64,000 bases of DNA, taken from contig CP021228.1 in the NCBI GenBank assembly GCA_003999685.1, positions 372,001 through 436,000 of the forward strand, given 5' to 3'. The stretch is from Taiwanofungus camphoratus. Lineage: Eukaryota; Basidiomycota; Agaricomycetes; Polyporales; Taiwanofungaceae. The notes under the pieces were generated by a model that was not told the DNA's origin, ran no database searches, and was given only the letters and a program-made list of their open reading frames with translations. Position numbers and translations under genes: made by a program. Each line of letters opens with the position of its first letter. Position 1 is the first letter of the stretch. Positions 1 to 64,000 of this stretch are shown here, piece by piece.

Positions 1-167
1 ACTCCGTTTTATTCTCGTCCTTCTTCACCTTTCTACGAATAGAGCATAGAGCGGAAGCACTTCTACAGCTTGCTGCTACTGATGAACCTTGATCACAGGT
101 GGAGATCATGTACCTCGGATCGAGAATGAGGATATGCTCCGCTTTCCGAAACAATGGAAGGTGGAAG

Positions 168-1190
168 TTAATCGCTGTCGTCTATCACCGTAATCATAGT
201 CTCGACAGACTCCACTGGGAGTCCGAGATAGGTGAAGTACCACTCCACCCGACGCAGCGAGGGAGGTGTAGGGTGCGGGGACTTCTTTTTTTCTACCCAT
301 TCACTTCGAAATGCTTCATCGGCATACATAAGAGACATACAGTGATCGCATTCACCACACCACATGTTGTCGTTAGCATCATGTATACTGGTTCCACCGT
401 CCGTATCGAAACCTACAATCAGATGAACGGTTTGCAAGTGCACCAAGGGAGCTAGGAACTGGTGGTAATGGCTCTGAGGCGACGAATGAACATCCTGAAG
501 CCGCTGAGAGTGAAAACACACAAACGAACCGGCAAGCCCTTTCCGCTCGTGTAAACGAGTGGTGACGGAGGTGGCACATTGAAAGATGCTACATTGCACG
601 TATTGCACAGGCCGCACCATATAGCATTCTGAGACAGCTTGAGGACGCGTAGTTCGGGGAACGTCTCCGCTATCGACTGCATCACCATAGGCGATGGCCA
701 AGGATGGTCGTGCATCTCGAGCTCTTGGAGTGCTGGTGGCGTATGCCGAAACCTCAACCGGTAATTGTAGTCCAATGGATCTACATCCAGCCTCAGCTTG
801 CACACCCGCGGAAAGCGTCGCAGATCCCACTGAGTATCATCGTCATGAAGGGCCCGATCGCGATCCCTACAATGAAGCTGGCTTGCCTCGGTTATGAGAT
901 CACGAGCTGTGTGATGCAGTCCATGGAACATACCTCGTCCAGCTGCTAATTTGGGAATATATATCAATTTGAAGTAGGTCGCTCGGGTCCTTTGCCACAA
1001 ATATCTCAAACCAGGCTTCAAGGAATAGGATACGGAACGTTCTGGAGACCAAGGAGAGATTTTCAATGCATTTCCATTCAGGTTTTGAGCGGGATGCGGT
1101 GGCGGGCACAAGGGTTGAAGGACACGCGTTGTGCACAGCATAAAGAATTATTTCGCGTACAAGTTCTGTAGGCAATGTAGAAATCGACAT
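168..1190 (-). CDS. F-box domain protein
   Basis: Probable substrate-recognition subunit of an SCF ubiquitin ligase, of the very large agaricomycete F-box family. The first exon reads MSISTLPTELVREIILYA, the usual start of these F-box domains, followed by the conserved LSLVSRTFRILFLEAWF segment (about residues 40-60). I chose the ATG at 1190 because the longer in-frame reading begins with GTG. An intron at 933-867 (GTATGT..TGTAG, 67 nt) restores the frame into a leucine-rich middle part (FPELRVLKLSQN). A second intron near 530-480, whose borders I could not fix, leads to the last exon, which ends VIDDSD at 168. This exon has two CxxC pairs, WCGLCNTC before the intron and WCGECDHC after it. 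About 310 residues are expected. The target is unknown; F-box repertoires in these fungi expand rapidly. Confidence 0.72.
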
Positions 1191-1823
1191 GACATGGAAA
1201 ACCAACTTTCCAACTGTGGAGCAGAGCTCGAGTGAGGTATGGAAGCCGTCTTTGAATTGTCGATTCAGCTAGGCGCTATCACATCTCGGCTTTTCCCTGT
1301 CACTTGAAGATGCGGGACTCTGTAACTGCGGAAATCAGCCCCGCTGCCCAAATGTTCAATTTGAACTCTAAAACACCTTTGGAGGAATGAGATATTACAC
1401 GGTGATAAAAGGAGTTGCTCTTGAAGATATTCAACGTTCAACTGTCACTGGCAGTAGAGGGCAAATTTGAGGATTAACATGCACTAGTACTATGCTGTAG
1501 TACGTCACGGTTCTCCTCCATTCTCGAAAATCAGAAATGTTTCACAAGACACGCTATCTTATAACAGCCGACGACGACCGATCGTGCAGGCGACATCGAG
1601 GATTCAAAGGATGAATTTCATATATTTTGTTTCTTATCTTACCCGTCACTCAACGCATGCCGAGGGAATCACAACAAGATGCAGCGAAGGAATCACCAAA
1701 GAATGATGTCAAGATTCTATTGCTTCTGCTGGTACAAGAACCCATATAAGAGGTTTACCAGTTTGCAGCGAGAAGAAATCCGCATTGCCTTCAAACTTCG
1801 TCGCATTGTCAAGAGCGACAGTC
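1191..1823. other. intergenic, upstream of two divergent genes
   Basis: This 633-nt stretch separates the F-box start from the DUF6534 start. A plus-strand open frame from 1679 runs on through the DUF6534 start codon but has no family signature. The interval should hold both promoters. I see no repeat or RNA gene in it. Confidence 0.5.
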
Positions 1824-3929
1824 ATGGATCCGAGCCCTGTGCCGATATTCAAATTTCACCTGGATGACACCCTCGGGATATCTTATATAGGTATGCAATC
1901 TTGTTAACTCTGAAAACAGTATTCTGAACTCAATCCATCGGTCAGGAAATCTTGCGGCAGCCATGTGGGTTGTGATTGTTACATCCCGTCGCGAGTTCTG
2001 ATATCAGCGCACAGCTGCTATGGCATCACCACCATCCAAACGTACACGTACTATCGGCGTAGTGGTGACGATGCCCTGTTTCTCAAACTTGTGGTAAGTC
2101 CGACTGCTCATACCTTTTATCCTCTTGAAAAATGACCATCTGTGCATGTGTCAGGTCTTTGTCCTGTGGTAGTTGTGTTCGCAAGCTCCTACTCCGTGTG
2201 TGTCTTGACTACGAGTCTACAGGATATTGGGAAGCCTGCAGATCGCCTTCATTTCGCACGCTTTCTACACTTGTGCGATCACCAATTTCATGAATCCTCC
2301 CGCCCTGATGAGAACTGTATGGTGCGTATTTTCACGCCGACTTGTATGCTTCAGCTGTGTCCTGATCGTTCGCACGCATAGGAGTGTTATGGTGAGTGTT
2401 CTGCTCATTTACTTGTCACGAGGCTCAAGGACTATAGGCTCACGTTGTAGTTTCGGTGAGTTGCGCGTAAAAAGTTGCTGTCTCCTGTTAGACATCCAGT
2501 CCCCTTGCAGGGCGTCAGTGACATCCTTGTCAGAGGGTAAGCATTTGCTTGAAACGCAGCATGGTTGAGAAAGTTATGAAGTGCTTCCCAGATTCTTTTG
2601 TCTTAGAGTTTGGAAGCGTACGTCGTGGTTCCTGCCGTCTACATTGAAGTAGCCGCAATAAAATTTGGTCGGCAGTCAGCGGTAAAAACTGGGTCCTTGC
2701 GGGGCTCATTGTAAGTACTGCCGCCTATTCCTGCCTATATGCATTGACTTTGCCTGCTAGGTGTCGACCTCCCTTGTGGCATTCGGTGAGCTCACTCATA
2801 CACAACTGCTAAACTGTGTCCAACATGTCTACCTTTTACGAATTCTCGCAGCTGGAAACTTGGGTACGTGTCCTGGCTGTAACAGTGGGCGGATCTGATT
2901 GCTAAGCTCCTTTATCAAGCTTTCACCATCAGAGGGTGCATAATTTACTGGTCGTCTTAGAAGTTTTGATTTGACGAACGAAGCTTAGGCTTATGATTGG
3001 CAACTTCCTCAAATTCACGGAAATTTCTGTCAGTGAGATCGACTGATGTCGCGATGTATGGTTTGACCGATAACGTTTCTAGTGGATCGTGTATATGAAT
3101 CTTGCCTGTTGCATCTCCGCCGACATGCTCATCGCGATCTCCTTGTGCACCTCGCTCATGCGACGTCGCACAGGATTCACCAAGTACGTCGCTCGATGCA
3201 GACATTGACGAATTGTTGATCTCACACATGACGCTTAGGACTGACTCCTTGCTTCGCACTCTCATGGTATATACAATCAACACAGGCGCACTTACGGGGT
3301 TAGTTGATAACGTTACTTTCATGTTTCGTGATCTGACTGAGCCTCATGAAGTATCTGCACGATCCTGTGTCTCATTTTTGTGAGTGATATATGCGGTAAA
3401 TTATGATTAAATAGGTGAAAGCTCACCCTTATGCAGTATGCCACTATGCCCCCGAACAATTTCACCTATGTTGCATTTTACTTTGTCCTCCCGCCGTGTG
3501 AGTGCATGCATTCAGCATCGTTATCTGCGCAAGAGACACATTAAATTTGACATGCAAGTGCTCGTGAACGCCTTTTTGGCTACTTTGAACGCGAGGCAAG
3601 CCCTCCGTGAGAATACGATGGGTGGTGTTATATCGATACAGGCCTCGCCACGCGGTGCTGTCGAAATCAGCACCAGGTCCGAGGTGATCCGAACGTATTC
3701 GACTTCGGTATGAATTAGTGTTGCATGAACTATTCAATACCTTGCTAATGTTCGCATGTCGAGTCAGGACACTTTCGGGATGAGGCCAACCTCTATGGGT
3801 GACAGTTCCCAAGTGAGTGAAACCTCAATTGCACTGCGCCTCTTTAACAACATCAATGTGAAGGGGGAGCTCAACGAGTGGAAATCCAAATTTTCACGTT
3901 TGCGAGACTCTGTCGTTGAGGAAGTGTAG
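1824..3929 (+). CDS. DUF6534 multi-pass membrane protein, copy 1
   Basis: Member of the basidiomycete DUF6534 family: seven-helix-like integral membrane proteins of unknown function. The family signature is scattered over many tiny exons. In order I read MDPSPVPIF..DDTLG; YGITTIQTYTYYRRSG; LGSLQIAFISHAFYTCAITNF; VSDILVRG; SGKNWVLAGLI; SADMLIAISLCTSLMRRRTG; TDSLLRTLMVYTINTGALT; YATMPPNNFTYVAFYFVLP; and VNAFLATLNARQALRE. The intron 3711-3768 (GTATGA..GTCAG) skips an early TGA and adds a charged tail that ends at 3929; without it the protein would stop at 3713. The exon between NFMNPPALMRTVW and VSDILVRG is uncertain. Every other family block is present, so I regard the gene as intact. Copies 2 and 3 lie at 8492-10422 and 30583-32636 on the other strand. 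Confidence 0.75.
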
Positions 3930-4563
3930 AACATAGTTTGGTACAGTGCATCTTGATAAAATGTGTATGTATAGTCTATCAAAAACAATATCATTACTGT
4001 GTACCGACAACCTCGTAAAGGTTTCTGATTTTTATGAAGACTTCAGGCTACCGCTAGGACTCTCGTACTACATGCTAAATGTGCCGATGCGCCAAAGCCT
4101 AAGGCAAGTTGCCAGCCTAACTGGGAGGTGTGGCTCTTCCGCGCCATCTTTCCATTATTCTGAGGCTTCGTATTCAAGCAGCATAGGTCAGTCATGAGTG
4201 TTGGAGCCATGGCGAGCTCGCAAGCTCGGCCGAGATAGTGCCTGGCCAAGAGCAAGGGTATATAAACAATCAACTTTTATGTACTTACCTCACGCGACGG
4301 GCTTTGTTCATGCCAGTGGACAAACCGCGCCCAACGTCGATTTTTTTTGCTTGTTCTCACAATGAGCCTATATATATGGGTTGTCGGTACGCGCTCGTCC
4401 ATCCACATAAAGGAAACGGAACGACTGATCACGTGATTAAGCCAGTGGATACACGTGCATCATGGCAGCCTGAACCATAACACCTGCTTGAGATTGTAAC
4501 GCGCACCTCTAGACGAAACAGCAAGCGTTGTTTCTCTACGTTTTCGTTACCACACTCTACTAC
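3930..4563. other. intergenic, 3' of DUF6534 copy 1 and 5' of GLE1
   Basis: About 630 nt with no recognisable gene. Short open frames occur on both strands without family resemblance. The last 100-200 nt should contain the GLE1 promoter and 5' leader. Confidence 0.45.
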
Positions 4564-6596
4564 CATGCGATTCAGTGCACCGCGCTCCACTTCACCGTCG
4601 CCTGTCAGGAGGTGCGACTGCGTTAAACATAGTCCTCACTGATACGGACTGTAAACTCACGCGTTCTCGTAGACAATATAGAGGTCGATCTACCTTCGGA
4701 GTTCCATCAGATTCATCAGAGGATGAACCAGATACATCTGACTCTGTGTCAGTCAGCTCGTCATCAACAGACTCGTTTTTCTATGCATCAGAATCAGACA
4801 TCCCGCCCCCTCCACCGTAAGGTCATTTCGCATGTTATGACCTTGTCTACCGTGGGTTTATGGTACATTATCTAGGCGACCAGAGCGGCCTCGTAGAAGT
4901 CTCGCCGAGCAACACTATATGGAAGATGTTGTGGCTTCTATACGCTTGCGCGTGACTCACCACGATCCTTATGAAGAATGGGAGCAGGAGACCAAAAGAG
5001 ATGCATTTGTAGGTGATTTATTGCACATATTTTGTTCTGTCACTGATTCGTGATGTAGCGGTCAGCTCGAATCGAACACTCGATGAGTCGGACACAGTGT
5101 CGTAAAGACAAGCGCAAAGCTCATGCCGACGAGTCTAAGCGCCGTGCTTTGGTGTACGAGAAGCAAGTGGAGGAAGTACAATCGCAACTGGCTACTCTCG
5201 ATCTTCAACGAAAAGCTGAAGAGCTGGAGCTGAAAGAGCGGTGGAAGGAGCGCAATCAGCAGCTATGGAAACGCATCAACGGTGTAATCAAGTCCGAGGA
5301 GGACAAGCTAAGAGTAAAATTGGAAGCCGAACGAAAGAAGAAAGAGGAGGAAGAGAGGAAACGCAGAGAAGAGGAAGAGAGGAGGCGACAGGAGGAAGAA
5401 CGGAAACGGAATGAGGAGGAGAAGAGGCGGCAGGAAGAGGAAGGACGAAGACGACAAAAGGAACGGGAAGAACAGGAGAAGCTCCAGCAGCTAGAGGCTG
5501 AGAAACAAAGAGCAGAACAAGAGCAAGCGGAAGAGCAGCAAAGAAAAGCGCTTGGGTTCACAACAGCAATGGAAGACTGGAAGCGGGCTCGAGATACGTT
5601 GAAGGTGACCGAACATCATGTTCTATCCTGTGGCATACTCAACTTTCTCTTCAGTCGCTCAAAACAGGCCCAATGAGAATCGTTAAAGACGACCGGGCGT
5701 TGAAGTCGGTATGGAGTGCAGGGCGTCGAGCAATGAATCCTAAGATAGGACAGTTGACCAACGATGCTCAATCCATCACACGAATAGTAAGTTCGCGCTT
5801 TCTGTATATTTTTCGACATCTAAAATGTACTGCTAGTCTCAACAACTTGTGGATATCGTGCGTCCTTCGCCGTCTTATCCTTCAGACGTGTATCTCGCCT
5901 TGTTGTCATCCCTAGCGAAAGCAATCCTGCTGCAAGCGGAGACAGAGGTAACAGCGGAGAAGCGGAGCGCGGGCCCGCTTGCTCAAGTGGCTGCAAATCT
6001 ACTTGGGGAACTAGAAGGTTTCGCAGATATCTTCTGGGCAAAGCTATGCCAACGGACCGGTGGCTGGCCTGTTCCTGTCGTTGTGCCATCGTCAGATTCC
6101 GATGGTAAGCCGTTTGACGAGACTCAGCGTGCAAAGGCACTTGGGTACCGTCAGGACGAGTCGCTCGGGGATTATACCACGCGTGTATCGGGGATGATGA
6201 GAGTTTACTTCCACATCCTCTGTGCACCTGTGTCGCGCCCACTAGACCCCATATTCAGACTACCGCGGTATTGGACATATTTTTCGCGTATGCTGCTGCA
6301 GCCGCAGCTCCTTCAGACCTCTGTGGCTCCTCAAGTCATGCACGGTACGCCTACCATGTTGGTATAGCGATCACCCTACTGACTTGTATGTGGCAGCTGG
6401 ACTGGACGTGGGAGGAGTAGAGGCTCGGGACATTTGGGGCCAGCAGTGGATCAAACTGCTTAGTTTGCTTTACGAAGGTGTCACCACCGGCTTGAAAGGC
6501 TCGAATCAGCGATTGATCGGAGGTCAAACACCTGAAGGCATTGCTGCCCGTGTAAGGGTCCAGCTCGAGATAGAAAGAATCATGAGTTCGAGCTAG
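4564..6596 (+). CDS. GLE1: GLE1, mRNA export factor
   Basis: GLE1 sits on the cytoplasmic face of the nuclear pore, where with inositol hexakisphosphate it activates the DEAD-box ATPase Dbp5 to release exported mRNPs. The protein starts MRFSAPRSTSPSPVRR, continues through an acidic/Ser-rich stretch, and has a long Glu/Arg/Lys coiled coil (positions 5083-5560) as in the family. The C-terminal helical GLE1 domain is clear: FWAKLCQRTGGWPVP, FRLPRYWTYFSRML, VAPQVMH then AGLDVGGVEARDIWG, LYEGVTTGLKG, and TPEGIAARVRVQLE. I placed introns at 4612-4675, about 4820-4878, 5010-5058, 5604-5652, 5790-5839 and 6350-6401; all keep the frame. About 560 residues, a normal size for a fungal GLE1. The coiled coil makes long antisense open frames that are not genes. 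Confidence 0.93.
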
Positions 6597-7129
6597 TCAT
6601 CCGTGCACTACCAGGTTTTCCGAAGATGTAATTTTTGTCCCCATTCACATTTGTATTGATTATTATCACGCATTGATTTCCTACCATACTCCGATCTCAG
6701 TAGCAATGAATGTGTATGGATCCCTTCTGAATACTTTCTAGGCCGATAGGCCGACATTCGAAGATGCACTAAGTTGAAAGCCGAGTACGTCCGTGGGGGG
6801 ATGGTCTACGCCTTTATTGTACCACCAATCAAAGAACTAATACTCGAATTTTCATTCCAGCTAGAAAGGCGTTCAGGCCGGTTGACCTCGACTTTAAGCC
6901 GGAGGAGTCACTCTCTCAACCTCCTTCAGGAGCGTGGTCAATATGACTTCAGATTTGATTACTTATAGGATGATATATCCCACCTGAAATAAGTTGCTTT
7001 GTCCTTTCATAGCATTATGTATGTATGCCATTGATCAATACTTGCACTACCTATCCGTGAGCGCGTTGTCACCAAGGACGGTGCTTCTATCCTTGACCCA
7101 CATAGATTGAAGTCTCAAAGCCTTCGGGC
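6597..7129. other. intergenic, 3' of GLE1
   Basis: AT-richer sequence after the GLE1 stop. The only open frame longer than 60 codons (6774-6968) has no recognisable feature. I see no RNA gene or repeat arm here. Confidence 0.4.
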
Positions 7130-7610
7130 GCTACCATGGACTGCAGCATCAATTGGTCGTCCCATAACATTTTGTTCAATATTTATTACACCAAGAATCA
7201 AGAACAAACAGCCAAATTTCTTCGGAACAGTGCAGGACGGATCACAACAGCTTACTTTACACAGTGGTATAAGCTTCAGTGTTTACAAAAAGCGGCGCCG
7301 AGGGTGTGTATGTTCCGCTTCCCTTCTGAGTAATGGCGTTAGCTATGGACTACTAGTAAATGACAGGAGCCTGCTGATCGATCGTCTCACCTCAACCATG
7401 TACGGTCTGCGGTCTAATCTCACATCCGTGGCGGTCTGGATTTGAATCTCAAGAGGCTAAAAGGACAAGAGTCAATCATGATTTTGGGAGCTGTAAACTG
7501 GATCTGACCTGATGTTCGCGGGGCTGGCTGTACTCAGGGCCATTATTGTATGTGGAACGGGAGCCGGACGGTGCATCAGGAAAAGTGGAAATTGCTGATC
7601 ACCTAACTGT
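7130..7610. repeat. diverged direct repeat, copy A
   Basis: This segment matches 8160-8640 in the same orientation at an offset of about 1,027 nt, with substitutions and small indels. Shared anchors include cttcccttctgagtaatggc, tcaatcatgattttg and cgcggggctggctgtactca. Copy B overlaps the 3' end of DUF6534 copy 2, so copy A is a partial duplication of that 3' end plus downstream DNA. Both copies contain a tRNA B-box-like string (gattTGAATCTC / gcttTGAATCTC), but no tRNA fold is evident. Confidence 0.7.
7472..7600 (-). pseudogene. orphan 3' fragment of a DUF6534 gene
   Basis: Read on the minus strand, this part of repeat copy A aligns with the last ~40 codons of DUF6534 copy 2, including the same closing region and a stop at the equivalent position (7472). 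The open tail PVPHTIMALSTASPAN corresponds to SDSHFTANNGSEYSQP in copy 2. None of the upstream membrane exons are present, so it cannot encode a complete protein. Confidence 0.6.
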
Positions 7611-8159
7611 CTGAGGCCTCTGACCGAAATATACACTTTTGGCTCCCACATGAGCACATCTCAATATTTCTCTTAGTGCTTCTGTAAAGATATATTTAAA
7701 ATACTATTGAAACATTTGGTACCAGTTCTACTATGATATGTGCCCAGGAAGTTGTGCAATGTGAGATTGAAAGTTCAGGCTCTGAGAAATCTGAGCACCG
7801 GAAATCCCCGAAATTTTCAGGTTCTGACAGCTACTTAAGGCTTCTGAAGCCTCTGAAATCACTGACATCAGCCCGTCAGTGGATTTCCGGTTTTCCTGAT
7901 GGCGGCGATTGCGAACATTGAGCGCAAGACAGAACAAGGTGTACTAACTGCCGACGGGTGGCTGCCAGTTGGTTTCCCGGGAACCAAGCTTACTATGATC
8001 GCTGGATGTTCGTATCAAGTAGGGAATGGGAAACAGTTTTGTTTCATTTCTTGGAATTGTATCAGTACTCATTTATTATTCAACGCAACAAAGCTATAGC
8101 GCCTTCTCGGGCGCCTAAATGTCCATAACCGATCAGAAGGCGAACGGTAGTAAATCAGT
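7611..8159. other. spacer between the two direct-repeat copies
   Basis: About 550 nt without a recognisable gene. The part at 7770-7880 is rich in short CTGA/TCAG and GAAATC motifs in both orientations, giving local self-complementarity. I could not match it to a known element. Confidence 0.35.
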
Positions 8160-8640
8160 TCCATTCGCTGCAAAGTCAGGTTGGTCACCTCTTCAAGTTT
8201 TAACACCGCTCTTATTACATTAAAAGTTGAGAAAAAAAAACAGCACACTCTTCAAATGAGTACTGGACACGGATCGCTACAGCTTGTTTTATATAGCGTA
8301 AGTGTCAGCGGTTGCGAAAAGCGGTGCCGGGGGTGTGTATGTCCCACTTCCCTTCTGAGTAATGGCGTTAGCTACGGGCTAAATGACAGAAGCCCAATAG
8401 TATCACCTCAATCACATACGGTATGCACTCTAATCTTACGTCCGTGGTAGTCTGGGCTTGAATCTCAACGAGCTAGAATGACAAGGGTCAATCATGATTT
8501 TGAATACGAGCTACAAGTCGTTATAAGATTGACCTGACGCTCGCGGGGCTGGCTGTACTCAGAGCCATTGTTGGCTGTGAAATGGGAGTCGGATGGTGCT
8601 GCTAGAGAAATAGGCACAACACCCGTTGCGCTTTTTTCTC
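8160..8640. repeat. diverged direct repeat, copy B
   Basis: Partner of 7130-7610. Its right end lies inside the last exon of DUF6534 copy 2 (minus strand) and its left part is downstream of that gene. Since the gene here is intact, copy B is likely the parent arrangement and copy A the duplicate. Confidence 0.7.
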
Positions 8641-10422
8641 TCAAGCCTTGCCTCGCATTCAGGGTGGCCAACAACGCGTTCAACAACACTTGCGACCTCG
8701 TGTCAGTCAAAGCATATTTCAATGAGAGGGCATGGGCGCTCACGCTTTGGGAGAACGAAGTATATTGCACTGAACGCGAACTTTTTGCTGAGTGGCAGAA
8801 CTGCATACTAGAGGCGCAATGAACCAAGTAATGGTGTGAAGTAAGGATAGATCTCACAATGATAAGACATGCAAAGGCACAAAGACTGGGTGAATTGTTA
8901 CATCATGTGGTCGTCGAGAAGATGGAGGGGCATACCTCGTAAGAATACCGGTGTTGATGCTATAAACCATCAAAAGACGAACTATGGAGTTGGTCCTACT
9001 GCCATGAGCACATACTGAACTCGTTCTTCGTCCTACCACAACAAAAAACAAACCTTGAAGAACCTGTTTGATGGCGACTCAAAAACAAGCAGAGAGAAGT
9101 AGCGATCAGGATGTCGGCAGCCAGACCCGAGACCAGATTGATGTACAGGAAATACTAGGTTTAACATGCCGGGCTTAGTAGGGTCACAGAATTCCTATCA
9201 GTAAATATGTACTCACCGAAAGTTTTGACAGAACATAATAGTCACCAACATCAAAACTGTACATTCTGAGTACGCAGCGAAGCCTACACCAGGAACTCGA
9301 GCTGCTTACCCCCATATGGCAAAACCTTTTGGAATGGTGAGTAGTGAGATGAACAATTGTCATGATTCTAATGCGAAGTACGTACCCCAGCCACTAGCTT
9401 AATAGAGAGAGATGTTAGAACCAGTCGGAACAAAGGCAGTGAGAGTCACACCGAATGCCAGAAGGGAGCTCGCGGTCTTCAAGATGTCATCGTCATGATC
9501 CATATACAAGCTAGGACTGGAGATCACGTACAATGGCAACTGTAATGAACCAATTTCTTCCGCTTACTGGAACCACAAAATAAATATGGAGTATCACATC
9601 ATCCTGCACAGTCACTTACATTTGAAGACTCGCTGACAGAAGACACTGAAGCAAGGACGTCATGGCTCACACCAGAGACAGGTCATGTTAACAACGTACC
9701 CTCGCACAGCTAAATCGCTTGCACTCTGAGCAGAAGATGTCAGGTCGCCAAAAACGACACGATCTACGTACTCACGGACACCAAGACGTGGGCCTAATCA
9801 CGGCGCTGACATGAGCTCAGGTGATGGGAGTACCCAAAGATCACTTACGGTCACGCACCTATATATGTCACAACAATCAGCAAATGGAAGAGGGATGCTT
9901 TGTCGTGAGACTCACCACAACGGTTTCATCAGCGCCGTCGGATTGGCAAAGTTGGTGACTGTATATGTATAGACTGCATGCACAAGGAATGCTAGGTGAA
10001 CGCTATCTAAGATCCTGTGCTACGTTAATAAAGGTGCAAGATGCCATTGCGTGCGGAGCAGATATCTACCAAAGAAGGAGGACCTAGAGCCAAGAAAGAA
10101 ACACGGCCTCGACAATGAACATGTAGAAATCATACGCAATCAAGAAGACGGTCTGACCAGACACTTCAGAGCAAGATGGTCGTGTTTACTACGCTTGTAG
10201 TAGACATATGTTTGAACATTTGTGATTCCATAGTCTATTCCAATACTAGTTGGCCAAGTGTCACCGTAGGATATATATCTACTGAAGGCTCACACTGACG
10301 CAACAATGGTTCCTGCCATAAAGCTTGTCAGACCAACACTCTAGATGATAGCGAGTAGCTTGCGTACCGAGATAGCATGCTCCCAGAGTTGCGTTCAGGT
10401 CGTAGTTCGGAAACGACCCCAT
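8492..10422 (-). CDS. DUF6534 multi-pass membrane protein, copy 2
   Basis: Second member of the DUF6534 family of basidiomycete membrane proteins, function unknown. The start MGSFPNYDLNATLGACYLG at 10422 is the family's typical N-terminus. Later exons on the minus strand read YGITNVQTYVYYKRSKHD, LDSVHLAFLVHAVYTYTVTN followed by FANPTALMKPLW, TNSIVRLLMVYSINTGILT, and LLNALLATLNARQGLREK. Exons are as short as 40-100 nt and about ten introns are needed. I did not resolve all of them between 9100 and 9850. The product ends SSYSKS at 8492. Its 3' end lies inside a duplicated segment, and a tail fragment is found at 7472-7600. It is opposite in strand to copy 1. Confidence 0.7.
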
Positions 10423-12023
10423 TGTTGTCGAGGAACTGAGGGTGGTATGCTTTACGGGTCAATCAAGCTTTAAATATGCCAGGCTCACCGAGGAATCATC
10501 ATTAAACAGGCCGCCATGATCGCTGACAATCAAAGGACCACGTTTACGTTCTCACATCCCGTTGATAAAGGAAGCCAATGGCAGTACAACATCATTTTAT
10601 ATAGGCTTATCCACTGTTGAGCCAGCATCGTAGGTGACAGGTATCAACCGAGAATGACAAGTACAATAATAACCTTTGAATGAGAACAACAATCTACTAC
10701 CGTTCATAGAACAGGCAACATACCTCTCATCAAGTTCGTTATCTCTCGTCGCGGAACACTTCCTTGGCAATCATCCCTTGATAATCATTGAGGACACACA
10801 TACAGGACGAAAGGTTCTCTCAAACATACGTCTCCCTTCACGTCAAGGCAAGGGCCTGGTGCTGTGCAGCAACCAGTCTTTAATATGATTCAATCTGATG
10901 CATTACTGACCTTGTGGACGGAGCAAGGGAGATTGCAGAGTGGGTGTTATTGCAATCGCCTTCCGTGCCCGGTATGGGTCTGCGAATGCAGAATATTTCG
11001 ACATGTTGGCCAGTAAGAATGATGTGGCCCGGAAAGGGGAGACTAGTTGCAGGATGTTCTGCATGTCATGCGTGTGCCAATTCGCACGACCATTGCCTGC
11101 ATGTAAGCACTATAATCTTTCCCGAGGCAAGACCAACGAGCGCATCAGATCTGTTTCATGCACCATCCTATGCGCATGTTTCCAAACACGATCTGAATGG
11201 TTCAACGTCAGAAATGACCGCCAGGATCATTCTGAGCCATCCTGCGCAAAGAAGGATCTGACAAGCGGTGGGAATCAGAATCGAAGACTGCGACACATCA
11301 TTGATTATCCATTAGGTTCGAGCAAGGGTGTCACTAAGGAAGTTGGATACAGTCTGGCAGCAGTCGCACAGCACTCACTCCATGAAATTGATCGTCTATG
11401 GCAGCGGCAGTCAAACCCTTGTGTATCAACGGTGAGGTGAGACGAGGTAGACATGCTATAAATGATACAACGTACAAACAACCATTTCGGCAGCAATGGA
11501 CACTGGAAAGAGAGAAGTCTTCCTGCGCTCCATTTGATGCTCACGGAAAAGAATACCGAATAAGAACAGCGTCTCCTAGTAACGTGGTCAAGGCTCCAGG
11601 CTCGCCACTGCGATGGTGCTCCGATCAACTTGCATCAAGTAGGAGTTCTGATTCGCTGTCAACACTTAACAACTTGCTGTTCAAACCAAGCGAAATACAG
11701 CGGGAATCCACTAAAAATGATGACTTCGCGAGTATGAATTTGGGAGGCTTGGGCTGATTCGCCTTCACATCAATCTGTATTAACACCCTGTCCAGTCAAA
11801 GAAGCTTGAAGGAGGCGCTAACAATCCAAGAGGTAGTAAGCATAGTCCGCATTCATAGCCTACCAACACAGTATGCCACGCAGAAGAAAGAAACACAGCG
11901 AAAATTAGACTACGCGCATAGATATAACATGTACAACAGAGCCCGGTGGGCCTATAGGAGGTGTGGCGACATGAGATGACAGGAGCTAGGCGGGGTCGAG
12001 GAGGGGTCGAATAGCTAGCAAGC
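10423..12023. other. intergenic, possibly holding an unrecognised gene
   Basis: This 1.6-kb interval lies upstream of DUF6534 copy 2 and downstream of the synaptobrevin gene. Plus-strand open frames at 10676-10888, 10914-11261, 10940-11440 and 11398-11757 overlap and could be exons of one gene. The last contains SSDSLSTLNNLLFKPSEIQ and ends LGGLG at 11757. I recognise no domain and could not build a convincing spliced model, so coding status is open. Confidence 0.25.
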
Positions 12024-12715
12024 TCAGTGGTGTGTCGCTTTCACAACGGAAACTACGATGATGACAATAATGATAGCAATGGCAATTCCAATTATGAGTC
12101 GCATCTATATATTGATATGAGCCGCATAAAAGGAGGCGATGCTCAGGCCAGCTGACCTTCATATCTTTCCACCTAGCCGGACAAGAGATTTAGTACAACA
12201 CTTAACGTGGAGCTATAGTATCCCAGACATACCACATATTCTGTGGAAACGTCAGTCAGTGAGGACATTTGGGGACGATCATGACCTAACATACCTTGCG
12301 AACACGGTTAGCACCACGGCGGAAGCCTTGCGCGGATACAGCAAGGTTATCTAGGACACGGTAGTGTCAGCCGATCCAGAAATGTTCCGACAAAACGCAC
12401 AGGCCACTCCGCAGGAACATGCAGTCATATCACCATTGCCGAGTACAATACTCACCTGTTTTATCTTGCAGTTGATCAAGCCTCTCTCCTCGTTCCGCTA
12501 CCTTCGTAATGTTCTCTCTCATGATACCGACAGTATCATCGATTTGTTGTTGGATCGCTGCGGTCTTGGGGTTGCCTGCCGCAGGACCTGAGGGATTCGT
12601 GGACGAGCCCCCTCGGGGAAGGTATGGGTCGTACGGTTCGGACCTGTATTCAACATTTCGGGCACAAATGAGTCAAACGCGACTTGCGAACTCTGGAGGT
12701 TGCTATTACTGACAT
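12024..12715 (-). CDS. SNC1: Synaptobrevin / Snc1-type R-SNARE
   Basis: Vesicle R-SNARE that pairs with plasma-membrane Q-SNAREs to drive exocytic fusion. Minus-strand exons give [34 protein letters not shown], then the SNARE motif with the central layer arginine in [16 protein letters not shown], then [26 protein letters not shown], and the C-terminal anchor starting [18 protein letters not shown] and ending KATHH at 12024. Three introns fall in the last third, leaving exons of only about 8 and 16 nt that spell NMWWKDMK across the junctions. The start is uncertain: ATG at 12715 in ATGTCA is the likely first codon, but a clean donor joining it in frame to the SEPYDP exon was not found. About 110 residues, normal for the family. 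Confidence 0.9.
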
Positions 12716-13371
12716 GGCTTTAAAGTGTAAATCTGTTCCAATAATGAAGTTTAGCAACATGTACCAGCAGTTGCAACACCAAAGTCACAAGCTCATCGAG
12801 TGCTCACCGTGTCAAACGAATAAGAAACAGGGGAGTGCGTCGCCTAGCGTCGCAGGTCGTGGTCGTGGGTGGTCGTCTGGAGTGACGAGCCTGGCCGCTG
12901 ACGGCACATTCTGGTCCTGACCAAACATAACCAATCATCGTAACCCCGCAGTGCCACCGGACGCGTCACGTAACGCTCGTCACGCGAAACCGGCGTGGCT
13001 GACAATCGCATGTTTACTGTATATATCGCGTGTTTACTGCATATATTGCATCCTGCAGGCATCCTTTTTCAGTAATAGACGTTGCAAATGCATTTATATC
13101 AAGTGGCATGACCGACATAGACATGTGGTTAGTATGTGCGAAGGACCAACGTAGAGCAGAATGGTGGGTATCGCGGAAAAGTGATATAGCAAGACTTGGA
13201 ACGCAACCGAATGAAATGCAGCTAATGTAATGCGAGAACAGTCCATGCTGGGTGTAGCAAACATCCATATATTTAGTAAGGAATCATCCGTATAAAGATA
13301 AAGAGTGATCAAGCGCACAGAGCTGGAAAGCGAATCTGCCGCACAAAGCAGAACTTACTGTACGAAACCTG
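12716..13371. other. intergenic, 5' of synaptobrevin
   Basis: About 650 nt between the synaptobrevin start and the 3' end of the Kin4-like kinase gene. It holds a small 20-bp tandem repeat (13011-13050). Short open frames on both strands show no family resemblance. Confidence 0.4.
13011..13050. repeat. two-copy 20-bp tandem repeat
   Basis: tgtttactgtatatatcgcg is followed directly by tgtttactgcatatattgca, with 17 of 20 positions identical. It probably arose by replication slippage, and I assign no function. Confidence 0.6.
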
Positions 13372-16300
13372 CTATTCCTCTTCACCTTCGTCTTCTTCTT
13401 GTATCGCCTGACGGAAGGCGGGTCCAGATCGACCAGCGGGAAGCTGTCTCCGTCCGCCCCTTGCATCGGATGGCTCGAAAGAGTTCTCGCTTGGCAGTGG
13501 TGAACTGCGCCCAACGGGAGACCGGCCTGCTTTCCCGCGCGTTCCTCTTCCTGAAACACTGACCGGAGCCAACGTCGTGGAAGCTGCCGCCCGCTTTCCC
13601 GTTGCTGCACGCCCTGCAGTCGCCCTTGGTGGTGGCGAGAGTACTGGTGAGTCTAAAGGTTGAGAGTAGGTTGAGCCGACACTCGAGGCAGTAATGGGCA
13701 TCTGCCCCAGACCACCTGCGTACGCAGGGCTATCGTCATCCTCGTCTACCCAATCGGACTCATCGCCCATGCTGAGCGACCGCCTTCCCGAGAATACATC
13801 ACGGATGCCAAGCGGAACATCAACAGGTGGTGAAATGGCGAGCACCTCGATCGCAGAGTATGCTGATCGTGTCTGCCACCCGGGAGGCTCCATGCCCCAC
13901 GACTTCTTCCAGCTCGAGCGCCCGAGTGAGTTAAGATAGCCGCTGCTACCACTCGGATTCGCAAAAGGCGTCTGCCGCTTGTGCGCAACAAACGTAGTCG
14001 ACGAGTGGTTTCGACGAGGCGTCTCTTCCAAAGACCGACGATGGGGCTTATTTGGAGAGCTATTTCTGCGGCTGTCGCTTTCTGAGAGGTCATATACCGA
14101 GCCCTGACGCGACGACGTCAAGGAATGTGCAGAGGACGCAGAGTTAGATCTCAAGTGAGATGGACCCGGCGCAGGCTGTATTTGCCGCAAGACGCGGGTT
14201 GACGATCCAGATGCCCCTCTTCTATGATATTTACTAGGCAGAGGCGATGCAGTGCGACCAAGATACATCGAGCCTGCTGAGCTTGCCGAGGGTGACTTTC
14301 TATGTCGTTGGTTGTAGAAACTCTGAATTGATGAAGGCCTTGACACATAGTCCTCCCGCTCAGAGTTGGGTGTGTGGCTCCCAAACGACCTCCGGCTCGC
14401 ATCACTCCGCTTTCGTGACGGACCCGCTCCCTTGTCCGAAGGGACTACAGGAGACTCCAGCATAGTGAACTGAGCAGAATGTATAGATGATCGCCGTGAG
14501 TTGACGCTACTTGACCGCCGCGAAGACACTGAGGATCGCTTAGCACGATGACCGGTCTTCCGCCCTGCTGTAAACCTACCACGTGTACCGCTGGTGCGGC
14601 GTTTGACTGTTCCCCGATTCTGCGCTGATGCCGGGCTGAGTCCAGGACTGTTCAACGCATGGGTATATGTATGGCTTTGTTGGGGCGGGTCCTCCCTGCG
14701 TTTCCCTTTGTGATCTTCCCTGAACCACATTCGGAAGGCGGAAAGCAAGCTAGCCCTGCTGCGGTGTCCGCTCGAAACCTTGGTGCTAGAGATTTCGGGA
14801 AGTGCAGCCAGAGTGTCCCTAGGTGATTCCGCAGCCGTTGATGGAGGTGACTGCTTAGTTCCAGCCATGATCCATGGTGAGCCCACCTGTGCTTGGGTAT
14901 GATGAAAATCCATGCTGGAGGGGGGTGTAGTCGGCATTGAAATGTCTCTCGACGCCTTCAAGGGAGGGCTCTTAGCGAGCTTGCTTGACCCACTGCCGTG
15001 CGAGACCCTGGGCTCGTCATTACTCCCAACTCGCTTCTCGGAAGCTCGTTCCCTTTCCCTCTCTTTCTCTTCCTTTACACCTTCGGAGGATTTCTTGCGT
15101 ACGAGTCCAGCTGCCTCAAGTACAGTGTTCGCTCTCTGCATAATGCTGACACTTCCAGACCGAGTCTTGCGTCCCTTCGACCCATTACTGTCTCTGTCTC
15201 TGTCTTTGAGGCTACCGCCTGGCGTTGAAGGATGCGATCTGATAGCCGTTTCTGCAACAGAGGATGTCGGTGATAAAAGGGGATTATTCGGAGACTTTGC
15301 ACGGGGAGGAGTCGCAGGCCGTATAGTAGAGGCGACTGTAGGCGTGGGTGGGATGAATTGCAATTCAGGCGCCGAACGCGCTCCTAGTAATGGGGGAGGA
15401 ATAGGCGCCTTTACGTCACGAGAAGATCTTCCTGCAGACGCGCACTTGCTATCTTTCCTCTCATCTTGCTTTGGTGAGTCGTTCTGCTTCACCTCCTCGC
15501 GCGCTTCAGCCCCCTCTTGGGCAGCATCGTCGGAACCTCCATCGAGTGCCTTCTTCTCCGCCTTGCGTTTAAGCATCCACCACAAGGCCCCTGTGGCATC
15601 ACATGCATCACTGAGCACCGAGTGCACAATTTGCCCGGTATCCAATCCTAGGTTGCTCATGCGGTTGAGCAAATCACGTTCGAGCGGCGTTGAGAAGATA
15701 ATTGGCGCAGGAGTGGCTAGAATAGATGAGAAATCTTGTGGAGGTGAAGGTGGGGCAGATTTCTCGAACGTGGGCGTTGAGGGACCTACTTCGGAAAGGG
15801 TGGAGGAGACGGAACGACGTTTAGTTCGTGCAGGCGTTCGAGCGGGATAAGCAGGAGGTGCCTTGGAAGAATAGTTGAGATTTGATTCGTTGCGAGAAAC
15901 CGACGATCGGGAGGGTTTTTTGTCAGGACTTTGCTGTACATCAGCGGAAACGTCTTCCTCAACCACTGTGCTCCTGCGGCCAGAGCCTGTCCCGACGGAC
16001 TCAGGGACAACGTCTTTCATAGTAGCATCACTAGGATTGCGAGTGATCTCTACATGGTCGCCATCCTGTCGTGCTGACTGGAAGACATCATATGAAGAAG
16101 CATTATCAGGAGTAGTAGTAGGTGTGGATGTGGGAAATTCGGAAGAGGCGGAATGAAAGGTAGAGTCCGACGTTCCCGACAACGCCGAATGCGGTTGGGA
16201 ATCTGGTGTCGATGACGGGGGTCGCAAGGGTGTCGGGGAAGTAGGGCGGGAAGCAAGCGAACCACTACGAGAAATAACAGGAAGGCCAGAATGCGTAGTA

Positions 16301-17319
16301 AACCACGAATGTGCAAGAATTTGAGCGATCGTTGGTCGTTTGACGGGATCGGTCTGCAAAACATTTTTAATCAAATGGCGCGCATCTACACATAGTTGAG
16401 TAAGGACGATCATAATAAGAATGCAGACAGTACCGTCTGAAAGCCATTCCGGATCTTCAAAAATGCCTTTGACGACCTTTTCCTTCATAATTCCCTCATC
16501 GTCGTCATCGAATGGCAAAGTTCCAGTCAGCAAGGTATATAGAATGATCCCGAGAGACCATATGTCCACCTCTGGAATTCCATCATTAATTACAAGCACG
16601 CATGCTAATAAATCTGCGGCTTGCCTGGACCCAGGTATTTCTGTGCCAAAAGCATTTCAGGAGAAGCATATCCCGTCGTACCGCAAAATGTCTCCAACAA
16701 AGAGCCCCGCTCGAATTCCCGTGTGAATCCGAAGTCACCGAGCTTTACACGGCAATGCTCGTCTAATAGCACGTTCTCGAGCTTTAAGTCACGGTGCACG
16801 ATCCCCTTGGAGTGCACATATGCGACGGCGAGACACAGCTGACCAAAGATAACGCGTGTTTCATTTTCGCTTAGTCGACCCTTTTCTGCGAGGTAATCGA
16901 ACAGCTCTCCTCCAGAGCAGAGCTCGGTGACGAGCCAGATATTAGATTCGGTGGCTATGACCTCGTACAACTGCGTAACATGAGGGTGATGCAACTGTCG
17001 ATGGTGATGAATCTCCCGAGTTAGAGAGGCGGACATGGCTTTGGGTATCTGCTTGATGGCAACACGGGTTCCGCTCAACCGGTGTACACCTAGGCGCACC
17101 TTCCCGTACGTCCCTATCGATTCGTTGAGATGCGTTCGAGGCCTAACTGAGAGGTGACGCACCTTCGCCGATGACCTTTCCTAGAGTGTAGTTCCCGACT
17201 ACCCTGATCTTCTGCGACGAGAGCTCTTTCCCGAGTTCATTATAAGCATTAGCAAGTTGGGCTTTGTGATTTTGAGTTTGAGACACAGAAGCGGAGTGTC
17301 TGTGTCCGTTTGTAGACAT
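13372..17319 (-). CDS. CAMK/CAMKL protein kinase, Kin4-like
   Basis: Serine/threonine kinase with an N-terminal catalytic domain (about residues 40-310) and a long Ser/Pro/Arg-rich, probably disordered tail of about 950 residues. I chose MSTNGHRHS at 17319; an upstream in-frame ATG at 17388 would add 23 residues. Visible kinase motifs are GKVIGEGTYGKVRLG, the lysine in RVAIKQIPK, VHRDLKLENVLLD, GDFGFTREF, FCGTTGYASPEMLLAQKYLGP and EVDIWSLGIILYTLLTG. The glycine loop is split by an intron (about 17163-17115). The sequence resembles the fungal Kin4 group, linked in yeast to spindle-position control; that role is not shown here. The intron 16624-16572 appears to be GC-AG. A third intron lies at about 16435-16389. 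About 1,260 residues. The long plus-strand open frame inside the tail is antisense shadow. Confidence 0.88.
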
Positions 17320-18026
17320 AGTGACATGTACAAGATCGCGAAATAAAGGAACGGATAGGCAACTTTGCCTCGAAAAGTGTATGCGCAAGATTCAGGTGCA
17401 TTCGCCTGAGTTCTGAGCCTTATGTCACGTAGGCGTGAACGTGACAGTGGTGTCCTTATCGGACACTTCTTCACTTCGTATCCATGTAAATGGCCGTCGA
17501 AGGATGCTGAACTGTTCCATGAAATCCACGCACTGTCTCACTTGGCGACCAGTGAATTTGGGGCATCATCTTGGGCCTTCCTCTAGGAACACATGCTGTG
17601 AAACAAGTTGAGAAGGGTTGAACTTAAGGCTGGACCGCATCCTCTTGCTTCAAGATTCAAAGATTCAAAGCGTCGCAGGTCGCATTGTTTTGTTATATCT
17701 GGGAGAAGACTCAGGCTTCACTGTTTGTGGGGGACTCCCCGCAGATGTGAATCAAAGCATCCATCATGCGGAATCCGAACAGTTGTTCGAACATTTCTCG
17801 CTGCATGGTAGGTATCTCTCAAACTTATGTCACTGCATGTGGCAGCGTGTGGGTGTATGTAAGTATAAGCAAGTCAGAGCAGGAGCTAGGCAGATGACAG
17901 CGCTTATCGATGCTATGAAGATCAACTGAACGATACGTTTATAAAACAAATAAGGATACGAGTTTCCCGTTCTGGGTAATGAAGTCGAAGTGAGTTCTCA
18001 CGACCAGAACTCACTTATGCCTAACT

Positions 18027-18470
18027 CTAGTGCACACAGAGTAGTAAATTCTCGTCACCGGACGGGTCGGGAGTGCAGAACAGCATGTGTGCAGCTTTCA
18101 ATGACCTTTTGATAAGAGGGGGCTTGAAATGGTGAATGATATCTTCGGTCCAGGATATCCAGAGCCTGCGAAGTTGGAACAAACTATAAATCACTTACCC
18201 TTGAGAAAATAGCGCAGGTCCTCCCCATAGACTACCTTGACAAACACCATTTCTACATCATCTGATTAGTGCAGTCACATGATGCTGAAGGTATGTTATA
18301 ACTGGTAAACGGATTCGTGCAACAAAAATGACGAGGTCTTGTAACCCCCTTTGCTCCCTATTTGTCAGAGCTTTACGGGTGTAGATCAAGGTGATATAAC
18401 TCCAAAGGCAAGTTCCGTACACGGTCGATAATGACGAGGGTGACGCGTGATCGGTTCATTAATTATCACC
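18027..18470 (-). CDS. possible small spliced gene or gene relic
   Basis: On the minus strand an open block from about 18455 reads YGTCLWSYITLIYTRKALT, then REQRGLQDLVIFVARIRLPV. After a TGATGTAG-type acceptor an ATG at 18252 opens MVFVKVVYGEDLRYFLKG, followed by a good donor (GTAAGT) and an acceptor near 18180. The next exon is open in two frames: one ends soon after PGPKISFTISSPL, and the other (LWISWTEDIIHHFKPPLI) continues to a stop at 18027. I recognise no domain and no initiator ATG for the first block. It could be a short gene, part of a longer one, or decayed coding DNA. Confidence 0.22.
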
Positions 18471-18487
18471 ACCCAGAATGTTTCATA

Positions 18488-18732
18488 CACGGCAGACATG
18501 GGGCAATTGTCGCATAGTCTTAACATACTTATTTAAATATGGTCAATGCGGTAGATCAATTTGGCGGGTTCACAAATCCATTCAAAAACTGGCTTTCAGG
18601 CCAATCAGAGCACGGGATTGAAATATGTGAGGCAAATTCAGTAACCCTCACAAACTCTTCAACATACTGACCATATTTCAATCAATATTTTACGGCTCTT
18701 CTACCCTCACCGATTGGGCCATGTCTGCCGTG
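18488..18732. mobile_element. possible MITE with 14-22-bp terminal inverted repeats
   Basis: The ends are exact inverted copies of cacggcagacatgg (18488-18501 and 18719-18732). With mismatches the match extends to about 22 bp, including CAAT/ATTG. Inside, tatggtca (near 18540) and tgaccata (near 18668) form a second, nested inverted pair, so the 245-nt unit could fold into a long hairpin. It has no coding capacity. I see no clear target-site duplication, so its class is open. Confidence 0.5.
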
Positions 18733-18814
18733 ATGAGCAACATTCCCTTGCTCCAGTTGAGCTCTCTGACTTTCATTTAGCCATCATGTAGACTCGGCCC
18801 GCCAAGGTATAAGA

Positions 18815-18952
18815 ACACTTAGGTGGTCTCTGATACTCGGCACTGAATGATTTGTGGGTGCTCCAGACCTCAAATGGATACAATATAGCATCGGTGGATC
18901 CAAAGAGGAGTCTTTCGTTGAGTCTGTGCTTCACGTCAGAGACCTTCAGTGT
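18815..18952. repeat. imperfect inverted repeat, 138 nt
   Basis: The left arm acacttaggtggtctctga (18815-18833) is complementary to tcagagaccttcagtgt (18936-18952), with one small bulge and a few mismatches. It may be a degenerate miniature transposon or a hairpin-forming transcript. Nothing else supports a function. Confidence 0.35.
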
Positions 18953-20992
18953 CCCCCTACACAACCTAGCTCAGTCTCTTCTACAACACATGTACAATAC
19001 ATCGTGTATACCTCAACCTTGTCCCTCCCCCCTGTTACTCATTAACATTGAGAGATAGATGTTGAACAGATTACCCTCCTGCTAAAACACTGGATAGCGT
19101 GGTGTGTTCTTTGTTTGTTTATAAGAACACAAAAATGAAAGTTTATTGGCAGTATGCGCAATGGCTCATACATCGTTCACTGCGCCGGTGTGGTCATGGT
19201 CAACGGTGTTTCCGGAATAGCCTATGATAGCCATTTCAGTCTCAATGGCCGGGCGATGTACACGTGAAATGCCTAGTTATCAACAGGATCCCAAGATCGA
19301 GATTCCCTCATGTTGTAGCAGTCACTAAATGGGATGCCGTGCCCGATGTTGTGGAAGCGCGTCTAGCAACCTTGTCCCAAGTGTAACATCGTTCGTGCCC
19401 CTTCGAGAAAACTGAAGAACCCTGGGATTTTTCTTGTTCCTATGCTTGCGGATCAAACATCACGGCGGCTTGAATACGGTGCCTATACTCACCCTTGCTT
19501 GGTCTCGTGCCAGGCCAGGATGCAGCGTTGGTCGCACGCTGAGCGCCTCGCGTTGGTCACATCTCAATGTGCAGAGCACTGGCAGCCCCTCTAGGGCGTC
19601 CCTTCGACATGCCCAACTTGCTTGATGATATAGGGGACCTCAGCTTACGGTGGCTGAATGCATGCCAAACATATTGTTCTGCAAGCTCGTTTCTCGCTTT
19701 GATTAAGCTCTTCTGAATGTAGCCGAAGGGTTTCCTACGTAACAGGTACGTATCTGGTAACGCACCTTACGGTGAAGCGCGAAAATAACCCTCCGACTCG
19801 TGAATGGATGAATTGTGTCCTTGCCCGTCAAACTTCATTATTTCTCGTCATGCTTGATTTGGCCGATTCTTATCCTTGCTTTAGGGCCACATCCAGCCTT
19901 GACTTGCAGTGGGTCAGTGTTTAGCGCAGCGACCATCAGGTAGCGTCCCATTCCGATCATTTCAATTGCATAGTGCGTGACATGAGGCTCAGGCATTGCG
20001 CGCTATTGGGGTACACTGCACGGGTACGTTCTGTATGTTGTTCCGAAACAGACTGCTCCGAGATATCTGCAAAATGCCAGTCTACGATTTTTTTGGAAGT
20101 CGAGGACGGGGATTATGGACATGTCTCTCAAGAAAATCTGTTACAACGGCCCGAGGTGCGTTGAAAGGCGGACTCCAAACCTATTTTACCCAGAGGTAAG
20201 CGTGATATCGGGTGCGTTGTAATCTTCAGGGTGATAAAATTCTTTTACGTGAATGTCAGGCCTTTGCAAGAAATGACTTATCCACGCTTTCTTTACTTCT
20301 CAGAATCATTGTCACAAGACCATCTACCAGCTGGCTCTAATGATAATTGCATAGTGATCATGCATCACACTCCGAAGTAGACATGTTGTGTCTTCAGTGC
20401 AGTTGAGCCTTCCATCCTGTCTCACACTAGTGGGAGAACAGGTTACTTATCAGTGCTGAAGCATACTGCATGCGCCACCGAAGATACGTATAGTCCATCA
20501 TTGACTTTGAGATCAAACATCACATGCCTCCAGAAGGCAGAATAAAGGGTCCTCCAAGTTCGTGATATCGTACTATGTATCGTAAAGACATTCTATCCGT
20601 AAGATCCGTAAGTGAGAAGAGAAAAAGTAAACAATTTGCTACACGAGTGGTTAGGTCGGTCTGGCACGAAAGTTCAAGAGAAATTATAGAGTAGAGCTCC
20701 ACATGATTACTCGCTAGGAAGGGGGAGATCAAGCCCGCTCGAAATGTACGAGAGCAGCATTGGTAGGTGAATCAGGAAATATAAACCAAAGACCCAATAT
20801 GGACGGCGAAATGAAAGTAGATAAGTATTTACAATGAAGAGTAACGTGGAGCTGTATGTGTCGAGATCGATCCATGACGAGAGGAAATGGAAACGTGAGA
20901 AACTAGATGTCTAGTATCGTACCGAGCCCTGAGAAAATAAGTGATCCGATGAGCATAAATACCAGTCGAGACAGAATTCCGCAGCGGGTGGA

Positions 20993-22557
20993 CTAAGGTG
21001 AGTGCACGGACAGGGGAGTCTTGAACCGAGGTGGTGGCATGGAAGCAAGAGTGGTAGCAGACGTGGTAGTGGCGGCCCCCAAAGGCGAGAGGAACTTCCC
21101 TGTCGGATGAACACTCGCATCATCGGAATCGAGGTTCGGCAGCCAGCGCTGAATGAGCTGAACCCTTTGTCTATCCTTCTCTCTTTGCTTCTCTTTTTCC
21201 TTTTCGTCCGAGCCGGAACTCGTGGAACGGGTCATTTTGAGCGGCGGCGGCGGGCTGGAAACCCTCTGCTGCCGGTGGGGTATATAAGTACGGGAAACCT
21301 CGACTCCAGGCTGTGGGCCGTGGCTGGGTGTAGGTATCGCTGAGGCTGGTCGAGCAGCAGGTGTCATCGACCGGTGACTGGGAATGGTGGACGCGGATCG
21401 CAAGTGGCCCGATGCTGCACTGATGCGGGAAAGTGGAGATTGCACCGACGGAGTATACGACGTACGCGATGGTGACGTTGGAGACGTCGCACCTGATCGT
21501 GGAGATGGGAAGGAAGCCGTCGACTGTGGCCGAGGGGGGGAGGCGAGAGCGCTCGCTGAAGTAGAGTTTGGTGAAGGCATTGCTGAAAAGCCAGGAGAGG
21601 CCGCATTAGGAGGTTTCAGCCGATTGAGCTCCGTGCGAAGGGTCTGGCATTCCTGAGTCTTAGCTGAGTACTGTCCTCTCTGAAGACATATGTCAGAAAG
21701 ATGAACAACACTGTAAGAAACATGAAGAGATCTAACCAATCTGCGAACGTGTTAAATCAGGATGTCGATCACATGCACAAGGAAAGGCGATGACTTACTT
21801 GCGCAACTCGGCTTCTACCTGGCTCTTAGCTGTCTCTACTTCCTGTAACTTTTCTTTAAGGTTTGCTTCCACAGCCTTGGCAATCTTGCTAGCCTCAGAG
21901 TGGGCAACGTGATTGACAAGGATCGCACGAAGTAATGCAGCACTGAGCTGGAGGGCTGACGACTGCCGAAACTTGATGAGTTAAGAAGAAAGACATAATA
22001 TTATGTTGAACCAAACCTGATCATCGCGCTTGTCATCGGACGTCAACCATTGCTGCAATTCCTTGTGCAGAGTCGTCACCTCCTCGACTGAGCATTTCTT
22101 TGCGGCGACCTTAGCGACTTTATACTCAAGTCGTCGAGCCTCTGCCCGTGTCTTCAAGATTCCCGGATTAAGCAACAACACATCGTCGTCATTAACCCCA
22201 TCACCGGCCGTGTCGTATGCCTCGATGGTCCCTCTACGAGGTGTCGACCAACCGCTACTGCCAAAGTCAACGCGGATCAAACGAATGTTGTCGCTAGTGA
22301 ACTGCACGCGACAGAAAGGACAGGAAGGCGTAAGACGTGGAGACGTTTTCTGAAGGATGTTGTTGCAGCAGCTGAGGCACAATATATGTCCTACGATGGC
22401 GAAACAAAGGTTGAACAAGAAAGAAGGTCAGAAATTTTTTCTCGAGAACGGATCGGAGATAATCGAACTCACCGCAAGGTATAGAATGAGGATAGTTGTG
22501 CGGTCCATACTCCTCTGCGCATACGTCGCAGAGAGAGCCGGGATTAAGTGAAATCAT
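20993..22557 (-). CDS. RING-finger protein, probable E3 ubiquitin ligase
   Basis: The N-terminal RING domain is split by an intron (about 22474-22390). Exon 1 gives MISLNPGSLCDVCAEEYG and HSIPC; exon 2 gives GHILCLSCCNNIL followed by CPFCRVQF. Together they supply the ordered Cys/His ligands of a C3HC4-type RING. Downstream is a helical region that continues across introns (SSALQLSAALLRAILVNHVA, then a Glu/Lys-rich coiled coil). The C-terminal half is rich in Ser/Pro/Thr and probably disordered, with a Lys/Glu patch (DEKEKEKQREKDRQR) and an end at 20993. About 440 residues. E3 activity is inferred from the RING alone; the substrate is unknown. The start ATG at 22557 directly precedes the RING, as in related fungal proteins. 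Confidence 0.85.
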
Positions 22558-23431
22558 GAGGAGGGTCCTCTCTATGTGGGCAATGCTGGGGGAGACAAGG
22601 GTGGATCATTGAGCTCGTCGGAATCAAAAAAAAAATGAGTCATGTATATAAGTAGCGCGAGAGCCCTGAGTTCCCAGAAAGGGAGACATCACAAAGCACC
22701 GGCTCTGCAGCCACATGCGGTTCCTAGGCCCATGCCCTCCGCCGCTGAGCTCCTACAGACATGAGGCATTCATTTTACACACCTCGTAATCTCGCAGTCT
22801 AATTCCTTGCTCTTCCACAGACGTCAATCCGCTTCCTATCCTCCCCCGCCGCACGAGAGTATCAGCACTTCAAACCTACTCCCGTCAACAGGATTGGCGC
22901 TTGATTCATGAAAAACTGTTGCTTTGGCGTGCTTCTCTAGATTTTAAGGTTTCGGAACAAAAAGACTAGCACCGTACCTGTATGAGAATAAACAAAGAGG
23001 TTCCGGTCAGTACGAAATATCAGCGAACAGTCAGGAAAAGTCCCGGATTTCGTGGAAGCAAAGAGCAACTGACTGAAAATTTTTCGGAACTCTTTCGGAG
23101 GCAAATTTTGCATTGTTTATTAATATTCGCTACTCTCATTTAAGGTTAGGGCGTAAATCACGACGGTGTCGGACTGTCCGGAGGCTGTTGCTCAGGAAAT
23201 CTTTGCTTTCTCCCACATGCATCAAGGTCAGTATTCCTGCATTGCCCTTCAGACTGCCTTGAATCAGGCTGCAAAGAATTGAGTCTCGTTAGGCTATTTC
23301 CTACTAGCTTGCTGAATGCTGATGGCTCTTGACCCGAAGGCTACTAGCTTCCCAGGTGACTATGAAGTAACAGTCTGGAAACAATTACACTCCTTCAGCG
23401 ATCTCCTGACCTAGAGGTAACTTCTCAAAGC

Positions 23432-24640
23432 CTACCTGACGTATTCATTCAAGAATGCGCTTACCACCAGCTCCTTTCCCATAGAAATTGAGTGTGGTTC
23501 GTGATCACGGCCCTCACCTAATTCTGGAGCAACATCCTTGCACCAACTGGTCCCATTATCGATCGACATCGCCTCGGGAACCAAAGCTGGAGCCCTTCCA
23601 TTCGCGCAGTGGGGCACAGCGTGGAATCAGTTTACGCACATCCACTATGTGATCAATCACCAGCCGTCTTTTTTGCCTCTAACTGGTCATCACTGTTCTC
23701 TGGCACGTAACAACTGTACATAACAACTGGCGGCTACCGTCCGTTGTGTCAATTGCTTGGGTTCTTTGATACCTTTCTCGGCTGTTCGTGTCTTTTCTGG
23801 CACATCCATGGGTCGTGCCGATTGCCCATTGCCCTGATTCCAAGAACTGTGGGCATGTTGCTCCTTGCACCCCAATTTCTCCCCTCGCCTCATCTTCCTG
23901 TCCTATGGCACTGATACGGTCTTCAATCCACTCAACAGGCCATTGTCGAATAGTGTCGATTCAACACGATCTGTTCTCGGATGGAGCTAGACTGGGTCTC
24001 TGCTCCTGATACTTATCAGGCCATTTTGTCCTTTCCTGGATGGTTTGGAGCTCAGTGACGCAGCACGGCGTACACGGGTGAAGGAACGTTCGCTGTGCCA
24101 TCCAACTGCAGATTCGACTCTTGAAACCGTGCGGAGTGACTGGGCACGTTCCCGCTAGCAATCCGCCAATGCCATGCGAATCTTATCTGTCCGGCCATCG
24201 ACAATCTCCCTAAACAGGTAACACATCGAAATGATGGCCTCAGACTGCTCCACTATGACATGTGCACTCTCACATTGAGCCTGTGATGCTTTGTATTTGA
24301 AGTCAAACTGGAACTCTGCACTGCGCTTTCTCTCCTGGAGCTTGGTCCCTTGCCATCTATTATTGAGTTAGAGAGAGCTTGCCTGCAATCTCATGACCTC
24401 AGCAGTTGTACGGATCTCAAAGCGCTAGAGATTGACAAATCAAGGTGAGAAAGGAAGTATCATACTGCAACGTTGCGCAGTTCTTGCGGAAGAGGAGGCC
24501 GTTGTTGAAACCTTCGTCTTCGACTTGTCTCCTCGCCGGCTTGCGGAGTCCGCAGCACGTCATCAGACCTCCAAGCGGCACATGCCATGTCGACCATCGG
24601 CTCGGAACTGCATACATACCAGTTGTCTTTCCGCCCGGTA
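23432..24640 (-). pseudogene. degenerate coding region of unknown family
   Basis: On the minus strand several blocks look protein-coding but are broken. RFEIRTTAEVMRLQ (about 24421-24380) follows an intron-like GTATGA..CTCTAG. Next comes a charged helical block with LQERKRSAEFQFDFKYKASQ and EAIISMCYLFREIVDGRTDK, which hits a TAG near 24170. The frame is then open again (QSLRTVSRVESAVG). A later block in another frame has EWIEDRISAIGQEDEARGEI. The helical, charge-rich style resembles proteins that accompany DNA transposons or retroelement Gag, but I cannot name a family. An alternative is a real gene with introns I mis-placed. Confidence 0.3.
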
Positions 24641-25456
24641 CTTCGCCGGTCAAGAGTTATCATCGTCACAGAGGCTTAGATCGCTCTGGTATCTTGCAAC
24701 GTGTATATCGCGCTGACGACACATCGTGGGTCTTGATCCTCTTATGTAGTTGGCTACAACTTAAGAGAGAGATTGGATTAGATACCGCAACACGCTTCTC
24801 GGATATGTTTTTACGCATCGGACACCGTAACGCTTGAGGGATTAGAGACGAAGTATTCTCTGATAAGAACACGTGTAGATTGTTGAGCTCGCATGATGAT
24901 ACTGAATTATCCTGCTAGCGAAATGGGTTGCACCGGAGGTGAGCCGATGTCGCATTACTGAAAATGATGGTGCCTTATTGGGAACAGGCATAGACGAAAC
25001 TAATAAGAACAATAGTGGCGTTAATCCACAAAACATTGTTGCAACGTGATGACCACATTAACCTCGATGACCATATGTCGGCCTGGACATGTTTCAGTGG
25101 CCACTCGAGATTCAAACATGACTGACAAGAGAAAACTATGTAATGTCTTGTCATATATAGCCTTTCGGGCACCGAGCAACAATAGCATAGCATTGCACTG
25201 TGTAGAAAGCAGTATGTGCTTGTCACTTGACCAGATGCAGGAGATGACCTTGTCGAGATCCGGCGTGTGATGATGTCGGGTTCATATGTGCAATGCTTGC
25301 ACTGCAAACCGCTCATACTGGTTCCCAAATGCCAAACGGAGAACTGCATATTATTCTTCGAATCGAAGATACGGGAAATGAAATATGACGAGCTCGAATT
25401 CAGATTCGAACATCGAGAGATCGATCTATAAACATATATTGCCGAAAGCAATAATC

Positions 25457-25678
25457 ATGGCGACAAAAGAGCAAGTTGAAAACCAGAAAGTAAAGTATCA
25501 TTCGACCGAGGCTGCTTGTATGAAGTCCGCGTCGAGTCTCAAGGATGCTATCGATGATCATGGCCTGAGGCATTTTGTTGATAGGCTAGGAAAACCACAG
25601 CAGAAGTATTGGAAACACATGCAGAAGAGAGTTGCTCCACTTCATCAATGTAGTTCTACGAGGGTGGCGAAGGATTGA
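25457..25678 (+). CDS. short hypothetical open frame
   Basis: A 73-codon frame starting MATKEQVENQKVKYHSTEA, charged and probably helical, with DRLGKPQQKYWKHMQKR near its end. No domain is recognised. The frame is open upstream to 25385, and a long antisense frame overlaps only its extreme left part. It stands alone in a gene-poor interval, so it may be a chance frame. Confidence 0.2.
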   Translation: MATKEQVENQKVKYHSTEAACMKSASSLKDAIDDHGLRHFVDRLGKPQQKYWKHMQKRVAPLHQCSSTRVAKD

Positions 25679-26026
25679 GTGTCGGCTTCGGACAATGTGG
25701 TGACCCTGTCCATCGGAGCATGCGGATCGGTCCTTGTATAATGTGCGTCCCCTGTTCGACATGAGAATCCCCAAGTTAATCCACGAATACAGTTGCACCG
25801 CCATGCACCGCGGACTTGAAGGGAACGCCTCGCCGTAACATGAGTAGATCAGAGGGACAATTCATATACAATACCATTGATCTGGGAGACTGCACTGCAT
25901 GAGCTCCGATTGCCTCCCCCTCCCCAATAAAGTGGAGGCAAGAGCGAGACCGCCTTCGAAGGTACGAAGGAATTGGAAATGCCGACCGCCCAAACTACAC
26001 GTTGTTAAGACCCGAAGTTCGCGACC

Positions 26027-26513
26027 CTACATCGAAACATTCGCGAGGGCCCATGATATAGAAGCTCGATAATACCAGCGTGAGAAGGGGAAGTACAACC
26101 GTCTGTTTTCGAATGGCGTTCGAGCTCGAAAGCCTCGCAAAAGTTTGCACAGCTCTGTGGCCTATTCAAAAAATTTATAATAAATTGTAGGACCGTCATC
26201 ATTGGAAACGTGTTTGAATATTCGTCTTAATCAGGGCGCTAGTGGAGGAGCTGTAGAGAAAAACTCACCACAACTGCCTGACATTGGAAGAACGAGTTGG
26301 AGTTACTGTTCGAGTGACTGATCTGTTGCTTGATGCCAACGGCCATACTCAAAATCAATTTCCTAAGAAGTAAACCTTAAAAAGCTGTTACGGTAGAGTG
26401 ACATACCAGAGGTCGATATGAGGCCTTAGGAGATCCAGTGGGCTAAGGAGTTGTTGAGTTTCAGAGAACCTAGGAGAAGAAGATCCGAGGCCAGCCGACG
26501 AGACTGCTTTCAT
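26027..26513 (-). CDS. small spliced hypothetical protein
   Basis: Three minus-strand exons join in frame with good splice sites. MKAVSSAGLGSSSPRFSETQ..LRPHIDLW ends at a GTATGT donor. KLILSMAVGIKQQISHSNSN..FFQCQAVV ends at GTGAGT. ATELCKLLRGFRARTPFENR..YYRASISWALANVSM closes at a TAG (26027-26029). The result is about 110 residues, Ser/Asn-rich in the middle and basic-aromatic at the end. I recognise no family. The start is uncertain: an overlapping upstream frame (ATG near 26629, MASTSLHDIVLPQSVGEALL) could be joined by another intron. It lies head-to-head with NOP4, 380 nt apart. Confidence 0.5.
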
Positions 26514-26893
26514 TGTTTGAGCAAGTCCTGAATGGCCTTGACCCCCGCACAACGTCCTCGGAGGTCGCTCAGCAGCGCTTCACCCACAGATTGTGGCAAT
26601 ACGATATCGTGTAAACTAGTAGAAGCCATTGGATCCGTCCTTGCATCGCACTGTCCTGGTCTATGAACATGGGCCCTAAGACCACTACTTAAGTGACACT
26701 GCAGAGCATACCGTAATCGTCGAGGTTTGTAGAAAAGTAGGAAACGTCGATCACCGTCGTGCCCACACGTCACGGGCTTGGTGTCACGATAGAAAACGTG
26801 AATATCTAGTACAGGCTACTTTGTATTGGGACTCAATAAGTACATCCACTACTTTGCCATCACTTCATTTTCATCTACCCATCAACTTCCATC
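26514..26893. promoter_or_regulatory. divergent upstream region, small gene / NOP4
   Basis: The 380 nt between the two divergent starts must serve both genes unless the small gene extends leftward into it. I see no specific factor site that I can defend. Confidence 0.4.
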
Positions 26894-29800
26894 ATGGAAA
26901 GTTTATTGGGAAAGCGAAAAGACAGGGAAGAAGAACCAAAAGTTCATGGGTTTGTACTTGCTCGAGCTCTGTATATCGTGTATTGATCGAAGAAATTGGT
27001 GTTCCAATCACATAGGCCAACCTTGTTTGTTTCCAATCTTCCGTATACTGCAACATCCACAGACTTGAAGACGCTTTTCTCTGATCTGGCTCCAGTACGT
27101 TCTGCTTTTGTTGTTCTCGACCCGGGTTCCGGTGCATCCAAAGGAGTCGGCTATGTCTCCTTTGCCATCAGAGAAGACGCCCAGCTGGCTTTCGACAAGA
27201 TCACAAATGAAGGTATTGTACTTGATGGCAGAAGTCTCAGAGTGCAATGGGCGGATAGCAAGGTTTGTCCTGCACCTCGCAGGCGAAAAGACCACGCTGA
27301 TGTACCATTACAGAATAAAGACAGGACGCATGAAGAGCAACCCAAGAAGAAAGACGCTAGGACTTCCACCCCACGTTTTCAACAAGGTACTTCTCCCCGA
27401 GATCCACTTGCAATCCGTACAGTGGTGATTGCTGGGCTGCCGTCATCCATTGACTCAAAAACCCTCTGGAAAAAAATTCGCAAGTTGGGAGGTGCGGAAA
27501 AGATTGAATGGCCAATCGTATCGGAGGAGGGGAACGAAGATCGTAATACAGGTCAGTTCTCGTGAAAACACTACTATTATTTCGCTGAGGTCACTGTTGG
27601 CTGGACTCAGCTCATGCATTATTTGCAAGTCCTGCCGCCGCTTCAGAGGCTGTAAACAAGCTCCACGCTCACGTCTTCAAAGGGTCGCTACTCTCGGCAA
27701 CTCTCAAGAAGCGCCTCGACGGCCTTGCCAAGGTTCCCAAAAGGCCACAGGCGACCGCTGCCGCACCGAAGCTCAAGGGCCTGGCACCGAGTCGCGCGAG
27801 TCGTCTGATCGTCCGTAATCTCCCGTTCAACATGACGGAGCAAGATCTGCGTGCAATGTTTTTGCCATACGGGCCCATATACTCGATCGACATACCCACT
27901 GTAGCCGAGGGTGCGAATGAGGCGGAGGGCGCAAGCGGGAAGAAGCCTCGGACGAAGGGCTTTGCGTTTGTGTGGATGTTGAGTCGCAAGGACGCGGAGA
28001 AGGCAATGGAAGGCTGCAATGGGATGACGGTACAGCCGGGGATGGCTGAGCGAATGGTATCGGACAAGCAGAAGCGGAAGAAACAGAGGAGGGAGGAGAA
28101 AAAACTTAGCAAGGCGGCAGTGAAGGAGGACGAGGATGAGGGAGAGATTAACGGGGATGAGGAGAACGAGGAGCGCAGTAGAAACCAGCGGGTCATTGCC
28201 GTGGATTGGGCTCTGAGCAAGGATAAGTGGGAAAAAGAGAAAGCAAGGATGGAAACGGAGAGCGGGAAGAATGAGGATGATGAGATATCCGACTTGGACA
28301 ACGCAGCGGACAGTAACGACGATGAAGGCAATGAGGCAGCCAGTTCAAAGAGTGGAGAGAATGGGGAACTCGGAGTTCATGACGATAGCAGTGACGACGA
28401 AGAGCAGGATGACAGCGATGGGGACTTGAGCGATGAAGAAATGCATGGGGACGGTGAGGAGCGAACGAAGCCATCCTTGCCACCACCAGAAACTGGGACA
28501 ACAGTCTTTGTTCGCAATGTCCCCTTCGAAGCGACAGAGGACGAGCTACGGACCTTGTGGGTTTTAGCCATGCTTATACTATAGCACTGCGCCTCACTTT
28601 TCGCGTCAGGTTTCGTACATTTGGCCCTCTCAGGTACGCACGTATTACTATAGACCCTGTCACAGAGCGTTCGCGGGGCACCGGCTTCGTTTGCTTCTGG
28701 AACAAGACAGACGCAGACAAGGCTGTAGAGCAAAGTGAGACTTTGCGTACTGAAACCATCGGTGACACAGCTGCTACTGTGAGTCTGACTTCTTCTGTCT
28801 TCCTTTTACTTCCTCTGTTTGGACACGATTTGACAGTCATCCTTAGCTCAAAAAGAATCCCTTCAAGCTGCCGTCTCTGCTCACTCCTGATCCGTCTGCG
28901 TCGATAGCACAGAATCTGGTATTGCATGGACGGACATTGGATGTCATCCGCGCAGTTACTAGAGATGAGGCGGGCAAACTCAAGGAGGCAGGAGAAAGAC
29001 AGCGGGAGAAGGCCGATAAACGGAACCTGTACCTTCTGAGGGAAGGCAGTAAGTTTTCTGACAGTGTCCACTTAGTTCCATCGCATTGATTTATGCGTCC
29101 TAGTAATTCTGCCAAACACTCCTGCTGCGGAGTCTCTCAGTACAACAGAAGTCGAAAAGCGAACACAGTCGTATAACGCCCGTCGTGCTCTTTTGCGGTC
29201 CAACCCATCTTTGTATGTGTCGAGGACGCGTCTGAGCATCCGACAGTTACCTCTATTCGTCACTGAACGCATGCTGAAGCGACTTGCTATCCATGCTGTT
29301 CGGACTTTCGAGAAGGAGGTCGAAGAGGGTATACGACAAAGACTCACTGACGATGAGCTTGCAGAGGCCGCTTCTGCTGCAGATCATGAAGAAATGAAGA
29401 AGGAGCCTGGTAGTGAAAAGAAGTCGAAGAAAGATACGAAGAGGAAGGGCGGGCGTGATACGGGCGTCAAGCAAGCCAAGATTGTCCGCCAAGCAGACCG
29501 CGTGGATTCCGTCACTGGGAAGGGCCGAAGTAGAGGCTATGGCTTCCTGGAGATGGCCACCCATGCTAACGCGCTGCGAGTATTGAGATGGGCAAACAAC
29601 AATTTTGAAGTGGGCGCGCTTTTCGAAGGGTGGTGGAAGGTCGAACTAGAGGGTCTAGTGAAGATAGAAAAGAAAAAAGATGTGAAAGATGAGTCGCGGT
29701 TAAAACGGCTAAAGGAGGAGCTTGAGAAGGGCACCCCCGTGAAAAGTAAAGGTACACTGATTGTTGAATTCTCTATCGAGAATGTACAAGTTGTCCAGCG

Positions 29801-30107
29801 GCGTGCAGCTCACCAACGGGAGAAGTCTCAGGTACGTTGTCGTTTCGGATATGTTTAGTCCCGGTTCTACAACGTCATAACAACGCTACAGACGACTTAT
29901 CAGACCAAAAAGACGGAGCGCCGGGAATCTTTGCCAAACGTCAAGGTTGAGCAGGCCGAAGAGCGACCTTCAAAGAAGCGTCGTGTTTCGGAGCCTCGCC
30001 CCAAAACACAACCAGTGAAGGAGCGGGCCGTCAAGGTCGGTCAGCAGGTCGGATCTCTCATTGGCAGGAAACGAAAAGAACGGAGGTCAAAAACGCGAGG
30101 CAGTTGA
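26894..30107 (+). CDS. NOP4: Nop4/RBM28-type nucleolar RNA-binding protein
   Basis: Multi-RRM nucleolar protein needed for 60S subunit assembly in yeast. The first exon MESLLGKRKDREEEPKVHG joins through an intron at about 26949-27014 to RRM1 (PTLFVSNLPYTATSTDLKTL, KGVGYVSFA). RRM2 follows (RTVVIAGLPSSIDSKTLWKK). RRM3 has SRLIVRNLPFNMTEQDLRAM and RTKGFAFVWM, with a Lys/Glu-rich insertion before its last strand (RVIAVDWALSKDKW). After a very acidic linker comes RRM4 (TTVFVRNVPFEATEDELRTL, GTGFVCFW), split by an intron at about 28555-28610. The C-terminal part has LSIRQLPLFVTERMLKRLAI and SRGYGFLEM, a degenerate fifth RRM, and a basic tail ending at 30107. About 940 residues, longer than the yeast protein because of the acidic and basic insertions. 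Confidence 0.92.
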
Positions 30108-30582
30108 TGTGTATTGCATGAATCTATCTCATGCTTTTACGTGGACGAGTTTTTGCAGCCTTATTACCTCAAAGAGTCGATTGCCAGCATCCTGTTTTCA
30201 AGGTTAAACGCGTCAATGATTGAAAAGACGAAATTGTTCTGAACAGTATGATGTATTTGTCATACTGGTATTAAATCTAATCTCGACGAATACATTTCTA
30301 AGACTTGCTACTAAGGTAGAGGAAACCATCGAGCAGCGGAGGCAACTGTGGGGACTCTTCGGATGAAGCTGTAACAGATGACGGAAAGACATTCGATTGC
30401 TCGATTAATCCCGCGTCTGCAAGGAAGCATGCAGTTGTAGATGAAGTGGAAGGTTCGTGACCTTGAGCAAGAAATATGACAATAAAGGTTGTCCAAGATA
30501 AAGCATGCGGGTAAGTCTTTTACGCCTATGATCCCTATTCGAATCTCAACGATGGGGTACTGAGGTCTCGGGGTATTAATTC
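30108..30582. other. intergenic between convergent 3' ends
   Basis: About 475 nt between the NOP4 stop and the DUF6534 copy 3 stop, which converge. It probably holds both 3' untranslated regions. No gene is seen. Confidence 0.45.
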
Positions 30583-32636
30583 TCATTTCGAGTATGAGCG
30601 CGAGCACAATAATAGGAGAATGAACATTGGACTCACCTGCTGCGTACGGGATACCGAATCGATGGTGGGATATGAAGTGGCCTTGATGTGAATTTTCACA
30701 AACTGCAAGAAACTCAGTCACTATCATCGTTTTGCACATACTAGTCGAACCTTGTCATCTCCAGCAACGTGGCTGGCTACTACGTCAGATGTAGCCATGG
30801 AGAAGGAGATAGAGTCGACGCCGCCCGTGTACATTTTCCGGAGATGATCCCTGGCATTCAAGGTTGCCAGTAGAGAGTTCAAGAAAACTGTGGAAGAGTG
30901 TCAGTACAATATGAATGAAATACGGAAGCAGTGACGTGCGTACGTTTGGAAAGGACAAAATACATGGCGATGAACACATAATTATCAGGCATTGTCGCAT
31001 ACTGCATGATCACTTATGTCACTAGGTCATCGCACACGGAAAGTCACGCAAATAATTCACAGCCACCAAGCACGAAATCGCACAGAGGCTACAGGATTAA
31101 CCGTCAACGCTTGGAAAAATTAGGAGAAAAAGTATTACCTTGTAAGAACACCGGTATTGATGGTGTACAGCATGAGAACACGAAGTATGGAGTCGGTTCT
31201 ACGAGGCCAGAGCAGTCACGAACCGTGCAGCGGTTTTTGACACACCCACAGAAAAACTCACCTCGGAAGTCCAGTACGGATTCGCTTCAACAGCACGCAC
31301 AAAGACGTAGCTATAATAAGATCCGCAACGACAGAGGCACTGAGACCCATATATAAGATCCACTAGGACGACGGTTCGTGAACACCAGATAGGGCCATGT
31401 TATAACCAGATGTCTGCTTGACTGACCGAGAACTCAGAGAACTCGGCGTAATCCTTGGTAGTGATCCTGTTCTGACCATGAACTTTCACTTTTGAGCTTC
31501 AAAGGGACAACTGGACTCACATCCTGATAGCAAAAGCTATATAGTAGTGACCGCGCGCTGAGACGCCAATATGTTGATAAGATTAAGGAATACGTACCCC
31601 AATTGGCGGCTTCCCATTCGTGATGATGTACGACATGATAATCCAAATTGCCATGAGCAAATAGGCCGACATGCTCACCTAGAGCTACCAGGGTGCTCAT
31701 GATCTATTCAAGACAATGGGTATCAAGTGTGAGCTAATGGAAAAAATTAAGACTTACGATTGAGGCGACCAGTGGCCAGCTTCTATTGCTCACTGGGGAT
31801 AGATGTCAGATGAAGCTATGTAGTATAGTGTGAAGATCCACATACACTTCCACACTCGTTGACAGAATACGCTACGGACAAGTAGGCTCAGCCTGGGAAT
31901 AATACTCGCAGCGATAAATAACTACCCTCTCACGGTAACGTCACTCAATCCCTGAAACAAAGAGCATGAGCTGTTCTTTGACGGAATTCACGAATAGCAC
32001 ATTTATCAGACTTACAGTCACCAAGAGGTGAGCCTCAGATCTAATATAAGAACATTTGAACGAAAGGCAGAGCGACATACTCACTGTCACGCCCCTTAAT
32101 AGGCAAAGAGTAAACGGCACATATTCAAGGCTTATAAAAAAGTACATACCATGTAGGGACCTTCAGTGCCGATAGATCGGCAAAGTGGGTAACGGCATAA
32201 GTGTAAAGTGCGTCCGTGATGAAAGCAAGATGAAGGCTGTCAAAGATCCTGCAGACCGTTTTTAAGCACGTTCTGGATAGCTGATCAAAAAAGCGATTAA
32301 ATCTACCATAAACAGAAGACCTTTAGACGCAATTTCGGGCACATCGACTTCAATATGGGTATGTGACCGAATGCAGGGATAGTCTGACCAATATCTTCAA
32401 TACCACGGAATCTTGTTTGCTTCTTGAGTAATATAAGTATGTCTGGACGGTGGTAATTCCATATAGACTTGGTGGTGCATCCGTCAGCTCGTATGTAGCA
32501 AGTACATGATGTCCCAGAGAATTACATTGCCGTCACTATGTTGCCTACAGAAGCGTTAATCGAAATCTTAAACGGCACGAACAGTCCTCACCTAAAAAAA
32601 TGGCTCCAAGTGTATTGTCGATGTCAGTTCGCGGCA
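30583..32636 (-). CDS. DUF6534 multi-pass membrane protein, copy 3
   Basis: Third DUF6534 paralogue in the window. The start MPRTDIDNTLGAIFLG at 32636 is followed on the minus strand by YGITTVQTYLYYSRSKQD, a block starting IFDSLHLAFITDALYTYAVT, YATMPDNYVFIAMYFVLSK (near 31000) and FLNSLLATLNARDHLRKMYT (near 30890). The final exons include SFSMATSDVVASHVAGDDK and KIHIKATSYPTIDSVSRTQ. I placed the stop at 30583 by reading through a possible GTGAGT donor, so the true end may be spliced differently. Introns of 45-70 nt are frequent, and the exons between 31100 and 32100 were not all resolved. The family is thought to be membrane-bound, and no substrate is known. It lies 20 kb from copy 2. Confidence 0.7.
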
Positions 32637-33821
32637 TCCTCCTGCGTAGGTCAAAGGAAGGGGAATCTCGCGCTCAAGAGAGCTTGACTTGCTTTGTCTT
32701 AAATATGTTGCCCAGGTATGGAACCACAGACGAACTGCATCAGGCGCCGCTCAGATCAATCTGTCCGTGCCAAATGATGCAGCTTTGTCATTGCACTATT
32801 CACGTCTCAGGAGATCCACCAAATTGATCTGTTGCAATAATGAGCCCCGGTAACGGATGGCTTCAGTGTTTGAACCAAGTCAAAACTTGCACCAAGAAGG
32901 AAGGTTCCTGCGAAGCGGCGTCGCACGTACCCCGCGCACTGTATGTTTCATAAGAAAACTTTCTGATATGCCCCAGAGAATCTGATGATAGAACATTCGA
33001 AGTCGGAACTTCCAGACAAATATGGGTTGGATGATAAGAGCAATGCATGTCAAGGTGCTCCGTAATGCTCGGCCTGTTGTCTTACTTCTTTAAAAAAGTG
33101 AGTGCTGCGCGAGATATAGAGAAAACGGCCAGCTGATTGTGTCCCCATGAATGGCTCATCCTGTATTGAGTATCACGACGTCAATTCCCAACGACAGTGA
33201 TGTCCCACAATCATCTGGGAAAGTATGTCATGTGTACTCAGTCCAGGACTCAAGCCGGGCCATAACGGAAAACAGAAGACGGCACGAATGGCGGCGCGTA
33301 AGGTTGAAGCACGCAAGATAATATCGCACTTTAAAACGACCAATATCAATGGTCGTACAAGTCGACAATAAGCAGTGCGTACTATGCATGCACAACTGCA
33401 TCATCACCATGTCGAATAAGATGGATGAACGTTAACACACCTAACAATGGCATCTGAGAATCGGTCAGGCTTGTGAGACTATCGACGTCGCCGGGTCTGC
33501 GTAGACCGATGACAAGTATGACTATCCCATAGTTCTTGTAAAGATCCTCGAATTAGACACGTGTCGCTATAACTGATTGATTGTGAGTTGATGAATTCTG
33601 GGGACCTTTCAGGTGGCTGGGAAGACGCATCAGAGAGCTGCAGTTGGCCCAGCTCGTACGGATCCTCGGTGACCCTGAGCGTATCTGACACCTCCTTGAC
33701 CTTTGCATGCGACAGACAAAGCGTTGACCCGCAGCGCAAGGAACAAAGATACAATAATCAGTCATCCAGAGCGACTCGTAGATACAGATATAGCACAACG
33801 ATGTCTCCATCCCAAATATAC
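32637..33821. other. intergenic, 5' of DUF6534 copy 3 and 3' of eIF3l
   Basis: About 1.2 kb. Minus-strand open frames at 33228-33410 and 33479-33846 overlap or follow the eIF3l stop and show no domain. The right end is eIF3l 3' untranslated sequence. No RNA gene or repeat is seen. Confidence 0.4.
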
Positions 33822-36192
33822 TCAGGCGACCTTGGCGCCACCCCATGCGACCTTTTGTCCGCCTGTTCTAGGTGCTGATGCAGCAGGTGTTGTTTGTGAG
33901 TCAGCTGCTGCATTTGTAGCCGACGACTGTGTTGGTCTAGGGGGGATAGGCAACGGGCTGTTGCGCAGTGCATCAAAGACGCGCTGCGCGTGCTCAGTAT
34001 TCCTGATGAACCACCCAGCGTAGCGACGGCCGACTGTGGACTCGGCGATATGGACCATGTTCTTCAAACGTAAATGAGAACAGAATGTGATGGGGTGAAT
34101 GAATTGAGAATTTACCTCGTCAATCACGAAGTCTAGATCACTTGTTGATATTGTCTGGCCATCCAACAGTCCCTTCTCGTTCTCAACCCGGGAGACGCTC
34201 CTGCTTGCTTGTTTCATAACCATCATCTGCTGCACCATCTCTTCCTCGTCTGCATCCAGGAAGTTCGCAAGTTTACTCGCGTCAAGAGATGTATACAACT
34301 TCAAGAAACTCCGCAACGTTGGCACAGGCGCCTGCGCGCGGACTTCTGAAAGGAAAAGCCCAAGGTGACGCTGGACGGGCTCCATTGGGGGATCCTCGAT
34401 GTAGGCGGTGAGTAATTCAGGATCCTCATATGGCGGAGGGTTGGCCGAAATGAATTTTGGGCAGGCATATAAAAAGAGTTCTTCGAACGCCGGGATACCC
34501 TCCTCTCTAGCAGATCCGGTCAGCTGTGGAGTGACCCATAAGTCCACATCATTCACGCACCCTCGAGACATTTTAGTAAACTGCTCGCCATATCGCTCCT
34601 TGACGATATTTGAAATATTGTCATCCAACCGGCTGGGCGAAAGCGCATTGCAGATGGCGAACAGAGCATACATTCGGTCAGCTGTTTTGTTGATCTGCGA
34701 TGCACTGTGTCAGCTCCGTGGGTTATGAGACATGGAGGACGACATACTTGGTCATATTGGTAACTCCTTGTGTGGTACTGCCGCATCCGCAGGATGAAAT
34801 TCAAAATCGACACAAACGCCCGAATGGCATCTGGATAGCGTCGCAACATGATGTAACAGAAGCCAACATAGTAGTATGTGGTGACATGACAGGCGGTCAC
34901 CCGCGTGAAAGGTGACTGCAAAAGGCTTGTATCAAATTGTTGGTGGACGTGGGAAAATGGGCATACCTTTTGGTTCAGCTCGACATTCTCCATAACTTTC
35001 AACGCCAGGGTGAAGTCACCGAGCAGGCTGTGAACGCGCAAGAGACCAATAATACTGAAGTAGCCGAGCATACGATATAAGGGGCGAACGCCATATTCGC
35101 CAACGATTTCACTGATAACACTCGTTAGGCCCACTCCACGGCGTCGGAAAGAAAAATAAGCGGCGCACGCTATCTCCTCCGTAGACTTTCCTTCTTGCAA
35201 AGCAGTAATATGCTCGTGGATTTTTGACTTTTGGATCAGGGAATACAAGACGTTCAAAACACTGTATGAGCTCCAAACCTGACTGGCATCCGCAAGTAGC
35301 ATAAGCTCTTCGTCGGTCTTGGATTTGACTTTTGACCGCCATACGCAAAAAGACTGGTACTGGTAAATAAATTCGTCGATAATATCCCAGAGCCACTGTT
35401 CTGGCAGCTCGAGCGGGACGGGGCCGTCAGAGTCTAGATCACGAATATTGAAGAGCCCCATCAAAGACAAATCAAATTTCCGGCTCACTCAGCAGGTAAT
35501 TGAAGAGCTCGCAGCTGTTCTCATATGAGTGGAACCGGTCGTCGATGTCGGGCTGCAGGCGGGAATAAACATGGCGATAATAGAGTTCGCGATACAGAAT
35601 GAGAAAAATCTGATCTGTTGAAATGTCAGCACAAGGAAGGCGACGCAGAGATGCATGGGTAGATCCCCGGTTGGCGAGCACAATGATTGTCTACTGGAGT
35701 ATCATTTCTGAAGATCAGGCTTACCATCGTTCACCAATGGTGCGATCACCTCTGCCTCCGGCCATTCCGTCTTCGAGTAAAACTTCTCCGTCAGTCGGTT
35801 CCAGCCGCTCTCATAGGCCACCGTGATCTCTGCTAAATTATTGTCCAAGACAGCCTGATGGAAATGCACGATGAACTGTTCGGCGTAGGACCAGTCATGA
35901 GCGAATTCGCGCCTTGACTGTAAAACTGAAGAACGCACTCTCTTCACAACATCTGGAATTTGGGCAAAGGCAGCTTGTTGAGCCATCTGCTGCTGTACAG
36001 CATGAAGCGTTGCTTCATCTATTCTAGGCTGGACTATTGGAACATGCAGGTTTTATTTCTCCTAGATGTGTCAAGCGAGTTCGTACCGTCGTCATACATC
36101 TGACCATAATTTCCGATTGCCAAGTTGAGATCAACGTCTTGGATATCCTCATCAAGCTCGGCCTCCCACAGAGCTTTTCGTTGTTGAGACAT
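33822..36192 (-). CDS. EIF3L: eIF3 subunit l
   Basis: Subunit l of translation initiation factor 3, part of the PCI/MPN core that organises the 43S complex. The start [20 protein letters not shown] at 36192 is joined by an intron (about 36090-36038) to [20 protein letters not shown]. Family-typical blocks follow: [109 protein letters not shown] and [12 protein letters not shown]. The PCI-type C-terminus includes [21 protein letters not shown] low-complexity Pro/Ala/Thr tail ends [10 protein letters not shown] at 33822. About 640 residues. Several filamentous fungi keep this subunit while budding yeast lacks it. It is divergent from the nucleotidyltransferase gene, whose start is only 267 nt away. 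Confidence 0.95.
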
Positions 36193-36459
36193 ATTGAGAA
36201 ATTAGAGTCTGAAGCTTGAGTCCTGTCAGTGAAGAATGCTTAGAGCTAAAGTACTGTGATCATTGAAATTTACGAGTGAGTGACGCAGACCTCTTCCCAG
36301 TTCCCATCTACCATTCAGGAAGATGCCACGTGCTTTCACTTGCGACGCCGCCGACAAGTCTTATTCCTGCAGTACTCAGTCAAGTCACTTTGACTGCTCA
36401 GAACATCCAGCACACGACGCGGTCGGCATTGGATACAGAAGTCGAGCACCGTGATACGT
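36193..36459. promoter_or_regulatory. compact bidirectional promoter, eIF3l / nucleotidyltransferase
   Basis: Only 267 nt separate the two divergent ATGs, so promoter elements and both 5' leaders are shared or interleaved. A plus-strand frame covers part of it but lacks any family signature. Confidence 0.55.
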
Positions 36460-39400
36460 ATGCGACTCGTTCGCTGGTTCTCCACCATAGTACGACGATC
36501 ACAGCAGCAACTATATGAGCCTTACGTTCGTCCTCTCAACAAGGAGCAGCAAAGAAAGCTTCGCAAGCAGGAATTAAAAGCTGTGTCCAAGCTGCATGCA
36601 AATATTAGGGGCGATCTCGAGTTCCTGCTCTCAGTATGCACGAAATCACTTAATTTACCCTTGTTCTTATTTGCTCTGGACAGAAATCTGAGGCATCGGA
36701 AGAGAGAAAGCAGCAACGTCAAGATGTGCATAAGCAAGTGTCGTCAATAGTCGAGTCTCATTTCGGAGCAGATTTTGAGGTGGAAGACATCAGCCTTTGG
36801 CGTTACTCTCAAGATATTCAGGAAGCTCCCTTCGAGTTCGTGGTTGTGGTACATTGCCCATTGCTTGTTTATGCCGTTTCGTCGCTCATGTACGCCAGGA
36901 CAAGAGGCATAAGCTGGGCCTTTCTGGTGTTGTGGATCCAACCACTCTACCTGGAGTTTATGACCCCGTGTATGTCTATTCCACCCTTACTGGATGGTGT
37001 GCATTGAAGCGAATTTTGGGACAAGTCAGCTGTCAAAAGTGTTCCTGCAAGAAGGTATCTCTGGAGTGTTCTATTCTCGTGAGAAGCTGCAGAAAAATAC
37101 CATGAAGTTGAGATATAAAAATGGCTATGCTATACCGCCTACGCTCGATGTGATCGTGAATTGGCCTAAATACGAGCGACAGCATGCGAAGGAGCTTCTG
37201 TATCCTCCCACGATGCAGGCTACCTGGCCAGTTCCTTTCTATCTTACATTACCGGGTCCGACAATCCTGCCCTTGGTAGATCTCTTGAAGACGTACTGCG
37301 CCGCCGCCCCCACCATCATACCAAAGTTAATATCGGTCTTGTACATCTGGATGCGGTCGCTCGGGATCCATGGATTCATGCCAATGTGCGTGGCTCTTCT
37401 AGTCACCCAATTTCTGCAGGTAAGCATATAATTGTTTCAACTTTTAATAACACTTTTCTTGAGGCCTCAGGGTATCTACTTTGATGTCTTGTCATAATCG
37501 ACAGCAGAACGCTGGTCTGCCGAACCTGCAGGCTCCTCCCCGCGCTTATACTAGTACTGCACCATCGAACGTCTCTCAGTCTGCAGATAAACCTCTTGCG
37601 TGGGTAATACAAGAATATTTGCAGCATCCAAAGCCACCGAAGTGGAGCATGCGACCTTACCAGGTTGACATGAGTTTTATTCGCGAAAGCAAGAAGATCG
37701 GAGGCACACCTATAGCTCACTTGCTGTTGAAGTTTTTTGAGTACGTTATCGGCACTTCTCTTTATTCTTTACCCATCGATTATTTTGGCTTTGATTAATT
37801 GGCATTTCCATAGCCTTTGGAGAGAGGACTCGATTTCTGCCTCCCCCAAAGTTATCTCGGTGCGGGAAGGGCAGCCGATTGCCCGTGAGCAAGAACTCAT
37901 GAAAGATGTATATTCCACAAGCCAAGTCCAGCCCGTTCCAGACGTTGGTGCGATAGAATACCTGGACTTCCAACCTTCCCAATGGCAGTATCAGAATCTT
38001 GTTGTGCAGGACCCATTCGTCTTCACCCATGTTCGTAATGCTGTTTTGACCTTGTCGCTACCGTTCTCACTATTATGTTGCTGCCTTTGTAGAATCATGC
38101 AGAATTCATCTCACGAACGATGTTTGAATATTTCATTGTCTATGCTCGCCGCACTGCTGGCATTCTTAGGCGTGGCCATCCCTTGTCAGATATTTTTGGC
38201 CCACATTTACAGGTCCCGCTACCTTCAGGGTCGGCACCAGAGCGACTACGGGTGCGCCGAGTGGCTTTGGAACATCGACGATCGATTGGGAAACGCCAAC
38301 CCCAATGGGGATTGAGGTCTCAATACCATAGTTCTGCTGCGCAGCATACACCTGCATCGGAATTTGAGGTGTGTGCTTTTTGTACTGGGCCCGTTTACAT
38401 AAATCATCAATGCGATCAGCTTGTTGAGCTTCCTAAGCTTGTTTACAAGAAACGGGCGTTGACGCTACGCCGCATCGGCAGTCTTATAAAGGAGAAGTAT
38501 CACCCGAAATATACAGTCAAGGTATTCGGGAGCACCTGCTATAACGTTGATTCTGTAAACAGCGATATTGATCTTGTCATCATTGTAAGTGGTCTCGATA
38601 AACATCTGCCAAGAACCACTTCATATCGGATGTGCTTCACAGGATCCTGAAAGACCTTCGGGTTTTGCCCCCTTTGTTGGGTCACCAAAATTACCACGTG
38701 AGCTCATCACAATCGATTCATCCCTCTGCTTTGGTAACTGACCCGCACCAATCCTCATGATAGGCATTTACAACATCAGGTAAGCGAGAAGCACGGTAGA
38801 AGTATAGCCTTGTCTAATGTCTGTGCTTTGACAGGTTGCTAGCAAGGATCATCTCCGCTGCTGGATATCTTCATGTGCGACCGGTCCCATTTGCAACTGT
38901 GCCTATAGGTCTGTTGTACGTTGTCTATATCATCGCAATCCCGTACTTATGTAGAGAACACGGTGTTCCCTTTCATAGTGAAGTTTACAGATCCTGTGAC
39001 AGGCCTATCTTGCGACATCAATGTCAATGAGAGACTGGGACTTGTGAATACCGCTATGATCAGACGATACTGTGATTTGGAGCCGGTTTTGCGCCCTTTA
39101 CTTGTGGCTATTAAGGCCTGGGCCAAGCCACTTGGGCTGAACGACCCTTCAGGGTCCAAAGGGTTTCCTACTTTCAGCAGTTACGCCCTGACAATAATGG
39201 CCATTGCGCTATTCCAAGTAAGTGAAAAGTGCAATCATGGTCATTAAAGGTGCATGAAGACGAGTCCACCAATCTTCAGACCACAGGGCTTCTACCTAAC
39301 CTTCAGGCAAATGTAGAAGCAGTACCCAAAACTTTCAAAAGCACATTCTGGCTTCGTAAAAGGAATGATACTTTTGTTCAGTGCGACCTGAGATATTCTC

Positions 39401-40051
39401 TTCGGAAGGATTGGACATCAGAAGAGAACATAACGCCACGCCAAGCGCTCGCGGACTGGTTCTAGTAAGCTGATTTCTCTCCTCAACAACGCGGTCTAAT
39501 ATCTCGCTCTTTGACATGCTCACCTGACAGTTATTGGGGCGCTACTCACGATTGTGGGACGGATGCAGTGAGCCTACGACACGGTGGCATATTACCGAGA
39601 TGGAAATTGACGGAGGATCATTCCTCGTTGGACACTGCCGTTATCAACGGTCTCACGGATGACCGTCATCTTGAAGGCCGCAGTGAGGGGGGCGACTCGC
39701 CCACCTCAGAGGCCGACAGCGGCGGAAGTCCACCTCTTGGTGTCCCGAATGACCCATTTCCATGGCTAGCACCTCTATATGTGGCCGATCCATTCATTCC
39801 TGCGAAGGTGCCTTTCTTAGCCTCACTCAAAGTTTTCCGGTTTTAAGCAGATGATGGGCTTTTCACAGAACCTTACGAGTCGCATTTCACACACTGACAT
39901 CAAACGTTTCCGAGAAGAATGTCTGCGAGCATACCAAATGTTGGAGACGGGAAGCACTATCGAGGAGCTGCTACTCGGACTCAGAAAACGGCCGGCAAAG
40001 CATTATGACTGGATGCACGTCAACCCAACTGTCCCTGAGGATCCAAACTGA
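36460..40051 (+). CDS. terminal nucleotidyltransferase with two NTase-like halves
   Basis: Cid1/TUTase-type enzyme predicted to add nucleotides to RNA 3' ends. The C-terminal half (about 38400-40051) is complete: VKVFGSTCYNVDSVNSDIDL carries the GS motif and two catalytic aspartates, LSCDINVNERLGLVNTAMIR the third. WAKPLGLNDPSGSKGF and TFSSYALTIMAIALF follow, and the PAP-associated domain includes PLYVADPFI and ISHTDIKRFREECLRAYQML. The N-terminal half (36700-38130) has related central and PAP-associated blocks (KLISVLYIWMRSLGIHGFMP, YLDFQPSQWQYQNLVVQDPF) but no GS..DxD motif that I can find. A continuous frame from 38090 to 38590 joins the halves and includes CAFC..C. The start MRLVRWFSTIVRRSQQQLYE at 36460 is Arg-rich, possibly a mitochondrial presequence. 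At least ten introns, some not fixed exactly. About 950 residues. Confidence 0.8.
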
Positions 40052-40501
40052 TATCATTATTCTAGTTCCTGTCCTAGTAGACCTCTGTAAAAATGTGAAG
40101 AATCTATGATACCTTGATCGATGTTCTGAGCAATGATCCGACTGAATCATTTGAGCCTTCATTTACCCGCGCAAATCGTAGATGAGGCGCTGCTGCAGCT
40201 TTAACATATACATAGTGATAGTGTCAATTGGTAGCGCAGACTGCAAGAATCCACGCTCACACCGAGCGACGCCGCGCTGCTGCTTCAGAGCTGGACGACT
40301 ATAGGCACCACGCGAATCATGTACTCTAGTCATGGGGTGGATCGCACAATGAATGCGCATCGATATCGTGGCGTCAGAGGAATGACGCTCTAGAGATCGA
40401 GGATTCGAGTCACTGGCAGTCTCACCAGATTGCGTACTCTTCGCGACTGCGGTCGTAGCATAAAGTCGCGAATCTCCACAGCTGAGACTGCACTGTCCAT
40501 C
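40052..40501. other. intergenic, tandem genes
   Basis: 450 nt between the nucleotidyltransferase stop and the DUF1348 start, both on the plus strand. The right part is in frame with the next gene from 40430 but upstream of its best ATG. No RNA gene is found; a tRNA-like string near 40410 lacks a fold. Confidence 0.4.
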
Positions 40502-41138
40502 ATGTCAGACATCAGACCACCGTTCACTGCAGAGACTGCTCTTCAGAAGGTGAAGGCAGCTCAACGCCTCTGGAACACGCGCGATCCGTCAAAGGTCGTG
40601 CTCGCATACACTGTACGTAGGCCTGTCCCCACTTGTCTGGGTTCACGATGTATGTGTGATGTAGCCGGACACAATCTGGAGGAACAGGGACCAGTTCATG
40701 AGGGGGAGAGATGAGGTCATCCAGTTTTTGACCAAAAAATGGGAGAAGGAGAATGGATACAGGTTACAGAAGGAGCTGTTCACGTTTAGGGACAACAAGA
40801 TCGCTGTGCAGGTGCGTATATTCTATACGGGAGCAGAGCAGTGGATACAGGAGCTCACGGTTGTTCCACTTAGTTCTTCTATGAATGGTACGAGGTGAAG
40901 GCAGATGGAAAGAAGCAGTGGTATAGATGCTATGGCTTGGAGGTGCTTTCCATGGATGCTCAGAGTGATCTTACTGTTGAATACAACCCCTTTTCAGGAT
41001 TGGACGTTTGCAGAAGACGGACTCATGCGAAAGCGTCAGATGAGCGGGAACGACGTACCAATCAGTGAAGAAGAAAGATGGTTTAAGGATACTGTCCTTG
41101 ACGAAGACACAGTAGAGATTTCGGAGAAGCATCTGTGA
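40502..41138 (+). CDS. DUF1348 / NTF2-like (SnoaL-fold) protein
   Basis: Small cone-shaped NTF2-like fold protein of the DUF1348 family, found in bacteria and fungi; no defined reaction. The chosen start is [20 protein letters not shown]; an in-frame extension lacks similarity. Exons then read [84 protein letters not shown] and [20 protein letters not shown], ending VEISEKHL at 41138. Three introns are supported by frame: about 40611-40663, 40812-40870 and 40946-40998. The family signatures (A-Y-T-x-D-x-x-W-R-N-R near the start and E-x-W-Y in the middle) are present. About 155 residues, the usual length. Confidence 0.9.
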
Positions 41139-42273
41139 TCTATTCCCTTCATAGGCTCAAATTCAAGTGCCCGCGTGTATGTTACTGCATGAAATGCGAA
41201 TTTAATAGTGAATTGTGTAGTCAAATTGTGCTCACGAGCCTGCACGTACCGGGGGCGGATGGTGGCAGTCGCCGGACATTCTACTCGCGCACATGAGCAT
41301 GGAATTTGCACAACTCTGGGTTCCTAGGTGAATCCAGTCTACTCCAGACGTGCAACAGAGCATAGAATTAATGGAACCTTGGAAAGGGCTCTTGAAATTA
41401 GCCCGAGCGCTGAACAAATTGAAATGCAACGCCCAAACGCCGACGTGGCGGAGACATACTTACAGTTAGCTTCAATACTTGCAGGTCGGCGCGCAAATCC
41501 TCCTGTGTATTCAACATCAGGTTTGCATGCACATACGTAAACGGATATCGCCTTGATACCTTTCCTTCCAATTAATTTTTTCTACACGTGCAGTGGGAAA
41601 TGAGTACGTACATCGTGACGGGATTCGACAGACCACAACGTCCGTCGGGTTCTCAGCTTCCCTGTCAGGAACTTTTACCTCCGTGGAAAGACATCTTTCG
41701 GCTCGGCAGGGAATCTCCTACAGAAATGCGCCCTCTACAGCAGCACGAAGGCATCGGTCAACGGCGAATATAGCCTGCAGCGGCGGCTCGATATCGCGAA
41801 GAAGAGCAGCGCTCGTTGTACATGTGCTGCTAGGCCTAGTGGGGCCCCGCAATGATAGGGATCACGGATGCTTTCTGCATGCCTCGAGGCTGAAACATAT
41901 TCATTTGGGTTTTCAGACGCCCCTTGGGCTGTATTACGCATATCCGATTGGCCGAAGACGTACACATTTGCAGCTGTAGAGCGTAACTGGTACCCAAATA
42001 TGCGGCCCAGAGCGATTATAAAGAGGCATTACCGCTCGACTAACATATATCTGGTCTTTCTTCGCTGCAAAGGGTATCACGGACGTCTGTATCGAGTCCA
42101 AGACGCCTGACCGCTATATATACTCCGTCTCCCCAGGTTTTCACCCTAACCGGAGACTCGAGTCAAGTCTTGCTGGCCAAGCAGCAACCTCTACAGTCCA
42201 TACCTGACCGCCAGCTGGATTTGATTCCATCATCTCCAGGCATACACTCGCTTGCAAATTTATTTATCCGGCC
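41139..42273. other. intergenic, 5' of the P450
   Basis: About 1.1 kb. Overlapping open frames at 41588-42110 on the plus strand and 41735-41965 on the minus strand have no recognised domain. The last 150 nt should include the P450 promoter. No repeat or RNA gene is seen. Confidence 0.35.
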
Positions 42274-44650
42274 ATGGATGTTCTGCTTGTTTTCGTTCTA
42301 GTGATCATCCTGGTCGTCTGGATTCAACTAAACAAGAGGAGGAAGTCATCACTACCTCCTGGTCCGAAACCTCTCCCCATGATCGGAAACGTGGCAAACC
42401 TGACTTCGCAGGAACTGTGGCTGCGAGCGACAGGATGGGCGAAGGAGTTCGGTAAGGACAGAAGCACTCTGGGTGAGGATTGTGCTGAACGACATATTCA
42501 GGCGACATCGTCTACCTGCATGTATTTGGACAAGGACTTGTGTTCTTGAACACATCTGACGCTGCGGTCGACCTACTCGAAAAGCGGGGCGCCATCTATT
42601 CAGACAAGCCTGGCTTGATTATGGCCGGAGAATTGTACGTCGCCTGCCTTTTCTGTATCCGTGCTGCGTTTCATCGTGACACTCATACGCCCCGAACCGT
42701 AGATGTGGCTGTGAGAACATGGTGCGCGGAGGATCTGACCACGTTGAAGCTGCACAACGTGACTCTTGTTTGACAGGTTGCGTTCACCCGGTATGGCGAC
42801 AAGGCGCGTCGCCAGCGCAGATTGATGCAGCAGGCGCTCGGCGTCAACAGTATTCGCCAGTATCGCCCCTTGCTCGAAATCGAGACACTTGCACTTCTCA
42901 GACGGATCCTCGTCGATCCCCAAGACTATATCGGCAACCTCCGTCGGTATGTCTCGTCCCTGACTCCTGAGAATTCTGCTCGCTGACACTCGTCGTGCAT
43001 GCTGATCTTCGCCCAATTGGTAACGTGGTCACGGTTGCGCGTGTAAGGTATGCCGGCGCACTGACGCTCAATGTGGTCTACGGATATCATGTCAGTTCGA
43101 ACACCGACAAGTTCCTTACATTGGCGGACGAATGCGTGGACCTCCTATCTAACCACATCGCATCGAGCGGTGGTATCTGGCCCGTCGACGTCTTCCCGTT
43201 CTGTAAGCTTTGTGCCCGGGACTGTCCCCATAACACTCCGTTGACCTGATTGCAGTGAGACACCTACCTTTATGGTCCCCTGGCGCCGGCTTCAAGCGCA
43301 AAGCCCTTCAGTGGAAAGCTAAAATGGAAGAGTTCGTCGAGAAGCCGTATGAGCTAGTTAAGGAGCGCATGGTCAGCAGAATTTGCCAAGCTATTGGATG
43401 TGACGAATATGTCCATTGACCCTGCAAGGCGATTCATAGAGAAATGGCACGGCTGTTCCGTGCTTCTGCACCACTTTACTGGACGAGTTACAGGAAAAAG
43501 GTGAGAAGATGCTCGACGCGCAGAAGGACTTTGATATCCGCTGGACGGCAAACTCTATGTATTCAGGTCAGCCTCTCCACCTCGACACTTACAGTTATTC
43601 TTAACCTATATATTGTTTTTCGTGGTGTCTCTTCAGCAAGCCTCGATACTGTGAGTCGATCTCTCTAACTGGATGCCTACCCTCGTTTCTGACCAAAATT
43701 AAGACCATGACAACTATCGATCACTTCATCCTGGCAATGCTTCTTCGTCCGGAGGTCCTCGCCAAGGCGCAAAAAGAAATTGACTCGGTCGTAGGTCCGG
43801 GCCGCTTGCCCACATTTGGTGATCGTCCTTCTTTGCCATACATCGAGTGTGTCATGAGCGAATGCCTTCGATGGGGCGTGCCCGTACCGCTCGGTAAGTC
43901 TGAACCTGTTTCCGGCCAAGGGCAAAGGAATCTCAAACTCCGTTAGGCCTTCCACACCGATTGATGGAAGATGATGTGTACAATGGCATGCATTTGCCAA
44001 AGGGGACACTAGTAAGCAACATCAGGCTTTTCATTTGCCGTTGGTAGTGACAGTTGAATTCTACGCAGGTCTTCGCGAACATCTGGTAAGTCCTCGATTG
44101 ATCTCGAGGGTAGCAACTGCCCTCGAGGTGGCTAACTTTCCCGGTCCGCAGGAACATGTGCAGGAACGAAGAGCTTTTTCCCAATGCAGATGCTTTCTAC
44201 CCAGAGCGCTATCTAGAGCAAGTCGACGAGCTCACCGCAAAGAAGCGTGATCCCCGGAACTATGTTTTCGGTTTCGGTCGGAGGTCAGTGCGTACGCTTG
44301 GTCATTTGCTTCGTGTGCGCTAACGGCACCATGAAATTGATGGCGTTCAGGCGCTGCCCCGGTATGCACCTCATTGAGTCCTCCCTTTGGATCGTCATGG
44401 CCTCCATGATTGCGACATTTGACATCTCAAAGGCCGTGGACGAACATGGCAACATGATTGAGCCCGAGATTGTGTTCGACAATGCGGTGTTCCGGTAAGC
44501 CTTGGTCGATCTTACCTTCAAATCGCCCCTTGACTATATATTTCCGTGCGTTTTGCGTGCGTTAGAACACCCAAACCGTTCAAGTTCGATATCCGTCCGA
44601 GATCCGAACAAGCACTGAAGGTGATCCGACAGACTGCAGATACTGCTTGA
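42274..44650 (+). CDS. cytochrome P450 monooxygenase
   Basis: Microsomal P450 (E-class, group I style) with an N-terminal anchor MDVLLVFVLVIILVVWI and proline-rich hinge LPPGPKPLPMIGN. Later exons give FLNTSDAAVDLLEKRGAIYS, ENMVAFTRYGDKARRQRRLM, the I-helix block SASLDTTMTTIDHF, the K-helix ExxR in SECLRWGVPVPLG, LPHRLMEDDVYNGMHLPKGT, PERYLEQVDELTAKKRDP and the haem loop FGFGRRRCPGMHL with its cysteine. An intron at about 44281-44350 interrupts the haem loop between FGR and RCPG. About eleven introns join cleanly, including 43363-43430, which restores RNGTAVPCFCTTLLDELQEK. The protein ends VIRQTADTA at 44650. About 510 residues. The substrate is unknown, and no redox partner or other secondary-metabolism gene is nearby. 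Confidence 0.93.
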
Positions 44651-45873
44651 GTGGGCCGTTGCATCGTTGGCTTAGGTTGCGATGCGGAGTCGAGGAGAGT
44701 AAATACTGTATTAATGTGCATACTTACGGACATCGTCGGTTTCTGGGCGCACCTATTGAATATTTTTTGTTCTCCTGGACAGCTCATAAGCAGAACATGA
44801 ACACGGATCTCTGTATGTACAAGTTGCAGTCCTGAGGCTTGATCACAGATGAGAAACAAGAATGGAAATTGGTCGCATCACCGTGTCTAGCCAATCAATG
44901 CCCAGGGCTCCGCAGCAAGTACTTTGTGAAAATTACTATGGGTTTATGCGAGGTGCAAAAATTTTGGCAGATCGTGAATAGCTATGCAACCACTCAACAT
45001 TCTGACCTCGGAATTTCTCTCGAACTGAGGGAAAACTCTCAGCTATATGACTGTCTACTCAGAATTTTTTGCTGTGTAGAGTTGTGTGCCTGAGAACAAT
45101 CCCGAGAAGAAGAGTGCAGTTTGGATGTGTCACTATGTCACAGCCTGCCGATGCACGGTTTTGGCGGAGTGCAGCAAGCTAATCAAGAACCGTCCAAATC
45201 GGAGCATACAAGTGTGATTTTCTTTCTGAACCTATGTGGCTGAAGTTGTCACGCTCGAGCAATGTTTGTTGAATTGTGGAAAACCACAACAGTTGTTCAT
45301 ATAAAAAATAAAGCGTCTGAATCAAGGGTACTTGCGCTGACTAACCAAAATTTTGAGGATGAACAGCGGTCAGAATCGGAGTAGATCTGCTCATCATGGC
45401 GGGGAAATGACCATGCCTGGGTCTCGCAACGGCACACATTTACATCTCGTACATTGTATTTTCGTACCAAACCCTGATGAGCCTCTAGAATACTATTGTG
45501 TGTATACCTCAACCAAGTTTTATGATGTTTCACGATGATTGGGACAGGATTTTGCACTCGCTGACCATTTTGCATTACGTGGTACGTGTTTCGTTTAGAG
45601 CTCCACATAAATTTCGGAGACCAAATCTGGAGGGCATTCCCGAAATGGGAAGGTCTATCATAAATTTCTAAGAAATTCAGTGCTGTCGTTCTGCGTCGAG
45701 GACCCTCTTGTTCTCGATTGTTTCTGTCAATGGCTCATAGTTGTAACTAACAATTTCGCTTATCTTATTGTATTTCTCCTCTTGAACTTCAGAATCTTGA
45801 TCTTCTTTCTTTGTGTGCAATACTTCTCATCCGTTCTTTCATTCACCGACCTTTGAGCTAGTTACATTCTGGC
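44651..45873. other. intergenic, between P450 and zinc-finger gene
   Basis: About 1.2 kb without a supportable gene. Overlapping frames on opposite strands at 45297-45608 and 45353-45538 cannot both be real and show no domain. The last 150 nt are pyrimidine-rich (many TTCTT/CTTC runs), as is usual before a fungal transcription start. Confidence 0.4.
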
Positions 45874-47713
45874 ATGAGCGACAGAGCAGCATCTGTACCG
45901 GTGCGTCTCAACATCGCCTGGGTTCCAACAAATCGTAATGACTCGAGTACAACAGAACGATGCAGCAGGGTTGTTGTCTTTGTCCATAGTGGCAGCTAGC
46001 GCTGCACCCATACCAGTGCGAGACGCTTCACAGGAGAACTCTTTCGCTCCTAGTAGCTATAATGCTCCTGGCAGCATCGGTACGGGCTCGAAGGTACACA
46101 CGGCATACAAGCACCGCCGGCTTTCCTCCAGTGGACAGGCCAGGAGGAGACTGAGCGATGCGCGGGAGGCTGCGAGCCGACCTTCGTGCGTCCATCCCGC
46201 TTTCCGAGTTCAGAGTGAACACATATCTCTGCACTTAGACCTGTCCAGATCTCAACGGCCGCGGCAGCACTGACGTCGCTCGCTAAGCTCTCGCTATCAG
46301 GCACGCCGCCGCCCCAGGGAGTGTCGCAGGCGTCTACGACATTTGTGTCCGCCTCAGGCGTTGTGCAGTCTCCACCATCGAAACCTATACCGATTACGCG
46401 GAATGGCCCCAAGGTGGAAGCCGAGGACGAGGAAATCGACCTTGGTGATGGCTTCGTGTCTGGTCCTGTCAAGACGGAAATCAATGGCGCTGGCATTAGC
46501 GTGACCAGTTCCAAGAATGGTAGTAAGAAGAGAGGCACGATCTTCAAATGCGAAAGCTGTTCAAAGGTCAGTGGTTTCTTCGGGAGCACAGGTTCGAGCG
46601 ACAATGCCGCGTTGGTCTGGTTTTATGTTGTGGAGACCCCCGGTGTCAGCACGTCTTTCTTCCTATGTTGAACTTCACTTTGTTAGGTCTACCGTCACCC
46701 GTCCTGTCTGATCAAGCATCGCTGGGAGCACTCCCCGCACTGGCGCGAAGCATCCAAGTTCTTGCTGAGCAAGCATCAACAGGTGCAACTGTTAGAGGTG
46801 AGTTTGTAGCAGATCAGTGCTGCCGTCCTACTCACGTCTTGGATTGCAGGCAGCAGCCATACTATCGCATCTTTCTCCCTCTGAGAAGGGTGGTACGTCG
46901 CTTCCCGAGGATCGCTCGCTGTGGCCGTCATACCTATCCGGAGGCCTCCTTCCACCTCCGACATCCACGACCTTCGCGAACGATTCCGCTTCAGCCAATC
47001 AACCGAGCATGTCCTCCTTCGCCCTTGAGCAGTCTATCCCCTTCCCGACTTCTAGCTCAGTGCCTGCCCCGTCTGTTATCTCACGCTCTTCGCGCTCTTC
47101 CTCTGCAGGCACAAGCTGCCTCCCACGCATGCACGACTACGCCATCCCCGCAACAGGTGGGATCACGCAGCTCCGCCCGGGAGTCCTTGGTGTGCCCACG
47201 GGATCTGATACTTGCCCGACGCCCACTAGTATGCCATCGACGTCTATCCATGACGTTGAAGACAGCCCAGTCATCCAGCGTTCCGCGGCCGTCCCCGTCC
47301 CCGTGCCGAACGGCAGCAGCCGTGTGGACTTCTCTATATACCGCGAGCGAGATGGTGGCTACAGCTTCGTGAGTGCGGCATCGGATGCGTGGAGCTCGCC
47401 GGTGTCGGTAGGGTTCGCGCAGTCGTCGTTCCGCTCATCTTCCGTGTCGGCTCTCGGCCAGTCGTACTCAGACGGGACAAGCGGATGGTCGCTGCCGCGA
47501 TCCTCAATCCGCTCTGGTTCACGCTCCAGGAGCGGTTCTATCTCGGAAAGCGATTATGTAGATATTGATGGAGACGGGGACGAGTTTAGTGCGAACAGAT
47601 ACGGGTTCTCGGCGCGCTCCAGGAAGATGGACGAGGTTGTTAGGGCAGTGAGCGTGGGACAGGAGAAGATCGACGAGGAGTGGGACGGGATGGAATTGGA
47701 GATGGAGATGTAA
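45874..47713 (+). CDS. single C2H2 zinc-finger protein
   Basis: Putative DNA- or RNA-binding regulator with one classical finger. The exon junction at 46566 joins IFKCESCSK to VYRHPSCLIKHRWEHSPHW, giving C-x2-C-x12-H-x3-H. The start MSDRAASVP at 45874 is spliced (GTGCGT..ACAACAG) to NDAAGLLSLSIVAASAAPIP. A further intron at about 46185-46240 leads to PVQISTAAAALTSLAKLSLS. The finger is preceded by an acidic block (KVEAEDEEIDLGDG). The remainder is a long Ser/Pro-rich region with an acidic end (YVDIDGDGDEF, EWDGMELEMEM) closing at 47713. About 500 residues. Similar single-finger proteins occur across basidiomycetes without known targets. It is convergent with the SNARE gene to the right. Confidence 0.85.
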
Positions 47714-48243
47714 GTGGTGTGGGGCGGGATACGAGTAGAAGTCATGGACTTAAATCAAACCTTGTATGTTCGTTACTAGTAGTTGTATGGGCGTTTTCTT
47801 GTATGACATAGTGTTGTGTCCCTCGGCATGCTTTCAGTCTTCTTTCTTGATTCGTTGTACATGTACTTCCATCTCGCATTCACTATATATTCTGTCTTTA
47901 TTTATGTTACTACGTCTCCGAATCTTATTCTGATGTACACACGTACATGTGTATATACGTAGTTTTGCATCGACAGACATAAGGACATGTCACCATTGGA
48001 TCTACGCATTTCCGTGGCTGAGATGGAAGATTACATATCCCCCATCTCGTCCACCGAGTACGTGCTCGCGCTGGATAAGGGACCACACCAACGTGTTAAA
48101 CCGATCTGAAGAGAATTAATTAATGATAAGTAGGTATACAGAGGCTGAAGACGCGGTGACTATGCAGATAGATGAATGTCCCATGGAATACCTGAGCAAA
48201 TAGAATGGCCAACAGTAAAGAATATTATATATGAGCAACGAAA
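47714..48243. other. intergenic between convergent 3' ends
   Basis: About 530 nt of probable 3' untranslated sequence for the zinc-finger and SNARE genes. It contains AT-rich stretches and a tacatgtgtatatacgta near-palindrome around 47943-47962. No gene is seen. Confidence 0.45.
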
Positions 48244-49089
48244 TCATGTCTTGAACACAATGATCAAGATCAGGAGTACAAGGATCAGCAGCGCTATCAT
48301 GACCGTCGAGCCTGTATAGAGATGGGGTATAAGCGGCCTCGCACCAGAAGCATTCAATGGTACTAACCATTCTCCTTTGCGCCTCTCGCAACGCGGTCCA
48401 GCTTCCGTCTGGCACCGCTGAGCCTGCTGTCGGTCCTATCCAAATCATGGTCCAGGCCCTCTAACAAGCCGGTATGCACATCTAGCTCATCGTTGATCTG
48501 AAGAGATATGTCTCGTTGTCGGTTGATGGACTGCGACAGACGATCGAGGTGTACATCTTGCTCGTCCATCATCTGTCTCTGGGTATGCAGCATCTCCCCA
48601 GAAGGGGGGTACTGCGCCTCGGGGTCGTCGGTATATGGCGTGTACACGGATTCACTATCCTTGAGAGGTAGTGGTGGCGGTGTTGGCGATGACGACTTGG
48701 AGCCTCGCGCCGACGAGGGCACTGAGGCAGTTGCACTCGAGGTCTCTGGGTCCTTCTCTTCCAAACTAGATATGGCAAGAGTTGAGAATAATGAAGTGAC
48801 ACGGTGGCAGTAAGGCAACATACCTTTGCACACCCGCAGCCTCACCTTCTGACCCTAGCATGCTTCTCATCCGTTCGTACTGACTCCTTAGCAGATTGAC
48901 AGCTTCAGTTTTGCCTTCCTTCTCCTCCATATCGAGGACGCCGGCGTGCAACTGTTGCATGTTACGTGCAATTTGGGGGATGTGGAGCGAGTTGGCATTA
49001 GGGCTTGAAAGTGTTTGTAACCGTTGGCGTTCAAGGAGCAGGGACAGTGTCTGTGTAGACACAGAAGTCAGCTTGGCCAGTGAAGCCAT
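48244..49089 (-). CDS. Qc-SNARE, syntaxin-8/Syn8-like
   Basis: Tail-anchored SNARE of the endosomal system. The start MASLAKLTSVSTQTLSLLLE at 49089 begins a helical N-terminal domain. A Ser/Pro linker follows (SSARGSKSSSPTPPPLPL). The SNARE motif spans QRQMMDEQDVHLDRLSQSIN, RQRDISLQINDELDVHTGLL and LDHDLDRTDSRLSGARRKLD, with a glutamine (ISLQIND) at the central layer, so it is a Q-SNARE; its order and length fit the Qc class. The last exon, after an intron at about 48365-48314, encodes STVMIALLILVLLILIIVFK, the membrane anchor, and ends at 48244. About 245 residues. A second SNARE, the synaptobrevin R-SNARE, lies 36 kb away, but they need not be partners. Confidence 0.88.
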
Positions 49090-49471
49090 CTGAACTGCTG
49101 AGGGCAGCGGCGTGCTAGGGCAACGTCGTCAACTGGTAGTGTGATAACTTGAAGTCACGATGGCGCAGCCTCGCAGTTGCGGAAACCATGGCGGGTTTCC
49201 TCATATAGAAGGTCTCCAGGAACATGATAGTGGAATGGCCCGAGTCTATCGTCTTGTTTCTTCATTCACTACTTACCGGGCTACATTTGTAAGATGAGTG
49301 ATCTTGAAGTTGTTCATAAGACACACAGAATTGAATTCACTTTCAATCGTTCTGGCACTAGCTCAAGGAAGCTCAGGATCCTTAGACCTAAGTGAACGGT
49401 ATTTTACAGATTCTGTGAGTTAATCTATACAAACTGGTATTTTAGTCGTCGCAATACATCAGGAGATAGTA
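49090..49471. other. intergenic, 5' of the Qc-SNARE
   Basis: About 380 nt containing the SNARE promoter and the 3' end of the urea transporter transcript. Nothing else is recognised. Confidence 0.4.
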
Positions 49472-52401
49472 TCAAGCATCGTGGGCGGTTTGTTTTGCAT
49501 GGACAAATTTGCCGCTTCCTCTGAAAAAGACATCCTATTCAAAACATCTATAGTCAGCATCGAACAGTGTAATAGTGCCGCAAACACAATACCTTGATGA
49601 TTCCGCGCGCAATGAGTCTAAGAGCAGCCCGGCTCTCATACAAGGGATAAAGCACCACAGAGATAGCAGAACAAAATGCCCATATCATGCCAATGACAAC
49701 CCACGCAGAGAGGCCTCTGACACCATAGACCGTCTTGGCGAAGAACAATGGTAAGGGTATAATGATCAACATGATCAAAGTCTAGCGACAAGCGAGATTG
49801 AAGTCACACTCTGCATTAGTGCTATGAAGACACTCGTGACTCACCAGAGCAACTGAGGACCATGCTGCGAACCTGAATGACTTGTTTAGCGCAACCGGAT
49901 CCAGCTCCTTGCTCTCTTCCGCTGCGGCAGCCTCCGCTGAGATGACAGGCTCCATGGAGACATCACTCGATTCGCGCTTCTTCTCGTCGATGTCTTCATT
50001 TGAGCGTCTCATGTCATCACTAGTTTTGTCGGCTTCGAGTCGAGGAGGGGCATTGATAGCGCGCGTGGCGTCGAAAGTGAAGTTCTCGGGCCACTGAATG
50101 GAAGGAAGCTGAGACGCGAACTACTCTAAGAAATGATGGAACGTACGATCAACGAAGTGACACAGGCGATGATACCCCCTACACCGATTGACGCAAGATT
50201 GCCTGCAAGCATCTCGTAGTCACCCCCACTAGTCTGATAGACCCACGCATTAGCAACCACATTTTTGAAATAAAGTCTACCACACTTACAGTCACGTTGA
50301 TGGTCGACCCGTTTAGAGTAGCAGTTGTCACCAGCCATGCAATGAGACCACAGCCGAAGCCTACAATAGCACCGGCAATGCAACCCCATTTATTCGCCTT
50401 CTTCCATGTCACGCAGACTGCAATCGGGACAACGGCCGAGCCCAAGACGACGCCCATGAACTCATATAGCCAGCCCATGGAGATCCCGATGTAATAGAAG
50501 ATCAAGCCCAGGAAACCCATTACAATGGCGAAAAAAGCAACCTTGTGAAAGCTTGTCAGCCAGGTCGATACGACACAAATCCGCGAGCACAACCAACCGT
50601 TGCATGAGACACCATTAGGATCTGACCCTCCGTTGCTTTGGGATTGATGTATCTCTACCAATCAAAGAGCGGGTATCAATGAAACTCACGAGTGACCGAT
50701 TCGAGCCAGAGGTCACCTTGTATACATCGTACGTCAAGATCGCAGACACGGCGATCAGCTCAGCGGACGTGGCGGACGTAACAGCCAAGAAAAGCACAAT
50801 GAGTAGCGCAGCCGCGCCCGATTTGCCAAGGATGGCGGATGCGGCAGCGGAGGCTGGGAGACCGGCAGAGACGTCGGCAGGCGTCAGCACCATCATGCTG
50901 GGGTCGCCGCGGAGGGCGACTGCGGCGAGTCCGAGCGTTGTAGAGAACATAAAGGGAATCGCAAACCTGTGTCGGATCTCAGTCACTGGCCAGTCGCATG
51001 AACAGGCCTTTGAAAAAACCCACCAAGCAAGACCGCCGAGCAGGTAAGCCTTCACGCAGGTCGCGGGACGACTGGCAATCGCACGTTGCCAGTACTGATG
51101 ATAACTCTCCATCAGCACCTCGGTCTCGTTCCATCTCGGAACTCGTTCCACTTACTGCCTGGTCCTGGAACACCGTGGCAAAATTCCCGATGACGTTGAT
51201 CACACCGAAGATGAGGCCGTTCTTGGAGCGCAAAGTGAGGTAGGATCCATGCGCGTTCCCCGCTACCGGGGCCTCCTCGGCGGCGCGAGCGAGGAGTGCG
51301 TGCATGGCGCTGAAGCTGCCGATCTTCGGGCTCGTCGCGTAAACGGTGAACACGAAGACGAAGATGATGGCGAAGAGGACTGTGGTGTGCGTGCTGCGCC
51401 GATGAGCGAGTGCCTCGGCGCCTGCAAAACATGCATTACAAACTACTTACTAGTCGCAGAGCAGCGTTGCTCGCATGCCACCGACCACAACATAGATGGC
51501 GACGCCGACGGGGATCAGGAAACATGCCTGCACAGATGGACAGTCGTACCAACTTTTCACCGAAGAGGTCCGGTTGAACAAGACTTACTGCCAGCGTGTT
51601 CATTCCTGTCAGTGAAGTGACCGTAGCAGATCCCCCGAGAATTAGCATGGACGAAACGATGACATTCGTAGCCAGGCTATGAACGCACGCGTTCATCAGG
51701 TGCGCCGTGGATTACACATGAGCAGAGAGTAAATTGCTCACCCGAAGAACATGAAGACGAGGTGAGCAAATGTACCCCATCGGGCATGGACAATTTCGAG
51801 CCACGTATGTGCATGAGGTGCGTTCAGCTTCAATTTTGCCGCAAGCTAAATGATAGTCATTGAGTGACGAGGTATGAAGGTATGAACCGACAGTCACACG
51901 ACCAACCTGCGCGAAAAGCAGAACCTGGACGGTTGCACCGGAGCCGTACCACCACGGCCCGGAGATACCGTATTTGTATGCAACAGCACTTGATTGTAAC
52001 TTCGATGGGGACGAATTGAGTGAGCACAAACCAAGGTCGACGTCATTGCTCACTTACCAATGTCGCTGCCCATGTCCAGGCAGAGACAATTCCTGAAGCA
52101 ATGAGGCCTGGCTTCACACTCCTAGATGCACTGTTGAACTCTTCAGAGTTCTTGGGTGAGAAACCGGTATAACGGCTCTGGATGGCCGTCAGCGTCACCA
52201 TGAACACACTGAAGAACAGGCCGATTCCTGCACATGTGAGGTTTGAGCACTGCAAAGCTGATGTGCATTCGAAATGCATACCAATGACTGGAAAAGCGCG
52301 GCGAGATCAGCTTTTCCTCCTACATCGTTGACCAGCACCAGTGGCAGCTCACCGACGCCATAGCCTGCTCCCTGAGGCAACACCGGTCCAGTGGAAGACA
52401 T
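49472..52401 (-). CDS. DUR3: urea active transporter, DUR3 type
   Basis: Sodium:solute symporter family member. DUR3 proteins are high-affinity urea (and polyamine) importers of the plasma membrane, used when nitrogen is poor. The start [18 protein letters not shown] at 52401 precedes the first helices. Diagnostic blocks are [116 protein letters not shown] followed by [30 protein letters not shown] and [21 protein letters not shown] hydrophilic loop ([11 protein letters not shown], about 50000) precedes the last helices. The final intron ends at GAATAG, giving [20 protein letters not shown] and a stop at 49472; the nearer ATAG acceptor would stop after two codons. Over ten introns. About 690 residues, usual for DUR3. 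Confidence 0.93.
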
Positions 52402-52924
52402 CCCTTTCGCCTTGTCGCCAAAGTTGGTGCAAGTAACAGCTGCGCCCAGATCCAGATAGGCAAGTGCACGAACTTCAGCGAAGCGGCAGAACACAAACGA
52501 GGCGGCGTCAAGTTTGCCATTTATACCACCGACGAGCAGCTCTTGAGTGAGTTATCAGGGCGCCAAGCGTGCTTCTAGATCAGTGGAATTTCGGGCACCC
52601 GCTTATCCACTGGGAGATCGGTTGAAGGCTACTTATCTGAAGCTCGAGGGGGAGTAGATAAGGCGGAGACCTGGCGCATCAACAGTCTGCAATGTGCTTG
52701 CAACTCTTGATCAGACGAACAAATCGACACGTTGACGTGGACATGATTTGACTTTCTAGGCATCTAAGTATGCGTTACGATAACGCTGGCTATACTTACT
52801 CAATCATGAACTCGATCAAGGGACGAGTTTACGATACGCTACGCGGTTGTTGGCCATGGACAAGAGGCAGCGATAAAGTGCGAGACATTGAAACTGCAGC
52901 TGACGGCATTCATCCGGGGCGGTA
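52402..52924. promoter_or_regulatory. DUR3 upstream region
   Basis: About 520 nt from the DUR3 start to the MITE. Several GATA/TATC strings occur (for example TTATCAGGG near 52554, GAGATCGG near 52615, AGATAAGGCGG near 52656). GATA factors control nitrogen catabolism in fungi, which would suit a urea transporter, but the sites are too short to be diagnostic. Confidence 0.35.
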
Positions 52925-53080
52925 CAGTCAACTCCCTCTTAACCCATACCCCCTCGGTGGAAGCTACGAGCTATGGGTTATGGGGAGACTATTGCACCAC
53001 ACAATTTGGTGGATCGGAGAAGCTATGGGTTCAGAGGGAGTATGGGTTTTGAGAGGTATGGGTTAAGAGGGAGTTGACTG
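52925..53080. mobile_element. pogo/Tc1-mariner-like MITE, 156 bp
   Basis: The two ends are perfect 26-bp inverted repeats starting CAGTCAACTCCCTCTTA (52925-52950 and 53055-53080). They are flanked on both sides by the dinucleotide TA (52923-52924 and 53081-53082), the target duplication of Tc1/mariner and pogo/Fot elements. The interior has no coding capacity and repeats a tATGGGTT motif several times (52974, 53025, 53041, 53056). It lies between the divergent DUR3 and glutamine-amidotransferase genes. The perfect arms suggest recent insertion, mobilised in trans by a transposase not present here. Confidence 0.88.
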
Positions 53081-53082
53081 TA

Positions 53083-53490
53083 TATATCTTTAGTCTCATA
53101 GTCTCTCCCATCACGATCGACCCATCACGATCGCCTGCAGTCCCCGCTACGCCAGGCGTGTTTGCAATCTAGAGCACAGCAGACGTACGTCTGCCTATAA
53201 GCAATACATTGCGCTTCAGCATGCCATGCTTGAATAGCGCGGCATAGGTCAATTCATCCCCAGACAAACTAACCGCTGCCTTGGAGGCTTCAACATGCTC
53301 TTTTTGGTACAGATCCTACCTGGAAGAGCACGTCGTCTTTTGGTCGAGCATCATTGGTATCATTTAGGACTTATTAAAATACGATATTTGGAAGTATTGA
53401 ATTTAAGACAATCCGATAAGCTTCGCTTGGATTACCAAGACTCTTGAAGCGGTCCAGGACGTCCTTCACATTAAAGCTGGCCATAACCAA
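53083..53490. other. upstream region of the amidotransferase gene
   Basis: About 400 nt right of the MITE. It includes a short direct repeat, ATCACGATCG, at about 53112 and 53126. No gene is recognised; it should contain the promoter of the downstream gene. Confidence 0.35.
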
Positions 53491-54951
53491 ATGGCTTCTC
53501 CTGTCCGAATCGCACTCTTCCTGTGCGATACACCAATTCCAGCTGTGCGAGCCACGGATGGAGACTACACAGCCATATTTGGCGTTCTCCTGCGGAATTC
53601 TCTCCCCTCAGACTCGACAGTCGACTACATTATGGATCCCTACGATGTCAGGGACAAGCAAGAATACCCACAGAATGTCGACAGTTATCGTGGCATCATT
53701 CTGACTGGATCCGGTTGGTCTCTTGGCCGTTCTTCTCTCCGTACCGGAGATTCTCATATCCTGTCACACCGTTTCCCAACGAGTCAGCGGCCTCGGCCTA
53801 CGAGAATTTGGAGTGGATCAACCGCCTTGTAGCTTACGTGAAATCAATAGCCGAGGGAAAACCGCATATTAAACTCATCGGTAAGTTTGATTCATGCCGG
53901 TAATCGCAGGGACAGTGAAAGCCTCGATGTATTGGACAATTATGCAAGCCGGCGAGCCGCTGCACTCCGTCCTCGCTGAAGACCAGTAAATTACCCTTTG
54001 ACTCGATCTCATCTATACATATATATTCACACTGAATACGACTAGAGTTTGAGTCACAAGCTATTTTGTCTCTCAAGCTCACGAAAGTCAAGGACCTGTA
54101 ACACTGTGCCTCACAAAGCAAGAAAAGAGTACACATGGGAGACAGTGTATATTTGCCTAATTCAGAGTATCGCCCCTGGCCTTGGGACTGATGCACTGGA
54201 TGCTCGCTGTTTGACCCTGTAGAGTTGTTCGTGCTCCTACAATGACTTTGACCTATCACTGCTCGACCAAAAATCGGTGATGAGACAGTCATTTCTATCT
54301 TGTGGGAGCGCACGATGGTGTCAGTCGTGATGCAGAATTTTCATGTCAATCCCTGTCCCTGTATTTCGATTGCTGAGTACGCTGCATATCACTTACTCAA
54401 AATCCAATCCCTTAAGGAATCTGTTTCGGGCACCAGATCATCGCTCGCGCATTGGGCGGTGAATGTGTACCGAACGACGGTAAATGGGAGGTCGGCGTGA
54501 CAGAAGTCGCACTCACCGACATTGGCAAGCAGCTTCTCGGTGTTCCCACTCTCGTGTGTCCTTTTTTTCCCTGGCAAGAACATGTGTCTCACAGCACCCC
54601 TCACAGAACATCCAGCAAATGCACCGCGACCACGTCCCAGCAACCCCCGTCTCCTTCCACCTTCTCGGATCTACACCCATATCGCTGAACCAGGGGATGG
54701 TCCGATTTTACGAGGACGGCGGCGCTCCGAGACCGGACAATGTCCATATACTGACGGTGCAAGGCCACCCTGAGTTCACGCAGCGAATCTCTGATAAGAT
54801 TATCGATGCACGCGCGTCAGTAGGCGTGATGAGCACAGCCGTGGTTGAGGACGCGCGCAGGAGAGCAGCATGGAGGAACGATGGCGTGAGCGTGGTAGGA
54901 AAGGTCATTTGGAGGGTGTTGGGTGTAGAGTCCGATTCTGTTAGCCGTTAG
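53491..54951 (+). CDS. class I glutamine amidotransferase-like protein
   Basis: GATase1-fold protein of the stand-alone GMP-synthase-like group; it hydrolyses glutamine or a related amide, substrate unknown. The start MASPVRIALFLCDTPIPAVR is followed by DYTAIFGVLLRNSLP, YRGIILTGSAASAYENLEW (joined by an intron at about 53712-53790) and INRLVAYVKSIAEGKPHIKL. The catalytic elbow GICFGHQIIARALGGE supplies the cysteine, and VQGHPEFTQRISDKI the His and Glu of the triad. MHRDHVPATP lies between them, as in the family. The chain ends DSVSR at 54951. The intron between LI and GICFG is 53881-54416, 536 nt, several times longer than the other introns here. A fourth intron is near 54556-54606. About 265 residues, complete. 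Confidence 0.9.
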
Positions 54952-56713
54952 CGTCTTCGGGGTCCCCAGTAAGACATGGAGAATTGGGCTAAAGGTGCTA
55001 CGCAAGAAGGCAAATGGACTAGACAGGTTTGGGCAATGCTGTATACTGAGCTAGTTAGTCGTCCATGTATGCGATCAAGTCTGCTGTCATGAACAGTGGC
55101 ACTTATCACCGCATGAAATGACATGTATCGTAAAGCAGAAGAACCGGTGGCGCCGGTTATCGCGGTCGTTCTTAATGGTAGACCATGAAATTTGTGGGCT
55201 TGGGGTTGACTGTGGTTGGTACCGCAACCGGGGGTTTCTGAATTCTGCGCAACAAGTGGGAAATCCAGTGACAGTCCCCATCCGTGAAAACGTATCCATC
55301 AAGATAGCACGTATACCGTTCGGGGAATATTCATCACACTGCAAGGCTTCAAAGGCGCTGTGTGGCACGAAGAAAGAATTCGTAACCACGGTATCTCAAG
55401 CTTGACCTTCTCAATCAATTGCAAAGCCTTGTGTATAGATGGCCTGAGATCAGCGATGTCCATCAGACTTATACCAGCGTCTTCGCTTGCAATGATCACT
55501 CACATTCACGAATGTAAATTCTATATATTGCATCCGACTACCCTCGTCGAATCATGGGGTTTTGTCATGGCAAGAAATTACGAACGATAAACAGCTGCAA
55601 TGTTCCTGGATGTGTCGCCTGGAAAGCTAGTAGGACATTGAGTTGCTTTAGACAGAGCCGTTACATAGTTCCTGCCTTTTGGTCTCGGCTTGTCCTCACG
55701 ATATGCTTCCAATGTCTGAGCGCCCGGTGGGGGCATTCGAATATGGATCTTGCCGGAGAAGCGTCGACGACGTTGATGGGTTCTATCACGCCCTCGGAAA
55801 CTTCTATCCCACAGGTATTTATCCCGTGCGGATAGATCGTTCTCGGTGCTCTTCTGACACTGTTGATCGGACACAAAAGAATGAGAAGCCGCAGCCAGCC
55901 AATTGATACCTAGATAGTGACTTTCGTGAGCATTGGACATCTGGTTTTGAGCTCCATGGGAATATATGATATATCCCTGACAAAAAAGTCTGGCAATGCC
56001 CACTATTAGTAAGGAAACAGTTCATTAAACCGTCAAGGATATCGACGCAGGCTCAGACCAATGATACACCAGTAGGTGGGTAGTACTTGTACCACAGCGG
56101 CATGGATCCGGCGGATCCGGCCTCACAAGAAATTTACATGAGTATTTCCGCCATCCCCATTACGATTGCGTAGGCAGACTGCGTGCATTGTCCTGGGTTA
56201 CGAAAGTCAACTATGTTCTCGGATGTTCCAATAAGTAGTATATACCGTTGGATTGTACCGGCGCAACCCTACTTTATCCAAACTTTCCGCAGGAAAAAGA
56301 CTCTTGTATGGGCGCTCATACTATAGACAATTCCTACGCCGAGCGTTGGTAATGTCCTCAGTTGGGATAGTAGGCATACCACCGTGTGAATGATACAGAA
56401 TGGTTGGTGACTAGGCGCCGTACTGCTATAAGTACACGGTGGCGGTGTTATCCGAAGTCAGATATCCAGCGTCTATCCTCTAGCGACCCTCAATATCGCA
56501 AGTGAGTTTGTTTTATCGTATTGACGGATGGAACCTGAGCGGGCACAAAGGTACGAGGCAGGCGGTCGAAACAAATAAGGCGAAACGGGTATCTCGCCGG
56601 AGTTGATAAGATCAAACAAAGATACAAGGCTCTCACCACCACCAAGAGCGCCGGTATAAAGTTGGGCGCATCGCCTTCAGCGTTCATCCCTCTCTGATTG
56701 TCATCCGTCAACC
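54952..56713. other. intergenic, possible unrecognised coding segments
   Basis: About 1.76 kb between the amidotransferase and the Ypk-type kinase. Minus-strand frames at 55087-55389 and 55299-55499 contain protein-like stretches (SLMDIADLRPSIHKALQLIE; FFVPHSAFEALQCDEYSPNG). A plus-strand stretch near 55832-55908 reads IVLGALLTLLIGHKRMRSRS, like a membrane anchor with basic tail. I could not link any of these into a gene model. A doubled GGATCCGGC lies at about 56105-56122. The last 200 nt hold the kinase promoter. Confidence 0.3.
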
Positions 56714-58952
<2,239 letters not shown>

Positions 58953-59508
58953 GAGCCATCCCCGATCGCCTTCACCGTCGTCGCATGTCCCAGGACCGGG
59001 GGCTACGAACTTCGTTCTGCATTGCCATCCGCTTTTATATTTATACTGACAACGCGTTGTCTTACTCTCACGCCTTCTTTCTTAGCTTTCGTACGTTCTC
59101 CTGCTGTCCTCTTTTCTCTATTATAAGGCCCCGAGTCCATACCTTTACTACGTGATGTATAAACCCTCGTACAACATACGTTCTCTTGTCCATTTTTTGC
59201 TTGTCTTAAACTACTGTACCCTCGTGTGTCGATTCCTACGCATCAGCATGGACTGCAGTGTATCGATGGTCGTTCCTTTCCCTATATCGTTACGTGGGCT
59301 ATCTCTTCTTGTACATTCTGCAGCCATCCCTTGGCTTGAAAATGTGACATTTGCACTCAGTCATGTGCTTTGATCACTAGTGATTATTTAACTCTTGTCT
59401 CTGTCCGCCTGTATAGATCTATTCCGGACATTGACGTCGTACATTGGAGAAATCAAGTTTCCCACTGAACGTTGCCTGCAACCTTCAGACCCGAGGGAAC
59501 TGCTTAGA
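58953..59508. other. intergenic, tandem genes
   Basis: About 555 nt between the kinase stop and the GNAT-Mss4 start. The sequence is pyrimidine-rich on the plus strand with several open frames and no domain. It contains the kinase 3' untranslated region and the next promoter. Confidence 0.4.
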
Positions 59509-60701
59509 ATGTCTGTCTTCTATGACCTTGTGACCGACAATGAAGTCCATGATGCACATAAGATCGAGGTGGCAGGTGCATTCTACCGGCGATTATATCT
59601 TGTCTCATAACGACCTCCTGCCCAGGCTATCCGGTCGACGAAGCAGCAAGCCTCGAGGCCTTCCAGTGAGTAACCGCCCCGTTTCGCTTTTGGTTCGCCC
59701 TCTCACTGCGCCCATGTACGGACGAAAGGTATCGCCAATCCCAAGCACCCGATCTCTTCTTAGGTGCATATCTGCCCAGCGACTCAGGGCGCACGCTCGT
59801 CGGCTATGTCTGCTCTACGCTCTCGCCCTCGCACACGCTCACGCACGAGTCGATGTCCAAGCATATCCCGGGCGCCTCATCCGTCTGCATCCACTCAATC
59901 TGCGTCTCGCCGGCGCACCGCCGGAAGGGCATCGCGCTGAACTTGCTCCGGGAGTACCTGACGCGGCTGGAGGGCGGGGCCGCGTACGAACGTGTGCTCC
60001 TGATCTCGCACGAGGAGCTCACAGGCCTGTATGAGCAGGCGGGGTTCGAGTGGGTCGGGCAGAGCGGCGTCGTGCACGGGACGCGCCCGTGGTTCGAGAT
60101 GCGCAGGCTGCTCTCGCCCCCGCGCCCGCCGCAGGTGGAGGCACTGGCGGTCCCTGCGGGGCTGTGGGAGGCGCTGCAGCGCTCGTCCGTCGCGCTCGGC
60201 AGGCCGCGGGCGCGACTGCTGTCTGCCTTTCCGCGCGGCGTCCTGGACGTTGTTGCCGATCGGGGGCAGGGTGCTGTGGCGAACAAGGTCGACCTGCTGT
60301 GTCCCCGAGACGGGTGCGGGAGCGTCATAGCCAAGAATAATGTGGCGCAGCTGGTGGAACGCGCGAGCGTGCAGCTCGAGCCTGCGGAGCTGTCGTCGTA
60401 CAGCCCTCTTGCGCCGCTTCCGCCGCCTCCGGAAACGACGGAGTGGTGGCTTATCACTCCGAACGCTATGGCTTTCGAGAACATTGGATTTACGCGACCC
60501 GTGGACCCTAAAGGTACGTGCTACTTTCCGAATGATGTGTAAGGGTTTCGCTCATGAGTACATCGTCACTGCACAGTTTCAGGTAGTAAGGCGTTGAAGT
60601 TTCTCATTTGCGCCGAGTGTGACCTCGGTCCACTGGGATGGTGTGAGGAGGGTGGCAGTGAATTCTGGCTGGCTTGCAGCCGAGTAGGCTATCGGGAATG
60701 A
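59509..60701 (+). CDS. GNAT acetyltransferase fused to an Mss4-like domain
   Basis: One reading frame joins two domains. Residues 1 to about 190 form a GNAT acetyltransferase of the arylalkylamine (AANAT) style: MSVFYDLVTDNEVHDAHKIE, GYPVDEAASLEAFQYRQSQA, PDLFLGAYLPSD, then the acetyl-CoA loop SICVSPAHRRKGIALNLLRE and LYEQAGFEWVGQSGVVHG. From about residue 230 an Mss4/Dss4 (RABIF) domain follows: KVDLLCPRDGCGSVIAKNN, WWLITPNAMAFENIGFTRPV, and after the last intron (60514-60582) ALKFLICAECDLGPLGW and FWLACSRVGYRE, ending at 60701. The CxxxxC and CxxC pairs would hold the zinc ion. Exons 1-3 join at about 59578-59627 and 59669-59729. The joining segment is GC-rich with no stop or splice signal, supporting a true fusion. 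About 345 residues. Confidence 0.88.
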
Positions 60702-61298
60702 AGGAACGGCGAGTTACGACGCCTGCCGATAGAGAAGGAAAATCAAACTAATTGTACAATATGATGAGCACCATGACAGAGGCATGAGCTACCTTGTATT
60801 ATGATGATAGTGGTTCATCGGGTTGGGAAGGTTTCGCTGGCCTGACATGTGCATACCGCACTGCGAAGTTCAACCATAGGTTTCGAGGTTTGTCGCGACC
60901 CGCGTCGAGGCTGGACGCGTACGCGTGTGAATGATGTCACGTGCATCCGGTCAAGACGCCGGATGTGACAGGAGCATGTGCAACGGCATCATATCGCACA
61001 AATTGGGACGGCAATGTTTCCCGCTGCTTTCGGGGCAGAAATAGGGCTGATGTGATTGGCTGATTGCTCTTCCACCGCAGTCTAATCTCGAGGTCTGCGA
61101 GTCCCGTGGAGAGTGCGTGGAACTCGGAATGTATTTTCTGTCGGCAGGGCATCTCGAACCGCAAGTGACATTTGTATAAGTCCTAGTCATGGCCGGTTAC
61201 TTGCCACCACGACCTCAGCGCAGCGGTGACCTCGGTGCTGACATACGTATTTCTTCATGACCAGCACCTCCGTTCTCCTCTGAGCTTCGTCCAGGACA
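60702..61298. other. intergenic, 5' of the ABC transporter
   Basis: About 600 nt. Two minus-strand frames at 60937-61190 are open but show no domain. It holds the GNAT-Mss4 3' end and the transporter promoter. No repeat or RNA gene is recognised. Confidence 0.4.
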
Positions 61299-64000
61299 AT
61301 GTACAACCCGTTCTCTCCTCCTCCTGCCCCTCCTGCCTTCGGAGAGAACACAGTCGTTCCAGAGACACAAGCTTCGTAAGTTTCGTCACCTTTCGGAGGT
61401 ACATGGCAGATCCGGGCCTACCTCGCTAGCGCTGTACGAAAGGACTGTTTTGGTACTTGCTGGTCCGTCGGGCATGCCATATTTGTAAATAGACTACCAG
61501 AAGGGACCAACAGGGAATGGGCTGCATTTGACTCTAGTGCTGAACCGGTCCATCAAGTGAGGACCTTTCGCTCACGATGGACCTACTTCGCGTTCAGTGA
61601 ACGTGTAGCCTATCACCAGTGATCCTTTCGTCAGGTGTATTTCCAAATGCTCAAGTCACCTAAAGAACACCCTGTCTGACTTGTTTCAGATGTATATATC
61701 CTGACCGCTTCACGTTATACATATAGGTTACTGTCCAAGCTTATCTTTGGATGGCTTGACCCTTTCCTAAAAGTGGGCTTCTCTCGACCGCTGCAGAAGG
61801 AAGGTGAGCATCTTCTCCAAGGCCTGGTGCGACTTCACAGCCATTTACTGCCCTGACATGAACCGATAGATCTATGGCAACTGCCCACTGAGCGGCTCAC
61901 GGGCGCCCTAAGCGACGTAGTAGAGCGCAACTTTTACGAGCGCTGCCCGCCCGAGCAGCGACCTCCTCACCTACGCTCATCCATCGGCTCGGACACAGGG
62001 CGCCACTCCTCGCGGTCCTCAACGTCTTCCCGGACTGCTGAGAACGACAAGGATGTCGTAGACGAGAAGGACGCAGCGGCCGCCGACGAGAAGATCACCC
62101 CTGAGCCGGAGCTTGTGCAGGAGACGTTCTCCAACCCGTCCACGAACAAGGGGAAGGGGAAGGGGAAGGCACGGTTGGCGTCGGAGCCGGCAAAGGACAA
62201 GAAATACGATGCATCGCTGCTCAAGGCTATTCACAAGACGTTCTTCTTCCGCTGGTGGGCCGCCGGTATCCTCACGCTCGCAGCAAGTACGTGGCTTATG
62301 CTGGTCGCCTCTTACGTTTATTTGACTGTCCACTTACATTTGCTCACCGCCGTCTTCCGTTCTGGTTGGCCTGCATCAGACACGCTGAACACGACGACGC
62401 CGCTATTGAACAAGAGGCTGCTCAGCTGGCTCGGTGACTCCTATGCCTACTGGCGCCTCTCACCGGAGGAGGCTGCTGCAGCGGGACTCTCGCGACCTCA
62501 GGGCATCGGATACGGGATCGGACTTGCATTCGCGCTGTTTGTCATGCAGGGTATGTGGGATTCCTTCGAAAATAGGAACCGCTGCGCATATATTCATGTA
62601 CCTTCAACGATGCTCTAGAGGTGTCCAGTTTGGTAAGTCACTTCTTCCTCGATGTTTGCCCCTGATTACCATCTGTCCACCCGACAGATGACGTGCCACT
62701 ACCAGCTCAGTACGTTTCACTTCTTACTTTACCGCATACGACCGATGCTGACGATTTCGCCCCGCAGTGACTATGACGACGGGGTTGTCCGTGCGGACAA
62801 GTCTTATAGGTACGATCTTCCGCAAGTCCCTGCGCCTGAGCGGCCGTGCACGGCTGGACCACAGCGTGGGCCAGATCACGACGATGATCTCGACGGACGC
62901 GACGCGGCTCGACCGGTGTGCTGCGTATATGCACCTGTGAGTACTTGACGGACCCTCATCTCTTTCCATTCCCGTGCTGTTTTCACGCTCTGCTCCCGTC
63001 GCTCGGGCATGTCTCACCGATTCATGCAGTTTATGGGTCGCGCCTATCCAGATTGCGATTGGAATTGGACTCCTTCTCGGTAATGTGAGTTTGGGTCTGG
63101 CTGTTTTTCAAATAGGTACTGATCAAGCCATGCCGGCTTGTTATCTGTGTATGGTTTGCATAGCTTGGATACTCCGCCCTGGTCGGCCTAGGGGTACTTT
63201 GTCGCTAAACTCGGATGTGGATAGCGCTGAGCTTGCTGTCCTTCCTGCAGGTCCTTATTATCGGCTTCCCGGTGCAGATGTTCTGCGTGCGCGCGATGTT
63301 CAAGCAGCGCAAGATTGGCGTGGTCCTTACGGACCAGCGTGTGCGCATGATCACCGAGGTGCGTCTCTGTCTTTTCTGGCACTGACGTGTCCGAGTGCGA
63401 GCAATGTCCGAACCTCGTATATTCTGCAGGTTCTTCAGGGTATCCGTCTTATCAAGTACTATGATTGGGAGGGCTTCTATGCACATCAAATCTCAACCTT
63501 CCGTGAAAAGGAGGTCAGTCGGATCCGGCGCCTTGGGTAAGTGCCTAGCAACTTTTGCCAGCTGACTTTTTCGCCCGCTGTGTCTGTCGTTGACTGAGTG
63601 TGCCTTATTGATCTTGATGATGGGTTAGGTTCGCTCGTGCGAGTCTCATAAGCGTAGTCACCATCATCCCGATCCTCGCATCCGTCTTGTCCTTTGTGAG
63701 TCTACGTTGTAACTAACGAGGGGCACTTACTTATCAGCACGCGTTTCTGTGTGTTCGTAGATTACCTATGCCCTCAGTGGACACGACCTCAGCATTTCGG
63801 TCATCTTCAGTTCGTTGCAACTGTTCAACGTACGCACAGATGACACAGTCCAGCTTCGTTTACCAGGCGCTCTGCTCACATGTTCACCTACAGATCATTC
63901 GAACCCCACTCTTGTTCCTGCCCATGGTCCTTGCGACCGCGGCAGATGCCGTCGTCGCCCTGGGCCGCATCTCAAAGTTCCTCACAGCGGAAGAGCTCGC
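61299..64000 (+). CDS. ABCC-type (MRP/YOR1-like) ABC transporter, 5' part
   Basis: N-terminal part of a full-length multidrug-resistance-associated ABC exporter; the gene continues beyond the window. MYNPFSPPPAPPAFGENTV at 61299 is the standard start of this basidiomycete subfamily. A 351-nt intron (61376-61726) leads to LLSKLIFGWLDPFLKVGFSR, DLWQLPTERLTGALSDVVER, an acidic Ser/Lys-rich linker (about 61990-62190), and the first transmembrane domain: TFFFRWWAAGILTLAA, PLLNKRLLSWLGDSYAYWRL, GIGLAFALFVMQ, TDATRLDRCAAYMH, LWVAPIQIAIGIGLLLGN, LIIGFPVQMFCVRAMFKQRK, TDQRVRMITEVLQGIRLIKY, FREKEVSRIRRLGFARASLI and TPLLFLPMVLATAADAVVAL. The window stops before the first nucleotide-binding domain. No long TMD0 is present. 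About fifteen short introns. The substrate cannot be inferred. Confidence 0.9.

Follow-up and report, generated by a model that had tools for sequence, protein, structure and literature searches.

A predicted two-half terminal nucleotidyltransferase gene of Taiwanofungus camphoratus, most likely formed by head-to-tail duplication

Contig CP021228.1 of Taiwanofungus camphoratus carries, in the stretch from 372,001 to 436,000, a region whose most plausible reading is a single 15-exon gene with two non-canonical nucleotidyltransferase (NTase; Cid1/TENT-type) halves. This 64,000-nt stretch is the window of the present analysis (C9:372001-436000 in the genome searched, 33.2 Mb in 15 contigs), and all coordinates below are window positions on the forward (+) strand. 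The coding region extends from ATG to stop over 36460..40051 and has 908 codons. Exons 1-8 lie at 36460-36633, 36684-36848, 36899-36969, 37026-37419, 37505-37740, 37814-38030, 38093-38368 and 38420-38584, and exons 9-15 at 38643-38697, 38764-38779, 38835-38908, 38979-39217, 39280-39464, 39531-39807 and 39869-40051. In the final predicted model the 14 introns are all GT-AG and 50-85 nt long, and there is a single frame with a single stop. The splice sites were inferred from sequence, with the acceptors at 39279 and 39868 picked partly by homology. Two further candidate introns were discarded: a 40-nt intron at 39808-39847, which is too short and has a poor acceptor (39808-39868 was taken instead), and a 51-nt intron at 37420-37470, which runs into a stop.

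So that splice sites would not be fitted to homology, we wrote a dynamic-programming gene finder. Its codon scores come from 3530 codons in 10 long open frames, assumed to be coding, from other parts of the window, and its splice weights were set by hand after fungal consensus sites. At the strictest setting (intron penalty 4) it called a single gene from 36460, and of the 14 introns in the final model it had 12 exact; the donor at 39218 was right with a different acceptor (39218-39306 instead of 39218-39279), and the last intron (39808) was missed, which put the gene end at 39846. With zero intron penalty, two of three start penalties gave intron 39808-39868 together with the stop at 40051. 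Laxer settings called extra introns that were not accepted in the final model. Frames, stops, splice signals and this homology-blind search together re-found both the start (36460) and the end (40051) given in the first-pass annotation.

The C-terminal half (C-half, residues 512-908) is the apparently active one. Its catalytic palm and central domain (38420..39217, residues 512-694) carry G548, S549, D560, D562 and D627, all present in three of three alignments, and its PAP-associated part (39280..40051) carries SLRHGG and DPFIPAKN. The Pfam, PDB and viral-contig queries made with this half start with DQ, two residues of a probable intron, and those for Pfam and PDB had seven extra residues from an earlier acceptor of the last intron. 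With such a query Pfam assigned the central palm domain (MTPAP-like_central, E 1.2e-24); for PAP_assoc the 406-residue version with the earlier acceptor gave E 0.00073 and 20.2 bits, below the cut-off of 22.6. An active C-terminal half with GS, all three catalytic Asp and a PAP-associated region had been proposed at the outset; GS and the three Asp are there, and the PAP-associated region is probable. Judged by its motifs, the C-half is most likely active and extends RNA 3' ends.

The choice of nucleotide may be read from a single position. His336 of Cid1 is described as selecting UTP, and in CutA, which has Arg557 there, the position is described as steering nucleotide choice: changing Arg557 to Ala leads to more A incorporated, and to His, more U (PMC7498324). 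TUT4, TUT7 and URT1 all have His. In the fungal protein the active C-half has Lys848 at this position (three of three alignments), and the His is found in the dead N-half; the rejected acceptor at 39847 would place Gln at the Lys848 position, likewise not His. Because the UTP-selecting residue is Lys and not His, the tail is more likely to be A- or C-containing than pure U, and strict uridylylation by the C-half appears unlikely.

The N-terminal half (N-half, residues 1-456) keeps the general plan without the active site. Its pseudo-palm and central domain (36684..37419, residues 59-268) read ISLWRYSQDIQEAPFEFVVVD where an active form would read FGSTCYNVDSVNSDIDLVIID, so that in gapless register G-S becomes S-L and D-x-D becomes P-x-E in three of three alignments; the third carboxylate position is Tyr in two of three and Asp in one. 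The central domain continues, followed by the PAP-associated part, at 37505..38203 (residues 269-456), with SVREG and DPFVFTHN, in which the His is retained. Central and PAP-associated blocks lacking both GS and DxD are what the first reading of this half had described, and our alignments agree.

Several comparisons bear on the kinship of the halves. Local alignment of N-half with C-half scored 71, against 35.8 +/- 4.7 for shuffles (0 of 500 reached 71), and blastp gave E 7e-5 over 77 columns. Against a profile of the C-half plus three relatives from the same genome the N-half scored 27.1 bits (best of 2000 shuffles, 7.2); with the C-half left out of the profile it scored 14.9 bits (shuffles at most 5.0). 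By these comparisons the N-half is homologous to the C-half. General searches see it faintly: Pfam PAP_assoc matched at E 0.023, below the cut-off, and the N-half alone had weak matches in the PDB (best E 0.17). In the genome-wide, exon-by-exon search with the PAP_assoc profile, three other loci were found and nothing in this gene, and in the same kind of search with MTPAP-like_central two of eight matches fell in this gene, both in the C-half. Searched against its own genome, the N-half had seven matches, all inside its own gene and none at another locus. Viral contigs searched with 194 residues of the C-half yielded three pattern matches and no relative, and an NCBIfam search of the 908-residue model returned nothing. 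An AlphaFold model of the single contiguous N-half exon 37027-37419, folded apart from the rest of the half, had a mean pLDDT of 48.8.

The layout, an inactive half followed by an active half in one chain, is that of animal TUT4 and TUT7, and one explanation is that the gene is their fungal orthologue, the fusion predating the animal-fungal split and being retained here. The order of the halves is as expected from this explanation, and in the PDB search with the C-half (39 sequences within E 0.1) TUT7 (67 bits) and TUT4 (64 bits) were among the best matches, together with URT1 (72), GLD2 (67), CutA (57.5) and Cid1 (37). A tree was computed from 10 rows, in which no second fungal two-half protein was included and the TUT and URT1 rows are matched stretches, not whole domains. 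A clade uniting the N-half and the TUT4/7 N-modules was not rejected (AU p 0.10), but one joining the C-half to the TUT4/7 catalytic modules was (AU p 0.005, 10 rows), and a clade of the C-half with the own-genome relative C12 was disfavoured less strongly (p 0.026); these clade tests are weakened because the groups were named after the first tree was seen. The N-modules of TUT4/7 join their own catalytic modules with support of 93/94 (92/92 when the N-half is left out, 83/90 when the C-half is). The own-genome gene nearest both TUT4 (204.6 bits) and Cid1 (191.2 bits) is C12, predicted as a single half. The two pseudo-halves have also lost different residues. That of TUT4/TUT7 retains G, S and the first Asp, the remaining two carboxylate positions being Asn and Lys/Arg, whereas the N-half is without GS and the first Asp; read from the alignments, active-site loss is therefore by different routes in the two lineages. 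No zinc family was found by Pfam in either half at E up to 10, the CxxC stretch described below included. Descent from a common TUT4/TUT7-type fusion is thus improbable in our estimation. The likeness is probably one of layout and not of descent, and we hold with good confidence that the two inactive-then-active layouts are convergent.

The intron positions bear on how the two halves came together. We compared their positions in nine multiple alignments (three row sets by three MAFFT modes) and two plain pairwise ones. Five of the six N-half introns share column and phase with C-half introns in all nine multiple alignments, and four of six coincide in column and phase in both pairwise alignments, for which a hypergeometric count gives a chance of about 1e-8. 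The matched pairs, with a slash marking the intron, are 36849..36898 (phase 0, VVV/D) with 38585-38642 (VII/D), 36970..37025 (phase 2, YDP/V) with 38780-38834 (YNI/R), 37420..37504 (phase 0, FLQ/Q) with 39218-39279 (LFQ/T), 37741..37813 (phase 2, KFF/D; unmatched in both pairwise alignments) with 39465-39530 (DWF/Y), and 38031..38092 (phase 0, FTH/N) with 39808-39868 (PAK/N). The introns at 38698 and 38909 belong to the C-half only and have no N-half equivalent. The remaining N-half intron, 36634..36683 (phase 0), has its counterpart in 38369-38419 only when the flanking stretch is read ungapped: the two fall in one column in none of the 11 alignments, and each lies 35 residues ahead of the F position of FGS (residues 59-93 and 512-546).

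Given these shared columns and phases, the most likely origin is a single-half gene that already had introns and was duplicated head to tail. The competing possibility, that two different TENT genes were fused by chance and are not a duplicate pair, draws on the low identity between the halves (about 21%, 84 identical residues in 406 aligned columns) and on the tree, where their pairing is weak (69/74) and involves two long branches. Against it stand the five of six introns shared in every multiple alignment, compared with few in the relatives: of the five firmly shared sites, in models and introns predicted by our own gene finder, C12 has none, C3 none and C1 one (the 37420/39218 site, where its intron is low-scoring, -2.6). 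The C12 model omits its DPF exon. We regard a chance fusion as very improbable.

The two copies appear to be joined in the exon 38093..38368, which opens with the final N-half helix NHAEFISRTMFEYFIVYARRTAGIL, aligned in register with the C-half segment NLTSRISHTDIKRFREECLRAYQML. From this helix the frame stays open into the linker, a basic stretch of 55 residues (457-511), and the sole in-frame ATG of the exon, at 38120, lies within the helix. On the predicted model this exon is direct evidence for fusion of the halves. The uninterrupted frame across 38090-38590 on which fusion had first been argued is thereby borne out at the junction, and the gene finder returned a single chain from 36460 across it at all five settings. 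That two neighbouring single-half genes were joined by the gene model alone is very unlikely. In its favour, the N-half frame would stop at 38315 were intron 38031-38092 unspliced, and the laxest gene-finder setting did split the region, though the split fell at 38981, away from the junction. Against it, the intron in question shares its position with 39808-39868 in nine of nine alignments, one chain spans 38.1-38.4 kb at five of five settings, and the junction exon ties a helix aligned with the C-half end, its ATG inside, to the linker.

The first-pass annotation had also given the linker a CxxC, and this part is not supported. The CxxC codons lie in 38369..38419, a stretch of 51 nt that encodes VCAFCTGPVYINHQCDQ, begins GTGTGT, ends CAG, and is in frame and stop-free. 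Its coding score is -0.19 per codon, where the flanking exon parts have +0.02 and +0.06, it was spliced out at five of five homology-blind settings, and it has the same phase as the first N-half intron, and the same position if read ungapped. It is probably an intron, and so the CxxC is probably absent from the protein. A zinc knuckle has the pattern CX2CX4HX4C. We set aside the CxxC as such a knuckle, the stretch being a probable intron that, if translated, would read C-x2-C-x7-H-x-C.

The favoured account of duplication and fusion, which we consider likely as a whole, can be set out as follows. An intron-bearing single-half TENT gene would have been duplicated head to tail, as homology and intron positions suggest, and the two copies would have been fused into one reading frame, as the junction exon indicates. 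The second copy, going by its motifs, would have kept GS and the metal-binding carboxylates and would transfer nucleotides to RNA 3' ends. In the first copy GS would have been lost along with the first two carboxylates, while the fold is probably retained; by analogy with the pseudo-NTase module of TUT4/7, this copy would most likely hold RNA or a partner, or regulate. The protein would thus be a fungal TENT with a live second copy and a first copy serving as a non-catalytic RNA-holding or regulatory arm.

The N-terminus offers a hint as to where such an enzyme might act. The first 30 residues contain six K/R and two D/E, a basic character noted from the start and upheld here. The first 20 codons (36460..36519, MRLVRWFSTIVRRSQQQLYE) specify four K/R and one D/E, with a maximal 11-residue hydrophobic moment of 0.95, a value reached by 0.96% of 5000 shuffles; the modelled starts of three own-genome relatives have moments of 0.32, 0.27 and 0.68. 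The N-terminus looks amphipathic and basic and resembles a mitochondrial presequence. Because of this resemblance mitochondrial RNA would be the likeliest target, a proposal for which we see the arguments as evenly balanced. Yeast mitochondrial mRNAs are described as being without poly(A) tails (PMC5509036). A mitochondrial location, if true, would make it worth asking how RNA 3' ends are tailed in the mitochondria of fungi. A fuller scheme is more speculative, and we regard it as doubtful: a self-duplicated fungal TENT would have come to match TUT4/7 independently, with a dead half that positions RNA of mitochondria for a live half adding non-U or mixed tails.

No description of a tandem-NTase fungal TENT was recognised in the literature searched, most subscription papers being outside the reach of the search, which makes this weak evidence of absence; many annotated fungal proteomes may well contain the protein without its having drawn comment. 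If our account is true, the inactive-then-active NTase layout has at least two separate origins, which would imply that a dead copy in cis is workable as an RNA-positioning arm of a tailing enzyme. The shared introns provide a mark for placing the duplication on the fungal tree. Since no zinc fingers were seen, the fungal protein could show what a pseudo-half does alone.

Among known systems, Rde4 of Cryptococcus neoformans is described as a basidiomycete terminal nucleotidyltransferase required for siRNA production (PMC6643885); it is likened to the present protein only as a terminal nucleotidyltransferase of a basidiomycete, and no relation to this gene is claimed. Closer at hand are the Cid1 and Trf4-type fungal TENTs, which belong to the same family and of which this genome has three more loci: C12, Cid1/TUT4-like by score, and C3 and C1, which we take to be Trf4-like. 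These differ in being predicted as single halves, and at four of the five firmly shared sites none of the three has an intron. At the column of Lys848, C1 has His, as does C12 in one alignment; the alignment is loose there, and the C12 row was cut before that point, so neither reading is given weight. CutA, the C/U-tagging enzyme of Aspergillus, is likewise a fungal TENT, described as having a basic residue, Arg557, at the Cid1 His336 position (PMC7498324); its solved part is one half, and the protein described here has Lys instead. The plant UTP:RNA uridylyltransferase 1 (URT1) is the best PDB match of the C-half, but its solved catalytic part is one half and has His at the UTP-selecting position.

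The comparison with TUT4/TUT7 (TENT3A/B), drawn already in the first-pass annotation, stands for the layout and not for the CxxC linker. In one chain an inactive NTase and PAP-associated half comes first and an active half second, here as judged by sequence, and the C-half is similar in sequence. The fungal protein differs in its lack of a detected zinc finger, in Lys in place of the UTP-selecting His in its active half, in the residues its pseudo-half has lost, in the rejection of a common catalytic clade, and in its shorter length (908 residues, where the TUT7 chain in the PDB has 1495). Kinship with TUT4/7 seems limited to layout, since in the trees the C-half is not grouped with the TUT4/7 catalytic half and the UTP-selecting His is absent from the C-half. 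For TUT7, the pseudo-NTD is described as touching the active NTD, the two forming a C-shape, with pre-let-7 binding ordering the region between them (PMC11402785).

The two-half nucleotidyltransferase gene, which begins at 36460 on the plus strand, stands head to head with a minus-strand neighbour (33822-36192) that matches Pfam Paf67 at 33822-34673 (E = 3e-54), the family of eIF3 subunit L. The ATG at 36192 is likely the start of this neighbour, with 267 bases separating it from 36460. A Pfam search with the piece 35702-36052 of the neighbour returned no match. Two upstream ATGs open short plus-strand frames 5' of the nucleotidyltransferase start codon, within 36236-36454: one of 7 codons (36236-36259) and one of 43 (36323-36454), the latter ending 5 bases short of 36460. 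Downstream, a plus-strand gene model at 40502-40898 matches Pfam DUF1348 (E = 1.4e-38).

The model of the Trf4-like relative C1 has a low-scoring intron (2596-2657 in its locus, L030) identical in column and phase to the paired introns of the N-terminal (37420-37504) and C-terminal (39218-39279) halves. This common site is possibly an old family intron.

In the Cid1/TUT4-like relative C12, an exon mostly left out of the gene model reads, by eye, DPFETDFNVAR (about 3513-3545 in L029). Whereas TUTases have His at the UTP-selecting position, C12 by this reading has Phe.
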